From Colwellia sp. Arc7-D (GTDB taxonomy: Bacteria; Pseudomonadota; Gammaproteobacteria; Enterobacterales; Alteromonadaceae): DNA of 64,000 nucleotides. The position numbers and the translations under genes are program-made. Numbering within the stretch: position 1 is the stretch's first letter; every line of letters begins with the position of its first letter. The notes under the pieces were generated by a model that was not told the origin of the DNA, ran no database searches, and saw only the letters and a program-made list of their open reading frames with translations. Positions 1 through 64,000 of the stretch are shown piece by piece. The stretch is from positions 2,046,001 through 2,110,000 of the forward strand of contig NZ_CP028924.1 in the NCBI RefSeq assembly GCF_003061515.1, read 5' to 3'.

Positions 1-480
1 GTTCAAGGCTTAACGCTAAATTTAAGACCAGAAGTTATTGATGGTGCCTACTATCATTATACCCATGGCTTGAAACTTCACGACGGTAATTGTCAGCGCA
101 TTGCCCATGGCCATCGCTCTAAAATTCATATCTATAAAAATGGTAAACGTTCATCAGCACTTGAAGAGGTGTGGAGTTTACGTTGGCAAGATATTTACCT
201 TGCCAGTGAAGCTGATCGTATAGCGCTAAGTGATTTAGAGTTATCTGAAGTAGCTCGTGCTAATTTGACACCCGATCACCAATTATTTTCTTACTATGCA
301 CCGCAAGGCCGATTTGATATTGCGGTACCAAGTAACATATTAGATGTGGTTGATTGCGATTCAACGGTGGAGTTACTTGCTGACTTTATTGTTCGACAAC
401 TTAAAAAGCAATCACCTAATGATGAATTTAAAGTTGTTGCATTTGAAGGTGTTGCAAAAGGTGCTATTGCTCATGGGTAA
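1..480 (+). CDS. 6-pyruvoyl-tetrahydropterin synthase / QueD-like protein, C-terminal part
   Basis: The reading frame is open from base 1, so the gene starts upstream of the window; about 159 codons are present. The visible part has the pterin-synthase hallmark HGH motif (in RIAHGHRSKI), preceded by a second metal-ligand-like context (YHYTHGL), and a C-terminal VVAFEGVAKGAIA stretch. Members of this fold bind zinc and act on dihydroneopterin triphosphate in queuosine or pterin synthesis. The part seen resembles the second half of the longer, duplicated gammaproteobacterial form, but the N-terminal half is missing, so the exact reaction is not assignable. The stop codon overlaps the start of the next gene (ATGGGTAA), suggesting translational coupling. 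Confidence 0.7.
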   Translation, partial: VQGLTLNLRPEVIDGAYYHYTHGLKLHDGNCQRIAHGHRSKIHIYKNGKRSSALEEVWSLRWQDIYLASEADRIALSDLELSEVARANLTPDHQLFSYYAPQGRFDIAVPSNILDVVDCDSTVELLADFIVRQLKKQSPNDEFKVVAFEGVAKGAIAHG

Positions 481-1312
481 ACACAGAACAATGTTATTAA
501 AGCTGTATATTGTATCTGGTTTGTTATTTGCAAATGTTGTATCAACACAAGCAGAAACCATATCAAGTGAACCGTTTTTTCAAGGTTCACTGATTGTGGG
601 TAAAACGAAGCCAGAAAACACAGTAACGTTAAATGGAAATAAAATTAAGGTTTCTAAGCAGGGCGATTATGCTTTGGGTTTTAGCCGAGATGAGAAAAAT
701 AACAGTGAGTTATTGATCATAAGCCCAAGTGGTGAAACTGAAAAGCGTTTACTAAAACCTTTAAAGCGAAATTATAACATTCAACGTGTGAATGGTATTT
801 CGAAAAAAATTATGAACCCCAACAAAAAAGCCATCAGCCGAGTTGGGGAAGATAATAAAAAAATTAGAGCTGCGCGCCAGGTTGATAGCGATTTAACGGC
901 ATTTTCTCAAGGCTTTATCGCGCCTATTGATGGCATAATTACCGGTGTATATGGTAGTCAACGTTATTATAATGGTGTACCTAAAACACCACATTATGGT
1001 TTAGATTATGCGGGTAAAAAAGGCGATCCGGTAAAATCTCCTGCAGACGGTAAAATATTAATGTATGTAGCTGACATGTTTTACTCGGGTGGTACTATGA
1101 TTATTGATCATGGACACGGCGTTACTTCAACATTTTTACACTTAAGCGATTCATACGTTAAAGAAGGTGATGATGTTAAGCAAGGTGAACTAATCGCAGC
1201 AGTAGGCGCAAGTGGCAGAGCAACAGGACCACATTTAGATTGGCGAGTTAACTGGTTCAACATGAGGTTAGACCCTGCATTGGTGCTAAAATTAAAACCT
1301 TCAAATTTATAA
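473..1312 (+). CDS. M23 family (LytM-type) metallopeptidase
   Basis: Predicted periplasmic murein endopeptidase of 279 residues. The start at 473 is chosen because the ATG overlaps the stop of the upstream gene and is preceded by AAAGG; a longer frame back to 344 only shadows the upstream gene. Residues 1-27 form a signal peptide ending near STQA. The C-terminal half carries the M23 zinc site: HYGLDYAG (first His and Asp ligands), then HGHGVTSTFLHLS and GPHLDWRVNW with the remaining histidines. The N-terminal domain resembles the beta-rich region usual in these proteins. It probably cuts peptidoglycan cross-links; all catalytic ligands appear present. Confidence 0.88.
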   Translation: MGKHRTMLLKLYIVSGLLFANVVSTQAETISSEPFFQGSLIVGKTKPENTVTLNGNKIKVSKQGDYALGFSRDEKNNSELLIISPSGETEKRLLKPLKRNYNIQRVNGISKKIMNPNKKAISRVGEDNKKIRAARQVDSDLTAFSQGFIAPIDGIITGVYGSQRYYNGVPKTPHYGLDYAGKKGDPVKSPADGKILMYVADMFYSGGTMIIDHGHGVTSTFLHLSDSYVKEGDDVKQGELIAAVGASGRATGPHLDWRVNWFNMRLDPALVLKLKPSNL

Positions 1313-1361
1313 GGTCTACTATTAGCTAAGTCGGTAATGAACAAGGTATGAAAGGCATAAC

Positions 1362-2117
1362 ATGAAAAACTTATTTATCATTTTTGTACTTATTATCAAC
1401 ATTACCGTCAATGCTAAAGAGTTACAGGTCGGTTGGGAACTCTGGTACCCATATCAATATCGAACTAGTCAACAAGATCTCGTGGGTTTAGATTTTGAAA
1501 TTTTTAATACTATTTTGGCTAAAGTTGGTTATGAAACCGCTTATACTGAATTACCGTGGAAACGACATCTACACTATATAAAATTAGGTGAATTGGATGT
1601 TGCTATGGGCGCGTCATATAGTGAAGAAAGGTTACACTATGCTATGTTTACACAAGCTTATAGGCAAGAAACAGTTAATCTATATGTCAGAAGTGGCCAA
1701 ACTAAAGCGATTAAATTAGACACTTTATCTGATCTTATAAATAGTGATTATATGATAGGGGTAGAGAGTGGATATTATTATGGAGAAGCGTACAAAGAAT
1801 TAATGAAAACCACTAATTTTCAAGAACATATCATTGAAGTTGTTGATATTGAAGAAAATGTAACATTACTGATGCAAGGTCATATTGATGGTTTTTTAGT
1901 TGACCCTGCCACCATTACAGCGTTCTCAAACAAATATCAAATGAACGGCGAATTTGAGCAGCATAAAATAACTATTTATCAATCAGGTATTCACTTCATG
2001 TTTAGTAAACATTCAGTAGACCCTAAAACGGTAAACATGATTGATGACGCAATTAGCGAGCTAAAAAAATCTGGTGAGTTAGACGCTATTATTAATAAAT
2101 GGAGTAAATTGCAGTAG
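1362..2117 (+). CDS. Periplasmic solute-binding protein, SBP_bac_3-like
   Basis: A 251-residue protein with a short signal peptide (MKNLFIIFVLIINITVNA). The mature part follows the amino-acid-binding SBP_bac_3 pattern: GWELWYPYQY at the start, LVGLDFEIFNTILAKVGY, WKRHLHYIKLGELDVAMG and a late GELDAIINKW. Proteins of this kind without neighbouring ABC permease genes are common in Alteromonadales and may bind ligands for sensing rather than transport. No permease or ATPase gene lies near, so the role and ligand are unknown. It follows the M23 gene by 49 bases and could be co-transcribed. Confidence 0.8.
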   Translation: MKNLFIIFVLIINITVNAKELQVGWELWYPYQYRTSQQDLVGLDFEIFNTILAKVGYETAYTELPWKRHLHYIKLGELDVAMGASYSEERLHYAMFTQAYRQETVNLYVRSGQTKAIKLDTLSDLINSDYMIGVESGYYYGEAYKELMKTTNFQEHIIEVVDIEENVTLLMQGHIDGFLVDPATITAFSNKYQMNGEFEQHKITIYQSGIHFMFSKHSVDPKTVNMIDDAISELKKSGELDAIINKWSKLQ

Positions 2118-2240
2118 TATTACGATGAGTCTCCTTTCAAAAAACCACCTAATTATATTGTCTGTTGTACTAAATAAAGCTTGAATATAACGCTTTAAAT
2201 TGCACATTATATCTTTTATAGAAACAGTATAGGAAAGCTA

Positions 2241-2555
2241 ATGGCAGGCGAATATCCAAGCAAGATAAAAACACTTCCACTATTTGACGGCAGGTTTGAC
2301 GCATATAAATTAGCGGCAAATGGCAGTGATGTGCTTTTTGCCTCTTACCCAGCAGGAACAGAAATACCACCTCATCAACACGACACGGATAACTATGGTG
2401 TGATAACGCGTGGCGAATTACAGTTGACTATGCAAGGTGAAACTCAACATATAAAAGTTGGGCAGTGGTACCATGTGCCCGCAAATGTCGATCACAGTGC
2501 TAAATTTAACGTCGTAACAGATGAAATTGAAATATGGTTTCACCCTGATGAATAA
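2241..2555 (+). CDS. Small cupin-domain protein
   Basis: A 104-residue single-domain cupin. The two cupin motifs are visible: PPHQHDTDNYGVITRGELQL, with His-His and a later acidic position, and the second half PANVDHSAKF with a histidine. The metal ligands look intact, so it probably binds a divalent metal. An AGGAAAG ribosome binding site precedes the ATG. Small cupins of this type are not functionally specific; it could be an anti-sigma-like, sugar-modifying or sensory cupin. It stands alone between the solute-binding protein and the convergent LysR gene. Confidence 0.75.
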   Translation: MAGEYPSKIKTLPLFDGRFDAYKLAANGSDVLFASYPAGTEIPPHQHDTDNYGVITRGELQLTMQGETQHIKVGQWYHVPANVDHSAKFNVVTDEIEIWFHPDE

Positions 2556-2618
2556 AAGTTAACTCCAGCTAAAAATAAAGCCAAAACTATTTACCTACAA
2601 ACAATACTTAACGTTAAC

Positions 2619-3518
2619 TTATGTATTTGAAGTTGTTTGAATAATCTGATTTCTGAGCCATTTGTTCGCTGGATCAAAGTCAACATTGTTATGCCAATAT
2701 AAATGAACGTCAATATCGTGCAAGCTTACAGGTAAAGGAAATATAACTAAATCAAGCACTTCACTATACATCTTCGCTGTTGTTTCAATCAGAGTTAATA
2801 ACATGTTGTTCTGAGCAATTACTTGGCAAGCAGAAAATGCATGTTGACACCTAAGACCAATCTTTCGCTGTAAACCCAATCGACCTAACTCAAAGTCTTC
2901 TATACTTGGCCCGATTGTGCGAGATGAAACTAAAACATGATCTTGGGATAGATAGGTATCTAAATCGAGTACAGACTTTACAATAGGGTGGTTCTTACGT
3001 ACTAGAACAACGAGTTTATTTTGATCTAATTGTGTATGTAAAATATTGTCACTAACGGGGACCAAAGTGTCTATCGCTAAATCAATATCACCACTGGCTA
3101 GTTTATTTTCTAATTCGCTGCGATTAACGCGTCGGCTACTTTGTAAATTGATTAAAGGGGCTTCTTTCTTTATTCGTTGCATCAGTGGCGGTAAAAATGA
3201 TGCCTCTAATCCACCATGAAGAGATATATTAAAGTTATTTCTAGAGACTAAAGGTTCAAATTGTCGAGATTGCGCCAAACAGACTTTTAATTGCTGTAAT
3301 GCTTCTCTAACGTCGGCAATAACATTGTTTGCTACAGGCGTTGGCCGCATTTCATTACCTTGACGAATAAATAAAGCATCATCAAAATTATGGCGAAGTT
3401 TGCTTAAAGAGTGACTCACTGCAGGCTGTGATAAGTTTAAAGCTGATGCCGCTTTAGTAATATTACCTTCACAATAAATGGCTTCAAATACCACAAATAA
3501 ATTTAAGTCTACCTTCAT
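2619..3518 (-). CDS. LysR-family transcriptional regulator
   Basis: A 299-residue LysR regulator. The N-terminal winged helix-turn-helix (residues about 3-60) has the typical ITKAASALNLSQPAVSHSLSKLR core; the rest is the periplasmic-binding-protein-like effector domain. Start is supported by GGAG seven bases upstream. It is transcribed away from the TonB-dependent receptor, with about 300 bases between, the usual arrangement for a LysR protein controlling its divergent neighbour. The class resembles NodD/LeuO-type regulators (long conserved MKVDLNLFVVFEAIY start). The inducer is unknown; a link to the downstream lipid catabolism locus is inference from position. Confidence 0.85.
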   Translation of the reverse strand: MKVDLNLFVVFEAIYCEGNITKAASALNLSQPAVSHSLSKLRHNFDDALFIRQGNEMRPTPVANNVIADVREALQQLKVCLAQSRQFEPLVSRNNFNISLHGGLEASFLPPLMQRIKKEAPLINLQSSRRVNRSELENKLASGDIDLAIDTLVPVSDNILHTQLDQNKLVVLVRKNHPIVKSVLDLDTYLSQDHVLVSSRTIGPSIEDFELGRLGLQRKIGLRCQHAFSACQVIAQNNMLLTLIETTAKMYSEVLDLVIFPLPVSLHDIDVHLYWHNNVDFDPANKWLRNQIIQTTSNT

Positions 3519-3599
3519 ACTATCTCCACTTTATTGATCAATTATCATTAAGCCCAGCAAGTTACAGTATGCATAATAAGAATAATACATTATTAAATC

Positions 3600-3618
3600 T
3601 ATTCATTTGTTTAATTTA
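3600..3618 (+). promoter_or_regulatory. Shared 19-base upstream motif, copy 1
   Basis: TATTCATTTGTTTAATTTA occurs here and again at 6562-6580 without a mismatch; a related copy is at 32461. All three lie upstream of genes for uptake or lipid catabolism. It could be a regulator site or part of a promoter. Confidence 0.4.
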
Positions 3619-3747
3619 ATTTCTACACTAGCATATAAAGTAGTACAAAAAATGTGCTGCACGCACCATGAGTATTTTATGTATGGTGCATAAGTACGGT
3701 TTATTCATTAAGGCTAAATCGGATTTAATAATAATTCATGCTCAAAC

Positions 3748-3775
3748 AATGTATTTGAGCAGGATGAAATACATT
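3748..3775. promoter_or_regulatory. Inverted repeat upstream of TonB receptor
   Basis: Nine-base perfect arms AATGTATTT and AAATACATT separated by ten bases, 45 bases before the receptor start. The left arm also lies within a second, smaller repeat (CTCAAA/TTTGAG). An operator or a 5' untranslated hairpin are both possible. Confidence 0.4.
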
Positions 3776-3819
3776 AAATATCTAAATATAGGTATTTAAA
3801 GTAATACTGGGGATTCAAG

Positions 3820-6267
3820 ATGAAACAAAGATTAACAACAAAGTATTTTAAAAAAACAATACTCGTTTCAGCAATGATCAGTGCAATCAGTGCTAACGCT
3901 GAACAAACAAACATACCTGCAAAAGATGATAGTGAAGATGTAGAAAGGATTATGATCACAGCATCTAAGCGACTGAAGGGTCTACAGGAGTCACCTGTTG
4001 CTGTTACCGTGGTGAGTAGCCAAGCTATTGAACAAGCAAAAATATTAGATATAAATGACTTACAAACGTTGGTGCCAACATTAAGAGTTACCCCCTTACA
4101 ACGTTCAACTAACACTAACTTTTCAATTCGTGGCTTTGGTAACGGTACTAATAATACCGGTATCGAACCGTCAGTAGGGGTTTTTATTGATGGCGTTTAT
4201 CGATCACGCGCTGCGGCTCAAATTGGTGATTTACCACGTTTACAACAAATAGAAGTACTCAGTGGTCCACAAAGTACCTTATTTGGTAAAAATGCTTCAG
4301 CAGGTGTGATCAGTGTTCGTACATTAGCTCCCTCTCATGATTTGCAAGGTAAAGTAGAGCTTGGCATTGGAAACTATAATCAACAATTAGCGAAAGGTTA
4401 TATTACAAATGGTATAACCGACGAGTTAGCTATCAGCCTGTCGGGTGGTTATAACAAACGAGATGGATATACCGACAGCGTTGTCGGGTTAAATGAAATT
4501 AACAATCGTGACCGTTGGAATATACGTGGGCAAGCATTATACGAACCAACCGATAATATAACATTACGATTTATTGCTGATTACAGCGAAATCGATGAAG
4601 CTTGTTGTACCGTTGCTGATGTTATAAACGGACCAACAACTGGCGCAGTACGTGCGTTAGGAGGCATTGTTTTAGAAGATACTAACCCTTTCTCTTATCA
4701 ATCATCACTTAATGTTGACCCGAATAATCAAGTTGAAGATGGTGGGGTATCATTACAAGTTGATGTCGATTTTGACCGTTACACTTTTACGTCTATTACA
4801 GCAATACGTAGCAACGATTCAAATTTTTACAATGACGTAGATTATACGTCTTTAGATATACTTCAAGAAGGTGGTCATACCGAAATTGATACCACAACAC
4901 AGGAGTTCCGTTTAACGTCGACGGCTACCCAAAGGCTAGAATGGATGGTAGGTGCCTATATTTTCACTGAAGATGTTGAAACTGGTGATACCTTATTTTA
5001 TGGCAATGATATCAGAAATTATTTTGATGTTTTAATGGCCGCTGGTGGAGCCGCTGGGTTATTAGGGGGAGTTGAAGGGGTATATGGACTTGAGCCTGGC
5101 ACTTTTTTTTCAAATCAATCATCAGTCAATTCAGAATTTAAGCAAGAAAATGACGCCTATTCTATATTTGCAAACTTTGATTATCATATTTCAGATGAAC
5201 TAACGGCTATTTTTGGTGTTAGCTTTACCAAAGATGAAAAAGAATTATCAATAAACCAAATAAATAGTGATGTACTTTCGGGTATTAATTTAGACACAGA
5301 TTTAACCGTATTCAACGTTCCTTTAACATTTATACCTACCTTAGCGCCTGCCATTCCAACATTAAAAAGTTTACAGTTTTTACCACCCATGTTGAATTTA
5401 CCGAATGCCGTTGAGCAGCACCGAACAGATGACAGTAAAACAACTTGGTCAATGCGCTTAGCTTATGAAGTGAACGATAATATAAATGTTTTTGCATCTG
5501 CAGCAACTGGTTTTAAAGCATCATCGTGGAACTTATCTAGAAATAGTAACCCGTTTGCCAGAGATCAGTCAGGTATAGATGCGGCAGGTATTGCGATGGC
5601 AAATCAAAATTATGGTGGCCGTTATGCATCCCCTGAAGAGTCAAAGGTTTATGAATTGGGTTTAAAAGCTCGATACAAAAAAGGGGCATTTAACATTACT
5701 TTGTTTGATCAAACTATTGAAGGCTTTCAGTCCTCAATATTCATTGGTACGGGCTATGTGTTAGCTAATGCGGGTAAACAAAGCACTAAAGGACTTGAAT
5801 TTGACGCGGCTTATAACCCGACAGAAAATTGGTCATTTACTTTAGCAGGAACATTTCTTGACCCTGTTTATGACGCTTTTGAAGGTGCATCAGGGCTAAC
5901 TGGCCCAGTAGATCTGTCAGGCGAAAAACCAGCGGGTATTCATGAACAAAGCATAACTGCGGGTATTACTTATAGTTATGAACTTGAAAATGGTGCATAT
6001 GGCTATGTAAGAACAGACTATTTATATGAGAGTGAGGTACATCTCGTTGAGAACGTACCAGAGTCTTTAACACGCGAAGTAAGTACTTTAAATGCTAGTG
6101 CAGGTTTGAATTTTGTAAATGGAGTTCACCTACAGGTGTGGGTACGAAATTTAAATAATGATGAATACTACTTATCAGCGTTCCCGCCACCTATTCAAGC
6201 AGGTAGCTTTAATGCGTACCCAAATCAGCCACGTACATTTGGTGCAACACTATCATATGAATTTTAA
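3820..6267 (+). CDS. TonB-dependent outer membrane receptor
   Basis: An 815-residue outer-membrane receptor. The signal peptide ends near ISANA (residue about 27), followed by a TonB-box-like segment (VERIMITASKR), the plug domain (residues about 50-165, with FSIRGFGNG, VGVFIDGVY and VEVLSGPQSTLFGKN-type plug motifs), and a beta-barrel ending in a terminal Phe (SYEF). It belongs to the CirA/FecA-like group abundant in marine gammaproteobacteria that import not only iron chelates but also lipids, terpenoids or aromatics. No siderophore genes are near, and a large acyl-CoA catabolism locus begins just downstream, so uptake of a hydrophobic carbon source is a reasonable inference. Confidence 0.9.
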   Translation: MKQRLTTKYFKKTILVSAMISAISANAEQTNIPAKDDSEDVERIMITASKRLKGLQESPVAVTVVSSQAIEQAKILDINDLQTLVPTLRVTPLQRSTNTNFSIRGFGNGTNNTGIEPSVGVFIDGVYRSRAAAQIGDLPRLQQIEVLSGPQSTLFGKNASAGVISVRTLAPSHDLQGKVELGIGNYNQQLAKGYITNGITDELAISLSGGYNKRDGYTDSVVGLNEINNRDRWNIRGQALYEPTDNITLRFIADYSEIDEACCTVADVINGPTTGAVRALGGIVLEDTNPFSYQSSLNVDPNNQVEDGGVSLQVDVDFDRYTFTSITAIRSNDSNFYNDVDYTSLDILQEGGHTEIDTTTQEFRLTSTATQRLEWMVGAYIFTEDVETGDTLFYGNDIRNYFDVLMAAGGAAGLLGGVEGVYGLEPGTFFSNQSSVNSEFKQENDAYSIFANFDYHISDELTAIFGVSFTKDEKELSINQINSDVLSGINLDTDLTVFNVPLTFIPTLAPAIPTLKSLQFLPPMLNLPNAVEQHRTDDSKTTWSMRLAYEVNDNINVFASAATGFKASSWNLSRNSNPFARDQSGIDAAGIAMANQNYGGRYASPEESKVYELGLKARYKKGAFNITLFDQTIEGFQSSIFIGTGYVLANAGKQSTKGLEFDAAYNPTENWSFTLAGTFLDPVYDAFEGASGLTGPVDLSGEKPAGIHEQSITAGITYSYELENGAYGYVRTDYLYESEVHLVENVPESLTREVSTLNASAGLNFVNGVHLQVWVRNLNNDEYYLSAFPPPIQAGSFNAYPNQPRTFGATLSYEF

Positions 6268-6286
6268 CTGAAAGTATGGAAATAAT

Positions 6287-6306
6287 AGGTTTACATATAA
6301 ACCTTT
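6287..6306 (+). terminator. Possible terminator after TonB receptor
   Basis: Short hairpin AGGTTTA-CATA-TAAACCT followed by only a few T residues, 20 bases after the receptor stop. Weak. Confidence 0.35.
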
Positions 6307-6345
6307 AAGTCATCTTTTATTAACATAAGTTAGTGTTGATTTTTT

Positions 6346-6394
6346 AGCAACAGTCTTGCTTTATTGTATTACATTGCCTAGCAAGGCTGTTGTT
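6346..6394. repeat. Inverted repeat in intergenic region
   Basis: Arms AACAGTCTTGCT (6349-6360) and AGCAAGGCTGTT (6380-6391) pair apart from one G-T wobble, with a 19-base loop. It has no T run, so it is more likely an RNA structure or binding site than a classical terminator. Confidence 0.4.
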
Positions 6395-6561
6395 AACTTA
6401 CAAAGTAAGTAGCAATAACATCAATAAAGTTCAAACAATAAATCACTTTATGTTTTATTTAATATTCAAGTTCATGTACCTGAATCTTATCTAAAGTGAG
6501 CAATCATCAACTAAAAATCTACATGGCATTATTCGTAATTTGAATAACAAGTTATAACAAC

Positions 6562-6580
6562 TATTCATTTGTTTAATTTA
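6562..6580 (+). promoter_or_regulatory. Shared 19-base upstream motif, copy 2
   Basis: Exact copy of the TATTCATTTGTTTAATTTA motif at 3600, here about 107 bases before a short reading frame and 153 bases before the histidine phosphatase gene that opens the catabolic locus. Confidence 0.45.
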
Positions 6581-6668
6581 TAGGGTGCGATTAACATGGG
6601 TTTATAGGCTGATGTTAGTTCATCACATCATTTCTTTAAATCATGTTATGCATGTTGGAGAATCGCAA

Positions 6669-6728
6669 ATGAAAGTAGTTAAGTTTTTTACATTTACTAA
6701 TCCTCCATTATCTATGGCGATGGATTAG
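6669..6728 (+). CDS. Possible 19-residue leader peptide
   Basis: A short frame, MKVVKFFTFTNPPLSMAMD, with a good GGAG site nine bases upstream, ending four bases before the start of the histidine phosphatase gene. That downstream gene has no clear ribosome binding site of its own, so translation of this short frame could feed ribosomes into it. No regulatory codon run is obvious. It may also be chance. Confidence 0.3.
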   Translation: MKVVKFFTFTNPPLSMAMD

Positions 6729-6732
6729 TCTT

Positions 6733-7455
6733 ATGTCAGCTATTTATCTTATTCGTCATGGGCAAGCATCGTTTGGTAAAGCTGATTATGATCAACTGTC
6801 TGCTAAAGGCATTAGTCAATCTGAGTTATTGGGTAAATTTTGGCAAGCAATGTCAGCACCTAATAAAGTTTTTACTGGTGACTTACTACGCCATGAGCAA
6901 ACACTGAAAAATTTCTTACAAGGTTATCAAGGCAATCATCCTTCTACGGTTTTACATTCTGGATTTAATGAATTTAATCATGTCGATATGCTAACGCGAT
7001 ATGATGCCCAATGGAAAGATTTTGCTGCCATTGCCGCTAAATACAATCAACAACCTGACGCGAATAAAATATTCCAAAAAGAGTTTTCACTTGCGCTTAA
7101 ACGTTGGGTTAGCGGTAAGTATGATAGCGATTACATTGAAAGCTGGTCACAATTTAAAAAGCGGTGCATTGCTGCGCTACAAGATGTTGTGCACCAAGAA
7201 CTCTTTATTAAAAAAAACGCTGAGAATCTTAACCCAGCTAAAAATATTTGTATCTTTACATCAGGTGGCACTATCTCGGTACTTGTTCAGCACATTCTCG
7301 GCCTATCAGATGAAAATACACTCGCAGTTATTCAACAATTACGTAATACAGGCGTAACTAAATTATTTTATTCAAAAAATAAACTCACTCTTGATTATTT
7401 AAATAATTATGCTCATTTAACCCAAGCGGGTGCAGACTGGGTAACGTTTAGATAA
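6733..7455 (+). CDS. Histidine phosphatase family protein
   Basis: A 240-residue member of the phosphoglycerate-mutase-like histidine phosphatase superfamily. The catalytic YLIRHGQASFG motif (RHG, phosphohistidine) is at residues 5-15; the second half has FTSGGTISVLVQH where the usual second catalytic His position lies in a degenerate context (SGGT rather than SHGG). This form of the family is often found inside acyl-CoA dehydrogenase/APH gene clusters of proteobacteria, where the substrate is unknown. It heads the co-directional catabolic locus and is followed by an SDR gene after 38 bases. Confidence 0.82.
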   Translation: MSAIYLIRHGQASFGKADYDQLSAKGISQSELLGKFWQAMSAPNKVFTGDLLRHEQTLKNFLQGYQGNHPSTVLHSGFNEFNHVDMLTRYDAQWKDFAAIAAKYNQQPDANKIFQKEFSLALKRWVSGKYDSDYIESWSQFKKRCIAALQDVVHQELFIKKNAENLNPAKNICIFTSGGTISVLVQHILGLSDENTLAVIQQLRNTGVTKLFYSKNKLTLDYLNNYAHLTQAGADWVTFR

Positions 7456-7493
7456 ACATAGATCACAAGAAATTTATAAATAGGAAGATAGAT

Positions 7494-8261
7494 ATGAGTA
7501 CCAATTTATTCGATTTAACGGGCAAAGTTGCTTTAGTTACTGGCGCAAGCAGAGGCATTGGCGAGCATATTGCAAAATTACTCGCGCAAAACGGCGCCCA
7601 CGTTATTGTATCTAGTCGTAAAGTTGAGGGTTGCCAAGCTATTGTTGAGCAGATAATTGCCGAAGGTGGCAGTGCACAAGCTATTGCATGTCATATTGGC
7701 GAGCTAGATCAAATAGAAGCTATCTTTGAACAAATCTCATCAGAGCACGGTAAGTTAGATATTTTAGTCAACAATGCGGCAGCAAATCCCTATTTTGGTC
7801 ATGTACTTGATACTGATTTATCTGCATTTCAAAAAACAGTCGACGTTAATATTCGTGGTTACTTTTTTATGTCGACTTTAGGCGCTAAATTAATGAAGAA
7901 AAATGCAGGTGGCGCAATCGTTAATGTTGCATCTATCAATGGTGTTATACCTGGCGATTATCAAGGTATCTATTCGATAACCAAAGCTGCTGTTATCTCT
8001 ATGACTAAAACCTTTGCTAAAGAATGTGCACAATTTAATATTCGCGTTAACGCATTACTGCCTGGTGGCACAGATACTAAATTTGCCTCAACGTTAGTTA
8101 ATAATCCTAAAATACTTAACCAAATGCTACAACATGTTCCGATGAATCGTGTAGCTCAACCTGAAGAAATGGCAGGCACAGTTTTGTATTTGGTGTCTAA
8201 TGCTTCGAGCTACACCACAGGTACGGCCATTAATGTTGATGGCGGTTATTTAATCGGTTAA
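7494..8261 (+). CDS. SDR family oxidoreductase
   Basis: A 255-residue classical short-chain dehydrogenase. It has the Rossmann motif TGASRGIG (residues about 17-24), NNAA, the catalytic Ser in NVASINGV, and the YSITK catalytic Tyr-Lys pair; the C-terminal GTAINVDGGYLIG is typical of the FabG/glucose-dehydrogenase-like group. It probably oxidises a hydroxy-acyl or alcohol substrate with NAD(P). The place in the locus, between the phosphatase and the flavin reductase, fits a role in acyl-chain catabolism; the substrate is not known. Confidence 0.88.
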   Translation: MSTNLFDLTGKVALVTGASRGIGEHIAKLLAQNGAHVIVSSRKVEGCQAIVEQIIAEGGSAQAIACHIGELDQIEAIFEQISSEHGKLDILVNNAAANPYFGHVLDTDLSAFQKTVDVNIRGYFFMSTLGAKLMKKNAGGAIVNVASINGVIPGDYQGIYSITKAAVISMTKTFAKECAQFNIRVNALLPGGTDTKFASTLVNNPKILNQMLQHVPMNRVAQPEEMAGTVLYLVSNASSYTTGTAINVDGGYLIG

Positions 8262-8314
8262 TTGTTGTACCCGTGGTATAGCAAATCAGTAAATATAAGA
8301 GTTCAGGAACAATT

Positions 8315-9436
8315 ATGAGTAACAATAACGCAGCAACAGCAAAACTTTTCCAGTCATTCTCCGCTGGTGGTTTAACATTAAAAAATCGCACCGTTATGGC
8401 ACCAATGACACGTACGTTTTCACCAAATTATATCCCTACAGCAGATGTAGCTAAATATTATCGTCGAAGAGCAGAAGGTAATGTCGGTCTAATCATCACT
8501 GAGGGCACATTTATCTCGCATAAAGCCGCTAATGGTTACGAACGTGTTCCAGCCATTTTTGGCGAAGAAGCACTAGCAGGTTGGAAAACTGTGGTCGATG
8601 AAGTTCATGCAGCCGGTGGAAAAATCGCACCACAGCTATGGCATGTAGGCTCAGTTCGAAAAGAAGGTATTGGTCCAGATAAAACTATACCCGCTTATAG
8701 TCCATCGGGTTTATATAAACCAGGATCCCCTAATGGTGTCGCTATGAGCCAAGCTGATATTGACGAAGTCGTTGCCTCGTTTGCGCAAGCGGCGTCAGAT
8801 GCTAAGGCTATCGGATTTGATGCTATTGAAGTGCATGGTGCCCACGGTTATTTAGTGGATCAGTTCTTTTGGGAAGGCACAAATCAACGTAGCGATAAAT
8901 ATGGTGGCTCATTAGAAAACAGAGCGCAATTCGCTGTTGAAATAGTAGAAGCTATTCGCGTTGCTGTCGGTGAAGACTTTCCAATAATTTTTAGATTTTC
9001 ACAATGGAAGCAGCAAGACTACAACGCCAAGCTTTGCCAAACACCTGAAGAGTTAGCAACATTTTTAACACTATTAAGTAATGCTGGTGTTGATGTCTTT
9101 CATGCCAGTACCCGCCGTTTTTGGTTACCTGAATTTGAAGGCTCGGATCTTAACCTTGCTGGTTGGACAAAAAAACTCACCAATAAACCTGTTATCACGG
9201 TTGGCAGTGTGGGATTAGATAGTGACTTTACTGGTGAAGGTAGTGCTGATCTTGGAGGCACATCAAACCCTACCGGTATCGAAGGTTTATTAACGCGTTT
9301 AAATAATGATGAATTTGACCTAGTTGCTATCGGTCGAGCTTTGTTAGTGGATCCTGAGTGGGTCAACAAAATTCAAAGTAATAAAGAAGACGAAATATCG
9401 CCATTTAATAAAGATGCATTGATGAAGCTGAGCTAA
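8315..9436 (+). CDS. NADH:flavin oxidoreductase, Old Yellow Enzyme family
   Basis: A 373-residue FMN-dependent TIM-barrel reductase. FMN and substrate signatures are clear: NRTVMAPMTR near the N-terminus, PQLWHVGSV, and EVHGAHGYLVDQFF followed by RSDKYGGSLENR; the C-terminal DLVAIGRALLVDPEW phosphate-binding region is present. Such enzymes reduce activated C=C bonds (alpha,beta-unsaturated ketones, esters or acyl chains). The dienoyl-CoA reductase FeS extension is absent, so it is a single-domain OYE. Within this locus it may remove a double bond that beta-oxidation cannot handle. Confidence 0.88.
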   Translation: MSNNNAATAKLFQSFSAGGLTLKNRTVMAPMTRTFSPNYIPTADVAKYYRRRAEGNVGLIITEGTFISHKAANGYERVPAIFGEEALAGWKTVVDEVHAAGGKIAPQLWHVGSVRKEGIGPDKTIPAYSPSGLYKPGSPNGVAMSQADIDEVVASFAQAASDAKAIGFDAIEVHGAHGYLVDQFFWEGTNQRSDKYGGSLENRAQFAVEIVEAIRVAVGEDFPIIFRFSQWKQQDYNAKLCQTPEELATFLTLLSNAGVDVFHASTRRFWLPEFEGSDLNLAGWTKKLTNKPVITVGSVGLDSDFTGEGSADLGGTSNPTGIEGLLTRLNNDEFDLVAIGRALLVDPEWVNKIQSNKEDEISPFNKDALMKLS

Positions 9437-9536
9437 TTGTTTCAGCATATAGTTTATATAAATCAATTATCTAGAATTAAAAGTATTAACATAAATTGAC
9501 ATATTAAATGTCATTAATAAATATAAGGATCCCCCC

Positions 9537-10745
9537 ATGGATTTTGAATATAGCGACAAAGTAAAAGAATTAATTGCTCGTGTAACTGTGTTTATGGACG
9601 AGCATGTTTATCCCGTTGAAGCACTAATGCATGAACAAGTCGCCGAAAATCCATGGTCTACGCCTCCATTAATGGAAGAACTTAAGGCCAAGGCTAAAGC
9701 ACAAGGTTTATGGAACTTATTTTTGCCTGTAAGTTACGGTAAATATAGTGCTGGCTTAACCAATTTAGAATATGCCCCATTAGCAGAGTTAATGGGCAAA
9801 ATTATGTGGGCACCTGAAGTATTTAACTGCGCCGCACCTGATACTGGCAATATGGAAGTATTAGCCAAATATGGTAACGAAGCGCAAAAGAAACAATGGT
9901 TAGAGCCTTTGTTAGAAGGAAAAATTCGCTCCGCATTTGCCATGACAGAGCCAGAAGTAGCCTCAAGTGATGCCACTAACATTGAAATGCGTATAGAACG
10001 CGACGGTGACGAATATGTTATTAACGGTCGTAAGTTTTATATCAGCGGTGCATGTCGTAAACAATGTGAAATTATGATCGTGATGGGTAAAACCGATCCA
10101 GGCAATAGCAACCGATACATTCAACAATCACAAGTATTAGTACCCATGAAAACTCCTGGTGTAACCATAGTGAGACCGATGCAAGTCTTTGGTTATAACG
10201 ACTCACCAGAAGGGCATGCAGAAATTACTTTCGAAAATGTTCGCGTACCAGTAGAAAATATTATTGTTGGTGAAGGTAAAGGATTTGAAATCGCCCAAGG
10301 TCGCTTAGGACCAGGACGTATCCACCATTGTATGCGTTCTATCGGTATTGCACAGCGTGCTTTAGATTTAATGTGTAAGCGTGTTAATGAACGTATTGTC
10401 TTTGGTCGACCCATGATTAAACAGCAATCGGTGCGTGAAGACATTGCCATTTCTGCTTGCCAAATTGAACAAGCACGTTTAATGACCTTAAAAGCGGCGC
10501 AAAAAATGGATCTTGAAGGTAATAAAGCTGCAAAAGATATTATTGCCATGATCAAGATTGTTGCACCCAATATGTCACTTGATGTTATCGACCGGGCAAT
10601 ACAGTGTCATGGCGCGCTTGGTGTCAGCCAAGATACTTTCTTAGCACATGCCTATGCTGGTCAAAGAACTTTGCGCTTAGCAGATGGGCCAGATCAAGTA
10701 CACATGATGCAACTGGGTCGAGACTTAGTTAAAAAATCTACCTAA
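9537..10745 (+). CDS. Acyl-CoA dehydrogenase, ACAD10/11-like
   Basis: A 402-residue flavin acyl-CoA dehydrogenase. FAD motifs [13 protein letters not shown] and [11 protein letters not shown] are present. At the C-terminal catalytic position the protein has [11 protein letters not shown] in place of the usual YEGT, the form typical of ACAD10/ACAD11-type enzymes. The next gene is an APH-like phosphotransferase, which in animal ACAD10/11 is fused to the dehydrogenase. Bacterial and animal members act on 4-hydroxyacyl-CoAs after phosphorylation of the hydroxyl group. The function here is inferred from the family and the gene pair. Confidence 0.87.
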
Positions 10746-10804
10746 CGTTAAAACCGGTAAAGATTAAAGCTCTGGCTTAAAGACAACAAATAAAGAGAAT
10801 ATGT

Positions 10805-11854
10805 ATGACAGCGACGGTTACTTTTGATGTAGAAAAACTTACGCAATATCTTGAATCTCATGTAACAGGATTTAAGGGTCCTATGACCTTGAGTAAGTTT
10901 AGTGGTGGGCAATCAAATCCAACTTTTAAAGTAACAGCGCAGTCTGGAACTTATGTTCTGCGCAGCCAACCGGCAGGGAAGTTGTTAAAGTCAGCTCATG
11001 CGGTTGATAGAGAATATGAAGTTCTTGATGCATTAAAAGAGACAGACGTTGCCGTTGCCAAGGTGTATCACCTGTGTCGAGACACCAGCATTATTGGGTC
11101 AATGTTTTACTTGATGGAGTTTTGTGACGGCATTGTTTATTGGAGCGCTTCATTAGCTGAAATTACCAGTAATACCGTTCGTAGCCAAATGTACGATGCG
11201 ATGAATAAATCATTAGTCGCGCTTCACAGTGTTGATATTAATGCTGTAGGGCTTCAAGACTACGGAAAAGCGGGCAATTATTTTGAACGCCAATTTGGTC
11301 GCTGGACTTCGCAATATCGCTCAACAGAGTTACAAGAAATAAAAGCCATGGATCAGTTGATGTTGTGGCTTGAAAATCACTTGCCCGAAGACGACGGAAA
11401 AGTGTGTTTAGTTCATGGCGATTTTCGTTTAGACAACATGATGTTTGCCAAAGATAAACCCGAAGTTATTGCCGTACTTGATTGGGAGTTATCTACTTTA
11501 GGTCATCCTTATTCTGATTTAGCTTACCAGTGTATGCAACTACGTATGCCACAAGGTATGGGTACTATTGATGGCTTAAAAGGCGTTGATAGGGAAAGTT
11601 TAGGGATACCAACAGAAGAACAATATGTCGCTGACTACTGTAAACGTATGGGTATTGAGCAAATTGAAAACTGGAGCTTTTACTTAGCGTTTAGTTTTTT
11701 TAGGTTGTCTGCGATAGTTCAAGGGGTAGCAAAAAGAGCATCCGAGGGGAATGCATCCAATGAACATGCCAATAAAGTTGGGGCATTTGTAGAGCCACTT
11801 GCACAAATGGCGTTAAGTATTATCGAGCAATCATCAAACTCAGCAGAATCATAA
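10805..11854 (+). CDS. APH-family phosphotransferase (ACAD10/11-type, hydroxyacyl-CoA kinase-like)
   Basis: A 349-residue aminoglycoside-phosphotransferase-fold kinase. It has the N-lobe FSGGQSNPTFKV nucleotide loop, the catalytic VHGDFRLDNMMF (Asp and Asn ligands), and VLDWELSTLGHPYSDL, the metal-binding Asp segment with the STLGHP variant typical of the ACAD10/11 group. It is not likely to give antibiotic resistance. LvaA of the levulinate pathway and the ACAD10/11 kinase domains phosphorylate 4-hydroxyacyl-CoA; the neighbouring dehydrogenase would then process the product. Of two close ATGs, 10805 is used because 10801 is out of frame. Confidence 0.85.
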   Translation: MTATVTFDVEKLTQYLESHVTGFKGPMTLSKFSGGQSNPTFKVTAQSGTYVLRSQPAGKLLKSAHAVDREYEVLDALKETDVAVAKVYHLCRDTSIIGSMFYLMEFCDGIVYWSASLAEITSNTVRSQMYDAMNKSLVALHSVDINAVGLQDYGKAGNYFERQFGRWTSQYRSTELQEIKAMDQLMLWLENHLPEDDGKVCLVHGDFRLDNMMFAKDKPEVIAVLDWELSTLGHPYSDLAYQCMQLRMPQGMGTIDGLKGVDRESLGIPTEEQYVADYCKRMGIEQIENWSFYLAFSFFRLSAIVQGVAKRASEGNASNEHANKVGAFVEPLAQMALSIIEQSSNSAES

Positions 11855-11927
11855 GTGTCATCAGGCTAAGTTCGAGTCTATAACAATAATAACGTGTCAG
11901 AACATAATTTTAAGGTAAGGAATAAGC

Positions 11928-12689
11928 ATGGATCCACTATTAGATTTTACTAACAAAGTCGCTGTTATCACAGGCGCAGCACAAGGTTTTGGCAAGTTAC
12001 TAGCAGAAGAGCTAGCTAAGCGTGGCGCGAAGCTTGTGATCAGTGATGTTAATGAATCAGGGGTATTAAAAGTTGCTCAGGATATTAAATCCACTGGAGC
12101 TGAAGTTATAGCACTTGCCTGCAATGTATCAAAAAATGAAGATTGTAAAGCCATGGTAGATGCGGCCATTAAAAATTATGGACGTGTCGATATCGGCGTT
12201 AATAACGCCGGTGTAGCACATGAGTTTATGCCATTGCACGACATCGACGAGTCAATAATGGACAGCCAATTTGCCATTAATGTTAAAGGTGTGCAATTTG
12301 GTATGCGTTATCAAATTCAACAAATGTTAAAACAAGGCGAAGGTGCCATTCTTAATGTTAGTTCAATGGCTGGTCTTAGTGGAGCAGCACGAGGCAGTGC
12401 TTATTCAATGGCAAAACATGCGGTTATCGGGCTAACCAAATCTGGCGCTGTAGAATATGGTCGTAACAATATTAGAATTAATGCCATTTGCCCATTTTTT
12501 ACCTTAACGCCTATGGTGACTAATTTTGCGGATGAAGAGCAACAAAAAAGAATGAGTAGAGGCGCACCTATGCATCGTTTAGGTGAGCCTAAAGAAATTG
12601 TCGCTATGATGCTGATGATGTTATCGCCAGCTAATACTTACATGACAGGCCAATGTATCGCAATTGATGGCGGAGTTTCCGCTCAATAA
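11928..12689 (+). CDS. SDR family oxidoreductase
   Basis: A 253-residue classical SDR with TGAAQGFG (cofactor loop, residues about 16-23), NNAG, NVSSMAG (catalytic Ser), YSMAK (Tyr-Lys) and the C-terminal GQCIAIDGG. It likely acts on a beta-hydroxyacyl-CoA or a ring alcohol with NAD. It follows the APH kinase by 73 bases with an AAGGTAAGGA ribosome binding site. Three different SDRs in one locus suggest several hydroxyl oxidations, as in degradation of terpenoid or sterol side chains; the substrate of this one cannot be read from the sequence. Confidence 0.86.
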   Translation: MDPLLDFTNKVAVITGAAQGFGKLLAEELAKRGAKLVISDVNESGVLKVAQDIKSTGAEVIALACNVSKNEDCKAMVDAAIKNYGRVDIGVNNAGVAHEFMPLHDIDESIMDSQFAINVKGVQFGMRYQIQQMLKQGEGAILNVSSMAGLSGAARGSAYSMAKHAVIGLTKSGAVEYGRNNIRINAICPFFTLTPMVTNFADEEQQKRMSRGAPMHRLGEPKEIVAMMLMMLSPANTYMTGQCIAIDGGVSAQ

Positions 12690-12766
12690 TAGACTGTAAT
12701 ACCCTTTATTAATGACAAAATAATGCACGCTATAATTTAGCTAAGTAAAAATGAGAATATAACTTT

Positions 12767-14572
12767 ATGTCTGCAACCTTAATGAATGAACGTGATCTTG
12801 AATTTTTGCTCTACGAGCTTTTTGACAGTGAGGCATTGATAAAAAGGGATCGCTATCAAGATCACGATCGCCAAACATTTAATGAAGTTATGCATACGGC
12901 AAAAGCGATAGCAGAAAAACATTTTCTACCGATAAGGCAGAAACTTGATACGCACCAACCTACTTTTGACGGCAAAAATGTCAGCCTTATTCCTGAACTA
13001 AAACCGGCTATTGAAGCAGTGATCGCCTCTGGTATTTCTTCAGCAACCGCAGATTATGAATCAAATGGTATGCAATTACCTCCTATTATTGCCAGTGCGG
13101 CAAGTACCTTTCTAACTGCCGCGGGTGGGGTTGGCTTAGGCTATAACATGTTAACTAACGCAAATGCCAATCTTCTTCAAGCCCACGGAAGCCCTGAACT
13201 TATTGAGAAGTGGGTTAAACCCATGCGCTCAGGACGGTTCATGGGCACTATGGCAATGACAGAACCAGGCAGTGGCTCGGGCCTTGGTGATTTAATTACA
13301 AAAGCCGTTATGTCTGAAGATGGTACTTATCGCATTAGTGGCAATAAAATTTATATCTCAGGGGGTGATCATAACTTAAGTGAGAATATCGTTCATTTGG
13401 TGCTCGCACGTGTTCAAGGTGCACCCAAAGGCGTTAAAGGTATTTCTTTGTTTGTAGTGCCTAAATACCTAGTGAACGACGATGGTACGATTGGTGAAGA
13501 AAATGAAGTTGCACTTGCTGGCTTATTCCACAAAATGGGTGGGCGTGCTCAAACGTCAACCGCGTTAAGCTTTGGTGAAAAAAATGGCGCTATTGGTTAT
13601 CTGGTTGGTGAAGAGAATCAAGGACTTAAGTACATGTTTCATATGATGAATGAGGCACGTATTATGGTGGGTACCAGTGGCGCGACATTAGCCGTTGCAG
13701 GCTATCAATATGCTGTTGAGTACGCAAAAAATCGTCCACAAGGGCGTTTGCCTTCTTGTAAAGATCCGCTTTCTGCCATGGTTAATATTATTGAACACGC
13801 TGATGTTCGCCGCATGTTATTGGCACAAAAAGCTTACGCTGAAGGTGCGCTTTCATTAGTGCTTTATGGCTCACAACTGAGTGATGACGAAAAAACTGCG
13901 CCAACCAAAGAAGCGCGCGAACATGCCCATGTGTTATTAGACTTTCTGACCCCCATCATTAAAACGTGGCCATCCGAGTACGGCACAAAAGCAAATGACT
14001 TAGCGATTCAGGTGCTTGGCGGTCATGGTTATATTAACGAACATCCTGTTGAGTTGTTCTATCGCGACAATCGCTTAAATGCTATTCATGAAGGTACTAC
14101 AGGCATACAGTCGTTAGATTTATTAACCCGAAAAGTACCGATGCATAACATGGCAGGATATTCTGCAACATTAGCTGAAATTATGAAAATTATTGAGGAA
14201 GCTAAACAGCATAAAAACCTCGATGAATTTTCGCTTCAGCTTAGCCAAGCTGTTGAAACTTTAAAGCAAACGACACAATCTGTCTTGGGCGCTATGTCGA
14301 GCAAAAACATTGATTTGGCCTTAGCTAATTCAGTTAAGTACCTTGAATTGTTTGGTCACGTTATTGTCGCATGGTTATGGTTAAAGCAGGGCATTGTTGC
14401 TAGTCAAGCGCTTAAAAATAAACCACATAAAACCGATGAAGATTTTTATAACGGTAAACTTCAAGCATTGCAGTATTTTTACCGTTTTGAGCTGCCAGAA
14501 ATTACATTATGGTCAACTATTTTATGTCATACCGATAGTACAACCTATGACATGAAAGCAGATTGGTTTTAA
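12767..14572 (+). CDS. Acyl-CoA dehydrogenase with C-terminal extension
   Basis: A 601-residue long-form acyl-CoA dehydrogenase (AcdA/DUF-extended group, about 590-600 residues in other bacteria). FAD-binding MTEPGSGSGLGD and KIYISGGDHNLSENIVHLVLAR are clear; the catalytic glutamate is in AIHEGTTGIQSLDLLTRK, and GGHGYINEHPVE precedes it. The last 150 residues form the helical extension of this subfamily. It would introduce the first double bond of beta-oxidation. It is closely similar in design to the gene at 32557 but clearly a separate paralogue. Confidence 0.9.
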   Translation: MSATLMNERDLEFLLYELFDSEALIKRDRYQDHDRQTFNEVMHTAKAIAEKHFLPIRQKLDTHQPTFDGKNVSLIPELKPAIEAVIASGISSATADYESNGMQLPPIIASAASTFLTAAGGVGLGYNMLTNANANLLQAHGSPELIEKWVKPMRSGRFMGTMAMTEPGSGSGLGDLITKAVMSEDGTYRISGNKIYISGGDHNLSENIVHLVLARVQGAPKGVKGISLFVVPKYLVNDDGTIGEENEVALAGLFHKMGGRAQTSTALSFGEKNGAIGYLVGEENQGLKYMFHMMNEARIMVGTSGATLAVAGYQYAVEYAKNRPQGRLPSCKDPLSAMVNIIEHADVRRMLLAQKAYAEGALSLVLYGSQLSDDEKTAPTKEAREHAHVLLDFLTPIIKTWPSEYGTKANDLAIQVLGGHGYINEHPVELFYRDNRLNAIHEGTTGIQSLDLLTRKVPMHNMAGYSATLAEIMKIIEEAKQHKNLDEFSLQLSQAVETLKQTTQSVLGAMSSKNIDLALANSVKYLELFGHVIVAWLWLKQGIVASQALKNKPHKTDEDFYNGKLQALQYFYRFELPEITLWSTILCHTDSTTYDMKADWF

Positions 14573-14699
14573 CGGTTATGTTGTGCGCCATAGCAGTAAA
14601 ATATTTATTCGCGCAACGTATAGCGTTAAGTTGTAGAGCTAATCTACAGAAAAATCGAAGAAGTATCTTACATAATAAGCAGTTAGATGGAGTTTAACT

Positions 14700-15164
14700 A
14701 TGACAAAAACAATAATAAATAAAGATGAAATAGCCAATTACATTGATTTTGAAGCTAAGCCAACACCTTGGCATAACATAACGCAAACACAAATTAATCA
14801 GTTTGCTGATTGTACGATCGATCATCAATTTATTCATGTTGATGAAGAAAAAGCAAAAGCTACCCCATTTGGTTCAACCATAGCGCACGGCTTTTTATCC
14901 TTATCTATGCTTTCACATTTTGCAGACAGTTTCAGTGTCATTATCGACGGTTGTTATATGGGTTTAAACGCAGGTTTCGATAAAGTCAGGTTTCTCCAAC
15001 CCGTAAAAGTAAATAGTCGGGTAAGAGCACATGCTAAAACTTTACATATTGAAGAGAAAAAGCCGGGGCAATTTCGTTTGTGTACACAAGTAACCATTGA
15101 AATTGAAGGCTGTGACACACCGGCGTTAATCGCTGAGTGGATCACTGTTCAAATGGTGAAGTAA
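14700..15164 (+). CDS. MaoC-like (R)-specific enoyl-CoA hydratase
   Basis: A 154-residue single hot-dog protein. The MaoC hydratase motif is present: IDHQFIHVDEEKAKATPFGSTIAHGFLSLSML (here spread over residues about 40-72), with the catalytic Asp and His of the D-x4-H pattern. It hydrates trans-2-enoyl-CoA to (R)-3-hydroxyacyl-CoA, and the next gene is an MFE-2-type (R)-hydroxyacyl dehydrogenase, so the two probably catalyse successive steps. GGAG ribosome binding site ten bases before the ATG. Confidence 0.86.
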   Translation: MTKTIINKDEIANYIDFEAKPTPWHNITQTQINQFADCTIDHQFIHVDEEKAKATPFGSTIAHGFLSLSMLSHFADSFSVIIDGCYMGLNAGFDKVRFLQPVKVNSRVRAHAKTLHIEEKKPGQFRLCTQVTIEIEGCDTPALIAEWITVQMVK

Positions 15165-15215
15165 AACGATAAATCATCTATATCATTTTAATTAAATAAA
15201 ATATCAGGAAGTATT

Positions 15216-16136
15216 ATGTCAATTAGCTTTGAAGGTAAAGTCGCCATAGTGACTGGTGCAGGTAATGGGTTAGGTCGTTCACATGCATTAGCGCTGGCCG
15301 CCCGTGGTGCTAAGGTTGTGGTTAATGATTTAGGTGGAGCGCGCGATGGCAGTGGTGCATCGTCAGTAGCCTCTCAAGAAGTTGTTCGTTTAATTGAAGA
15401 AAATGGCGGTGAAGCGATAAGTCATGGCGCTAACGTAGCAAACTTTGATGAAGTGCAAGACATGGTGAATCAAGCGATGGAAAAGTGGGGCCGTGTAGAT
15501 ATTCTTATCAACAATGCCGGTATTCTTCGTGATAAATCGTTTTCTAAAATGACATTAGATGATTTTAAATTGGTTATGGATGTTCATGTTATGGGCACCG
15601 TTAATTGTACAAAAGCTGTTTGGGAAATCATGCGTGCACAAAATTATGGCCGTATTGTTATGACAACGTCATCAAGTGGCATGTACGGTAACTTTGGTCA
15701 GTCAAATTACGGTGCCGCTAAAATGGCTGTATTAGGTTTGATGAATACCTTAGTGCTTGAAGGGGCAAAAAATAATATTAGAGTCAACGCACTTGCACCA
15801 ACAGCAGGTACACGTATGACAGAAGATTTAATGCCACCAGAAATTGTACAAGCATTTGCACCCGAAGCGGTTACCGCAGGCCTTTTAACACTTTGTGATG
15901 ATGAAGCACCTAATCGATTTATTTTATGTGCTGGCGCTGGCGGTTACTCAAGTGCTAGTGTTGTTGAAACCGATGGCTGTTTTCTTTCGCTCGACAAACA
16001 ATCACCTGAAACTGTGCGAGAGCAATGGCCAGTAATATCAGATAGCAGCACACAGGTACCTTTAGATTCTGGTGCTAAACAGGGTGAAAAGTTTGTTTTG
16101 AAAGCAATGGCTTTCATGAAATCACACAATAAATAG
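15216..16136 (+). CDS. SDR, MFE-2-type 3-hydroxyacyl-CoA dehydrogenase
   Basis: A 306-residue SDR resembling the dehydrogenase domain of peroxisomal multifunctional enzyme type 2. The signature is the TGAGNGLGRSHAL cofactor loop followed by VVVNDLGGARDGSG, then NNAGILRDKSF, TSSSGMYGNFGQSNYGAAK with the catalytic Ser, Tyr and Lys. The C-terminal extension (residues about 230-306) is also typical. It likely oxidises the (R)-3-hydroxyacyl-CoA made by the MaoC hydratase next to it, before thiolytic cleavage by the following thiolase. Confidence 0.88.
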   Translation: MSISFEGKVAIVTGAGNGLGRSHALALAARGAKVVVNDLGGARDGSGASSVASQEVVRLIEENGGEAISHGANVANFDEVQDMVNQAMEKWGRVDILINNAGILRDKSFSKMTLDDFKLVMDVHVMGTVNCTKAVWEIMRAQNYGRIVMTTSSSGMYGNFGQSNYGAAKMAVLGLMNTLVLEGAKNNIRVNALAPTAGTRMTEDLMPPEIVQAFAPEAVTAGLLTLCDDEAPNRFILCAGAGGYSSASVVETDGCFLSLDKQSPETVREQWPVISDSSTQVPLDSGAKQGEKFVLKAMAFMKSHNK

Positions 16137-16210
16137 TTACGCGTTACAAAATTGTTTTTATATGTCTTTGTTAATTATAATATATTAAGTTAGTTAAAAG
16201 GAAATACATC

Positions 16211-17392
16211 ATGAGAGAAGCCGTAATAGTATCCGTTGCACGCACACCGATTGGTAAAGCATATCGAGGTGCATTTAATGATTTATCAGCTCCAACATTG
16301 GCAGCTGTTGCCGTAAAAGCAGCAGTAAATCGTGCGGGAGTTGATGTCAGTGAAATTGAAGATTGTATTTTTGGCGCCGCTTTAACCCAAGGTAATCAAG
16401 GCATGAATTTTGGCCGTCAAGTTGCCATGGCTGCAGAATTACCGGTGTCAGTTGCAGGAATGACAATAGATCGTCAATGTTCTTCAGGTTTAATGTCAAT
16501 TGCTGTTGCGGCTAATCATATTGTATGTGATGGCGCTCAGGTTATGGTTGCGGGTGGGTGTGACTCAATCAGTTTAGTGCAAAATGATAAAATGAATATG
16601 CATCGATTGGTCGACCCTAGTGTAAAAGCTTACCGACCAGCAATATATATGCCTATGCTAGATACGGCTGAAGTCGTTGCTAAACGTTATGATATTTCAA
16701 GAGCAGTACAAGACGCTTACGCACTTAAATCTCAGCAACGTACAGCAAGTGCGCAAGCCGCTAATAAGTTTGATGATGAAATTGTGCCTGTTACAGCCAC
16801 GCAATTGGTTATGGATAAAGCAACAGGTGACATTAGTAAACAAGAAGTCACTTTAACCAAAGATGAAGGTAACCGTCCATCAACCAATATTGAAGGTTTA
16901 TCATCATTAAAAGCAGTTAAAGAAAACGGTACTATTACAGGGGGCAATGCTTCACAGTTATCCGACGGTGCAGCGGCTGTTGTGCTAATGGAACGTGAGT
17001 TAGCTGAGCAACGTGGTCTTAAGCCTTTAGGTGTTTATCGAGGCATGGCAGTGGCAGGGTGTGAACCGGATGAAATGGGCATAGGCCCAATTTATGCTAT
17101 ACCCAAATTGCTAGCGCGTCATAATTTAACGATAGATGATATTGGTTTATGGGAAATTAACGAAGCATTTGCTGTGCAAGTGATCTATTGTGCAGATAAG
17201 TTAGGTATTCCAGAAGATAGATTAAACGTAAATGGTGGTGCTATTTCAATTGGTCATCCATATGGTATGAGCGGCACAAGAATGGTAATGCATGCACTTA
17301 TTGAAGGTAAACGCCGTGGTGTTAAATATGTTGTGATCAGTATGTGCATTGGTGGTGGTCAAGGTGCTGCGGGTTTGTTTGAAGTATTATAG
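16211..17392 (+). CDS. Acetyl-CoA C-acyltransferase (thiolase)
   Basis: A 393-residue thiolase. The acyl-accepting cysteine lies in [10 protein letters not shown] (about residue 90); the other catalytic residues are in [14 protein letters not shown] (His) and [14 protein letters not shown] (second Cys). It cleaves 3-ketoacyl-CoA with CoA and completes one beta-oxidation turn with the MaoC/MFE genes upstream. Good ribosome binding site AAAAGG. It is of the single degradative or biosynthetic thiolase fold; the chain-length preference cannot be told. Confidence 0.92.
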
Positions 17393-17469
17393 AAAACCTA
17401 TTTAGCTATAGAATAAGAAATAAAACATGAAAAGCTATGCTTTAAATAATTGATTGGGGAGATTAAAAA

Positions 17470-19128
17470 ATGGAAAAAATTTGGCTAGAAAAAAGTTACC
17501 CGCCTGGTGTTGAGTTCGAAATTAACCCAGACAAATATAAATCTTTGGCAGAATTATTTTTAAAATACACCAAGCTTTATAAAGATAACACTGCCTTTAT
17601 CAACATGGGTTCAAGCATTACGTATCAAGAGCTAGGGCAACAAGCGAATGATTTTGCTGCTTATTTACAACAAGATCTAGGATTGGTAAAAGGTGATAAA
17701 TTTGCCATCATGATCCCCAATCTTTTACAGTATCCAGTTGCTTTATTTGGTGCGCTTATCGCAGGGTTAACGGTCGTTAATGTTAATCCTCTATATACTG
17801 CGCGTGAATTACAGCATCAATTAAAAAATTCAGGTACTAAAGGCATTCTTATTCTTGAAAACTTTGCACACGTACTTGAAAATGTTATTGAAAAAACTGA
17901 CGTAGAGCATATTATCACCACTGGGGTTGGCGATCGTCTCAGTAAAATCAAGGGCACCTTAGTTAATTTCGCTTTAAAGTACGTTAAAAAACAAGTGCCT
18001 GCATATCACTTTAAACGTTCAATAACTTTCAATGACGCTCTTGCAAAGGGTGCCGCGCTTAATTTTAATCCTGTTGAAGTTGTAGGCACTGATCTCGCCT
18101 TTTTACAATATACCGGTGGTACTACTGGCCCCTCTAAAGGCGCAATGTTGACCCATCGTAATATGGTTGCCAACCTTGAGCAATCTAACGCTGCCACTAA
18201 AAATATTTATGAAGTGGGTAAAGAAATGATGGTTACTGCTTTACCGCTTTATCATATCTTTGCATTAACATCGAACTGCCTGTGTTTTATTCCATTTGGT
18301 GGTACTAATTTGTTAATTACTAATCCACGAAATATGCCTGGTTTTGTTAAAGAATTATCTAAATATCCTTTTACGGCCATTACCGGTGTTAATACATTAT
18401 TTAATGGTTTATTAAATACTCCTGGCTTTGACAAACTTGACTTTAGTCCATTAAAACTTGGTTTTGCTGGCGGTATGTCAGTACAACGTCCTGTTGCTGA
18501 GTTATGGGAAAAAGTGACTGGAACACGATTGTTAGAAGGTTATGGCTTAACTGAGTGTGCTCCATTAGTTACCATGAGCCCTTATAATCAAGAAAGTTAC
18601 AATGGCACTATTGGTATTCCTGCCTCTTCAACCGATATTCGTTTAATTGGTGACGACGGTGAGGAAGTTGCTTTAGGACAACCTGGTGAAATGTGGGTTA
18701 AAGGTCCACAAGTTATGAAAGGTTATTACAATCGTCAAGAAGCAACTGATGAAGTATTAAAAGACGGATGGTTAGCAACCGGTGATATTGCCACCATGGA
18801 TGAAAATGGTTTCTTCACGATTGTCGATCGTAAAAAAGACATGATCATAGTATCGGGCTTTAACGTTTTTCCTAATGAAATAGAAGAAGTGCTTGTGATG
18901 CATGAAGGTGTATTAGAAGCCGCCGCTATTGGTGTTAAAAATGATACAACCGGCGAAGCAGTTAAAGCATTTATTGTTAAAAAAGATCCTAACTTAACTG
19001 AACAAGATATATTCGATCATTGTCACACCATGCTTACCAACTATAAGCGTCCTAAGTTTGTTGAATTTATGAATGAACTACCTAAAACTAATGTCGGTAA
19101 AGTATTAAGAAAAGAATTACGACAATAA
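17470..19128 (+). CDS. Long-chain acyl-CoA ligase, FadD-like
   Basis: A 552-residue ANL-superfamily adenylate-forming enzyme. AMP-binding motifs: [16 protein letters not shown] (P-loop), [37 protein letters not shown] (hinge and Asp), and the C-terminal catalytic Lys in [12 protein letters not shown]. The similarity to FadD (long-chain fatty acid-CoA ligase) is strong, including the length. It would activate the imported acid for the enzymes of this locus. A perfect hairpin follows the stop (19154-19180), so transcription may partly end here. Confidence 0.9.
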
Positions 19129-19153
19129 GTATTTAACCATTTACTTACTAATT

Positions 19154-19180
19154 TAATGGGCTTGGTTAACAAGCCCATTA
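19154..19180 (+). terminator. Hairpin after acyl-CoA ligase gene
   Basis: Eleven-base perfect arms TAATGGGCTTG and CAAGCCCATTA with a five-base loop; only a weak T run follows. An ATG inside it (19156) is in frame with the next gene but is unlikely to be used as a start. Confidence 0.5.
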
Positions 19181-19212
19181 ATATCGCTTTTAAAACTATA
19201 ATGAGAATAATA

Positions 19213-20211
19213 ATGACTACTTATACTGCAATTAATTTAATAGCCCGTCCAACAGGCGGCCCAATTGGCCCAGAGCTATTTGAAGTAGTAGAAAAAGAAT
19301 TACCCAGTATCGGCAAAGGTCAATTTTTAGTTAAACAAAACCATATGTCGCTAGATCCCGCCATGTTTGGTTGGATGAGTCCGGATACCGAGAGCTATAT
19401 TCCGCCTGTTGCTCTTGGCGATGTTATGCGCAGTTCTGGTATCGGCGAAGTGGTAGAAAGTAATCATGAAGGCTTTCAAGTTGGCGATAGAGTGATGGGT
19501 TTAATGGGGTGGACACAGTACTATTTATCTGATGGTACAGGTCTAAATAAAGTTGCCGCGCCACTACCAGATGAAGCCATTCTTTCAGTGTTCGCATTAC
19601 CGGGTTTAACGGCCACTCAAGGTTTATACAGTATAGGTAAACCTAAAAGTTGTGAAACCTTGGTGGTTTCAGGAGCAGCAGGCTCTGTTGGCTCAATTGT
19701 AGGCCAACTGGCGAAAGCTGATGGTCTTACAGTTATTGGTATTGTAGGTAGTGATGAAAAAGCTGATTGGATAATTAACGAATTAGGTTTTGATGGTGCG
19801 GTAAATTACAAAACTGATAATTTAGCTGAGCAATTAGCCAAATTAACCCCTCGCGGTATTGACGTTTACTTTGAAAACACCGGCGGACCCATTCAACATC
19901 ATGTATACCAAAGAATGAATGCGCATGGTCGCATTGCTGTTTGTGGCATGATCGCAGACTACTCGAAAGAAATACCTGATTTGGCTCCAAGTTGGATTAA
20001 TATCATCAAAAAACGTCTGACTATACAAGGTTTTACTATGCCTGATCACTTTGGTGAAATTCCGGCGTTATTAGAAAAACTTACCCCTTATGTTATGCAA
20101 GGTAAAATCAAGCATCGTGCACACGTTTTACAAGGCCTTGAATCAGCAATAACAGGTTTGAACTTGTTCTTTACAGGTAAGAACAAAGGTAAGCTAATCG
20201 TTAAGCTTTAA
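19213..20211 (+). CDS. NADP-dependent zinc-free oxidoreductase (YncB/CurA-like)
   Basis: A 332-residue medium-chain dehydrogenase/reductase without zinc ligands, close to the alkenal/one oxidoreductase and curcumin-reductase group. It has NHMSLDPAMFGWM, GVGEVVESNHEGFQVGDRV-type GroES segment, VSGAAGSVGSIVGQLAK (nucleotide fold) and the C-terminal GKLIVKL. It reduces conjugated C=C bonds of enals or enones with NADPH. Start set at the ATG at 19213, because the upstream in-frame ATG (19156) lies in a hairpin and would add an atypical N-terminus. Confidence 0.86.
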   Translation: MTTYTAINLIARPTGGPIGPELFEVVEKELPSIGKGQFLVKQNHMSLDPAMFGWMSPDTESYIPPVALGDVMRSSGIGEVVESNHEGFQVGDRVMGLMGWTQYYLSDGTGLNKVAAPLPDEAILSVFALPGLTATQGLYSIGKPKSCETLVVSGAAGSVGSIVGQLAKADGLTVIGIVGSDEKADWIINELGFDGAVNYKTDNLAEQLAKLTPRGIDVYFENTGGPIQHHVYQRMNAHGRIAVCGMIADYSKEIPDLAPSWINIIKKRLTIQGFTMPDHFGEIPALLEKLTPYVMQGKIKHRAHVLQGLESAITGLNLFFTGKNKGKLIVKL

Positions 20212-20220
20212 TCTGTTTAA

Positions 20221-20270
20221 AAGTTAATGCTGTAGCCGTTATGACTAAAATTAAGCCACAGCATTAACTT
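20221..20270 (+). terminator. Long hairpin after oxidoreductase gene
   Basis: Thirteen-base perfect arms AAGTTAATGCTGT (20221-20233) and ACAGCATTAACTT (20258-20270), starting ten bases after the stop. No strong T run, so it may act as an RNA 3' structure. Confidence 0.5.
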
Positions 20271-20391
20271 CAGAAATACTTCCAACAAACTTCTTTAACG
20301 TGATAACAAGTAAACTATCAATATTACATGCTTGGGTTATTAATTCTCAACGTACTCAAAAATGTATTTATTGTTAACTTAGGCGATATTT

Positions 20392-22509
20392 ATGAGCGAA
20401 ATTAAAACCCATTACCGAAATTGTAATATCTGTGAAGCCATGTGCGGTTTGGAAATTAAGTATCAAGATAAAAATATAATTTCTATCAAAGGCGATAAAG
20501 ATGACCCATTCAGTAAAGGTTATAATTGCCCCAAAGCTACAGCCTTGCAAGATTTTTACGAAGATAAAGACCGTTTAAAAACACCGATTAGACGAACTAA
20601 AACCGGTTGGGAAGATATTTCGTGGGAAGAAGCTTACACAGAAATAGCAGAAAAATTTAAAACCACTCAAGCAAAACATGGCAAAAACTCATTAGCCTTA
20701 TATTTAGGAAACCCTAACGCTCATAATCTCGGTAATACATTATTTTTAAAACCTTTTATGAAGTCACTTGGTACTATTAATCGTTTCAGTTCGGCTTCAG
20801 CTGACCAAATGCCACATCATGTGGCTTCAAACTTTATGTTTGGCGCAGGTATGCTCATTCCTGTTCCAGATATTGACCGTACTGATTTTATGCTAATTAT
20901 TGGCGGTAACCCTGTTGTTTCAAACGGGAGTATGATGACAGCCCCTAATGTAATCGGACGCTTAAAGGCCATCCAAAAGCGTTCAGGTAAGGTGGTAGTG
21001 GTAGATCCTCGTCGAACTCATACCGCAAAAGTTGCTGATCAACATTTGTTTATTCGTCCGGAAAAAGATGCTTTATTACTTCTAGCACTGATCAATCGTG
21101 TTTTCGCGAAAAATGCCGTTAAATTACGCCACTTAGAAGAGATAATAGACGATATAGAGGTTTTTAAGACCATTTCAGAAGCATATTCAGCAGATGCCGT
21201 TGCTGAATTCGTAGGTATTTCCGCGCAAGACATTTATACCTTAGCAGACGAATTTATGTCGGCAAACTCAGCCGTTTGTTATAGCCGTATGGGAGCTTCA
21301 ACACAAACCTTCGGCGGTTTATGTCAGTGGTTAACGAATGTGCTAAATATAATTACGGGTAATTTTGATCGAGCAGGCGGGGCGATGTTTCCTCAACCGG
21401 CTTTCGATCTATTAAGAAATTATAAAAAAGGTTTTAAAAGCTCCTTTGGACAATACCATTCACGAGTGAGAAAACTGCCATTTTTTAATGGTGAATTTCC
21501 TGTCGCCGCACTTGCAGAAGAAATCCAAACAGCGGGTGAAGGTCAAATTAAAAGTTTGATCACTGTGGCTGGTAATCCCGTACTTTCAAGCCCTAGTGGT
21601 CATAAGTTAGCCGAAGCATTTCAAGAACTAGATTATATGGTGTGTGTTGATATTTATTTAAACGAAACCACCAAATATGCCAATATTATTTTACCGGCAA
21701 CTACGGGGGTTGAAAACGCTCACTATGACATTTTCTTTAATTCATTTTCTGTACGTAATACCGTAAAATATTCAGCGCCATTGTTTGAAATAGAAGAGTA
21801 CCAGCGTAACGATTATGAAATATTAAAAGAATTAACCATCAGAATGTCTGACGAAGAAGTACCAGCACATGTAAAAAGTTTGACACCTGAAATAATCTTA
21901 GATGTTGAGTTAAAAAAAGGTCCTTATGGTGAGCAAGGCTTTAGTTTACAAAAACTTATTGATAACCCTCACGGTATCGATATTGGTCCTTTAATGCCAT
22001 GTGCGGCAGAACGTATTAAAACATCTGATGGTAAAATAAACCTATTACCGCAACTTTATGTAGATGATTTAGTTAGGCTTAATGCCGTTATGTCACAACC
22101 TGCGCGAAATAAAAACTATCCCTTTGACTTAATTGGCCGTCGATTAGTTAAAAGTCACAATACGTGGACGCAAAACTCTGCTCGTTTAGTTAAAGGTAAG
22201 AATCCATGCACTTTAGAAATTCATCCTGATGATGCTCAGCAGTTAGGGGTTTCAAACGGCCAGTTAGTAAACGTGAGTTCAATATCAGGTGAAGTATTGA
22301 TTAACGCGGTTATTACTGATGATGTGCAACGCGGTGTTGTTACTATGCCTCAAGGCTGGGGACATAATCAAAAAGGTACCAATATGTCGATAGCAGCGAC
22401 TCAACCCGGTGTTAGTATTAATGACTTAACCGATGTTAATCGAGTTGATTTACTCACAGGTAATGCAGCATTCAATGGTACGCCTGTCGCTATTAAAGTG
22501 GCAACCTAA
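20392..22509 (+). CDS. Molybdopterin-dependent oxidoreductase with N-terminal 4Fe-4S
   Basis: A 705-residue DMSO-reductase-family molybdoenzyme. The N-terminal iron-sulfur site is CNICEAMCG plus GYNCPK (four cysteines). Molybdopterin-binding regions follow: LIIGGNPVVSNGS, VVVDPRRTHTAKVAD, and a C-terminal dinucleotide-binding domain with GRRLVKSHNTWTQNSARL. No twin-arginine signal is visible, so it is cytoplasmic. It is not assignable to formate dehydrogenase or any other named enzyme, since the active-site region (about residues 140-150) does not show a clear Cys or SeCys ligand. The following MoxR/CoxE-like pair may help assemble it or a partner. Confidence 0.84.
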   Translation: MSEIKTHYRNCNICEAMCGLEIKYQDKNIISIKGDKDDPFSKGYNCPKATALQDFYEDKDRLKTPIRRTKTGWEDISWEEAYTEIAEKFKTTQAKHGKNSLALYLGNPNAHNLGNTLFLKPFMKSLGTINRFSSASADQMPHHVASNFMFGAGMLIPVPDIDRTDFMLIIGGNPVVSNGSMMTAPNVIGRLKAIQKRSGKVVVVDPRRTHTAKVADQHLFIRPEKDALLLLALINRVFAKNAVKLRHLEEIIDDIEVFKTISEAYSADAVAEFVGISAQDIYTLADEFMSANSAVCYSRMGASTQTFGGLCQWLTNVLNIITGNFDRAGGAMFPQPAFDLLRNYKKGFKSSFGQYHSRVRKLPFFNGEFPVAALAEEIQTAGEGQIKSLITVAGNPVLSSPSGHKLAEAFQELDYMVCVDIYLNETTKYANIILPATTGVENAHYDIFFNSFSVRNTVKYSAPLFEIEEYQRNDYEILKELTIRMSDEEVPAHVKSLTPEIILDVELKKGPYGEQGFSLQKLIDNPHGIDIGPLMPCAAERIKTSDGKINLLPQLYVDDLVRLNAVMSQPARNKNYPFDLIGRRLVKSHNTWTQNSARLVKGKNPCTLEIHPDDAQQLGVSNGQLVNVSSISGEVLINAVITDDVQRGVVTMPQGWGHNQKGTNMSIAATQPGVSINDLTDVNRVDLLTGNAAFNGTPVAIKVAT

Positions 22510-22611
22510 AGCTAGGCGTAACTCATTATATAGTGATATATAGCTTTAATATCATTCAAATATTTTACAGATGTCTAAACATTAAACGACATCATATTTA
22601 TAGGTAAGCAC

Positions 22612-23445
22612 ATGTTTAAAAGTACAGAAAATTATATCGCATCTGACGAATTACGTTTAGCAGTAAATGCGGCCATTACCCTAGAAAAACCCTTGTTGAT
22701 CAAAGGTGAGCCTGGAACGGGTAAAACTCAACTCGCAGAAGAGTTAGCAAAGTCATTAAACTGTAAACTATACCAATGGCACATTAAATCTACTACCAAA
22801 GCACAGCAAGGGCTTTACGAGTATGACGCAGTGTCGCGATTAAGAGATAGTCAACTAGGTGATGAAAAAGTAAATGACATTTCAAATTACATTGTTAAAG
22901 GTAAGCTTTGGCAAGCATTTGAAGAAGAGCAGCGCCCAATACTGTTAATTGATGAAATTGACAAAGCAGATATAGAGTTTCCAAACGACTTATTGCAAGA
23001 GCTTGATAAAATGGAGTTCTTTGTTTATGAAACTCAACAAGTAATTAAAGCAAAACAACGTCCCATTATTATTATTACCTCAAATAATGAAAAAGAACTG
23101 CCCGATGCTTTTTTACGTCGTTGTTTCTTTCATTACATTAAGTTTCCAACCAAAGTTGAAATGGAACAAATCATTGCTGTGCATCATCCTCATGTAAAAC
23201 AAGATTTGTTAAAGCACACTTTAGAAGTGTTTTTTGATCTGAGAGATCTACAGGGGATTAAGAAAAAGCCTTCAACGTCAGAATTAATTGATTGGTTAAA
23301 GCTGTTAGTTGCCGACGATGTTGCACAAGACGTTTTAATAAATAAAAAGTCTGATGTTATTCCTTTGTTTGGTGCCTTACTTAAAAATGAGCAAGATGTT
23401 TCGTTACTTGAAAAACTTGCCTTTATTAGCCGAAGAAATAGGTAA
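22612..23445 (+). CDS. MoxR-family AAA+ ATPase
   Basis: A 277-residue AAA+ ATPase with Walker A GEPGTGKT (residues 32-39), Walker B PILLIDEIDKAD, and sensor region IIITSNNEKELPDAFLRRCFF. It belongs to the MoxR/CoxD-like group, whose members act as chaperones with a VWA-domain partner to activate metalloenzymes, as shown for CO dehydrogenase and other cases. The VWA gene follows after only five bases, so the two surely act as a pair. Located 102 bases after the molybdopterin oxidoreductase. Confidence 0.88.
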   Translation: MFKSTENYIASDELRLAVNAAITLEKPLLIKGEPGTGKTQLAEELAKSLNCKLYQWHIKSTTKAQQGLYEYDAVSRLRDSQLGDEKVNDISNYIVKGKLWQAFEEEQRPILLIDEIDKADIEFPNDLLQELDKMEFFVYETQQVIKAKQRPIIIITSNNEKELPDAFLRRCFFHYIKFPTKVEMEQIIAVHHPHVKQDLLKHTLEVFFDLRDLQGIKKKPSTSELIDWLKLLVADDVAQDVLINKKSDVIPLFGALLKNEQDVSLLEKLAFISRRNR

Positions 23446-23450
23446 TAACG

Positions 23451-24623
23451 GTGTTTATAGATTTATTTCTGACGCTGAGAAAACACAAAGTACCAGTAAG
23501 CCTGCGTGAACTGCTCGATCTTATCGCTGTTTTAAAAAAGAGCGTTGTTTTTGCTGATGTAGAAGGGTTTTATCATTTAGCTAAAATAGTGATGGTTAAA
23601 GATGAAATACATTACGACAAATTCGATGGCGCATTTGCAGAATACTTTGACGGTGTTCAAAAAATCGATATTTTCGACCATGTTGTTCCAGAAGATTGGT
23701 TACGTAAAAAGTTTGAAAACCAACTTAGTCAAGCTGAAAAAGACCAGTTAAAGGCACTTGGTGGTCTTGATGAATTAATGAAAACTCTTAAAGAGCGCCT
23801 TGCTGAACAAGAAAAGAGGCATGAGGGTGGCAGCAAATGGGTAGGCACTGGCGGTAAATCACCATTTGGAGCTTATGGCTATAACCCTGAAGGTATTCGT
23901 GTTGGGCAAGACGGTAATCGAAATAACCGTGCAGTAAAAGTTTGGGATAAACGTGAATTTAAAAACTTTGACCAAGACAGAGAGCTAGGGACACGTAATA
24001 TAAAGTTAGCCCTTAAAAAACTGAGAAAATTTGCTCGTACAGGCGCCAGTGAAAAGCTTGATATTAACACCACTATTCGGTCAACAGCGAAAAATGGTGG
24101 TTTGCTCGATGTGCATATGGAACCAGAGCGTCATAATTCGGTAAAAGTGTTAATGTTTTTTGATATTGGCGGCTCTATGGATGAATACATTCATACCTGT
24201 GAAGAATTATTCTCTGCCGCGCATACCGAATTTAAACATCTCGAATTTTTCTATTTTCATAACTGTGTTTACGAACGTTTATGGAAAGACAATAGTCGTC
24301 GAAGACATGATACCGTTGATTTAGATGAAATAATTAGAACCTTTGGTAGTGATTACAAAGTTATATTTGTCGGTGACGCAACAATGGGGCCTTATGAAAT
24401 AGTTGCACCTGGTGGCAGTGTTGAGCATTGGAATGAAAAGCCTGGACTTGAATATATGCGCAAAATTTTAGCTCATTTCACTAAAGTTGCTTGGTTAAAT
24501 CCTCAACCTGAAAATCAATGGGATTATTATCACTCTATCTCAATCATCAAAGATATTATTAGCGATAAAATGTTTCCTTTAACCGTTGATGGTATAGGTC
24601 GCGCCATTAAAGAAATTAGCTAA
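23451..24623 (+). CDS. CoxE-like VWA domain protein
   Basis: A 390-residue protein with a C-terminal VWA domain of the CoxE type. The metal-ion-dependent adhesion site reads FFDIGGSMDEY, in which the first Ser of the usual DxSxS is Gly; this appears to be normal for this proteobacterial branch. A Gly-rich segment (GTGGKSPFGAYG, residues about 135-146) precedes it. GTG start, five bases after the ATPase stop, with AGG upstream. It likely works with the MoxR ATPase in maturing an enzyme. Confidence 0.85.
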   Translation: MFIDLFLTLRKHKVPVSLRELLDLIAVLKKSVVFADVEGFYHLAKIVMVKDEIHYDKFDGAFAEYFDGVQKIDIFDHVVPEDWLRKKFENQLSQAEKDQLKALGGLDELMKTLKERLAEQEKRHEGGSKWVGTGGKSPFGAYGYNPEGIRVGQDGNRNNRAVKVWDKREFKNFDQDRELGTRNIKLALKKLRKFARTGASEKLDINTTIRSTAKNGGLLDVHMEPERHNSVKVLMFFDIGGSMDEYIHTCEELFSAAHTEFKHLEFFYFHNCVYERLWKDNSRRRHDTVDLDEIIRTFGSDYKVIFVGDATMGPYEIVAPGGSVEHWNEKPGLEYMRKILAHFTKVAWLNPQPENQWDYYHSISIIKDIISDKMFPLTVDGIGRAIKEIS

Positions 24624-24699
24624 ACTGCCGGTGATTATTTGAATAATATGACAACAAAAACTTAACGTATTAATCATAATAAGGTCTATGAGGGGTTAC

Positions 24700-25614
24700 A
24701 TGAATTATCTGCGCACTGACGATAGCTGTTTTGACAAACTTGAAGCTTATAACTTTTTACCCAACTATTTGATGGTGGATGACACCGAAGGTGGGCAGCT
24801 AAGAGTCCACTTTATTGATGAAGGGCCTAAAGATGGTGCATTAATTCTATTAATGCATGGTGAACCTTCATGGAGTTACCTATACCGTAAAATGATTCCA
24901 GTTTTAGTGAGTGCAGGATTTCGGGTTATTGCATCCGACTTGATCGGCTTTGGTCGTTCAGATAAACCGACCCAATGTTCTGACTATACTTATAAACGCC
25001 ACGTGGATTGGATGCACGCATTACTTAATCAATTACAATTGTCCAACATCACCTTGTTTTGTCAAGATTGGGGCGGATTGATAGGGTTACGTTTAGTTGC
25101 TGAACAAAGTGAGCGATTTAGTGGCGTTGTCGCTGCGAACACTATGCTACCCACAGGAGAGCATTCACCTGGAGAAGCATTCAGTCAATGGCAAAAATTT
25201 TCTCAAGAAGTTCCAGAATTTCCAGCGGGTAACATTATAAATAGCGGAACAACCTCAGTATTATCTGCTGAAATTATTGCGGCCTATGATGCTCCATATC
25301 CAGAAGAAAAATATAAAGCAGGGGCCCGACAGTTTCCTTTATTAGTACCAACAAGTATTGATGATCCTGCAACAAAAAGTAATTTGGCAGCATGGGAGAT
25401 ATTGAGACAATGGCATAAGCCATTTTTAACCGCATTTAGTGATTCAGATCCGATCACGGCTGGTGGTGATAAAATAATGCAAAAGTTAATTCCGGGTACA
25501 AAAGGTCAAGCCCATACCACCATAGTCAACGCGGGGCATTTTTTACAAGAAGATCAAGGCGAACAGTTAGCGCAAGTGGTGATCAAATTTATCAAAGATA
25601 ACGGTAATAACTAA
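24700..25614 (+). CDS. Haloalkane dehalogenase (HLD-I-like alpha/beta hydrolase)
   Basis: A 304-residue alpha/beta hydrolase that follows the haloalkane dehalogenase pattern: LMHGEPSWSYLYRKMIP (oxyanion region), the nucleophile in FCQDWGGLIGL (Asp followed by halide-binding Trp), FSQWQKFSQ (second Trp of the cap), an acid in SDSDPITAGG and the base in NAGHFLQEDQG. Start placed at 24700, since MNYLRTDDSCF aligns with the family N-terminus and a GAGGGG site lies five bases upstream; the ATG at 24688 is also possible. Activity on haloalkanes is inferred; a related ester or epoxide role cannot be excluded. Confidence 0.83.
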   Translation: MNYLRTDDSCFDKLEAYNFLPNYLMVDDTEGGQLRVHFIDEGPKDGALILLMHGEPSWSYLYRKMIPVLVSAGFRVIASDLIGFGRSDKPTQCSDYTYKRHVDWMHALLNQLQLSNITLFCQDWGGLIGLRLVAEQSERFSGVVAANTMLPTGEHSPGEAFSQWQKFSQEVPEFPAGNIINSGTTSVLSAEIIAAYDAPYPEEKYKAGARQFPLLVPTSIDDPATKSNLAAWEILRQWHKPFLTAFSDSDPITAGGDKIMQKLIPGTKGQAHTTIVNAGHFLQEDQGEQLAQVVIKFIKDNGNN

Positions 25615-25629
25615 TGGGTTAAATATAAA

Positions 25630-25665
25630 AAAAGTGAGCACGCTTTAGGTGCTCACTTTTTAATG
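25630..25665. terminator. Bidirectional rho-independent terminator
   Basis: Arms AAAAGTGAGCAC (25630-25641) and GTGCTCACTTTT (25649-25660), seven-base loop, with A residues before and T residues after. It lies between convergent genes and can serve both. Confidence 0.85.
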
Positions 25666-25753
25666 GCGATAATTTTAAAACCAACTATAAAATCATTGTT
25701 AAATTAACGCTAATTCAGTAATACAACGCTGGTGCATAACATTACAAACTCAG

Positions 25754-26446
25754 TTATAAAGCAATAACCATTGCTGAATCAAGTTCTATAGCGGCATCCA
25801 GTGCGGCTAAAATATCCTTTCTTTCTTTTAATTTAGTGCCATGATGCGCTTTCATATTCAAAGCTTGCATTTGAGTAGCAGCGGCTTTAGCTGTATCTAA
25901 TAATTGTTCAGGTTCAACTAGCGTATCTAAAAATCCCGCTAGAACAGCTGTTTCTGGTGAAAATAATTCAGCATTGATTACAGAACGAGTTAAGTAGTTG
26001 ATTGGCATGCGATTACGGGCTATTTCAATGCCAGCTTGATGCATTGTCATGCCAATAGCCACTTCATTCAAACCTATTTTAAATTTGCCCAAACTGCCAA
26101 TACGGTAGTCACAGCTAAGTAATAAAAATGCGCCTTTCGCTATTGCATGCCCTGTACAAGCACCAATTATAGGAAAAGGAAAAGACAACATACGTCGAGA
26201 TAAAGTAGAGCCAGCAGTAACTAAAGCTACTGCTGATGCTGAACTTTCTTTCATTGTTTTTAAATCAAAGCCGCCAGAAAATATTCCTGGCTGACTTGTT
26301 AAAATAACCACTGCACCGGCAGTTTCTGCTTGATCTAACGCGTCATTTATTTCAGTAATTACTTGATGGGAAATAGCATTAACTTTGCCATTTTTAAGGG
26401 TAATTGTTGCTATGTTTTCACTAATGTCTAAATCGATTAATTCCAC
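25754..26446 (-). CDS. Enoyl-CoA hydratase/isomerase family protein
   Basis: A 230-residue crotonase-fold protein. The oxyanion-hole regions are SGGFDLKTM and the segment ACTGHAIAKGAFLLLSCDYRIG. The usual two catalytic Glu positions of the hydratase are not clearly both present, so it may be a isomerase or another crotonase activity. GTG start with AGGAAG upstream. It is convergent with the catabolic locus but its family fits the same pathway of acyl-CoA breakdown. Confidence 0.82.
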   Translation of the reverse strand: MELIDLDISENIATITLKNGKVNAISHQVITEINDALDQAETAGAVVILTSQPGIFSGGFDLKTMKESSASAVALVTAGSTLSRRMLSFPFPIIGACTGHAIAKGAFLLLSCDYRIGSLGKFKIGLNEVAIGMTMHQAGIEIARNRMPINYLTRSVINAELFSPETAVLAGFLDTLVEPEQLLDTAKAAATQMQALNMKAHHGTKLKERKDILAALDAAIELDSAMVIAL

Positions 26447-27017
26447 GGTGCTTCCTATTGTTTTCAGTTTCTTATTAATGACTTAATAAGAAAATAGTAA
26501 ATGTTATTACATTCAAAATCATCTTACTATTGTCTGCAGATGTTTTGAATAATGCTAGCTTGATTATTGTTTTTATTGCTAATAAAGTTAATTTTTACTA
26601 TTTTAAAATAGTAAGTCCATATTACCAAGGGCACAGAAACAATCACCAGCAAAATATGTGTTTTTATTAAAACTTTTAACTATAACAAGGATGTTAACCT
26701 TCATGTTTAGTTATTTAGCAAAACTGTACTGAGGTCTTTTTTATGAATATACAGTCATTGATAGTATGAAATTTAGACTAAATCTTCGCTTTATATATAA
26801 AATAACAAATAAATTTAAAAAATTGACACTTTAACCATGCTTTATTTTAATTTTTTAACTACTATTACTTTTATAAGTACCTGCTATATCGACATATTTA
26901 TCAAAAAACTTTATTAACATTTAATAATGTCGTCAAAGTTAACCGGTAAAAATTATGACATTTTTAGATAAAGTTAATAGCTACAAATTAAACTGTGTTA
27001 ATAGAGAGAAGTTATAA
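26447..27017. other. AT-rich intergenic region of 571 bases
   Basis: Divergent upstream region of two genes, very AT-rich. A promoter-like pair TTGACA (26823-26828) and TTTAAT (26846-26851), 17 bases apart, faces the plus-strand gene at 27018 but would leave a leader of about 160 bases. No gene or clear repeat was seen. Confidence 0.35.
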
Positions 27018-28613
27018 ATGAAGCCGGCTAAAATTACAAATCAACTTGACATTGTTATGGTTTATCAAGAGCGAGATATTGTAGAGCCTGCAATTCAACA
27101 AATAACAGAATTAGGCTTGAACTTTAAAACTTATAAATTTAGCCCCGATAAACTAAATAGCTTAACCGCAATGAAACCTAAGGTTTTATTACTCTCATCA
27201 AATAACATCAAAAATACAATTGAATTTTATATCAATTATCTCGAAGAATATGAACAAAATATTGCGCCTCATAGTGCCATATTATTGATCAATAACCGCG
27301 AAACATTTCGAGCTTATTTGGCTTGCGAGAATGGTTTGTTTGACGACTATGCCATTATTAACCCGTTAAATGAACCTTACCGCTTAAAACTGGTTTTATT
27401 AAAAGAATTAAAACTAATAGAAAGCCGTAACAACGATAGCTTAAATCAACTGGTGAGTGATGGTGAAGACGAACTTGCCTCATGTATTGAGCATGGTGTA
27501 GCACTTAAAAAAACATTCATAGAAGGTGTTAATCAATGTGAAAAAGATATCTTGTCAGCTACGCAAACCGCCATTGAGGACAAAGAAGCTAAAGTAGTTT
27601 TACAAAATCTTGTCGGTTTATCACTAGACCAAATGAATGACACTGTTTCGAGTAAAATTCAGGGAATTTTAGATCAATTACTTGAATTAAAAGATAATAA
27701 TGAAGCGGTAAAAGCAAAGGTTATTCAAAACAACATTAAAGATTCTCTGTCTGAAAGGGTAAATACAGGCTTGTTAAGTGCTGAGGTACAAGATATAGAA
27801 CACTTTCAACGTACTTGTTATAAGGTGCTTGTGGCTGAACCTTCTAATATGTTCGCCCATGTTATTGATAAAATATTTTCTGATACAGTATTTAAGTATG
27901 TATTAGTTAACGATGGAAAAGCTGCCTTAGATGAGATAAATAACTTTAAACCCAACGTTGTACTTTTAGCTTATGACTTACCCACCTTAAACGGTATTGA
28001 AATTACAGAAATCATTCGCAAAGAAGGTAATCAAGTACCTATTATTGCCTATACTCAAGATCGCGATAGAGAAGTGATAAAACGCTGGTTTCCATTGGGT
28101 TTGAGCGGTTATTTAATAAAACCCTCTAAAAAAAGTGCCATATTAAAAAGTATCATTAAAGCGATAAAACTACCTAATGAAGTGCTGGAATATAAAGAAA
28201 AAGACAAAAAGGTGGTATTTAAATGGTTACCTAAATACCTATTAGGTAATAAAGATATTGATGATAAACATGAAATGATATTTACCATGTTAAATGATTT
28301 TTATCATAAAGATGAGAAACAGTCTGCCATTATACTTGCTCAGCACTTAACTTCATATATCGACTTACAGCTAGAATCAGAAGAAAACTTATTAAAACAA
28401 ATTAATTATCCAGACACTGAAAAGCATATAAAAGAGCATGAAGAATTAAAAGCTAACCTTATGGCTTTAATAAAGAAACTGGATCATTATACTGTTGAAA
28501 TACAGCATAAAATCGCCATGTTTGTTTACAATTGGCTTACTCAACATATATTACAATCTGATATGTTGTATAAAGATTATGCATTATCAATAGAAGACGA
28601 AAGTTTCAGTTGA
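27018..28613 (+). CDS. Degenerate receiver-domain protein with C-terminal hemerythrin-like domain
   Basis: A 531-residue cytoplasmic protein. Residues about 10-130 look like a diverged receiver fold; 150-260 are helical; 268-385 form a second receiver domain with PIIAYTQD and LIKPSKK, but the phosphoacceptor position is Ala318 (VVLLAYDLPTLNG) instead of Asp. Residues 405-520 are hemerythrin-like: ligands His418, Glu455, His470, His474, His510 and Asp515 are at the right spacing, while the second-helix His is Gln451. It may sense oxygen, NO or iron without phosphorylation. It stands alone. Confidence 0.8.
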   Translation: MKPAKITNQLDIVMVYQERDIVEPAIQQITELGLNFKTYKFSPDKLNSLTAMKPKVLLLSSNNIKNTIEFYINYLEEYEQNIAPHSAILLINNRETFRAYLACENGLFDDYAIINPLNEPYRLKLVLLKELKLIESRNNDSLNQLVSDGEDELASCIEHGVALKKTFIEGVNQCEKDILSATQTAIEDKEAKVVLQNLVGLSLDQMNDTVSSKIQGILDQLLELKDNNEAVKAKVIQNNIKDSLSERVNTGLLSAEVQDIEHFQRTCYKVLVAEPSNMFAHVIDKIFSDTVFKYVLVNDGKAALDEINNFKPNVVLLAYDLPTLNGIEITEIIRKEGNQVPIIAYTQDRDREVIKRWFPLGLSGYLIKPSKKSAILKSIIKAIKLPNEVLEYKEKDKKVVFKWLPKYLLGNKDIDDKHEMIFTMLNDFYHKDEKQSAIILAQHLTSYIDLQLESEENLLKQINYPDTEKHIKEHEELKANLMALIKKLDHYTVEIQHKIAMFVYNWLTQHILQSDMLYKDYALSIEDESFS

Positions 28614-28678
28614 TTTAGATTAAATAAGTGCACAGCATGAGCAGTTTATGTTGTGTTATCATGTCTGCGCATTATAGT

Positions 28679-29287
28679 TCAGCCCAAGCTTGCTGCTTTT
28701 TGGTAGGCAGAGCGTTGTTTTACATTATCTAAATAGGCTTTGGTATAAGTTCTAGATTTTAGTAACCCTAGATTATCAGCCATTTCAAGCACAATTGTCA
28801 TCATAATATCAGCAGCAGTAAAACAATCACCTGCAAAATATTGGCGTGTTGCTAAAGTACTTTCAATATAAGAAAAGTCTAAATTAATTTCCTTAGCGAT
28901 ATAGCCATCAAGAGGTTGTTTACCATCACGTGTTTCCATCGACATTAATAACGTGCTGATGACCGGTAAACTTAGTGATCCTTCAGCAAAATGAAGCCAT
29001 TCTAGGTAATGGTAGTACTCAGTTGTATTCATTTTGGGACGAAGGCTTTCATTGTTGGTTTGATTAAGCAAATATTCCATAATCGCTCCCGATTCACATA
29101 AAGTAATTTCGTTATCAACAATAATGGGAGCTTTAGCAAGCGGATGAACCAGTCGTAAACTCTCTGGAGCTAATCTTGTTAGCGGATCACGCACGTGGTT
29201 AACCACGTTATATGGCATGCCAAGTTCTTCTAATAACCAAAGCACACGGGTTGAACGTGACTTATTTAGATGATGAATTGTTATCAT
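28679..29287 (-). CDS. Glutathione S-transferase family protein
   Basis: A 202-residue GST. The N-terminal thioredoxin-fold domain has HHLNKSRSTRVLWLLEELG (glutathione site, with Ser near the start) and the conserved cis-Pro region LAKAPIIVDNEITLCESGAI; the C-terminal helical domain has FTAADIMMTIVLE with the N-capping Asp. It conjugates or isomerises electrophiles with glutathione in the cytoplasm. It is oriented with the BASS transporter gene behind it, but the 88-base gap gives no evidence for one transcript. Confidence 0.87.
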   Translation of the reverse strand: MITIHHLNKSRSTRVLWLLEELGMPYNVVNHVRDPLTRLAPESLRLVHPLAKAPIIVDNEITLCESGAIMEYLLNQTNNESLRPKMNTTEYYHYLEWLHFAEGSLSLPVISTLLMSMETRDGKQPLDGYIAKEINLDFSYIESTLATRQYFAGDCFTAADIMMTIVLEMADNLGLLKSRTYTKAYLDNVKQRSAYQKAASLG

Positions 29288-29375
29288 AATAGTTCTCTTT
29301 AGCTTTCTTTATTTCTAGTTGATAAATACGACACTATAACGTAACTAATGTCGAAATTATTGCTATTTCAATTAA

Positions 29376-30272
29376 TTAGGTTTGAGCTTGCGATGCGGGT
29401 AAGTTAACTCTAGCGCGTAAAAATCTCACTAATACACCTGCGGTAAACAACATCACCAAAGTATAAATAGCAGGGGTAAACGACATTTTATAATTCGCTA
29501 ATAATGTTAACGCCATAAACATTGATAATGTACTGTTTTGTAGGCCTACCTCAATAGTCACTGAGGTGGTTTGTGCGGCATTTAAACCAAACCAGCGGCT
29601 TGAATAGTAGCCTAACGCCATTGTTGAAATATTTAATATAAGAGAAACTGGCCCTGTAGCAATAAAAGCCGATACAACAATATCTTGTTGCACATAAGTT
29701 AAAAATATAATCAACAAGGTTAAAAACAAAATACCAAATCTCGACACTAATACTTGGCTACTATCAGCAAAGCGAGGTGCAAAAGATTTAATTAACATGC
29801 CAATAGCAATAGGCACAATAGTTAAGCCCATTAAACTGATAATAGTAGGTATTAAGGGGAGCTGAAACTCGCTACCTTCACCCATAAAGTGCACAAGTGA
29901 TAAATTTAACACAACTGGAATGGTAAAAACGGTGATTAAGCTTGCCACCGCGGTCATGGTAACAGAAAGTGCAACATCACCTTTTGCGATATGCGAAAAC
30001 ATGTTTGAGGTAGTACCGCCAGGGCAAAGCACTAACAACATAACACCAACCGCATATTCAGGTTCTAATGGCATAATATTAGCAAGTGTAAAGCCAATAA
30101 TGGGAAGTAATATTAATTGATTAAGCAAGCCAACCGATACTGCTTTTGGATATTTTAAGATACGTTTAAAATCATTTGGTACGAGCGATAATCCCATGCC
30201 CATCATAATCAAAAATATACATATTGGAACCACTTGAGTATTAACTAATGTGACTAATTCTGTACCTTGCAT
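29376..30272 (-). CDS. Bile acid:sodium symporter family (BASS) transporter
   Basis: A 298-residue polytopic membrane protein with about nine to ten helices. Family markers are the LCPGGTTSNMFSHIAKGDVALSVTMTA segment (in pieces: LCPGGTTSN and GDVALSVTMTA) and EVGLQNSTLS, which together form the sodium and substrate site. Bacterial members carry organic acids such as bile acids, pantoate or keto acids. Start is set at the ATG at 30272 because GGAG lies six bases before; in-frame starts at 30278 and 30284 lie on top of that site. Substrate unknown. Confidence 0.85.
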   Translation of the reverse strand: MQGTELVTLVNTQVVPICIFLIMMGMGLSLVPNDFKRILKYPKAVSVGLLNQLILLPIIGFTLANIMPLEPEYAVGVMLLVLCPGGTTSNMFSHIAKGDVALSVTMTAVASLITVFTIPVVLNLSLVHFMGEGSEFQLPLIPTIISLMGLTIVPIAIGMLIKSFAPRFADSSQVLVSRFGILFLTLLIIFLTYVQQDIVVSAFIATGPVSLILNISTMALGYYSSRWFGLNAAQTTSVTIEVGLQNSTLSMFMALTLLANYKMSFTPAIYTLVMLFTAGVLVRFLRARVNLPASQAQT

Positions 30273-30579
30273 ATTCATCTCCAATGGAGGCTATTGAACG
30301 TTCTTGGTTAAATTTATGTCGAAATAACAGCGCTTTACTTTTGTTGGCTTAACTAGCAAACCTGTTACCGGCACAGTTATTTTGTATAAATTGCTTTTGA
30401 TTGCATTCTTCTAGCTATATTTGCTTTCCTATAAACACAAAATAACGAACTTATTGCTATCTTGCTTTATACATAAAACACATAAGGCTTCGATGAATTT
30501 AGCAAGACTTTGCATATATTTATTAGTGAATCTAATGACTTTACTTCGTTATTTAATAAAATTGCTTAAGAGTTAAAAA

Positions 30580-31506
30580 TTAAGCGTAGATAAAACCTTC
30601 AATCGCGTAATTAATCTCAGTAGATTTTTCATGCATCAACCAATGGCTGGCATCTTGAAAACGTTTAATCGTGCAGTTTGGTACATACTGCTCAAGGTCG
30701 TCTAGATTCTCTACAACAAAGGCTTCGTCTTGTTCTCCCCATAATATTAAGGTGGGAACATGCACTCGAATATTGGGTATTTTCATCTCAGTAACTTGCT
30801 TTACTTGCTCGTTTGAATTTTTTTCGTTTTTTGAAGCAAGTTGAGGCATAGCACGGTAGTACTGAAGCATGCCATTAATAACCCCCGTTTGTTGCCAAAC
30901 ATTAATATACAAGGTTTTATTTTTGTCATTTAATACCGAAGAACCATCAGAAAAAGTCATTTTTTCACACAAGTACTGATAATTATTTTGTTGAAGTAAA
31001 TCTTTAGCATTGAGGTCAATTAATTGATGAATATAGTCGCTTTTACTGCGTTGTAGGGGATTGTTGATCATTTCACGAGTGAAAGTACTTGGATGCGCCG
31101 CATTTAAAATGACTAACTTATCAATATATTGAGGATAGAACGCGGCTAAGGGCCAAGCAATAGCGCCCCCCCAATCATGTGCGACTAAGAATACCTTTTG
31201 GTTTTGGCTTACCGCTGCGATAAATTTACTGATAAATGCAATTAAGTGTGGAACCTGATAAAAATTAACATCATTGGGTTTATCGCTTAGGTTATAACCG
31301 GGCAAGTCAGGAGCAATAACACGATAGTTATTTGAGAAATAGTTGAGTTGATGTTGCCATGCTTGCCAATACTCGGGAAAACCATGAAGAAAAACCAATG
31401 TAGCAACGGTATTGGTATTTTCATTTGCGCATGGTTCGTCGCTAACATAATGTATGTTAACACCTTCAATATCTATGTAGTGGCTTTTTAGCGGCATCGT
31501 TTGCAT
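30580..31506 (-). CDS. Alpha/beta hydrolase, epoxide-hydrolase-like
   Basis: A protein of about 308 residues with the pattern of epoxide hydrolases and fluoroacetate dehalogenases: HGFPEYWQAWQHQL (oxyanion loop), VAHDWGGAIAW (nucleophile Asp followed by Trp), an acid in WGEQDEAFVVE and the base in DASHWLMHEKS. It is probably cytoplasmic. The start is a few bases after the nitroreductase stop, so the two are likely one operon. Start chosen at ATG 31506; a TTG three bases upstream is also possible. It may act on epoxides or on halo-acids; sequence alone does not decide. Confidence 0.82.
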   Translation of the reverse strand: MQTMPLKSHYIDIEGVNIHYVSDEPCANENTNTVATLVFLHGFPEYWQAWQHQLNYFSNNYRVIAPDLPGYNLSDKPNDVNFYQVPHLIAFISKFIAAVSQNQKVFLVAHDWGGAIAWPLAAFYPQYIDKLVILNAAHPSTFTREMINNPLQRSKSDYIHQLIDLNAKDLLQQNNYQYLCEKMTFSDGSSVLNDKNKTLYINVWQQTGVINGMLQYYRAMPQLASKNEKNSNEQVKQVTEMKIPNIRVHVPTLILWGEQDEAFVVENLDDLEQYVPNCTIKRFQDASHWLMHEKSTEINYAIEGFIYA

Positions 31507-31511
31507 CAATA

Positions 31512-32174
31512 TTAGCTAAAAAATTCAACGGCATTAGCCACATTTTCTCGTTCGGTGCGAGTAGCGTTAACTGCGGCGCTTTCGTCTGCGTAACCAAACG
31601 ACATACCAAATAAAATTCCACGCTGTTCAGGCAGGTTAAGCGCTTTTTTAACGGGGTCTGGAAATTGTCCCAAAGCGCCTTGCATACAAGATGAAATGCC
31701 ATGTTCAGCTAAGATTAACGATAAAGATTGTGCGTAAATGCCTAAGTCAACAGCGCCCATTATGTCTAGGTACTTGTCCATAGTAAAAAATGCTACATGC
31801 GGCGCATCAAAAAATTGCCAGTTACGTATCATTGCCATTTGTCGTGCTTTTTTATCTTCACGCGCTACACCAATTGCAGAATACAATGCGTTAGCCGAAC
31901 CGAACTGTCGTTCTCGGTGAATACCTTCATATTTAGGTAACCAGTTAAAATCAGGGTTTGGCGCTGCACCTTGCATAATTGTCGCAACTAAATCATTTTT
32001 CAGTTGCTCTTTTTTCTCGCCTGAAACAACACAAGTCTGCCAAGGCTGTACATTACAGTTTGATGGTGCTTGTTGCGCTTGTTTAAAAATTGCTTCAAGT
32101 AATTCTTGGCGAATGGGTTTACTTAAATAAGCACGAGTTGAATACCGCTCTTCTAACAAGGTAATAACTGACAT
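31512..32174 (-). CDS. Nitroreductase family protein
   Basis: A 220-residue FMN-dependent nitroreductase-fold protein. RYSTRAYLSKPI (FMN phosphate contact, residues about 10-21), QAPSNCNVQPWQTCVV and a C-terminal GMSFGYAD segment are all typical. It forms a dimer that reduces quinones, nitro groups or enones with NAD(P)H. AAAGGA site precedes the ATG. It is directly followed by the epoxide-hydrolase-like gene, suggesting both deal with reactive organic compounds. Confidence 0.88.
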   Translation of the reverse strand: MSVITLLEERYSTRAYLSKPIRQELLEAIFKQAQQAPSNCNVQPWQTCVVSGEKKEQLKNDLVATIMQGAAPNPDFNWLPKYEGIHRERQFGSANALYSAIGVAREDKKARQMAMIRNWQFFDAPHVAFFTMDKYLDIMGAVDLGIYAQSLSLILAEHGISSCMQGALGQFPDPVKKALNLPEQRGILFGMSFGYADESAAVNATRTERENVANAVEFFS

Positions 32175-32460
32175 AAGACATCCTTTATGAACATATAAAA
32201 TATTATTTTAATAACCATTCGAGTAACTTACAAAAATAAGCACATGTACTTATATTAAATCTACACTCTTTATAAAACCAATGAATAATTATTATGGTGA
32301 TGTATTCCAATAAAATATAGTAGGGCTGGTTAAGTAGGCTGAGCCATAAAGTAGCAAACGAGATGTGAGAAAAACCAATTGATTTAATTATGCATTTTAT
32401 AATCTTTGGCAGTATTAATGCTTTTCTGTATACGATTTTTTAATAGATAGTGATTAATAA

Positions 32461-32479
32461 TATTCATTTGTTTTATAAC
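32461..32479 (+). promoter_or_regulatory. Related upstream motif, copy 3
   Basis: TATTCATTTGTTTTATAAC shares the first 13 bases with the motif at 3600 and 6562. It is 77 bases before the start of the acyl-CoA dehydrogenase gene. Confidence 0.35.
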
Positions 32480-32496
32480 ATCAATGTAATTAGCAT

Positions 32497-32520
32497 AATC
32501 ACTATATGTATATAGTGATT
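32497..32520. promoter_or_regulatory. Operator-like palindrome before acyl-CoA dehydrogenase
   Basis: AATCACTATAT, GT spacer, ATATAGTGATT: eleven-base perfect arms, ending 36 bases before the start codon. Length and symmetry fit a dimeric repressor such as a TetR-type protein. The regulator is not in the adjacent genes. Confidence 0.55.
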
Positions 32521-32556
32521 GTAATGTTGTCATAAATTAATGTGGAGAGTATTTAA

Positions 32557-34353
32557 ATGCCAGAGTATAAAGCACCGATAAGAGATATAAAGTTCGTCAT
32601 GCAAGAATTACTTAATTGTGACAAACACTATCAACACTTAGGGTTCAACGATGCCAGTGAAGATATGGTTGATGCTATTTTATCAGAAGCCGCCAAATTT
32701 ACTGAGCAAGTTATTGCGCCACTTAATCAAATTGGTGATCAACAAGGGTGTACTTGGACAGATGGTGTAGTAACAACACCTGATGGTTTTAAAGACGCTT
32801 ATCAACAATATGTTGAAGGTGGATGGCCTACTTTATCTCAAAGTGTTGAATTTGGTGGTCAAGGATTACCGCATTCACTCAATAGTGCAATCAGCGAAAT
32901 GATGTCATCAGCAAATCATAGTTTCGCTATGTACCCTGGTTTAAGTCATGGCGCATTAGCAACTATTGAGGCACATGGTACTGAAACTCAAAAACAACAA
33001 TTTATGCCAAAGTTAGTTGAAGGTAGTTGGACAGGCACCATGTGCTTAACCGAAGCGCATTGTGGTACTGACTTAGGTATGCTGCGTACTAAAGCCGAAT
33101 TGAGTGCAGACGGTAGTTATTCATTAACCGGTTCAAAGATATTTATATCTGCCGGAGAGCACGACTTATCTGACAATATCGTACATATAGTTATTGCTCG
33201 TATTCCTGGCTCACCAGAAGGTAGTAAAGGAATTTCTTTATTTATTGTTCCAAAATTTAACGTAAATGAAGACGGAACGGTAGCTGACAGAAACGGTGTT
33301 AGTTGTGGCTCTATTGAACACAAAATGGGCATTAACGCTAATGCAACCTGTGTGATAAATTTTGATAATGCCAAAGGTTATTTAATTGGTGAAGTTAATC
33401 GCGGTTTAAACTGCATGTTTACTTTTATGAATTCAGCACGCTTAGGTGTGGCCCTTGAGGGTACTGCAGCAACAGAGGCATCTTTTCAAGGTGCATTAGC
33501 TTATGCCAAAGATCGTTTGCAAATGCGTTCAATTAGCGGGATTAAAAACCCAAATGGTCCAGCTGATCCCATCATAGTACATCCAGATGTTCGTAGAATG
33601 TTGCTCACACAAAAATCTATTGCTGAAGGCGGCCGAGCGCTTATCGGATATTTATCACAATTAGTTGATATAACACATGCTGAAAAAGATAAAGAAAAAA
33701 CTGTAAATGCTGAAACTAAGCTCGCTTTACTAACGCCGATAGCAAAAGCACTATTAAGTGAGTTAGGTTTTGAATGTACCAGTCATGGTGTGCAAATATT
33801 TGGTGGACATGGTTTTATTAAAGAGTGGGGCATGGAACAATTAATGCGTGACACCAAAATAAGCTGTCTCTATGAAGGTACAACGGGTATCCAAGCATTA
33901 GATTTACTTGCGCGTAAAATATTAGGCAGTAAGGGGGCAATTTTACAACCATTTATGGCTGATGTGACTCAATTTTGTCAAGCCAACGCGAATAACGCAG
34001 CGATGACAGAGCAAATACAAACGCTAGGTGCTTATTTTCAACAATGGCAGGATATTACGGCAGATGTAGGTAAAAAGGCCATGGGCAATGCAGATGAAAT
34101 TGGCGGGGCTTCAGTTGATTACCTTATGTTCGCGGGTTACGTTACCTTGGCTTACTTTTGGGCGCAAATGGCTTCAGTAGCTCATGAAAAATTAAAAACT
34201 GGCGCTGAAGATGCTGCTTTCTATCAAGCAAAACTTCAAACATGTGAGTTTTACTTTAAACGTATATTACCTAGAGCCCAAGGTCACGCTGCTTGTATTG
34301 CAGGTGGTTCTGATTCGATGATGTCATTAGCCAGTGAAGACTTTTCATTTTAA
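32557..34353 (+). CDS. Acyl-CoA dehydrogenase with C-terminal extension
   Basis: A 598-residue long-form acyl-CoA dehydrogenase, paralogous to the one at 12767. FAD-binding CLTEAHCGTDLGML and KIFISAGEHDLSDNIVHIVIAR are present, and the catalytic Glu is in CLYEGTTGIQALDLLARK, with GGHGFIKEWGME before it. The C-terminal helical extension (about 150 residues) is complete. GTGGAGAG ribosome binding site. It is monocistronic as far as seen, and is preceded by a strong palindrome, so it is probably controlled apart from the main locus. Confidence 0.9.
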   Translation: MPEYKAPIRDIKFVMQELLNCDKHYQHLGFNDASEDMVDAILSEAAKFTEQVIAPLNQIGDQQGCTWTDGVVTTPDGFKDAYQQYVEGGWPTLSQSVEFGGQGLPHSLNSAISEMMSSANHSFAMYPGLSHGALATIEAHGTETQKQQFMPKLVEGSWTGTMCLTEAHCGTDLGMLRTKAELSADGSYSLTGSKIFISAGEHDLSDNIVHIVIARIPGSPEGSKGISLFIVPKFNVNEDGTVADRNGVSCGSIEHKMGINANATCVINFDNAKGYLIGEVNRGLNCMFTFMNSARLGVALEGTAATEASFQGALAYAKDRLQMRSISGIKNPNGPADPIIVHPDVRRMLLTQKSIAEGGRALIGYLSQLVDITHAEKDKEKTVNAETKLALLTPIAKALLSELGFECTSHGVQIFGGHGFIKEWGMEQLMRDTKISCLYEGTTGIQALDLLARKILGSKGAILQPFMADVTQFCQANANNAAMTEQIQTLGAYFQQWQDITADVGKKAMGNADEIGGASVDYLMFAGYVTLAYFWAQMASVAHEKLKTGAEDAAFYQAKLQTCEFYFKRILPRAQGHAACIAGGSDSMMSLASEDFSF

Positions 34354-34430
34354 TCGGTAGACTTACTATTTACACAATAAAATAACGTAAGTAAAAGATA
34401 CGACGATTATAAAAGCAGGTATATATAAAT

Positions 34431-34471
34431 AAGGGTTATGGATTACGCTAAAGTGATCATAACCCTTTTTT
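34431..34471 (+). terminator. Rho-independent terminator
   Basis: AAGGGTTATG (34431-34440) pairs with CATAACCCTT (34458-34467), followed by T residues. It ends the acyl-CoA dehydrogenase transcript; the A-rich left side may also help the convergent RES gene. Confidence 0.75.
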
Positions 34472-34555
34472 GATCATAAGCTTGAGTTAATAGGTTTCAG
34501 ATATTTATCAATACCTATCATCTAAAGATTTAATTTCTGATATGTATTTACTCAA

Positions 34556-35233
34556 TCAATTACTTACAAGCTCTCTAACTTTGGCGATTGAATTTCCGTC
34601 AAAAATAAACTCAAAATGTTTCGTTTGAATAGCGGCAGAGACATGAATAGGTGAAAAAAGCCCCCAACAAGTAGCACCCTGATTTCTGACAGACTGATAT
34701 TGAAAACCTTGCTGACTATTTTTTTTAAGCTGTGCGCCAAGTATTCTTGGCTGTACATAACTGTCAGACTCACTAATTCCTTCAACTTTTGAACAATCAG
34801 CAACATTAGCGCTAAAGGTGACTTTTAAGCAGCGCATATCTACCGTGTCGTAATGCAAGCCCGTTATGTTTTGAAAGTATTTCTCTTGATGATAAAGCGT
34901 TTCTTTAATCGCGGTATCAACAGTGTCTGCAAGATAAAGTACGCCAAAGTCACCATTGCTAAAACGTGAACCATCAACATTTATATGAGTAAAAGGGGCT
35001 GTAACATAGTTAACACCGTCAATACCGAACGGAATTTCTTGGGTTGAAAGCAGTGATAAGTTACCAAGTTCATTTAAAATTCTAGGGTTAGTTAACGCTT
35101 GAATGGCATAAACCGCTTCAAAATGATCAGAGCTTATTACATCATCAAAAAGCGTAATAGGCGGGAACTTTGAATTGACCAACCTAAATGTCACTTTGTT
35201 TTTAAGCTTTATTACTTTAGTAGGTACTTTCAC
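34556..35233 (-). CDS. RES-domain toxin (NAD-consuming, type II TA)
   Basis: A 225-residue RES-domain protein. The name-giving residues are visible: Arg in DGSRFSNGDFGVLYLADT, Glu in AIKETLYHQEKY and Ser in the C-terminal GLFSPIH region. RES toxins degrade NAD+, with a fold like ADP-ribosylating toxins. GTG start one base after the stop of the upstream Xre-type gene, so the two are translationally coupled. It is longer than the smallest RES toxins (about 150-160 residues) but in range. Likely the toxin of a toxin-antitoxin pair. Confidence 0.85.
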   Translation of the reverse strand: MKVPTKVIKLKNKVTFRLVNSKFPPITLFDDVISSDHFEAVYAIQALTNPRILNELGNLSLLSTQEIPFGIDGVNYVTAPFTHINVDGSRFSNGDFGVLYLADTVDTAIKETLYHQEKYFQNITGLHYDTVDMRCLKVTFSANVADCSKVEGISESDSYVQPRILGAQLKKNSQQGFQYQSVRNQGATCWGLFSPIHVSAAIQTKHFEFIFDGNSIAKVRELVSN

Positions 35234-35234
35234 G

Positions 35235-35630
35235 TTACCATTGACCGTTACGCATAGCGTCTATTCGTTTAAACACTTCGTATAAGGTGCCAAATTTTCC
35301 CGTCGAAATAAGTGATAACGGTGAGTTACCATTAAAGTACGGGTTATCATTTTTCATCGCCATAAAGCCATAAACATTGTCCGGGTTAGAGAAAACCATT
35401 TTTAATGCTTGATGTATGTTTGCGATATAACTAATACGCTCTAATTGATCGTTAGACAGCGTAGCACTTTCATTATTTTGAAATCGATAATAGCTACTTT
35501 TAGTTAACCCTAGAATGGCTTGTTTATCGCTTGCACTGCATCGCCATTTTTCTAAAATATTGCTACCCAGTTTAAATGCCACTGAACTGCTGATTTTTTG
35601 GGGTTTATTTTGATAATTTGAAACTGTCAT
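35235..35630 (-). CDS. Xre/MbcA/ParS-type antitoxin of RES toxin
   Basis: A 131-residue protein placed just upstream of the RES toxin. It has a small HTH-like N-terminal half (LGLTKSSYYRFQNNESATLS) and a C-terminal toxin-binding domain of the DUF2384 type, seen in GNSPLSLISTGKFGTLYEVFKRIDAM. Its C-terminus would block the NAD-binding pocket of the toxin, as known for the RES/Xre complexes. The pair probably represses its own promoter, located upstream at 35631-35700. Confidence 0.83.
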   Translation of the reverse strand: MTVSNYQNKPQKISSSVAFKLGSNILEKWRCSASDKQAILGLTKSSYYRFQNNESATLSNDQLERISYIANIHQALKMVFSNPDNVYGFMAMKNDNPYFNGNSPLSLISTGKFGTLYEVFKRIDAMRNGQW

Positions 35631-35721
35631 ATAATAGCCCTCTATCTACTGATAAAGTCATTGTAGTTCCTTTTGGGATTTTTATCAATTTCTAGTGCCA
35701 TATGAAACTAAGTGCTTAATG

Positions 35722-36456
35722 CTATGGGTTTGAATTTTGGCTTGTGATTAACTTTACTGTTTTTTCAGACAAGATTAAAAATATCACTGACGATATTATG
35801 GCTGAGGCAAAAATCATACACATAACAATAATTTGATATCTAGCGGCGATTAAAGGTGAAACACCTGAGAGTATTTGCCCTGTCATCATGCCAGGTATTG
35901 AGACTAAACCAACAGCAAATAGAGTGTTTATAACGGGTATCGTTGCCGCATTAAGCGCATTCTTTCTTGCTTGATGGTAAGGTACCCCATTGTTCATTTC
36001 AGAAAATAAACGCTCAGCACATAAACTAATACTATTCATTGCGGTGGCGAATATCATGCCAGCTAATGGGATAATAATTTGTGCTTGATACCATGGCGTT
36101 ATTACTAATGCGCCTTGAGTGATAAAGACTAAAGTAAAACCACCACCACAAATAATGGCAATAAAACCTTGCTTGAATAGCAGTAAACGGTAGGTGGGCA
36201 GGGTGTGTAAGGCTATCCAACAAGAAATCCCAACCATTGTGATTAATATAGTCGATATAAGCCAAACATTATCAGAGAAAAATATATAGCTAAGGGCGTA
36301 GCCAATAAGTAATAACTGTATTAACATCCGAGCAATAGCATAGCTTGCTTGTTTTACATTTAAAGACCATAAATATAAAAAAAATAATGCGATAACAACG
36401 GGAATAAAAGCGATAGAAAGGTCAACTAAGCTGATCAATTGCGGAGTATTGTTCAT
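35722..36456 (-). CDS. UPF0014/FetB-like membrane protein
   Basis: A 244-residue membrane protein with about seven helices. The conserved segment GMIFATAMNSISLCAERLFSEM and the later GLVSIPGMMTGQILSG identify the UPF0014 (YbbM/FetB) family, described as the permease of an iron export ABC transporter together with the ATPase FetA. No ATPase gene is next to it here. Start set at the ATG at 36456; the upstream TTG would add only three residues. The gene stands alone and is divergent from the HupE-like gene. Confidence 0.82.
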   Translation of the reverse strand: MNNTPQLISLVDLSIAFIPVVIALFFLYLWSLNVKQASYAIARMLIQLLLIGYALSYIFFSDNVWLISTILITMVGISCWIALHTLPTYRLLLFKQGFIAIICGGGFTLVFITQGALVITPWYQAQIIIPLAGMIFATAMNSISLCAERLFSEMNNGVPYHQARKNALNAATIPVINTLFAVGLVSIPGMMTGQILSGVSPLIAARYQIIVMCMIFASAIISSVIFLILSEKTVKLITSQNSNP

Positions 36457-36575
36457 GATTATCAATAATAAAGTTAATAATATAACTATTATTTAGCATA
36501 TTCCTTTTAGATACAAATATAGTATTGCTTTCGCTTTAGTACTGTTTAAATAATTATAAAAATAAGGAACACTCA

Positions 36576-37271
36576 TTGAAGAATATCAGCAATAAATTAA
36601 TCTATACGCTACTGATAGTCATAGCTTCATTCACATCATTTTCATTACTAGCACACGGCGTAGACGACGCTACCAAACAATTTTTAGAAGCTAACCAAGG
36701 CTCAGCAATATTTCCGTTTATTTATATTGGCGCGAAACACATGTTAACGGGCTACGATCATTTATTATTTTTAGTCGGTGTCGTTTTCTTTTTGTTTCGC
36801 AGTAAAGATGTGCTGTTATATGTAAGCCTATTTACTCTAGGCCACAGTATAACTTTACTTTATGGTGTGTTTGGTAACATTGCGATAAACCCTTATATAA
36901 TTGATGCAATTATTGGTTTATCAGTTGTCTATAAAGGCTTTGATAATTTAGGCGGTTTTCAGCGTTTGTTTAATTATCAGCCTAATACAAAAATTGCTGT
37001 GTGTATATTTGGACTATTTCATGGCTTTGGGTTAGCAACTAAAATACAAGAGTTTCAGCTGCCAACAGACGGCTTAATCACCAACATCATCTCATTTAAT
37101 ATTGGCGTTGAAATAGGACAGTTTTTGGCACTTGCCATGGTGTTAATAGTGTTAAATCTTTGGCGACGACATTCAAGCTACTCGGGCTTTGCCATAATGA
37201 CCAATACAGCCTTAATGAGTGCCGGGCTGATGCTAATTGGTTTGCAACTGACCGGTTACTTTGTCAATTAA
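36576..37271 (+). CDS. HupE/UreJ-family membrane protein
   Basis: A 231-residue protein with a signal-like N-terminus and about six helices. Family markers: YIGAKHMLTGYDHLLFLVGV (His and Asp of the metal region), FTLGHSITLLYGV, FGLFHGFGLA, and FNIGVEIGQFLAL. HupE/UreJ proteins are linked with nickel or other metal transport, and a larger set occurs in marine bacteria with metal or other unclear roles. TTG start with AAGGAA upstream; no ATG is available. It is followed by a membrane-anchored protein after 81 bases, a known pairing. Confidence 0.82.
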   Translation: MKNISNKLIYTLLIVIASFTSFSLLAHGVDDATKQFLEANQGSAIFPFIYIGAKHMLTGYDHLLFLVGVVFFLFRSKDVLLYVSLFTLGHSITLLYGVFGNIAINPYIIDAIIGLSVVYKGFDNLGGFQRLFNYQPNTKIAVCIFGLFHGFGLATKIQEFQLPTDGLITNIISFNIGVEIGQFLALAMVLIVLNLWRRHSSYSGFAIMTNTALMSAGLMLIGLQLTGYFVN

Positions 37272-37352
37272 TTTTGTTGAATTGCACGCTTAGTGCTTAT
37301 TAATGAATTAAAAAATTTTAATGCTCAATTGAATATAATATCAGGATTTATC

Positions 37353-37889
37353 ATGAACGAATTTAATATCCCAGTACATACGACTAAAACACTGGTTAAA
37401 GCAGGTGTTATGGCACTATTAGTAGCGTTAATATTGCTTATTACCTGTATTTTACCGGCAGAATACAATATAGACCCCACAGGACTTGGGGCTAAATTAG
37501 GCCTTACAGCGATAGCCGAAGCTTCAGAAAAAGTGCCGAAAATTGTGCTTGATCGTGGCGAACAAAATCATGAACTACGTACCGATAATATTGAAATTAT
37601 CATTCCAGCAGGTCAGGGCTTAGAATATAAGTTAAACATGGAAAAACATGCTCATGTGGAGTACGAATGGAAAACTGATGGCACAGCACTTTATTTTGAT
37701 TTTCATGGCGAGCCTGCTGAGGATAAAACGGGCTATTTTGAAAGTTTTTCTATTACCACATCAAATAACATGCAAGGTTCACTTACTACGCCTTTTAAAG
37801 GTTCACACGGTTGGTATTGGAAAAACGAAAGCTTGCAAGATGTTACCGTATCATTAATGACAAAAGGCTACTACACCATAAAGGGTTAA
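37353..37889 (+). CDS. Transmembrane anchor protein, partner of HupE-like protein
   Basis: A 178-residue protein with one transmembrane helix (residues about 14-36) and a periplasmic domain. The short segment LPAEYNIDPTGLGAKLGLT following the helix is the mark of a family that occurs next to HupE and some metal transport genes. The periplasmic domain is beta-rich (EIIIPAGQGLEYKL, GSHGWYWKNES) and may bind a metal or help the partner. Start at 37353 has AGGA seven bases upstream. Function unknown. Confidence 0.76.
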   Translation: MNEFNIPVHTTKTLVKAGVMALLVALILLITCILPAEYNIDPTGLGAKLGLTAIAEASEKVPKIVLDRGEQNHELRTDNIEIIIPAGQGLEYKLNMEKHAHVEYEWKTDGTALYFDFHGEPAEDKTGYFESFSITTSNNMQGSLTTPFKGSHGWYWKNESLQDVTVSLMTKGYYTIKG

Positions 37890-38128
37890 TGTTGGTGTCT
37901 TTTAAATATCGATAATGCGCAGTTACTATCGGTATTTTCTTAATTTTTATATCTCTTTACAACAAACCGAGTTCGATAAGTAAACTTAAATTCAATCATA
38001 CAAGTAGGCTGGTGTAATGGCCTATTATCAAAATAATATATTTCATTCATATTGTACGTATTTTCACTATATTTTATACTCTAATAACCCTATTATTAAG
38101 CCATTATTAGCTCACTAAGGAAACAGCT

Positions 38129-39841
38129 TTGTTGTCACGTTTATATAATGTCATGCCCGGCTTGAATGTGTTATTCAATTATGAACGTACATGGTTTGCT
38201 GATGACGCTAAAGCAGCACTATCAGTTGCCGCAGTCGCTTTACCGGTCGCTATTGCATACGCACAACTTACCGGCGTTAATGCCGCTGTTGGTTTATATT
38301 CTTGCGTATTACCGATGATTATATATGCGTTATTTGGCACGTCTAAACAACTTATTATTGGGCCTGATGCAGCAACTTGTGCGGTAATTGCCGCTGTTGT
38401 TACTCCTTTAGCAGCAGGAGATATTGTTAAGCACTGGCAACTCGTTATCACCATGACTGTTATGACTGGCTTTTGGTGCATAATTGCAAGTCGATTTAAA
38501 CTTGGTGTATTGGCTGATTTTTTATCAAAACCTATTTTGATGGGGCTATTAAATGGTGTCGCCATTACCATTATTGTTGGTCAATTTTCTAAAATTTTTG
38601 GTTTTACTTTTGACGAAAAATACCTGCTTGAACGTTTAGGTGGCGTACCAAACTACCTAGCGCAAGCGCATGTTCCTACGCTATTAATGGCTTTACTCAC
38701 GGTTGGTATTTATTTTTTACTTAAACGTGTAAAGCCAACTTGGCCTGCATCTATGATCGCAATTACTGTTGCAACAACATTAGTCTGGCTTTTAAATTTA
38801 GAGCAATTTGACATAAAAACCATTGGTGTTGTCGACGGAGGTTTGCCGTTATTTAAGGCACCTGATTTTAATATCGGGATTATTCGTGAATTAGTCATGC
38901 CCGCACTTAACTTAGCGATAGTGAGCTTTGTTAGTTTAATGCTTACCGCACGTAGTTTTGCCGCTAAAAATGGATACGAGATTGACGCAGATAAAGAGTT
39001 TATGGCGCTAGGTATGGCAAACTTTGCTTCGGCGCTGTCGCAAGGCTTTGCTGTGAGTGGTGCTGCATCTCGCACCGCGGTAAATGACGCTAACGGCGGT
39101 AAAACACAACTAGTGTCTATTCTTGCAGCCATAATTATCGCCATTATCGCTATTTTTATTACCGCTCCGCTTGAATATATTCCAAGTGCTGCATTAGGTA
39201 TCGTATTAATTATCGCCTCTGCGCACCTTTTAGATTTAAAATCTGTTTGGAAGCTTAGATCAAAAGACAGACAAGCTTTTTACTTAACGTTAACAACACT
39301 GTTTGCCGTACTTTTTATTGGTGTAATACCTGGTATAACATTGGCAGTTTTACTTGGATTATTTCAATTTATTCGAACAGTAATGCGCCCAACGGATCAT
39401 ATACTTGGCGTCGATGTTAATGGCGTTGTAAGAAGTTTAGACACCACAGATAAAGCCAAACCTATAGATGGCATTTTTATTTACCGCTTTAACTCGCCGT
39501 TAACTTACTTCAATTCGAGTTTTTTCAAACGCAGATTATTAGAGCAATACGCTAGACAAAAAGATGATATAGAATGTGTCATTATTGATGCTGTGCCATG
39601 CTTTACCCATTTAGATTTAAGCGTAATGGCCATGTTAGCGGATCTAGATACAATATTTAGAAAGCGTGGTGTACGCCTAGAAATTGCAGGAAGAAAGCGA
39701 CAATTACTCGCCTGGTTTGTAACCGCAGAAATAAAATCTGGCAATGAAGGAATATATGTTCATTCTGATTTGTATCTGGCGTTAAGAATAAACCAAGCCA
39801 AGCAACTTGCAGAAAGAGAAGAGCAGATAGAGCTTAACTAA
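38129..39841 (+). CDS. SulP family inorganic anion transporter
   Basis: A 570-residue transporter: a membrane domain of about 12-14 helices (residues about 20-420) followed by a cytoplasmic STAS domain (about 440-555). Typical elements are LPVAIAYAQLTGVNAAVGLYS, ALFGTSKQLIIGPDAA and SGAASRTAVNDANGGKTQL (in part). SulP proteins carry sulfate, bicarbonate or other anions, or dicarboxylates. No carbonic anhydrase gene is adjacent, so the substrate is open. TTG start with AAGGAAA eight bases upstream; there is no suitable ATG. Confidence 0.86.
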   Translation: MLSRLYNVMPGLNVLFNYERTWFADDAKAALSVAAVALPVAIAYAQLTGVNAAVGLYSCVLPMIIYALFGTSKQLIIGPDAATCAVIAAVVTPLAAGDIVKHWQLVITMTVMTGFWCIIASRFKLGVLADFLSKPILMGLLNGVAITIIVGQFSKIFGFTFDEKYLLERLGGVPNYLAQAHVPTLLMALLTVGIYFLLKRVKPTWPASMIAITVATTLVWLLNLEQFDIKTIGVVDGGLPLFKAPDFNIGIIRELVMPALNLAIVSFVSLMLTARSFAAKNGYEIDADKEFMALGMANFASALSQGFAVSGAASRTAVNDANGGKTQLVSILAAIIIAIIAIFITAPLEYIPSAALGIVLIIASAHLLDLKSVWKLRSKDRQAFYLTLTTLFAVLFIGVIPGITLAVLLGLFQFIRTVMRPTDHILGVDVNGVVRSLDTTDKAKPIDGIFIYRFNSPLTYFNSSFFKRRLLEQYARQKDDIECVIIDAVPCFTHLDLSVMAMLADLDTIFRKRGVRLEIAGRKRQLLAWFVTAEIKSGNEGIYVHSDLYLALRINQAKQLAEREEQIELN

Positions 39842-39950
39842 TTACTAGCGTGTGTTTATCATGTAAACAGAGTCATTGTAGACAAGTTAGGGCTCGATAA
39901 TATCATTGCTTTGGCAGCATCGTTTAAATAAACCTAACCTTCATCGCTTA

Positions 39951-39988
39951 AATAACGACGTTAAATTATTATCATTAACGTCGTTATT
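39951..39988. terminator. Bidirectional terminator-like hairpin
   Basis: Fourteen-base perfect arms AATAACGACGTTAA and TTAACGTCGTTATT with a ten-base loop, in the gap between convergent SulP and MATE genes. Confidence 0.6.
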
Positions 39989-40076
39989 ATTAATATTTCT
40001 GTTATCGATTAGTCATTAGCTAAAGAATTGACTGTATAAGCTGATGACTCGTATAAAAGTTGTGACGATTTTAAGG

Positions 40077-41525
40077 TTATTTTTTCACTTGATCTGTATG
40101 TAAAGTGTCAAAGCAATCATTGGCTTCTTGGTAATCAATTTGCTCATTTATACTAGGCTCGTTTACCAGCACTTCTTCAGCATATATGCCTTTATTTCGC
40201 CATACACCACTTTGCCAACGCTTAAAGCCAATAACGCCGCGAATACACTCATCCAAACTTGTTGCTATCCAAATTCCCACTAAACCATAGGCAAAGTGAA
40301 GCCCTAAAAGCCAAGCTAAAGGCAGGGCAAAGAACCACATCAACATAAAGCCGGCAATTGACACATAACGGGCATCACCAGAAGCTCGCAATGAAGAGCC
40401 TACAATAAGATTAATACTGCGGCCAAACTCTCCCATAATAGCGACCCATAATATTAATTTCCCTAAAGCCCAAATATCGGTGTTATCGGTGAATATACTA
40501 AAAAAATATTCAGAAAACCCTAATAATGTAAAAACAAAAAACATTGAACCAACAAGTCCAATTTTAAGGCCTAACATCAGCTGAACATGTGCTTCATCAA
40601 ATCGTTTAGCACCAATAAAATGAGCCACCTTAATTTGTACACCAGCACTGATAGCAAAACAATAAAGAATGGCCGTAAACAGCAAGTTAAAAGTATAGAT
40701 ACGGGTAGCTAAAGCTAGCTCGCCCATAGTTACAATCATCACCGTCATCATAATTTGCGTCAGCTGCCATGACATAGGATCTAAAACAGAAGGCAAAGCT
40801 ATTTTTAAAATAGGCGAACTATCTTTTTTAAATAACACCCAATTGTTGGGTAAAGCAATATTGATTTTTAAGTGTTTAATTATAATAATCAATGTAAAGC
40901 ATAAGCTTACAACCCAGGCGATGACAGAGGCATAGGCTACGCCTTGAACCCCAAGGGCAGGGAAACCGAATTTTCCATCAATTAATAAATAATTAAACAG
41001 TATATTCACTATGGTCATTATAAACGTTGACCACATGTTCCAATGTGTTTTACCTTGCGAGGTAAGAACCGCTGCAGCGGCGAACCGCATCGCTAATACC
41101 CAAGTGCCCATACCTATGGTACTTAAATAAATACTAGCCATAGCTGACATATCATCTTGCAAACCCATCCACTGAGCAAAAGTAGGGGCGAAAGACATCA
41201 TCATAACGGTCAGGAAAAGGCCACCGAATAACAAAATTGCAAAAAGGGCACCATAAGTAGAAGCTAACTTACTATAATCTCCAGCACCAATTCGTTGTGC
41301 AGCAACACTACTGCCGCCTTGATGTAGTGTACTATAAAGAGCAAAGGCAATGCCTAAAATAGGCATAACAGCACCTATAGACGCCGCAGCAGTATCTGAT
41401 ATTCGACTTAAAAACCAAGCATCAGTGACATTAATCATAAAAATGAAAAATAGATCAATAAAAATTGGCCAAGTTAAACTAAGTAAACTTCGATCAGCAA
41501 CTGATGGATTAGATTTAGGCAACAC
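40077..41525 (-). CDS. MATE family efflux transporter
   Basis: A 482-residue 12-helix transporter of the MATE (NorM/DinF-like) type. The N-terminal LSLTWPIFIDLFFIFMINVTDAWFLSRIS and GAVMPILGIAFALYSTLHQGGS segments are typical, and the second half repeats the pattern. It exports drugs or metabolites using a sodium or proton gradient. GTG at 41525 or TTG at 41522 may be the start; AAGGAAG is better spaced for the TTG. The nearest upstream feature is the tRNA-Ser, read in the other direction. Confidence 0.88.
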   Translation of the reverse strand: MLPKSNPSVADRSLLSLTWPIFIDLFFIFMINVTDAWFLSRISDTAAASIGAVMPILGIAFALYSTLHQGGSSVAAQRIGAGDYSKLASTYGALFAILLFGGLFLTVMMMSFAPTFAQWMGLQDDMSAMASIYLSTIGMGTWVLAMRFAAAAVLTSQGKTHWNMWSTFIMTIVNILFNYLLIDGKFGFPALGVQGVAYASVIAWVVSLCFTLIIIIKHLKINIALPNNWVLFKKDSSPILKIALPSVLDPMSWQLTQIMMTVMIVTMGELALATRIYTFNLLFTAILYCFAISAGVQIKVAHFIGAKRFDEAHVQLMLGLKIGLVGSMFFVFTLLGFSEYFFSIFTDNTDIWALGKLILWVAIMGEFGRSINLIVGSSLRASGDARYVSIAGFMLMWFFALPLAWLLGLHFAYGLVGIWIATSLDECIRGVIGFKRWQSGVWRNKGIYAEEVLVNEPSINEQIDYQEANDCFDTLHTDQVKK

Positions 41526-41795
41526 ACTTCCTTAAAACTCGTAATAAGCTAGTATAACAGTTGAAAATGTAAATACTGTTGCATACGTTTGTTACAAATC
41601 GTAATAAACAAAGTTAAGAATAAAAGTGTAAATAAGAGCAAATAGGAGAGCATAAAATCAATATTTGATGGTTTATTCAGCACTCGGTAACAAAAATCAA
41701 TTAAAATGCCTATTATTAGCAATTAGCACTTTACAAAGACGCGAACAGTATTTATTATTCGCCCCGTTCTGAAGCAGCAATGCTTTTGAACTTCA

Positions 41796-41886
41796 GGTGA
41801 GATGGCTGAGTGGTCGAAAGCACCGGTCTTGAAAACCGGCAAGGGTTTGTAGCCCTTCTAGAGTTCAAATCTCTATCTCACCGCCA
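41796..41886 (+). tRNA. tRNA-Ser (UGA anticodon)
   Basis: A 91-base class II tRNA. Acceptor arm GGTGAGA pairs with TCTCACC, followed by discriminator G and encoded CCA. The anticodon stem-loop CCGGTCTTGAAAACCGG has anticodon TGA. The long variable arm AAGGGTTTGTAGCCCTT and the T-arm AGAGTTCAAATCTCT are intact. A strong terminator follows. Confidence 0.97.
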
Positions 41887-41892
41887 CATTCT

Positions 41893-41924
41893 AAAAAACC
41901 GCTAATTTATTAGCGGTTTTTTTT
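41893..41924 (+). terminator. Terminator of tRNA-Ser
   Basis: AAAAAACCGCTAA and a mirror GCGGTTTTTTTT flank a short AT loop; classical rho-independent form. Confidence 0.9.
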
Positions 41925-41952
41925 CGTCTGGAGTTTACCAAACCGAGAATAT

Positions 41953-42007
41953 GGTTTTTAGCGCTAAACCTTTTGTAGAGTCCAAACCTCTATTTCACCG
42001 CCACATT
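41953..42007 (+). pseudogene. Decayed copy of the tRNA-Ser 3' end, copy 2
   Basis: The last 35 bases (41973-42007) match the 3' end of the tRNA plus four bases beyond the CCA (41856-41890) at 31 of 35 positions, including TTCACCGCCACATT. The 5' half of the tRNA is absent, so it cannot make a functional tRNA. It is followed by its own hairpin. Confidence 0.7.
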
Positions 42008-42009
42008 AA

Positions 42010-42046
42010 GAAAGCCCGTAAATCGTAAGGTTAACGGGCTTTTTGC
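42010..42046 (+). terminator. Terminator-like hairpin after copy 2
   Basis: AAAGCCCGTAA and TTAACGGGCTTTTT form a hairpin with a T run, behind the decayed tRNA fragment. Confidence 0.8.
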
Positions 42047-42070
42047 TATTTTAGTGTTTAGTTTGATAAA

Positions 42071-42128
42071 AAGGGTTTGTAGCGCTAATGCTTAGAGTTG
42101 AGTCCAAGTTACTTTTTGAATTTTACAT
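42071..42128 (+). pseudogene. Further decayed tRNA-Ser-like fragment, copy 3
   Basis: AAGGGTTTGTAGC (42071-42083) is identical to the tRNA variable-arm start at 41841; the following bases share TAGCGCTAA with copy 2 and then decay (AGAGTTGAGTCCAA). It has no acceptor stem. Confidence 0.5.
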
Positions 42129-42130
42129 TT

Positions 42131-42166
42131 AAAAAAAACCGCTAATCAGGAAATTAACGGTTTGTT
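42131..42166 (+). terminator. Hairpin after copy 3
   Basis: AAAACCGCTAAT and ATTAACGGTTTGTTT form an imperfect hairpin similar in its left arm to the terminator of the real tRNA (41893). Confidence 0.55.
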
Positions 42167-42195
42167 TACTAAAATTAGGAGTGAAATAAGTCGCT

Positions 42196-43314
42196 TTATT
42201 GTGCAGGTAATATCTTTAATAATTCGCCATTTATGCTATCTGTTAACACATAGATATAGCCATCTGGCCCGGTTCTAATATCACGGATCCTTTGTTTTCG
42301 ATCAGCTAACATTGTTTCTTGCTCTACAACTTTCTCGCCATCTAAACTTAATCTTCTTACGCTTTTCCCAGCGAGGGCAGCAATAAACAGATCACCTTGC
42401 CATTGTGGAAAAATATTACCCTGATACTCTGTCATACCAGCTGGAGCTATTGAGGGTACCCAATACGTTACGGGTTGCTCCATACCTTTTGCTGTTGTAA
42501 AAGGTGAAACAACTGCGCCAGAATAATCCATACCGTAGGTAATAGCAGGCCAGCCGTAATTAGTACCTGATTTAACTAAGTTCAGTTCGTCACCGCCTTT
42601 AGGGCCATGCTCATGCAGCCAAACTTTTTTAGATTTACTGACTAATATTGCTTGTGGATTGCGATGCCCGTAGGTGTAAATTTCAGGCCTAACGTTGGCT
42701 TGACCAATAAATGGGTTGTCTTTTGGAATGCTACCGTCGGTGTTAATTCTAAGGACTTTCCCTAACATGCTATCAAGTGACTGTGCTTGATCTCGAAAAT
42801 TAAAACCATCACCGGATGTGATCAGTAAGGTATTATCAGGTAAAAATGTCATTCTAGCACCATGATGATGCGGCGTATTTCTACTAGAACCGGTAAAAAT
42901 AACTTTGGTTTGTTGTAATGACATATCTTGTAAAGTGGCGCTGATCACTTCTACATAATTGTTACTTGCACTGCCACCACTATACGAAATATAAAGTTTT
43001 TGGTTTATAGCAAAGTTAGGATCTAACACAACATCGAATAGTCCCGCAGGGCCTTCAACATAAATATCTGGCAAACCAGAGACTTTTTGCTCAAGTAGCT
43101 TTCCATCTCTTACAACTCTTAAGCTGCCTCCGCGCTCAGTAATCAACATATCCTTGTTAGGTAAAAAGGCGATTGACCAAGGAAACTTTAAATTTTCAAC
43201 AACGGTCGATACTTTATACTGCTTGGGCTGTGTTTCAGCAAAAGTCATCGTGCTAGCAATAATTAAATATAAACTCATGCTGATTTTTTGAATTATTTTA
43301 TGATTACTTTTCAT
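42196..43314 (-). CDS. PQQ-dependent sugar dehydrogenase (soluble aldose dehydrogenase-like)
   Basis: A 372-residue secreted protein; signal peptide ends near TMTFA (residue about 26). The mature domain is a six-bladed beta-propeller of the soluble glucose/sorbosone dehydrogenase type: PWSIAFLPNKDMLITERGG, HHHGARMTFLPDNTLLITSGDG, GHRNPQAILVSKSKKVWLHEHGPKGGDE (in parts) and GPDGYIYVLTDS. It oxidises aldoses in the periplasm with PQQ and calcium. The start lies one base after the stop of the upstream membrane protein gene, so they form an operon. PQQ synthesis genes are not in the window. Confidence 0.87.
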   Translation of the reverse strand: MKSNHKIIQKISMSLYLIIASTMTFAETQPKQYKVSTVVENLKFPWSIAFLPNKDMLITERGGSLRVVRDGKLLEQKVSGLPDIYVEGPAGLFDVVLDPNFAINQKLYISYSGGSASNNYVEVISATLQDMSLQQTKVIFTGSSRNTPHHHGARMTFLPDNTLLITSGDGFNFRDQAQSLDSMLGKVLRINTDGSIPKDNPFIGQANVRPEIYTYGHRNPQAILVSKSKKVWLHEHGPKGGDELNLVKSGTNYGWPAITYGMDYSGAVVSPFTTAKGMEQPVTYWVPSIAPAGMTEYQGNIFPQWQGDLFIAALAGKSVRRLSLDGEKVVEQETMLADRKQRIRDIRTGPDGYIYVLTDSINGELLKILPAQ

Positions 43315-43315
43315 C

Positions 43316-43771
43316 TTATTTACCTAGATTGTTAGCGTGAATATGCGATCGCGATGATAGGAAGGCAAAAAGCCATGCTGAAAATATGCAACATAAAGTA
43401 GCTAAGAATAGTCCCATGGGTGTTCGCACCGCCGCTAATATAGTTAAGCCCATACTGTATTGAATAATATAGGTTGTCAGAGGGAAGGTAGTACAACCAG
43501 CGGCAACATACCAAAGCGTTCTATTACCACCTAAATATTTATGTGCATATTTAGCAATAATAAAGCCGATTAAAAAACCAGATGTAATTAATATATATAA
43601 TACGGGGCCTAGTCCAATCAAGTCATCAAGGGTGGTATTTAAACGAACATCATGGCTAACATTAAGCCCAAATGATTGCACATCAGCTAATACAATTTGT
43701 GTAGAAACAATACAAACAAGTAGAGTGGCAATGAGTGTCGTAAAAATAAACAGCACAATAGTTTTGAACAT
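43316..43771 (-). CDS. Small four-helix membrane protein
   Basis: A 151-residue membrane protein with four predicted helices (residues about 5-28, 52-72, 85-105 and 115-140) and a periplasmic loop in between. No characterised family was recognised. It is the first gene of a two-gene unit with the PQQ-dependent dehydrogenase, with which it is translationally coupled (stop and start one base apart). It might pass electrons or anchor the enzyme, but no heme or quinone motif is evident. Confidence 0.75.
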   Translation of the reverse strand: MFKTIVLFIFTTLIATLLVCIVSTQIVLADVQSFGLNVSHDVRLNTTLDDLIGLGPVLYILITSGFLIGFIIAKYAHKYLGGNRTLWYVAAGCTTFPLTTYIIQYSMGLTILAAVRTPMGLFLATLCCIFSAWLFAFLSSRSHIHANNLGK

Positions 43772-44148
43772 ATAATAACCTTTTTAAGTTCGGTAGATAG
43801 CGTCACAATATTGATTAAGTTATTCACTATACACTGCTTTCAACATTATTATCTTAACCTTGTACACAAAAACTATTTCACTTAACTTAGCTTTAGGAAG
43901 TTACTTATACCGAGCTGCATAGACTTATAAACCTCATGTTTTCAGGTTAAATATTCTACCTGCATAATTTAATATGTTATTTATCAACAGAAGTTTAGGC
44001 ACATTGCATGGGTAAAATATCAGTTAAAATGTAAATAAACCTAAAGTGATAATAAAATTTAACTGATGCTATAAATGGTAACGAGCAGTGTAAATGTTTA
44101 CCATACAACCTTTGCGGCATATCACTCATTATTTAACTCGGAATATAC
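43772..44148. other. Intergenic region of 377 bases
   Basis: Divergent upstream regions for the membrane protein and the YecA-like gene. No gene, repeat or strong promoter was seen. Confidence 0.4.
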
Positions 44149-45120
44149 ATGAATTTAGAACAAGCTTTGTTGGCGATAGGTGAGGCACACGGTAACGATT
44201 TACCTGTTGAAGCACTCGAGACGGTTAAAAATAATTGGTTGGTGTTTTATCCAGAACTAGAGCGACTAATAGAACAGTTTATCGCAGACGACACATCACT
44301 TACTGGGGAACAAGACGCTGTTTTATTTTTCGGCATTTTATTATGTGCAGAGCTTAAATACACACCAGCTTTACCAAATTGCCTACAGCTCTTTTCACGT
44401 ACCGACTCTTTTTTAACACCGCTTGAACGTGTTTTTGGTGATGCATTAACTGAATTAACCTCAACCTTATTTTATAATGTTGCAAGTGGTAACACACAGG
44501 CGCTATCAGACTATATTGTCGATGGTCATCAAGCTATGTATTGCAAAGCATCGGCTATGGAAGCAGTTTTTGCCCAATATGACGTTGGCACAATTGATAA
44601 AACACAATTAAGTGAACATGTAACGCGTTGGATTGCCGCATTTATAGCTTTGCCGAGCCAAATAAATAATTTTTTATTAAGCGCACTAGCTGATTCATGT
44701 ATAGAATACGAACTTAACCAGTTTAAAAGTCAGTTTGTAGGTTTATGTGAAGAAAATTTATTTGATGAAGAACGTTTTAAACAAGACGAAGTAAAAGCTT
44801 GGAGTAAGTTTGACGCACCTAAATTAGTTGAATCTGGGCTTATTCAAACAGAGTTTAACCTGATAGAAACGCTTGAATCTTGGGTTGATGATGAAGACTC
44901 CGCTGAACCAGATGATGCATTACTTGCAAACTTGCCAAATGAAGGCGATGAATTATTCGACTCATTAATGGGTGAGGGTGGTTTATTATCGGATATTTTG
45001 TACGATGAAAATACCATTATTGAAAACAGTGTTCCAGTCAGTTCATTACCTACTGTAGGTCGTAACGAACCTTGCCCATGTGGTAGTGGTAAAAAATTCA
45101 AAAAATGTTGTTTGCAGTAA
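44149..45120 (+). CDS. SEC-C motif protein
   Basis: A 323-residue cytoplasmic protein. Its last 20 residues form the SEC-C zinc motif, [17 protein letters not shown], as at the C-terminus of SecA and YecA/YchJ-type proteins, where it binds zinc and often ribosomes or SecB. The rest is helical and acidic (several DD/EE clusters near residues 245-285) and includes no known enzyme motif. Function not known; a chaperone or ribosome-linked role is possible. Confidence 0.75.
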
Positions 45121-45312
45121 ACTAGTTTGTTGATGGTGACTTTTAGGCATAAATTTAATGTTGCTTATAGCTGGTCATAACTGGTGATAACTGTTCATAG
45201 TTGGCCAACGAACAAATTTAATAGCCTAAAAGCTAAGTTTACTTACAACAAACCTGATCTTTAGTTCTAAAACTAAGTCAGATCAAAAAGCCTCTGATAT
45301 GAAAACGACATA

Positions 45313-45804
45313 ATGATGAAAATATTTCTTCTTACACATGAGCGTGAGTTAAATAGGGCAACCAACACTGGTACTATCGCCATAGAAAATGCTAACAACA
45401 TAGTTGAGCGAATAATATGGCAAAGGGTCAACCCCAATAAAAATCTTGTTCAGTTGATAGAAAATAACGACGCGATATTATTGTATTCAAAGGAAGAGTT
45501 ATCGCTTGAGACACCAATATTAAATCCTCAAACAGCACCGTTATCACTTAATGATTATGAAAATATCATCATTATTGATAGCACGTGGCAAGAAGCAAAT
45601 AAAATATTTAATCAAAGTCCTTATTTAAAAAACGCATCATATTTTACGCTGAAACCAGAAAACACCTCATTATACAATTTAAGAGCCAACCAACCTAAAG
45701 GAGGCCTTTGCACTATTGAATGTATAATCGAAGTTTTAAAACTCAAAGGACAAAATAAAACAGCAGCAGCTTTACTGTTAAAATTTATTGAATTTAATGG
45801 TTAG
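45313..45804 (+). CDS. DTW-domain tRNA-uridine aminocarboxypropyltransferase
   Basis: A 163-residue DTW-domain protein. The family motif is seen as IIDSTWQEANKIF (DSTW variant of DTW), and the second signature is NLRANQPKGGLCTIECI. The family (TapT/TuaA-like) adds the 3-amino-3-carboxypropyl group from S-adenosylmethionine to U47 of tRNA. The zinc-cysteine N-terminal part found in the longer members (about 230 residues) is absent, so this is a short form. ATG at 45313 or 45316. Confidence 0.8.
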   Translation: MMKIFLLTHERELNRATNTGTIAIENANNIVERIIWQRVNPNKNLVQLIENNDAILLYSKEELSLETPILNPQTAPLSLNDYENIIIIDSTWQEANKIFNQSPYLKNASYFTLKPENTSLYNLRANQPKGGLCTIECIIEVLKLKGQNKTAAALLLKFIEFNG

Positions 45805-45979
45805 CTTACCTGTTAATATTTAAAACCCATATATTGTAAAATATTTAAAAATTCGTAAATAAATTAGCAAAGCCAGACTTAAAATCAACTTATCCAGCAT
45901 GATTATAAAAAAACATAGGTTCACTTCTATTTAATGGTCATTTAAAATAATAAAAATTACATCTAAAAGTCACTAAATA

Positions 45980-46315
45980 ATGTCGCATCCTGCTTGTCCA
46001 AATTGCCAATCTGCATTCGTTTACAAAGTTCAACAACTGCTTATTTGTCCAGAGTGCTCGCACGAGTGGGATCCCATAGAACTAAAAGCAAGTAGTATCG
46101 TCAACGTAAGAGATGCTAACGGCGCATTACTCACTGAGGGGGATAAAGTTACTGTCATTAAAGATTTAAAAATTAAAGCGAGTTCACAAGTAATAAAAAT
46201 AGGTACCAAGGCACTTATTCGACGCGTTTTAGATAAAAGCAATCATGAGCTAGATTGTAAAGTAGACGGCGTAGGAGAAATGATGGTAACCGCCAAGTTT
46301 GTGAAAAAAGCATAA
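45980..46315 (+). CDS. PhnA/YjdM-family zinc-ribbon protein
   Basis: A 111-residue protein. The N-terminal zinc ribbon is CPNCQS...CPECSHEW (four cysteines, residues about 6-30); the C-terminal domain DANGALLTEGDKVTVIKDLKIK and DCKVDGVGEMMVTAKFVKK are typical of the family formerly called alkylphosphonate utilisation operon protein PhnA. The real role is not phosphonate cleavage, and remains unclear. Single gene. Confidence 0.86.
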   Translation: MSHPACPNCQSAFVYKVQQLLICPECSHEWDPIELKASSIVNVRDANGALLTEGDKVTVIKDLKIKASSQVIKIGTKALIRRVLDKSNHELDCKVDGVGEMMVTAKFVKKA

Positions 46316-46435
46316 TCCACATAAAAAATCCTGTATTAAAACAAGTGATGAACTTTACTAGAAATTGGCTGGTATGATGAACTCAGCATTAAAAATAAGT
46401 ACAATGTTAAGGTCGAGTCATAATCTCGCACATTT

Positions 46436-46678
46436 TTAAACCATTAGCTTCAGTGCAATATAAGGAGCAAAATTAAAAATAAGAATACCTAACTTATAAT
46501 TGCCCAAATAGTTAAAGTACAGCTTAGGTAATGCTTTAGCATCCAGATCCATTATTTTACTGTGTAGCTTAGTGGTAAAGCGTTTAAATACGATAATAGA
46601 CAATGCTGAAAACAAGTAAACACTCAAATTAATAACCGTACACCAACCTAAAAATATAGTCATTTCATTAATATTCAT
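46436..46678 (-). CDS. Small membrane protein, DUF6868-like
   Basis: An 80-residue protein with two helices (residues about 8-30 and 58-78). The pattern FLGWCTVINLSVY ... YFNYLGNYKLGILIFNFAPYIALKL resembles the family DUF6868. Function unknown. It is a single gene, with no link to its neighbours. Confidence 0.65.
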   Translation of the reverse strand: MNINEMTIFLGWCTVINLSVYLFSALSIIVFKRFTTKLHSKIMDLDAKALPKLYFNYLGNYKLGILIFNFAPYIALKLMV

Positions 46679-46841
46679 TATTGCTGTATTCCCCGTAAAT
46701 TTTGTTTAGTTAACCACTGAGCTTTCACTTTTACTGCTAATTACAAAGCAAGTAAGCTTTGTTTAAGCATAAGATTACTGAATAATTTAATCAATGTCCG
46801 TATAATCACCGATATAACATCAAAGGCATTTAAGTTTACAA

Positions 46842-48473
46842 ATGGCAGCGCAAAAACATCACACTGAACTACCCATTACAAAAATTAATCTGGCTACCGA
46901 TATCGCAGATATAAAACATCAAAATAACAGTCAGAAAAGCACTCATAAAATTGATAAAGCTGCGCCTAAAATTGTGCTTGCAACCCTCAACGCTCGATAC
47001 TTTCATACCAGCTTCGGTTTGCGTTATTTGTACGCTAATTTACAAGAGTTGCAGGAGTTTTGTGAAATACAAGAGTTTATTATTCAAACTCGTGCCATTG
47101 ATATCGTTGAACAAATATTAGCCAGTAAACCCGATATTGTGGGTTTTGGGGTTTATATATGGAATATTGTAGAAACTACTGACGTTGTAAGCCTGTTAAA
47201 AGTTATTGCGCCTGAAATTAAAATTGTTTTAGGTGGCCCAGAAGTTAGCTATGAAACCGAGCAACAAACGATAGTTGCCAGTGCCGATTATGTGTTAACA
47301 GGGCCAGCAGATTTAAGCTTTTATCAATTGTGTAAGGATATTATTAATGATGCGCCTTTGGATAGAAAAATTCTCAATTCGAAACCTGTTGAATTAAAAG
47401 AATTAGCATCGCCTTATCAATACTATACTGATGAAGATTTAACCAATCGTTTGCTTTATGTTGAAGCGTCTCGTGGTTGTCCGTTTAAGTGTGAATTTTG
47501 TTTATCGTCGCTTGATAAAACTTCGGTGCCTTTTGAAATAGTGTTATTTCTTGAGCAAATGGAAATTTTGTATAACCGTGGTGCGCGTAACTTTAAGTTT
47601 ATTGATAGAACTTTTAATTTAAACATAAATACCACTATGCAAATTATGCAGTTTTTCTTAGACCGAATGACTGACGACCTATATTTACATTTTGAAGTGG
47701 TGCCCGATCATCTTCCTAGAAAGTTAAAGGAATTGTTAGCGCAGTTTCCTGAAGGTAGCTTACAGTTTGAAATTGGCATACAAACCTTTAACACTGAAGT
47801 ACAAAAAAATATTAGTCGCAAGCAAAACAACGCTAAGTCGAAAGAAAATCTAATTTGGTTAAAAGATAATACCCACGCGCACATTCATGCTGATCTTATT
47901 TTTGGTTTACCTGGTGAAACCTTCGACAGCTTTAAAGATAGTTTTAACCAGCTGTATCATTGCCGACCGCATGAAATTCAGATGGGTATTTTAAAACGTT
48001 TAAAAGGCAGTCCAATAATTAGGCATACCGAAGCGTTCGATTTGCGCTTTAATCCTTTATCACCATTTAATATATTAAGTACTGACCGGGTGAGTTTTGC
48101 CACCATGCAACGTATTAATCGCTTTGCCCGTTATTGGGACATGATTGGTAATTCAGGGCGTTTTAAATATACCTTACCTCATATATTGTCTGATGAGCCG
48201 TTTGATGATTTCATGGCGATAACTGAATGGATATTTAACAAAACAGGGCAAATACATAAAATTAATTTGAAGAAATTATTTGAGCTAATATCGCAAGCCG
48301 TTGAAGCTTTATATCCAGAAAAGCATGCATTGATGATCGAAAAAATTGAACAAGACTATGAGGCAGCTAAATTAAAAAGCTTGTTTAGTGGCTTGAACCT
48401 TTATGCGGTTCCAAAAACCACCGTTGCTGTTAAAAACAAGTCGTTACAGCGACAAAAACGTCATTTGAGCTAA
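46842..48473 (+). CDS. B12-binding radical SAM protein, DUF4080 type
   Basis: A 543-residue protein with an N-terminal cobalamin-binding domain (residues about 48-170, KPDIVGFGVYIWN and LGGPEVSYE) and a radical SAM core with CPFKCEFCLSS (CxxxCxxC cluster, about 213-222), followed by a C-terminal DUF4080 region. Such enzymes occur widely in proteobacteria, but the substrate is unknown. No internal ATG exists before the conserved KIVLATLNARY, so the first 45 residues form a non-conserved extension and the start is uncertain. Ribosome binding site weak. Confidence 0.85.
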   Translation: MAAQKHHTELPITKINLATDIADIKHQNNSQKSTHKIDKAAPKIVLATLNARYFHTSFGLRYLYANLQELQEFCEIQEFIIQTRAIDIVEQILASKPDIVGFGVYIWNIVETTDVVSLLKVIAPEIKIVLGGPEVSYETEQQTIVASADYVLTGPADLSFYQLCKDIINDAPLDRKILNSKPVELKELASPYQYYTDEDLTNRLLYVEASRGCPFKCEFCLSSLDKTSVPFEIVLFLEQMEILYNRGARNFKFIDRTFNLNINTTMQIMQFFLDRMTDDLYLHFEVVPDHLPRKLKELLAQFPEGSLQFEIGIQTFNTEVQKNISRKQNNAKSKENLIWLKDNTHAHIHADLIFGLPGETFDSFKDSFNQLYHCRPHEIQMGILKRLKGSPIIRHTEAFDLRFNPLSPFNILSTDRVSFATMQRINRFARYWDMIGNSGRFKYTLPHILSDEPFDDFMAITEWIFNKTGQIHKINLKKLFELISQAVEALYPEKHALMIEKIEQDYEAAKLKSLFSGLNLYAVPKTTVAVKNKSLQRQKRHLS

Positions 48474-48535
48474 TGGCAACATACAGTTGATATGTTGTCC
48501 GTTCAACAATAGTCAACGCTATTACATAGATAAAG

Positions 48536-48712
48536 TCAGTCTGCACTCCTAGCATTACTTGCAATAGTTATTACAATTTTAGCCCCTTGTATAAAAACAG
48601 TTAAGCCACCGATAATACCTGAGCATATTTGACTCAAGACACCTTTGTTGATGAACAGAGGTGCTAATATATTAAATTTGGCCCAGAAGAGGGCTTTACT
48701 TTTAAACTGGTT
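48536..48712 (-). pseudogene. Remnant reading frame without start, possible membrane protein tail
   Basis: An open frame of 58 codons with no start codon near its beginning, encoding a hydrophobic stretch (GIIGGLTVFIQGAKIVITIA). It lies in a 268-base gap between convergent genes. It may be the C-terminal remnant of a lost membrane protein, or chance. Confidence 0.25.
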
Positions 48713-48742
48713 TCAAAGTTTCGAGGCTATGAGGTAAGGACG

Positions 48743-49693
48743 TTATTTAAGCTCAGCTAATTTCTCAATATGCTCTGCTGAAACGCCACAACACCCACCC
48801 ACAATTGATGCGCCAGCATTAATCCAAGATGAAACAAACTCACGGTATTTTATTGGCGAAATATCTTTTCTTATAATCGATAAACCTTCATCATTGTTCG
48901 CTTCTCGAAGTTCACCAATGGGCGGGAAATTATTCGCGTAAACGCCAAGCTGAACTTCACTTTCAAGCCCGTGTGCTAATAACGCTTGTTTGGCATTTAA
49001 TAGCGCTGATTCCATTACTTCTACCGCACTGCAGTTAAATAATATAGCCGAAACATGTTGCCCAGCTATTTGGCTAACTGCATCAAAAACAGTTTCTCCT
49101 GAACGAAGTCGTGACTCGGTGTTTATTTCGTCTTTCACAGTAAACGCAATCCAAGTGGCTTTGTTTGTTTGTGCCGTTCGAGCTTTGATCATTGTCGCTT
49201 CTTCGATTGACGATATTGTTTCAGCTAACCAAAAGTCGATATCAGCTTCTTGATTTACGATTAAAGCTTCAAGCAATGGTTTAGCTTGTGTTACTGAAAA
49301 TAAATCAGGACGGTATGATCCTAAAACGGGTGGAATACAACCCGCAACTAACACATTAGAATGTACTTTGCTGTTCTCATTACCGTTATTTTCACTAACG
49401 TCATTTTCATTAACACAGTCTCGAGCTAATTTAGCAGCGAGCTTGATGAGTTCAGCCCCTTGTTCTCTAAAACGTTTCTCACCAATATGAAACGGCACTA
49501 AAGCGTAGGTATTTGTGGTAATAATTTCAGCACCGGCATTTATAAAGTTTCGATGAACTTCTGAGACATAATGGGGAGATTCAATTAATGCATGTGCTGA
49601 CCATTCAGGTTGTTGAAAGGGCGCACCAATACGCTCCAATTCTCGGCCCATGCCACCATCAAGAATTATTGGCAATGTAGTGGGTAATTTCAT
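48743..49693 (-). CDS. Homocysteine S-methyltransferase family protein
   Basis: A 316-residue zinc-dependent methyltransferase-fold protein. N-terminal LDGGMGRELERIGAP and the three zinc cysteines, one in ILFNCSAVEV and the pair in IVGGCCGVSAEHI, are all there. The related enzymes MmuM and BHMT move a methyl group from S-methylmethionine or betaine to homocysteine. An Asn-rich insert around residues 95-110 is unusual but outside the active site. No permease or MetE gene is adjacent. Confidence 0.87.
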   Translation of the reverse strand: MKLPTTLPIILDGGMGRELERIGAPFQQPEWSAHALIESPHYVSEVHRNFINAGAEIITTNTYALVPFHIGEKRFREQGAELIKLAAKLARDCVNENDVSENNGNENSKVHSNVLVAGCIPPVLGSYRPDLFSVTQAKPLLEALIVNQEADIDFWLAETISSIEEATMIKARTAQTNKATWIAFTVKDEINTESRLRSGETVFDAVSQIAGQHVSAILFNCSAVEVMESALLNAKQALLAHGLESEVQLGVYANNFPPIGELREANNDEGLSIIRKDISPIKYREFVSSWINAGASIVGGCCGVSAEHIEKLAELK

Positions 49694-50001
49694 ACTAATA
49701 TGTCAACTTTAATACTTAAAAAAATCAGAATAACCATGTGTTTTATATAAAGCAAGCGTAGACAGGGCAGTGATCAACGTTTAATTAAATGTTTGTATTA
49801 AATTTTTAGCTAAGAAAGGTAATACTAAATTCTTTTGATTAACAATGAACAGCATATAATAGATACATACTCGCTAATGTTTCTACTATAAAACATATTA
49901 ATATGTAGCTTGCACTTGAATTAAATCTTGCACAAACCCATATAATTACTCTACTTTATATTTTATAAATGAATACCAAACAACTTTTACTGAGATTTAA
50001 T
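49694..50001. other. Intergenic region of about 308 bases
   Basis: Divergent promoter region of the methyltransferase and thioredoxin 2 genes. AT-rich, with nothing further identified; no riboswitch structure was seen. Confidence 0.35.
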
Positions 50002-50448
50002 ATGTCTGATACATCAATGCTAATCGTTTGTGCAAATTGCTGTACTAAAAATCGATTAGCCAGCGTAAAACTTAACGATAAGCCTGTATGCGGCAAGTGC
50101 GGTAAAGCAGTGCTGTCGACAAAACCTATTGTAGGTAGCGATAGCAATTTTAGTCGGTTCATTACTGACAATGGTTTACCTGTGGTGGTTGATTTTTGGG
50201 CTTCTTGGTGTGGGCCTTGTAAACAGTTTGCACCCACTTTTGAACAGGTTGCGGGTAAGTTGTCTGCAAAAGCTTGTTTTTTGAAGTTAGATACCGAACA
50301 TAACCAACATACCGCTGGAAGTTATAATATTCGTTCAATTCCTACATTAATGATCTTTCATCACGGGAAAGAAATTGCTCGAATATCAGGGGCTTTGCCA
50401 CCTGTACAATTTGAGCAATGGCTAGCTGAAAACTTACCTGCGGTTTAA
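50002..50448 (+). CDS. trxC: Thioredoxin 2 (TrxC)
   Basis: A 148-residue thioredoxin with the N-terminal zinc ribbon of TrxC: CANCCTKNR and CGKCGKAV. The active site is FWASWCGPCKQFAPTF (WCGPC). It reduces disulfides in the cytoplasm with thioredoxin reductase and is often induced by oxidative stress. Start at 50002 gives the usual MSD... N-terminus; the in-frame ATG at 49969 would add 11 residues with no support. Confidence 0.93.
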   Translation: MSDTSMLIVCANCCTKNRLASVKLNDKPVCGKCGKAVLSTKPIVGSDSNFSRFITDNGLPVVVDFWASWCGPCKQFAPTFEQVAGKLSAKACFLKLDTEHNQHTAGSYNIRSIPTLMIFHHGKEIARISGALPPVQFEQWLAENLPAV

Positions 50449-50570
50449 ATTACTACTAAGTCACTCTTATCTAGGCCGTTGTTACTCACAAGAGAAATAA
50501 AAATAATCTTGAGAATAACAACGCCAAACATTTACTTAGGTACTTGACTTCAACACTTCTATACAACACT

Positions 50571-52706
50571 TTACTCAGACGTTGAGCTAACTAACAAAGA
50601 GATGAAAAAGCTCATTTCCAAGGCTTTCTCTCTTAAGCTTTTAAAGCGTCCTGATGCGCCGCCATGTCCAGCGTCCATATCGGTTTTGAATAACAATAGG
50701 TTATTGTCTGTTTTAAATTCTCGCAATTTTGCGATCCATTTCATCGGTTCAAAGTATTGTACTTGTGAGTCGTGTAACCCGGTAGTTACGAGTATGTTAG
50801 GGTAGTGTTGTGCACTGACATTATCTATCGGCGAGTACGCTAATATATCTTGATAAGCTTGATACTCGTTAGGGTTGCCCCATTCGTCATATTCATTGGT
50901 AGTTAAGGGAATGGTTTCGTCAAGCATAGTGGTTAACACATCTAAAAAGGGTACATGCGCGCCAATACCTAAATAAAGTTCGGGTGCTTGGTTAACTATA
51001 GCGCCCATTAATAATCCGCCAGCACTGCCACCTGAAGCAAATATTTTATCTTTAGCGCCATAACCTTGATCAACAAGTGCTTTAGTAACGTCGATAAAAT
51101 CATTAAAAGTATTTTGTTTATGCGCCATTTTTCCATTGTCGTACCATTGTCTACCTAACATTTCTGAGCCACGAACATGAGCTATAGCATATACAAAGCC
51201 TCGGTCGAGCAAACTTAAGGTTTGGCTGGAAAAGTTAGGATCAATAGTAATACCATAAGCACCATAACCATATTGAAGCAGGGGATTAGTGCCATCTTTT
51301 TTGAAACTATCACTTCGGTAAACGAGTGATATAGGTACCTCTACACCATCACGGGCAGTTATAAATAGTCGTTCTGATTGGTATTTATCTTTGTCAAAAT
51401 CGCCTAATACTTTATGTTGTTTTAGTAACTTACGCTCACCTGTTGCTAAATCAAATTCATATAATGAACCAGGAGTAGTTAAGCTTGAATAATATAACCG
51501 CGCAACGGTACTGTCTGGCTCTGGGTTATCACCTAGGCAGGCAAAGTAGCAAGGATCATCAAACGATAATGGATATTGCTGCCCCGCATTTTTGCCGTTA
51601 ATTGTATGAACAATAAAACGAATTTGACCATTTTCTCGCTCAGTGGTGACAATAAAATCATGAAATATTTCAATACCTTCAAGTAGCACATTGTCTCTAT
51701 GAGGTATGACTTCTTGCCAGTTATTCATATCAGCAACTTGATCAATTGAAACCTTCATTAACTTAAAGTTTTTAGCCTGATAATTACTTACAATATAATA
51801 ATAGTCGCCCATTTTATCAGCGTAATATTCATGCTCTTCTTGATAAGTCACTAGGTCTATAAACTCGCCATATGGCTCGTCAGAAGATAACGATAAACAA
51901 TGTGTTGACTCTGTAGCATGCAAACAAATATAGAGTTGAGATTCGTCTCGGCTTTTATCTAAACTGATATAAAAGCTATGATCATGCTCTTCATACACCA
52001 AAACATCATCAGCTTGTGCAGTACCTAGTTTATGTCGATAAACTTGCGTGCCTAATAACGTGTTTAAATCTTTTTTCACGTAAAATACGGTTTTATTATC
52101 GTTGGCCCAAACAATTTGCCCTTCAGTTTCAAGCAAAATGTCGGCTAAATATGTATCGGCTGAGTCATCTGTTTTGTTTAAATCTTTAAAACAAATAGTA
52201 TAAATACGGCGACTGTCAGTATCTTCCGATATAGACATAAGTTGATCATTAGGGCTAATTGATACATCGCCTAAGTCATAAAACTCATGATTTTCCGCTC
52301 GTGCGTTAACATCTAACAACAAGGTTTTATTCTCACCATCAAAACTGGTTGAACGATAAAAATTTGAAAACTCTTGTTCACCATTTATTTCGCTGTGATA
52401 CCAATATTTTCCATCTTTGGCGGGCACGGTATTATCGTCTTTTACAATGCGCGCTTTTAGCTCTTGAAAAAGAGTCTCTTGAAGCGGCTTTTGTTCTGCC
52501 AACATGGCATCAGCATAATTATTTTCAGCATTAAGATGCGCCAATATATTTTCATCACTACGTTGATCATCTCGCATCCAATAATAGTTATCTACACGTT
52601 GATGGTTGTGTACAGTCATTGTATGAGGAATTTTTTTAGCTATTGGTGCCGCTATGTTACTTGGTGATGGTTTTGTCGTGTCTGAAATAATTGAAGATGT
52701 TGGCAC
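50571..52706 (-). CDS. S9 family prolyl oligopeptidase / oligopeptidase B-like
   Basis: A 711-residue serine peptidase. The N-terminal seven-bladed beta-propeller domain is followed by the alpha/beta-hydrolase catalytic domain, with the nucleophile in ASGGSAGGLLMGA, an acid in VTTGLHDSQVQYFEP and the base in DAGHGGASGRF. The pattern fits oligopeptidase B (PtrB), which cleaves short peptides after basic residues. GTG start with AGGAG seven bases before. No signal peptide, so cytoplasmic. Confidence 0.9.
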   Translation of the reverse strand: MPTSSIISDTTKPSPSNIAAPIAKKIPHTMTVHNHQRVDNYYWMRDDQRSDENILAHLNAENNYADAMLAEQKPLQETLFQELKARIVKDDNTVPAKDGKYWYHSEINGEQEFSNFYRSTSFDGENKTLLLDVNARAENHEFYDLGDVSISPNDQLMSISEDTDSRRIYTICFKDLNKTDDSADTYLADILLETEGQIVWANDNKTVFYVKKDLNTLLGTQVYRHKLGTAQADDVLVYEEHDHSFYISLDKSRDESQLYICLHATESTHCLSLSSDEPYGEFIDLVTYQEEHEYYADKMGDYYYIVSNYQAKNFKLMKVSIDQVADMNNWQEVIPHRDNVLLEGIEIFHDFIVTTERENGQIRFIVHTINGKNAGQQYPLSFDDPCYFACLGDNPEPDSTVARLYYSSLTTPGSLYEFDLATGERKLLKQHKVLGDFDKDKYQSERLFITARDGVEVPISLVYRSDSFKKDGTNPLLQYGYGAYGITIDPNFSSQTLSLLDRGFVYAIAHVRGSEMLGRQWYDNGKMAHKQNTFNDFIDVTKALVDQGYGAKDKIFASGGSAGGLLMGAIVNQAPELYLGIGAHVPFLDVLTTMLDETIPLTTNEYDEWGNPNEYQAYQDILAYSPIDNVSAQHYPNILVTTGLHDSQVQYFEPMKWIAKLREFKTDNNLLLFKTDMDAGHGGASGRFKSLREKALEMSFFISLLVSSTSE

Positions 52707-53124
52707 TAACGTGCTCCTAATTCACTGATGGTATTTTTTAATACAACTTAAACGTTAATAAGCAAGTTTATCGACCTTTTACCAATTTAGTTAGTTATTA
52801 ATGATTATTATTGTTCATCTGTCATTATTTACTTAGAACTAAAATTTTGAATCGCAGTATGCTGATTAACTTTGCATCAGTTTCTCAATTTTTGCTGTAG
52901 TTAATTTTTGCCATGTAGACTGTTATATGATTCAAACGTCGATTTAATTTTTTCTGATGAGGTAGGTGTCTTTAAAATTAAAGTGTTAGTATTTAGTTAA
53001 TTGATAAAACATTGGCGGTCAGTGTTAGCCATATTTTAAATGTTTAGCGTATAAAACGATGTATAACTTATACTAAATAGACAATAAATATAAGTACCAC
53101 TAAACGCGTTAAAGGGAGTTTTTA
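52707..53124. other. Intergenic region of 418 bases
   Basis: Divergent region between the peptidase and the MlaA gene. AT-rich; no gene or clear repeat. AAAGGGAG ribosome binding site for the downstream gene at the end. Confidence 0.4.
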
Positions 53125-54021
53125 ATGAGAAACAATCTAAGCCAGCGCTCTAATTTTTCGAACCATAATCGCCGTTATTTACACAGCGGATTAATCATAC
53201 TTTTAATAACGCTTTGTTCAGGGTGTTCTGCCGCTAGCAATAACGTATCTGAAAGCCCAATAAAGAATGAGCAACCGTTAAAAGGTCCTTACGAATTAGC
53301 GGCTGAGCAAAATGTGCCTAGTGTTGTTAGCTATCAGCCACCTGAAGATTCATTACGCTTTATTAACGAGCCTATTTTTAAATTCAACGATGTGGCTTAT
53401 CGTTATGTATTAAGCCCACTTGCCAATGGCTATCAACAAATTGTTCCTGAGCCAGTTGATAATAGTATAAGTAACTTTTTTTATAATTTGAGAGAACCAC
53501 TGTATGCGGTTAATCATTTACTTCAAGGCGAGTTTAAAGCCTCGGGTAAAAGTATTGCGCGCGTATTATTTAATAGTACCGTTGGACTACTTGGTTTGTT
53601 TGACGCGGCTGATAGTATGATGGACGTAGAACGACATAAAACCACCTTCGGCGATACACTGGCAAGTTATGGTGTTGGTCACGGTGCTTATGTTGTTTTA
53701 CCCTTACTTGGCCCATCAGATTTACGTGATACGGCTTCTTTAACCTTTAATTATTTTGCCCATCCACTTAACTATATTAACGATGATGAAGTAGCCACAC
53801 AGTTATTACTGGCTGATGGCATTCAAGCACAAATCCCTATATTAGCTAAGTATCCAGATGTATTAGCGGATGTTGAAAACCCTTACGAATTTGTTAGAAA
53901 CTTATATATGCAGAACTTATTACGTGACGGCCAAGCACGCAGAGATGAAATATTTAAAACAGAAAAGCAAAAAAAATTGATAGCGAATCCAGTTAGTAAA
54001 ATTGACGGGGCAGTGGAGTAG
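53125..54021 (+). CDS. mlaA: MlaA (VacJ) family outer membrane lipoprotein
   Basis: A 298-residue lipoprotein with a long N-terminal arm, a signal helix and lipobox LCSGC (cleavage before Cys at about residue 34). The MlaA domain follows: INEPIFKFNDVAYRYVLSPL, NFFYNLREPLYAVNHLLQGE, VGLLGLFDAAD and YVVLPLLGPSDLRDT. MlaA removes phospholipids from the outer leaflet of the outer membrane, usually with the Mla ABC transporter; here the next gene encodes an MMPL/RND protein, two bases after the stop. Confidence 0.92.
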   Translation: MRNNLSQRSNFSNHNRRYLHSGLIILLITLCSGCSAASNNVSESPIKNEQPLKGPYELAAEQNVPSVVSYQPPEDSLRFINEPIFKFNDVAYRYVLSPLANGYQQIVPEPVDNSISNFFYNLREPLYAVNHLLQGEFKASGKSIARVLFNSTVGLLGLFDAADSMMDVERHKTTFGDTLASYGVGHGAYVVLPLLGPSDLRDTASLTFNYFAHPLNYINDDEVATQLLLADGIQAQIPILAKYPDVLADVENPYEFVRNLYMQNLLRDGQARRDEIFKTEKQKKLIANPVSKIDGAVE

Positions 54022-54023
54022 AT

Positions 54024-56411
54024 ATGTTTAATAAAAGCTCAACATCAATGGCCTGGGTAATTTGTTTGGTTTTTAGCGTACTAACGGTAATATTTGCTTG
54101 GCAAGCGCAGCATTTTGAAATTGATGCGTCGGCTGACACTTTGTTAGTTGATAACAACAAGCATTACATATTAACGCAACTTGCTGACCAACGTTATGGC
54201 TCAGAAGAATTTATTTTAATTGCTTTTAAGCCTAAGAATAGTCAGTTATTTGCAACTGAAAACTTAAATACTGTTTCTAGTATTGGTCGTAAAATAGAAA
54301 CAATAACACGGGTTAAAGAAGTAAAAAGCATTGTTAACATGCCTATTTTTACCGCGGCTGATACAGTTTCTGCTGATGTTAAAAACCTTACCTGGGAAAA
54401 TCAAAAGTTTAGTGAAAGCACCTTATCACTGAGCTTGAAAAAACATCCGTTGTACGAAGGTTTACTGATCAACGATGATCAAACAGCTATGTCGCTGCAA
54501 GTTGTGTTTAAATCCGATCCAAAGTTAGAAGCCAATAAACATGACATTATTAACATTAAGCGTCATTTATTAAGCCGAGATCTAACCCAGCAAGAACTTA
54601 ATACCCTTGAACAACTTAAAACTGAACAACAAAGTCTTAATAAACAATTAGAACAAGCACGAATAGATGAAATAGAAAGTATTCGTTCGATTTTAAAGCC
54701 CTATAAAAAAGACGGCGACTTTTACCTTGGCGGCAATAATTTATTGTCTTATGAGCTTATTCAAATAATAGAAAGTGATTTATTGCTTTTTGGTTCGTTA
54801 ATTATATTGGTCGTTATTGTTTTACTTTGGTTTTTATTTAGACAGTTTAGCTGGATAATCTTACCTTTAGTATGTTGTGCTACCAGTGTAGTTATAACCA
54901 TAGGGCTATTAGCGGCACTTAGTTTTAAAGTTACAGTTATTTCAGCCAACGTATTTGCGCTACAAATTATATTATCGTTAGCGATGATCATTCATCTGAT
55001 TGTGCATTATCAAGAATTGGTGCTTAAACACACTGATTGGACGCACAAACAATTAGTACTCGCGACCATTAAACAAAAAATAAAGCCGTGTTTCTACGCC
55101 GGTTTAACTACAACTATAGGTTTTGGTTCACTTATATTTAGTGGCGTACAGCCGGTCATTAGTTTCGGTTGGATGATGGTAGTGGCCATGCTCGTAAGCT
55201 TTATTGTTAGCTTAGCTTTTTTCCCGGCATTACTTTTGGCATTGTTTAACAAGCAAGCGTTTGTGAAGCAGCACAAGCAAATTGAAAACAGTATGACTGC
55301 AACCGCTACATTTGTTAAAAAGCAGCCTAAATTAATCGTGGTATTTTCTGCAATAATCACCATTATTGGTGTACTGGGGTGCTTGAAGTTAACCGCTGAA
55401 AATAGTTTTTTAAATTATTTTGATGAGTCGACAGATGTTCGACAAGAATTAACTTATATTGATCAAGAGTTTGGCGGTTCAACACCGTTTGACTTATTGT
55501 TTGATATACCCGATGAGCAAATTAAGGCTGGCTTAGTTATTTCTGCAAGTACCGTTCAAACGGTTACTGCAATTCAAAATATGTTAGCAAATCAACAAGC
55601 TATTGGTGCGATTACATCGATTGCTGACTTTACTAAAATAGCGCAGGTGGTGAACGGTAAACCGTTAACAGAATACGAACTCACTGCGCTTTATAAAAGT
55701 TTAGATCCAAGCTTACAACAGGCATTATTTGGCGCTTATTTTTCAGAAAAAGATAATCAAATACGTATATCTATGCGTGTTCAAGACAGTACGGCTAACC
55801 TAAACAGAGCTGACTTACTGGCGGAAATTCACCAACAATTATCTGCATTAGGCATTGAAAAACAGCAATATACGCTTACTGGTTTGTTTATTTTATATCA
55901 AGACGTATTGTCGCGCTTAGTTGACTCGCAAATACTCACCATACTAATCGTTTATGGTGCTATGGCGATAACACTCATGATCATCTTTTCATCGTTTAAA
56001 GTTGCTTGGATAGCCTTAGTGCCTAATTTGATAACAACCTCGGTTATCATGGGTATATTAGGTATTTTTGCCATACCGTTAGATTTAATGACCATCACTA
56101 TTGCAGCCGTTGCCATGGGTATTTCTATGGATGACACAATTCATTACGTTCATCGCTATTTAGAAGAAATAAAGCTCAATAAAACGGACAGTAACGAATG
56201 GGTTAAACGGACAAATTTGTCGGTAGGGTATGCATTAATTTACACCACAACAGTCATAGTGATAGGTTTTGGTTCGTTAGTGTTTTCTAACTTTGTGCCG
56301 AGTATGTTGTTTGGTTTATTAACCAGTGTGGCGATGATAGTTGCTTTATTAACAGATATAACCATATTGCCTGTGCTGTTGAAAAAATATTTAGGCAAGC
56401 GCACAGCTTAA
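54024..56411 (+). CDS. MMPL/RND superfamily transporter
   Basis: A 795-residue inner-membrane protein with about 12 helices in two repeats. The typical family motifs are ISLAMIIHLIVHYQELVL-like (residues about 315-335) and AVAMGISMDDTIHYVHRY in the second half, plus large periplasmic loops (about 30-240 and 440-620). This single-chain RND type exports lipids or hydrophobic compounds. Starts three bases after the mlaA stop with GGAG, so coupled; it likely works with MlaA in lipid traffic. Confidence 0.88.
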   Translation: MFNKSSTSMAWVICLVFSVLTVIFAWQAQHFEIDASADTLLVDNNKHYILTQLADQRYGSEEFILIAFKPKNSQLFATENLNTVSSIGRKIETITRVKEVKSIVNMPIFTAADTVSADVKNLTWENQKFSESTLSLSLKKHPLYEGLLINDDQTAMSLQVVFKSDPKLEANKHDIINIKRHLLSRDLTQQELNTLEQLKTEQQSLNKQLEQARIDEIESIRSILKPYKKDGDFYLGGNNLLSYELIQIIESDLLLFGSLIILVVIVLLWFLFRQFSWIILPLVCCATSVVITIGLLAALSFKVTVISANVFALQIILSLAMIIHLIVHYQELVLKHTDWTHKQLVLATIKQKIKPCFYAGLTTTIGFGSLIFSGVQPVISFGWMMVVAMLVSFIVSLAFFPALLLALFNKQAFVKQHKQIENSMTATATFVKKQPKLIVVFSAIITIIGVLGCLKLTAENSFLNYFDESTDVRQELTYIDQEFGGSTPFDLLFDIPDEQIKAGLVISASTVQTVTAIQNMLANQQAIGAITSIADFTKIAQVVNGKPLTEYELTALYKSLDPSLQQALFGAYFSEKDNQIRISMRVQDSTANLNRADLLAEIHQQLSALGIEKQQYTLTGLFILYQDVLSRLVDSQILTILIVYGAMAITLMIIFSSFKVAWIALVPNLITTSVIMGILGIFAIPLDLMTITIAAVAMGISMDDTIHYVHRYLEEIKLNKTDSNEWVKRTNLSVGYALIYTTTVIVIGFGSLVFSNFVPSMLFGLLTSVAMIVALLTDITILPVLLKKYLGKRTA

Positions 56412-56448
56412 ATGCAAACTGATATTGAATAGGGACTTGTGTAAACGG

Positions 56449-56480
56449 GTTATATGTTCAGTTATATGTTCAGTTATATT
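56449..56480. repeat. Short tandem repeat
   Basis: GTTATATGTTCA occurs twice in tandem (56449-56460, 56461-56472) and starts a third time (GTTATATT). Directly before the terminator hairpin. Confidence 0.6.
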
Positions 56481-56515
56481 TAAAGCGCACTTATTATTTA
56501 ATGCGCTTTAAATAT
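56476..56515. terminator. Bidirectional terminator hairpin
   Basis: Fourteen-base perfect arms ATATTTAAAGCGCA (56476-56489) and TGCGCTTTAAATAT (56502-56515), between the convergent MMPL and peptidase genes. Confidence 0.75.
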
Positions 56516-56531
56516 TTGTTCAATTAAGCCA

Positions 56532-57473
56532 CTAATTAATAGCGGCTAAGATTTCTTGCTGTGTGGCTAAAACATTAATGTCGGTGGGTGATATTGCTAG
56601 TGCCTTTTCAATAATGGTATTAGCACGCTCAGTATCACCATTTTTAAGTAGGGCATAAGCAAAATTATTTAAATAATGACTTTGTTGCTCGCCATAATTT
56701 AAACCTTGTTCAAACCATTCGATTGCCTTTGTTATATTATTTTGTTCGAAATAATAATTAGCCAGTAAAAAGTAACTTAACCAATTTTTAGGCCAAGCGT
56801 TAATAGCTTGTTGTAAATATGGAATAGCAGCAGGGCCTTTGCCGATTGAAATTAAATCTTGACTGGCACTTATATAGGTAAAGTCGTTTAGCGCGCTGGT
56901 ACTTTGGCTTGGCTTTAATGCCGCAACAAACCAAAAGTTAGCCCGCTGCCAGGTGCGCTCAAATACCTTCATACCTACCCGACGATTTTCAATATCTGCA
57001 GAGTGTAAAATAAACTCTTGGGTTTCTAAATCATAGCCTTTTACTACAGCATAGTGCCATAACGGATACCAAGACAGACCTAGATTTTGTAAAACAATAA
57101 CAGGAATTTTTTGATTCACTAGCTTTAGCAGCTGTTCTAAAGACCCTTTACTCGCATAGGAAAGAAAGGATTGTTGTCTTATTGCTGCTACCATTTCTAG
57201 TTGCAAACTACCGTTTCTTTTTGGAATAAATAATTGAGGAGCAATACTTTCAGGCGATAAATTAACGCCATTAAATTCAAATATTTCAGCTAGTGTAGTT
57301 GGCCCACAGTAATAAGCTTGCTGTGGGTAAAACGGTACACCTTCAATATTCGAAGTTAAAGGAATATTCGTTGGCGGTTGCTGCATTAATTGTAACGTTT
57401 GCGGAGGTGTTGAGCAGCCAATCAGTAAAAAAAGGCTGACAATAATGCCAGCCTTAAGGTGTTTAATAATCAT
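56532..57473 (-). CDS. PA2778-like cysteine peptidase with TPR repeats
   Basis: A lipoprotein of about 313 residues with lipobox LIGCSTP. The C39-like peptidase domain shows YYCGPTTLAEIFEF (Cys at about residue 50), a later WYPLWHYAVVKGYDL (His) and HSADIENRRV (Asp), completing a papain-like triad. Two or three TPR motifs fill the C-terminal 110 residues. Start at 57473, four bases after the stop of the upstream gene. This pair (PA2778/PA2779) is common in gammaproteobacteria; the peptidase is not for a known bacteriocin. Confidence 0.85.
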   Translation of the reverse strand: MIIKHLKAGIIVSLFLLIGCSTPPQTLQLMQQPPTNIPLTSNIEGVPFYPQQAYYCGPTTLAEIFEFNGVNLSPESIAPQLFIPKRNGSLQLEMVAAIRQQSFLSYASKGSLEQLLKLVNQKIPVIVLQNLGLSWYPLWHYAVVKGYDLETQEFILHSADIENRRVGMKVFERTWQRANFWFVAALKPSQSTSALNDFTYISASQDLISIGKGPAAIPYLQQAINAWPKNWLSYFLLANYYFEQNNITKAIEWFEQGLNYGEQQSHYLNNFAYALLKNGDTERANTIIEKALAISPTDINVLATQQEILAAIN

Positions 57474-57477
57474 GTTA

Positions 57478-57849
57478 TTAGATAGGATCAATAAACGAGT
57501 ACGCATCGGTTATGCCGAGTAAATCAAGCACTGCAACTACCACTAAAACGGTAACTATTGTGCCAACAATACCACTACCTGCAGGTGCGTCATTAATTTG
57601 CATATTTAATTGAGTTAATTCTGCATTAGTAAGGCTATTAATTCGATTTTTTGCATCAGCAGAAGATACACCCAGTACAACTAATTGTTGTTGAACTTCT
57701 GTACTATCAACCATAGACAATATTTGTTGTTTTGTAATTGCGCTTCGTTGTTGCTCTATCACAACAGCAGAACTAACATTGCCAGCCATTGATGTCATTG
57801 GAAGCGAACTTGTAAATAACGCTGCAAATATCATGATCAAATTTTTCAT
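57478..57849 (-). CDS. PA2779-like protein
   Basis: A 123-residue exported protein; signal peptide ends near SMAG (residue about 23). It has a helical periplasmic part and a hydrophobic segment (residues about 90-113, GIVGTIVTVLVVVAVLDLLGI) near the C-terminus. The family is defined by its pairing with the cysteine peptidase and may be its substrate or a partner for maturation. Function unknown. Confidence 0.82.
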   Translation of the reverse strand: MKNLIMIFAALFTSSLPMTSMAGNVSSAVVIEQQRSAITKQQILSMVDSTEVQQQLVVLGVSSADAKNRINSLTNAELTQLNMQINDAPAGSGIVGTIVTVLVVVAVLDLLGITDAYSFIDPI

Positions 57850-58205
57850 GTGTATTCCTTATGAATTAAGCTTGTTGAGTTCAAACACCAAATAAAGTTT
57901 ATAATTTACATTAAGGTAAAGTTATAAAATTAAGTAATGCGATATTTTTTATCATTTAAAAGCGTAACAGTCAGTAAGCTTATCGTCTAGCTATTATTTA
58001 TATTTTAATACCCATTCACATAGTTTTCAGTAACTTAAATAATTAATATATTGGTGCAGAATTTAAAGTTTTTATATTGAAGCCTTAAGTTAACTTTCTA
58101 TTTACAAGGTCACAAACAGGTTGAAAATGATATAATCTGGTTAACAATTATTAATACCTGAATTAATTCAGTTCAAATATCAAATTATCTGGAATTTTAT
58201 ACATT
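57850..58205. other. Intergenic region of 356 bases
   Basis: Divergent upstream region of the PA2779-like and the nitrilase-like gene. AT-rich; nothing beyond possible promoters was recognised. Confidence 0.35.
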
Positions 58206-59933
58206 ATGCGAGTAGCCGTTACACAGTTCGCCACGTCTTTAAAAGCACATGAAAACATATCAACTTGTGTGCGAATTATAAATGAAGTGGCAAGCTGTCA
58301 GCCAGATATCATCGTACTTCCCCAATATTGTAATACCCAACCTTGTTACGAGGATCATGAGCAAGCATGGCAAGAAGCGTTAGCACTTAATGGTGATTTT
58401 TTTCAACAAATAGCTACACAAGCCAAAAAACACAGTTGTTATATCGTGTTCAATGCAACTGTACGTAGAGACCTTGCACGAGATACTACAAACGGTTCAA
58501 TTAAATCGAACATTAGTGTTACTACTTGCCTTATTTCTCCTGACGGAGCATTGATTCAACAAACCGACCAACAAGCATTTCAAGCACATGAAAGTGAATA
58601 TTTCATTAGTACCAATAATACAACTGAAATAATAACAACACCTTTAGCCAAGCTAGGCTTATTAGCCGGACAAAATGCTATAACGTACAGCAAAGCAAGA
58701 GAACTTGGCATGCAAGGTGCACAATTGCTCTGTAATGCACAAAGTACTAATACTGCTGAACAAAACCACTTTTATGACTTAACGCGCTCGGTTGAAAATA
58801 ATGTTTTTATTGCAACAGCGAATAATGTTGGTGCTCTAATGAAAGAACATTTAAATGAAAGGGGAGTAGGCACGGGTTTCAGTCAAATAGTTAATACCAA
58901 TGGTAAGGTATTAGCGCAGATAACTCATAATAATGAAGGGTTTACTTTTGCAGATATAGATACCGCAAAGGCAGGATTAAATAATAAATATCGCCCTGAT
59001 GGCACAGCGTTTTTTAACCAGCACCGTATTGAGCTTTATCAGCAAGACGCAACATTACAAAAGCAAACTGCTGAGATTAAAGCGACCAAGAACAACGTGC
59101 CCGAAACTGCAAATGTAGCCTTATTTGCAACATATAAATCAAACGAACAAGCCATAGAAGATGTTTGCCATTACATCGAAAACAACCTCAGTGATATTAT
59201 TCAATTACCTGAACTATTTTTTATTGACGATAAATCGATTACTCATAACGCATCACAACTTGATGTAATAGAAGTCTTGTGCACTGAAATCATAAGTAAA
59301 ATTAGTGCAACATTAAGACCTTTTCAATATGTTTGTACAAGTTTAGTTATTGATGGTGTTCATCAAGCTGTATTAATTAATAATCATGGGGTATTTGCCT
59401 TACAACAACAGTTACACTTTTGTAATCGTTATAAATGGACAGAATTAGGGGACGATCTAAACATCGTTGAATTGCCATTAGAGCAAGGTGCTATAAAGAT
59501 AGCAATGCTAACAGCCGATGATGCCAATATGCCTGAAATAGTAAAAGTTGCGGCCTTAAACTGTATTCATGTGCTGCTTATACCTTTTGATATTCAAGAG
59601 TCAAGTGAGGTGGACTGTGGTTTATTATCTCTGGCAGCGGAAAATAGAATTTGTATCGTAGCAGCAAGTCGTGAGAAAAGTTTTGCTCTTGACCCATTAA
59701 TTATGAATGACGATAACTCGGCAACAACAGGCAATAAAAAGAAAATAAAACAGAAAAAATCAACAGGACTAGTTATTGATATAACTAACAGCACGACTTT
59801 ATCGCATAAAAATAATCAATTTAATGTCAGTGGTTGTTTAAATAGATCTGCTGATAGACTAAAGGTTAAGCAACAACATGGAAAAATTACTAAAGCGCTT
59901 GTGCACCCAAGTCCAACATTATGTAAGTCTTAA
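58206..59933 (+). CDS. Two-domain nitrilase-fold protein without catalytic cysteines
   Basis: A 575-residue protein with two nitrilase (carbon-nitrogen hydrolase) domains, residues about 1-275 and 302-560. Domain 1 keeps the fold (PDIIVLPQY, LGLLAGQN, GMQGAQLLCN, YRPDG) but the catalytic Glu is Gln40, the Lys region reads TDQQAFQ, and the Cys position in the ICYD motif is Gly155. Domain 2 keeps Glu336 (QLPELFF), but Cys is Ala437 (MLTADDANMPE) and the Lys is Gln. Both active sites thus appear dead. It may bind a ligand or regulate. Possibly the last gene before the integron array. Confidence 0.72.
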   Translation: MRVAVTQFATSLKAHENISTCVRIINEVASCQPDIIVLPQYCNTQPCYEDHEQAWQEALALNGDFFQQIATQAKKHSCYIVFNATVRRDLARDTTNGSIKSNISVTTCLISPDGALIQQTDQQAFQAHESEYFISTNNTTEIITTPLAKLGLLAGQNAITYSKARELGMQGAQLLCNAQSTNTAEQNHFYDLTRSVENNVFIATANNVGALMKEHLNERGVGTGFSQIVNTNGKVLAQITHNNEGFTFADIDTAKAGLNNKYRPDGTAFFNQHRIELYQQDATLQKQTAEIKATKNNVPETANVALFATYKSNEQAIEDVCHYIENNLSDIIQLPELFFIDDKSITHNASQLDVIEVLCTEIISKISATLRPFQYVCTSLVIDGVHQAVLINNHGVFALQQQLHFCNRYKWTELGDDLNIVELPLEQGAIKIAMLTADDANMPEIVKVAALNCIHVLLIPFDIQESSEVDCGLLSLAAENRICIVAASREKSFALDPLIMNDDNSATTGNKKKIKQKKSTGLVIDITNSTTLSHKNNQFNVSGCLNRSADRLKVKQQHGKITKALVHPSPTLCKS

Positions 59934-60218
59934 AAGCAATCAGCTTTGATATGTATGCAGTGATATTATTAATAAATCTTATGTGTGAGCTAAATAATTT
60001 AAATAAACCTCAATTCGACACTGTATTTATAGACAGTGGTGGTGCGAATCCCGCTTTATTGTAGAAAGGCAGATTTAATCTGTCTTTCTACATCTATTTA
60101 TTCAGTACCTAACAACATATTGAATGGTAATATTAAATTATGTATATTGATTTGAATAAATATTCATTAGATGGACGTTTTGCTTGTGGAAAGTGGGATA
60201 TTATCTGTCTAATAAGCT
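59934..60218. other. Region between nitrilase-like gene and the cassette array
   Basis: About 285 bases with no gene. It holds one hairpin (60061-60091) and, at its right end, CTGTCTAATAAGCTGTTATG, which loosely resembles the 3' end of the attC sites in the array (CCTGTTAATTAGGCGTTAT). No integrase gene is here, where one would normally lie. Confidence 0.5.
60061..60091 (+). terminator. Hairpin upstream of the cassette array
   Basis: GTAGAAAGGCAGA (60061-60073) pairs with TCTGTCTTTCTAC (60079-60091) with one G-T wobble. It could end transcription from the nitrilase-like gene. Confidence 0.55.
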
Positions 60219-60225
60219 GTTATGT
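60219..60225 (+). other. Left core site of the cassette array
   Basis: GTTATGT is the reverse complement of ACATAAC, the first core site of the attC at 60553, as expected for the entry border of cassette 1. Recombination would occur between G60219 and T60220. Confidence 0.7.
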
Positions 60226-60237
60226 GTAAACGAGAAT

Positions 60238-60558
60238 ATGAGTCAAGAATCTATAAAAGCTAAACTATGTAACGATGCTCTTCTAGTTGCTAAAGAGAAA
60301 GTCGCTATTAATTCAAATAGCCTTCTACCAATGTATCAATCGATAGAAAATCAGCTTCAATTTTTAGTGGATTTCTTCGAGGGTAAAAATAGCGAACACG
60401 CTAAACTTCATACTCTTAATTTTGGTCATTTAGCTGTGCGAGAAATTGAAGATAACGATCCTAAATTTGCACATTTACTTAAAATAGCATTTTATGTAGC
60501 AGATAAAACTGCACATGGGTTAAAGTTAGACGAACAGTTCGTGGCAAATTACACATAA
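60238..60558 (+). CDS. Tsi6-like immunity protein (cassette 1)
   Basis: A 106-residue soluble, helical protein. The central and C-terminal part (QLQFLVDFFEGKN, LNFGHLAVREIEDNDP, AFYVADKTAHGLKLD) resembles Tsi6, the immunity protein for the type VI secretion effector Tse6 which breaks down NAD(P)+. Recognition is from memory of the family. No effector gene is nearby, so it would be an orphan immunity gene. Start at ATG 60238, in the cassette and 18 bases after the recombination point; a TTG upstream lies outside the cassette. Confidence 0.62.
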   Translation: MSQESIKAKLCNDALLVAKEKVAINSNSLLPMYQSIENQLQFLVDFFEGKNSEHAKLHTLNFGHLAVREIEDNDPKFAHLLKIAFYVADKTAHGLKLDEQFVANYT

Positions 60559-60655
60559 CAAGAATTTCAAGCAGGACAAAATACAGTTGGCTTTTTGTTC
60601 ACTCCGTTCACCTATTTTAGCCAACTATATTTTGCCTGTTAATTAGGCGTTATAT
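60553..60655 (+). repeat. attC site 1
   Basis: A 103-base integron recombination site. First core ACATAAC (60553-60559) and last core GTTATAT (60649-60655). Inner arms CAGTTGGC and GCCAACTA pair around a loop; flanks AAGCAGGACAAAATA and TATTTTGCCTGTT pair with extra-helical bases. It strongly resembles the other sites in this array. Confidence 0.85.
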
Positions 60656-60671
60656 TTTTATCGAGGTATGG

Positions 60672-60938
60672 ATGCTATTTAAAATATTATTTCTATTCGC
60701 TGCATTAAAACTACATGATGTTAAATCAGAGCCTTTGAATCCAGCTCTGTTGTTTTGTATCCCTATTTTATTAATTAGCCTTATTTCAGGAACGACATTT
60801 CTTTCATTATTTATTGGTGCGGTTATTATGTTTTGCGTAAGTTATGTATATTTTGGCTTACTTACAAAGTTTAATAAAGGTACTGAGTATTTTGCAATAA
60901 TGGTTGTAGGTGGTGCAGTTTTGGTATTGTTTATTTAA
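60672..60938 (+). CDS. Small membrane protein (cassette 2)
   Basis: An 88-residue protein with three likely helices (residues about 1-14, 24-58 and 68-88). Not recognised as a known family. Start at ATG 60672 with GAGG eight bases upstream. The gene occupies nearly the whole cassette, as usual for integron cargo. Confidence 0.65.
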   Translation: MLFKILFLFAALKLHDVKSEPLNPALLFCIPILLISLISGTTFLSLFIGAVIMFCVSYVYFGLLTKFNKGTEYFAIMVVGGAVLVLFI

Positions 60939-60940
60939 AA

Positions 60941-60990
60941 ATATAACAAGGCAATCAAACGGTAAATTTACAGTTGGCTTTTTTTCGTTC
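60941..60990 (+). repeat. attC site 2, left half, split by an IS
   Basis: First core ATATAAC (60941-60947), the reverse complement of the core that opens cassette 2. CAGTTGGC then runs into the loop, where the insertion sequence starts at 60991. TTC at 60988-60990 is one copy of the target duplication. Confidence 0.8.
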
Positions 60991-61049
60991 TGATCTTGTA
61001 CCACTTTGGTAGACAGTTATTTATTTAATTGTTACCAAAGAGGTTAATC

Positions 61050-61412
61050 ATGGGACATACAAGAAAGCGACATTACAACCAATATTCATTAGCGTTTAAA
61101 CTTCATGCTATTTTACTCTCGTCTCAGCAAGGTGTTTTAGCTAAAGACGTGGCTAGTTCCTTGGGTATTCACCCCATCATGCTCTATCGTTGGTGTATGG
61201 AATACCGTAAAGAGTCATTGTTTACTCATCCGCTTATGAAAAATCATCAAATGGAAAAACCATCCAAAGAGAAGAAGCCCGTCAGTCCCGAAAAGCTTAA
61301 ACTTGCTAAGGCCAATGCGCACATTAAAAAGTTGGAAAAAAAACTAGCTCGCAGCGAAGAGGATATTGAAATTCTAAAAAAGTTCGAGCGGTTCTTAAAG
61401 GAAGACCCCTAG
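61050..61412 (+). CDS. IS3-family transposase OrfA
   Basis: A 120-residue DNA-binding protein. The HTH_Tnp_1 fold is seen in YSLAFKLHAILLSS ... VLAKDVASSLGIHPIMLYRW, followed by a leucine-zipper-like coiled coil (ANAHIKKLEKKLARSEEDIEIL). Start at ATG 61050 with AAAGAGG six bases before; a TTG at 61029 is less likely. A slippery heptamer AAAAAAG lies at 61376-61382 in the right phase (codons AAA AAG), so a share of ribosomes shift to -1 and make OrfAB. Confidence 0.92.
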   Translation: MGHTRKRHYNQYSLAFKLHAILLSSQQGVLAKDVASSLGIHPIMLYRWCMEYRKESLFTHPLMKNHQMEKPSKEKKPVSPEKLKLAKANAHIKKLEKKLARSEEDIEILKKFERFLKEDP

Positions 61413-62266
61413 TTAATTTTACCTTTATCAAAAAGAACCATGCCTTAAGTAATGTCTCAAGATTATGCTCGCTGTTGGGGGTGTCTCGCGGTGGTTACTA
61501 TGCCTGGCATAATCGGCCAGTATCCGCGCATAAAGTCAAAGATAACCAACTTAAGGCTGAACTGATTAAGCAGCACCAAGGCTTTAAACGAGCCTACGGC
61601 GCACCAAGAATGCATGTACAGATAAATCGAGAAGGCCTTAGCTGTAGTCGTCGACGCATCACGAGACTAATGAAAGAGCTTAACCTGTGTAGCTCGACTA
61701 AAAACTTATATTTGCGCTTACCAAATAGAGGAAAACATTACTCAACAACAAGCAATCATCTGCATTATGTCGCTAAGCCAAGCGCAAAGAATCAACAGTG
61801 GGTTGGTGACTTCACCCACATCAGCACTCAAAAAGGTTGGCTCTTTCATGCGGTTGTTATGGATTTATTTACACGTAAATTGATTGGGTGGTCGTTTAGT
61901 CGTCAACGAAATTCTTTAATGACACAAGCGGCTTTAAAGGCAGCCTTAGCAACAGAAACACCAGATAATAATTGTATATTTCATTCAGACCAAGGAATTG
62001 AATATGCGGCGAATGATTTCAAAACTCTTGTGGAAAAGTCAGGTTTTATAAGGAGTATGAGCCGAAAAGCAACGCCGATTGATAATGCGGCGATGGAATC
62101 GTACTTCCATACGTTTAAAGCAGAAGCTATTCATGGCAAACGTTTTAACAATCAAGAAGAGGCGACTGCTGTTATTCAGAAATACATCGCGTTTTACAAT
62201 CAAGAACGATTACATTCAAGTTTAGGTTATACAACGCCTGAAAAATATGAGAAATTAGGACTTTGA
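61379..62266 (+). CDS. IS3-family transposase OrfB (rve integrase domain, frameshift product)
   Basis: The -1 frame is open from the frameshift site (about 61379) to 62266, about 295 residues. The start of the frame reads VRAVLKEDPLVNFTFIK, the usual joint of OrfAB. HTH_21 region (HQGFKRAYGAPRMHVQIN) then the DDE catalytic core: Asp in VGDFTHIST, Asp in FHSDQGIEYA, Glu in NAAMESYFHTFK. The enzyme cuts and joins IS ends. Translation as a separate protein might start at the TTG at 61475. Confidence 0.92.
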   Translation, partial: KVRAVLKGRPLVNFTFIKKNHALSNVSRLCSLLGVSRGGYYAWHNRPVSAHKVKDNQLKAELIKQHQGFKRAYGAPRMHVQINREGLSCSRRRITRLMKELNLCSSTKNLYLRLPNRGKHYSTTSNHLHYVAKPSAKNQQWVGDFTHISTQKGWLFHAVVMDLFTRKLIGWSFSRQRNSLMTQAALKAALATETPDNNCIFHSDQGIEYAANDFKTLVEKSGFIRSMSRKATPIDNAAMESYFHTFKAEAIHGKRFNNQEEATAVIQKYIAFYNQERLHSSLGYTTPEKYEKLGL

Positions 62267-62295
62267 AATGTGTCTACGAAAGTGGTGTAAGATCA

Positions 62296-62347
62296 TTCCT
62301 CAAACATTTTAGCCAACTATAATTTTCCGCTTATTGCGGCGTTATAC
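62296..62347 (+). repeat. attC site 2, right half
   Basis: From TTC (second duplication copy) through TTTTAGCCAACTATAA to the last core GTTATAC (62341-62347). Joined to the left half, without one TTC, it gives a site of about 99 bases with good pairing. Confidence 0.8.
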
Positions 62348-62366
62348 GTACAAGGGAGGTTTGCGC

Positions 62367-62669
62367 ATGAATTTACAGTTTAAGTTAATAATATCTGCAT
62401 TGATTAGTATTCTAGCCAATGGTTGTAGTTCTTATAGCACTGAAGATTATGGAGAAGCTGGTGTTAGTAGAAAAGCAGCTTCATGTGTAAATATGGAACC
62501 AGCTCAGGAGATGAAGTGTAAGGAAAGAGAAGAAAGCTTACTAATAGGGTTGGGTGCAGACGAAAATTGTAATCATCCATATGAGTATGAAAAAAACAGA
62601 TGTAAAAGTGAACAAGCAAAGAAACAAAAGGCACTTGACGAATCACTTAAAAAACACAGCGGTAAATAG
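62367..62669 (+). CDS. Small lipoprotein (cassette 3)
   Basis: A 100-residue predicted lipoprotein: signal helix (IISALISILA) and lipobox NGCSS (Cys about residue 20). The mature part is charged with four cysteines (ASCVN, MKCKE, ENCNH, NRCKS), which may form disulfides. Start at ATG 62367 with a strong GGGAGG site; the frame extends upstream into the attC. No family recognised. Confidence 0.68.
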   Translation: MNLQFKLIISALISILANGCSSYSTEDYGEAGVSRKAASCVNMEPAQEMKCKEREESLLIGLGADENCNHPYEYEKNRCKSEQAKKQKALDESLKKHSGK

Positions 62670-62672
62670 TAC

Positions 62673-62776
62673 GTATAACAATAATTTAAAGCAGGACAAA
62701 ATAAAGTTGGCTGTTTTGTTCACTACGTTCACCTATTTTAGCCAACTCTATTTTGTCCCTTAAATGGGCGCTACAA
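62673..62776 (+). repeat. attC site 3, right core changed
   Basis: First core GTATAAC (62673-62679) matches the opening core of cassette 3. Central sequence is nearly the same as attC 1. The last core reads GCTACAA (62770-62776) instead of GTT..., a change at the recombination point. Confidence 0.8.
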
Positions 62777-62789
62777 GTAAAGGTAATTT

Positions 62790-63044
62790 ATGCATTCTGA
62801 CGAACTAATCAAATCTTTATCTGATAATGGAAATAAGGATTTAGAATCTTCATTACAATGGATTAATCCAATACCTGAAGATGCCTCAGCTTTAATAGAA
62901 AAAATAGATATGGCATTAAATATTGTTAAGTTTTCTAAATCTAGACGCACTGAAGAAGGTGAAGAAACTTCTAATAACCACCTAGATTCGTTAATACGTT
63001 TAAAAGCTGAAATCAGTAGTATTTTAAATGAAAAGTTGAAATAA
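62790..63044 (+). CDS. Hypothetical protein (cassette 4)
   Basis: An 84-residue soluble protein, helical and acidic, with a charged middle (KSRRTEEGEETSNN). No family or motif was recognised. ATG at 62790 with AAAGGTAA upstream. Its cassette has altered cores at both ends. Confidence 0.6.
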   Translation: MHSDELIKSLSDNGNKDLESSLQWINPIPEDASALIEKIDMALNIVKFSKSRRTEEGEETSNNHLDSLIRLKAEISSILNEKLK

Positions 63045-63060
63045 GCTTATCTAAATTTTC

Positions 63061-63159
63061 TTATAAAAATTTGTTAAAGCAGGAATAAACAGTTGGCTTT
63101 TGCTCCTGCGTCGCTTATTTTAGCCAACATACTATTTGCCTCTTATCGTGGCGTTAGCT
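63061..63159 (+). repeat. attC site 4, left core degenerate
   Basis: The place of the first core reads TTATAAA (63061-63067), lacking the conserved AAC. Arms CAGTTGGC and TAGCCAAC and the last core GTTAGCT (63153-63159) are normal. Confidence 0.72.
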
Positions 63160-63177
63160 GTAAAGGGAAACTGAGTA

Positions 63178-63837
63178 TTGATTTCACAATTACCTAAATG
63201 GATAGAAGTCGGCGCGTTCATTTTTGCCTTGATTGCTGGTTGCGTTAATGCGATTGGTTTTCTTAGCTTTGAGCATCAAGCAGTCTCTCATTTAACTGGC
63301 ACAGCTACCTTATTGGGTACAAGTTTTTTAGGTTCTTCTTTTTCTAATATTATCCATTTGCTAGGTATTTTGTGTTCATTTATATTTGGTTCAGCGATTG
63401 CTGGATTATTACTAGATGGTTCAAGCCTAAAGCTAGGGCGACATTATGATACGGTGTTGCTCTTAGAGTCTATTTTGTTACTAATCGCATTATGGTTTTT
63501 ATCTGCCGGTTCAATATATGGTCAATTCTTTGCTTCCGCAGCGTGTGGACTTCAAAATGCATTAGCAACAACATACAGTGGTGCAATAATAAGAACAACT
63601 CATGTCACAGGAATTTTCACAGATTTAGGTATCATGCTTGGCAGGTTTATAAAAGGTGAAGCTCTTGAGTCACGCAAGGCAAAGCTTTTCTTGATTATTA
63701 TTGTCGGTTTCATATTTGGTGGTACTTTAGGCGCATTTCTGTTTGCACAATATCAATTTATGGCATTATTTTTTCCTGCAATAATTTGCCTGTTTTTTTC
63801 GATGTTTTATCGTGTATATGCTAAAAAATACAGCTAA
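63178..63837 (+). CDS. YoaK/DUF1275 family membrane protein (cassette 5)
   Basis: A 219-residue membrane protein with about six helices. Family markers are AGCVNAIGFLSFEHQAVSHLTGTA near the N-terminus (in two parts, GCVNAIGFLS and HQAVSHLTGT) and ACGLQNALATTYSGAIIRTTHVTGIFTDLG (GLQNALAT and RTTHVTG). Role unknown. TTG start at 63178; AAAGGGA lies ten bases before. A large, complete gene for a cassette. Confidence 0.8.
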   Translation: MISQLPKWIEVGAFIFALIAGCVNAIGFLSFEHQAVSHLTGTATLLGTSFLGSSFSNIIHLLGILCSFIFGSAIAGLLLDGSSLKLGRHYDTVLLLESILLLIALWFLSAGSIYGQFFASAACGLQNALATTYSGAIIRTTHVTGIFTDLGIMLGRFIKGEALESRKAKLFLIIIVGFIFGGTLGAFLFAQYQFMALFFPAIICLFFSMFYRVYAKKYS

Positions 63838-63914
63838 CAAGCTGCTCATACGAACACAAACAACTGGTTGAATTGCAACCAACTATTTTATTGCCTGTTA
63901 GCCGGGCGTTCGGT
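63832..63914 (+). repeat. attC site 5
   Basis: An 83-base site. First core AGCTAAC (63832-63838) is the exact reverse complement of GTTAGCT at 63153, the opening of cassette 5; it overlaps the stop codon of the gene. Arms AACTGGTTG and CAACCAACT; last core GTTCGGT (63908-63914). Shorter and more divergent than the others. Confidence 0.8.
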
Positions 63915-63943
63915 TTTCTATAACTCAGGTGAATAGGGATATT

Positions 63944-64000
63944 ATGACGAATAAAAGTACAAAATTGGAAAGAGTAGGGTTTGTATTAGTTGCACTCATA
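63944..64000 (+). CDS. Start of a gene in cassette 6 (cut by window end)
   Basis: Nineteen codons starting at an ATG with AGG upstream: MTNKSTKLERVGFVLVALI. Residues 11-19 look like the start of a membrane helix. The rest is outside the window, so it cannot be identified. Confidence 0.55.
   Translation, partial: MTNKSTKLERVGFVLVALI

Follow-up and report, generated by a model that had tools for sequence, protein, structure and literature searches.

A cassette array headed by an attI-type module and interrupted by an IS3-family element within attC in Colwellia sp. Arc7-D

Background

The locus described here raises two questions: what filled an array of cassettes that has no integron integrase gene beside it, and how an insertion sequence came to lie inside one of its attC sites. 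The attC sites of integrons have little conserved sequence, and the integron integrase, IntI, reads them as folded single strands. We analysed a 64,000-nucleotide stretch of the Arc7-D genome (the window), at the right end of which the array lies. Our explanation, which we consider probable, is that the window array belongs, with two other attI-led arrays, to a single system served in trans by one IntI, and that its second attC site, attC2, was split by a member of an attC-recognising lineage of the IS3 family.

Results and discussion

Cassettes and attC sites

The array (Table 1) ends at about 65013, past the window edge, and the ORF of cassette 6 likewise extends beyond the window, ending at 64357. 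As had been proposed from the sequence alone (the sequence-only reading), five attC sites lie in one direction, all on the plus strand and each behind a plus-strand ORF, and the 5' and 3' cores are exactly complementary (7/7) in cassettes 1, 2, 3 and 5, with a match of 1/7 in cassette 4; the array thus has the co-directional attC sites (at least two) and matched cassette cores of a complete integron. The cassette 4 gene has a 74% identical counterpart at the equivalent chromosomal place in a congener (G009).

A covariance search with a model built from 21 sites of the Arc7-D genome, the training set of which included attC1, attC3 and attC4 and did not include attC5, recovered these four sites with the scores given in Table 1, in agreement with the sequence-only reading, while an Rfam scan of the window found only a tRNA, and no attC. 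Folding of the bottom strand as DNA bore out attC1 and attC3, was weaker for attC5 and failed for attC4, and because of these z values we regard attC4 as degenerate and attC5 as atypical. Two central arms had been said to recur in four sites, which neither does exactly: on inspection of the sequence, CAGTTGGC is present in attC sites 1, 2 and 4, and TTTTAGCCAACT in sites 1, 2 and 3. Repeats continue to the right of 64000, in the form of one weak covariance match (20.9 bits, E 0.215) and one further degenerate attC-like site that is absent from the model's list.

Table 1. Features of the array and of its interrupting element (window coordinates)
Feature	Position	Strand	Remarks
attI-type module	60019..60222	+	about 204 bp; LexA-type box, terminator-like hairpin, conserved stretch up to crossover
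LexA-type box	60021-60036		CTGT-N8-ACAG
Terminator-like hairpin in module	60060-60092
GTTA crossover closing module	60219-60222
Cassette 1 ORF, Tsi6-family (T6SS immunity-like)	60238..60558	+	PF18660, 81.8 bits (cut-off 26.9)
attC1	60553..60655	+	covariance model 103 bits; bottom-strand fold z -4.31
Cassette 2 ORF	60672..60938	+	88 aa; no family above cut-off
attC2, left half	60941..60990	+	ends in target duplication TTC (60988-60990)
IS3-family insertion sequence	60991..62295	+	1,305 bp; imperfect inverted ends of 25 bp; flanked by a TTC duplication
IS OrfA, helix-turn-helix transposase part	61050..61412	+	from first ATG; open from TTG 61029; PF01527, 38 bits (cut-off 24.1)
IS OrfB frame, DDE transposase	61373..62266	+	open frame of 297 aa; start codon of its own at 61475
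attC2, right half	62299..62347	+	begins after second TTC (62296-62298)
Cassette 3 ORF	62367..62669	+	100 aa; no match in Pfam or NCBIfam
attC3	62673..62775	+	95.6 bits; z -3.97
Cassette 4 ORF	62790..63044	+	84 aa
attC4, degenerate 5' core	63061..63159	+	55.4 bits; z +0.30
Cassette 5 ORF, DUF1275 membrane protein	63178..63837	+	PF06912, 127.1 bits
attC5, atypical	63832..63914	+	29.1 bits; z -1.72
Cassette 6 ORF start, DUF4267 protein	63944..64000	+	PF14087, 37.2 bits (cut-off 27.8)

attI-type modules and the integrase gene

Nine attC-bearing regions, the window array being one, were located in the genome by the covariance model. The module that opens the window array aligned with the start of an array at 1934 kb at 88.5% identity over 208 bases, and with the sequence separating intI from the first cassette of an array at 2435 kb at 90.4% identity over 177 bases. 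It is a putative attI with a putative LexA box; as in a complete integron, the window array would have a candidate attI at its head, and the sequence that this module shares with the intI-linked array extends as far as the crossover. Of 13 Phage_integrase matches genome-wide, we assigned one to the integron integrases (TIGR02249, 448.6 bits; cut-off 265); its gene, at 2435555-2436520, adjoins its own array, 329 kb from the window array, and is found beside none of the three attI-led arrays except the one at 2435 kb.

The window array accordingly lacks the adjoining intI of a complete integron and, having two or more attC sites and lacking a nearby intI, resembles a CALIN, from which it differs in its leading attI-type module and LexA-type box. 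The claim of a chromosomal integron with homogeneous attC sites is thus borne out in part, for the cassette array and, largely, for the homogeneity of its sites, although intI does not adjoin the array. A tblastn search with IntI over the 2104-2124 kb stretch matched nothing but 38 residues of a different integrase (L017:17155-17268). A dead intI had also been suspected beside the small arrays; by eye, the ORFs there were unlike IntI, and tblastn with IntI over the small-array stretches that we searched found no intI.

Core matching in the two large arrays declines with distance from the head. Of the 28 cassettes of the 1934-kb array, the 15 nearest the head had exact cores, and decay followed; in the 2435-kb array, 9 of the 10 leading pairs examined were exact, again with decay after (Spearman -0.69). 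The cassettes of the window array, with matches of 7, 7, 7, 1 and 7, are too few to show a gradient. As a control, exact matches were counted in 13/26 neighbour pairs against 20/703 wrong pairs for the 1934-kb array, where a split attC left out of the count fell within one of the 26 pairs (adding this site and the attI-side cassette gives 15/28), and in 10/25 neighbour pairs against 45/651 wrong pairs for the 2435-kb array. One whole cassette of 627 bp, 99.0% identical, is common to these two arrays; the window array has the insertion sequence, and no cassette, in common with them.

In the explanation that we favour, one IntI would act in trans, inserting cassettes at the attI of each array, and each array would therefore grow at its left end and age to the right. 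The window array might instead be the remnant of a second integron that lost its intI, a non-recombining CALIN with a fossil attI, and the 1934-kb array likewise. The modules start at a LexA-type box just upstream of the expected intI start, as they would had the gene formerly been present, two losses of intI with fossil attI sites would yield the same modules, and attC4 and the sites to the right of 64000 are degenerate. However, the matched cores of the leading cassettes in the 1934-kb array, which lacks intI, together with its near-identical cassette in the intI array, suggest that this array was recently active, and tblastn at E values up to 1 found no intI remnant adjoining the module; we therefore regard loss of intI as unlikely. 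If an integrase is shared, it would explain the continued activity of arrays without a local intI, and three attI platforms would offer several first-cassette positions, with several cassettes expressed at once.

The IS3-family element in attC2

The element that splits attC2 encodes OrfA (helix-turn-helix) and, in a second frame, OrfB (rve DDE), and has TG...CA inverted ends and a short target duplication within the 3-4 bp range, all as in the IS3 family; OrfB matched PF00665 with 75 bits and NF033516 with 284.9 bits (cut-off 160). By analogy with that family, OrfA and OrfB are presumably fused by frameshift. This 1,305-bp element within attC2 had gone unmentioned in the sequence-only reading.

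A second copy lies at 1937889-1939193 of the genome (G000), and both copies (2/2) are inserted at the same point of the attC terminal loop, CGTTC^CTCA, with TTC duplicated. The branch to which the window copy belongs would enter the attC hairpin close to its tip, three bases past a CG, and duplicate those three bases. Such an insertion would leave the L and R arms of attC intact, and the split site may still be functional. Since the recombination arms would be spared, elements inserted at the tip might travel with cassettes.

Target choice in the transposase clade

In a quick tree of 107 transposase relatives, from which copies (L138, L144, L146, L084) and OrfB pieces of fewer than 230 residues had been excluded beforehand, one clade (30 rows, support 100) contained 25/25 of the rows labelled as attC insertions, against 0/77 outside it, where 13 of the 77 were unclassifiable; the labels were assigned with the flanks in view, not blind. 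Five unlabelled rows in the clade resemble attC by eye, L064 and L069 on both sides and L124, L156 and L147 on the right side only. The covariance model detected other attC sites in 20 loci of the clade and in two loci beyond it (L127, L095). A first test for attC, pairing of the R box at 6/7 or better, was dropped as too strict, because R' stems from the next cassette; clear attC sites (L144, L146) scored 0.

Two target modes are seen, the hairpin tip (CG-NNN^) and a point 23-25 nt past the TAAC core. By tests chosen once the flanks had been seen, TAAC lay 22-25 nt from the element in 17/33 in-clade loci against 0/73 outside; TAAC and GTTA were centred on the insertion in 9/11 loop-branch loci against 0/73, the two off-centre insertions being L140 and L141; and CG-NNN^ was present at the insertion in 8/11 loop-branch loci against 3/73. 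In the g40 genomes, TAAC was absent at the expected distance in 5/22 places. An exact target duplication was lacking in L140, L141, L145, L142 and L058. Per-site hairpin shuffles, which have little power, gave p values of 0.02 to 0.29 for 10/11 loop-branch sites and 0.03 for L142. A third mode (GTTA 14 nt before the element; L148, L111, L127) was dropped, since only L127 adjoins attC sites found by the model and the flank of L148 reads as a gene end.

Cassette arrays are dispensable, and insertion sequences are often reported in them (excerpts of PMC12444791), which might suggest that these arrays merely tolerate insertions and that the pattern is one of survivor bias. We find this very improbable: the insertions fall at the tip of an attC of about 100 bp or at a constant distance within it, not in the larger cassette bodies, and four other IS3 elements (L148, L150, L151 and L152), all in the same Tenderia genome, lie outside attC by the tests used.

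In our interpretation the transposase would read the folded hairpin, but it could also read plain double-stranded motifs that happen to occur in attC, as the CG-NNN^ of most loop-branch loci and the conserved TAACAA...GATTC context of many g40 arm-branch sites would allow. CG-NNN alone, however, is far too short to confer specificity for attC, the loop targets otherwise share little, and the loop branch is, as we read the loci, inserted in both orientations relative to attC (L139 and L146 are reversed), as a symmetric tip would allow. Recognition of plain motifs thus seems to us possible, although we lean against it. With somewhat greater but still tentative belief, we suggest that this IS3 branch is an integron parasite, found in many proteobacteria, that reads the folded attC hairpin, with one sub-branch entering at its tip and another a set distance from the R box, and that in Arc7-D a single integrase serves three attI platforms spread across half a megabase. 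If so, a DDE transposase lineage that finds attC would represent an independent protein solution to the reading of attC, and such a transposase would be a natural probe for when and where attC hairpins form in cells.

Among viral contigs and phages, no transposase relatives were found. Plasmids yielded one relative above 1e-60; at 1e-48 there were 712 plasmid records, with about 39% identity among the matches listed, the same Tenderia plasmid apart. A scan of genome contigs gave at least 80 loci, 32-42% identical, which were mostly used as outgroup.

Comparison with known systems

Our literature search did not find IS3-family specificity for attC; by their described behaviour, the IS1111-attC group and the REP-targeting IS3 elements are known analogues of the lineage. 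Members of the IS1111-attC group (Tetu and Holmes 2008, Post and Hall 2009) target the attC sites of cassettes, according to excerpts of PMC11187229, PMC12444791 and PMC11616780, and have an IS110/IS1111-type DEDD transposase guided by a seekRNA, as the first of these describes in part. The window element is likewise inserted in attC, but it has a DDE transposase encoded by OrfA and OrfB that matches IS3 and rve models rather than a DEDD enzyme, and its target is a terminal loop, of which 3 bp are duplicated; it is an analogue in behaviour and not a member. IS1397, ISKpn1 and ISPsy8, as described in excerpts of PMC1525189, are IS3-family elements specific for REP palindromic DNA; the window element resembles them, by description, in family and in its specificity for palindromic DNA, whereas its target is attC, both Arc7-D copies lying within attC sites and not in REP.

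The homogeneous attC sites and mostly unknown cassette genes recall sedentary chromosomal integrons such as the Vibrio cholerae superintegron as portrayed in excerpts of PMC11023631, from which the Arc7-D system differs in that intI adjoins just one of three attI-led arrays. The two IS3 copies of that superintegron, of 1,261 bp, are also set apart by their description there, being located in a cassette CDS and in the last cassette, without duplications. Group II introns, too, are mobile elements found at attC (PMC7923331, in part), but they are marked by a reverse transcriptase and a ribozyme, and the insert in attC2 is a DNA transposon encoding the OrfA and OrfB of an IS3 element.

The cassette array of the window

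We found that the cassette array at the right end of the window is real. Sequence reading and ORF calls confirmed the five plus-strand attC sites proposed by the sequence-only reading, each preceded by a plus-strand ORF, and sequence comparison agreed with its statement that in cassettes 1, 2, 3 and 5 each 5' core is the exact reverse complement of the 3' core; in cassette 4 the two are complementary at only 1 of 7 positions. Folding of the bottom strand, compared with shuffles, upheld attC1 (z -4.31) and attC3 (z -3.97), gave moderate support to attC5 (z -1.72) and failed to support attC4 (z +0.30). In the single-contig genome (4,305,442 bases; window, 2046001-2110000), the array reaches about 65013 in window numbering; its part beyond the window adds a degenerate site and a weak covariance-model match. 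Cassette 1 (60238-60558), the attI-proximal one, codes for a Tsi6-family, type VI secretion immunity-like protein (PF18660, 81.8 bits). The sole Rfam match within the window was a tRNA gene at 41796-41883.

In two congeners, little separates the flanking genes, for a CN hydrolase and an isochorismatase: about 214 bases in G006 and about 590 in G009. The G009 gap (L203, near 6685-7230) holds a lone gene 74% identical to the cassette 4 gene and an attC-like relic, identified by eye. At E 1e-30, isochorismatase was present in 9 of 17 genomes of the genus, Arc7-D counted, and in only two of the eight other loci, those of G006 and G009, the CN hydrolase gene was less than 1.5 kb away. Neither intI nor the attI module described below was found in the fetched G006 or G009 stretches.

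attC sites, integrase and attI-type modules in the genome

A covariance model built from 21 attC sites (E up to 1; 150 of 3384 first-look candidates scored) gave at least 88 matches in the genome. Seven of these repeat listed sites on the opposite strand, so that at least 81 places remain, in nine regions. The richest were 1934.7-1951.5 kb, with 28 places (one being half of a split attC), and 2417.9-2435.0 kb, with 27. Seven places lay in the window array, including both halves of the split attC2, and six more small clusters or single sites lay at 159-161, 1788, 2258, 2719-2722, 2803 and 2830-2835 kb. Among 13 Phage_integrase matches, the one to which TIGR02249 was applied (2435555-2436520) is an integron integrase (448.6 bits, cut-off 265), transcribed divergently from its array. 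A tblastn search with this IntI (E up to 1) gave no match in what was fetched around the small arrays; in the stretch fetched around the window array its sole match was a 38-residue piece of another integrase, lying 11 kb beyond the array's right end.

The 204 bases ending at the first crossover of the window array (60019-60222) resemble the start of both large arrays: identity is 88.5% with the head of the 1934-kb array (208 bases aligned) and 90.4% with the segment that separates intI from the first cassette at 2435 kb (177 bases aligned). All three modules contain CTGT-N8-ACAG, which we take to be a LexA-box pattern, and a long hairpin, which has 15 pairs in the window copy; their 3' ends were nearly invariant upon alignment. 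Promoter-like matches in the module were no more numerous than expected by chance (4 vs 3.0 in shuffles). No copy of the module turned up in the remaining fetched stretches, those of the six small clusters or single sites included. The window array has a predicted attI platform, without an integrase of its own. In our reading of these sequences, a single integrase probably serves three attI sites in trans; less probably, two intI genes have been lost, with fossil attI sites remaining. The cassette directly behind each module has exact cores; in the 1934-kb array the first 15 cassettes (of 28) have exact cores, as do 9 of the first 10 pairs and 10 of 25 overall in the 2435-kb array, with decay thereafter in both. 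These two arrays share one whole cassette (about 1935083-1935708 and 2429103-2429729; 99.0% identity over 627 bases), and at the same comparison setting the window array has only the insertion sequence (IS) in common with them.

An IS3-family element within attC sites

The IS splitting attC2 is 1,305 bp long, has 25-bp imperfect inverted ends, is flanked by duplicated TTC and codes for OrfA (HTH) and OrfB (DDE; IS3 model, 284.9 bits). A whole-genome search revealed one further copy, inside another attC of the 1934-kb array; both interrupt the identical site, CGTTC^CTCA, and both are flanked by the TTC duplication. Within nine fetched stretches and the window, two lone 25-base stretches shared 20 of their 25 bases with the IS left end, the next-best match other than an IS end being 18 of 25; they are possible scars of earlier insertions.

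Lone stretches resembling the IS left end
Stretch	Position	Setting
IS-end-like stretch 1	2110386 (L017:6386-6410)	loop of the window array's degenerate sixth attC
IS-end-like stretch 2	G000 (Arc7-D) 1948461 (L020)	3' edge of an attC

G300 carries relatives at three places; these and the ones in G139 and G191 are 53-55% identical, and G237 has one with 43%. The second contig of G300 matches plasmid CP013100.1 of Candidatus Tenderia electrophaga. With Arc7-D counted, relatives occurred in 5 of 369 genomes of the class (1e-75), 10 of 394 of the order (1e-60) and 4 of 398 of the phylum; in the order of G300 they occurred in 1 of 11 (G300 itself). Close copies were present at 22 places in 12 of 227 genomes of genus g40, presumably Vibrio. 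TAAC lay 23-25 nt ahead of 17 of these, including L196, which sits in a tandem TAAC repeat and is doubtful as an attC; at three others the core in that position was CAAC (two places) or ATAC (one), and L181 and L193 fitted neither pattern. A 3-bp duplication was seen at 15 of the 22, and L192 had no GTTA within the next 150 bases.

The flanks fall into two target modes, at or near the hairpin tip (loop) vs 23-25 nt past the 5' core TAAC (arm). A quick tree built from 107 OrfB rows, taken from the class-, order- and phylum-level searches and one further relative search, gave a clade of 30 rows (support 100) that contained all 25 rows we had labelled as attC insertions (seven of the loop and 18 of the arm mode), vs none of the 77 rows outside it, 13 of which were unclassifiable. 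L058, labelled arm by its distance (23 nt), fell within the loop branch (support 92) and was counted as loop in the tests below.

These tests covered 73 loci outside the clade and 33 within it whose ends were defined; 11 of the 33 belong to the loop branch and include two copies from Arc7-D, three from G300 and two from G191. TAAC was 22-25 nt away at 17 of the 33 vs 0 of 73; TAAC and GTTA were centred around the insertion at 9 of the 11 loop-branch loci vs 0 of 73 (Fisher, 1.5e-10), and a CG lay five bases ahead of it at 8 of 11 vs 3 of 73 (5.6e-7). The attC model, with E up to 0.5 in one scan and 0.1 in the other, detected further attC sites at 20 in-clade loci and two outside (L127 and L095). 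The IS looks like a member of an apparently unreported, attC-specialist IS3 lineage.

IS3 elements move via a circular intermediate. The loop-branch transposase would meet an extruded or single-stranded attC, and the circle would be joined into its tip, three bases past a CG; by our own reading, this branch appears in both orientations. The arm-branch transposase would meet the same attC at a set distance from the R box.

In the IS and attC literature searched, we saw no IS3-family element described as specific for attC; ISfinder and most subscription journals, which may record one, were outside its coverage. The papers met there deal with IS1111-attC elements (PMC11187229, PMC12444791, PMC11616780), REP-targeting IS3 elements (PMC1525189), group II introns at attC (PMC7923331) and IS3 copies within or near Vibrio cassette arrays (PMC11023631, PMC1382264).

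Three IS3 elements outside the clade (L127, L111 and L148) lie 14 nt past a GTTA, possibly reflecting another target mode, or else chance; L127 adjoins an attC array.
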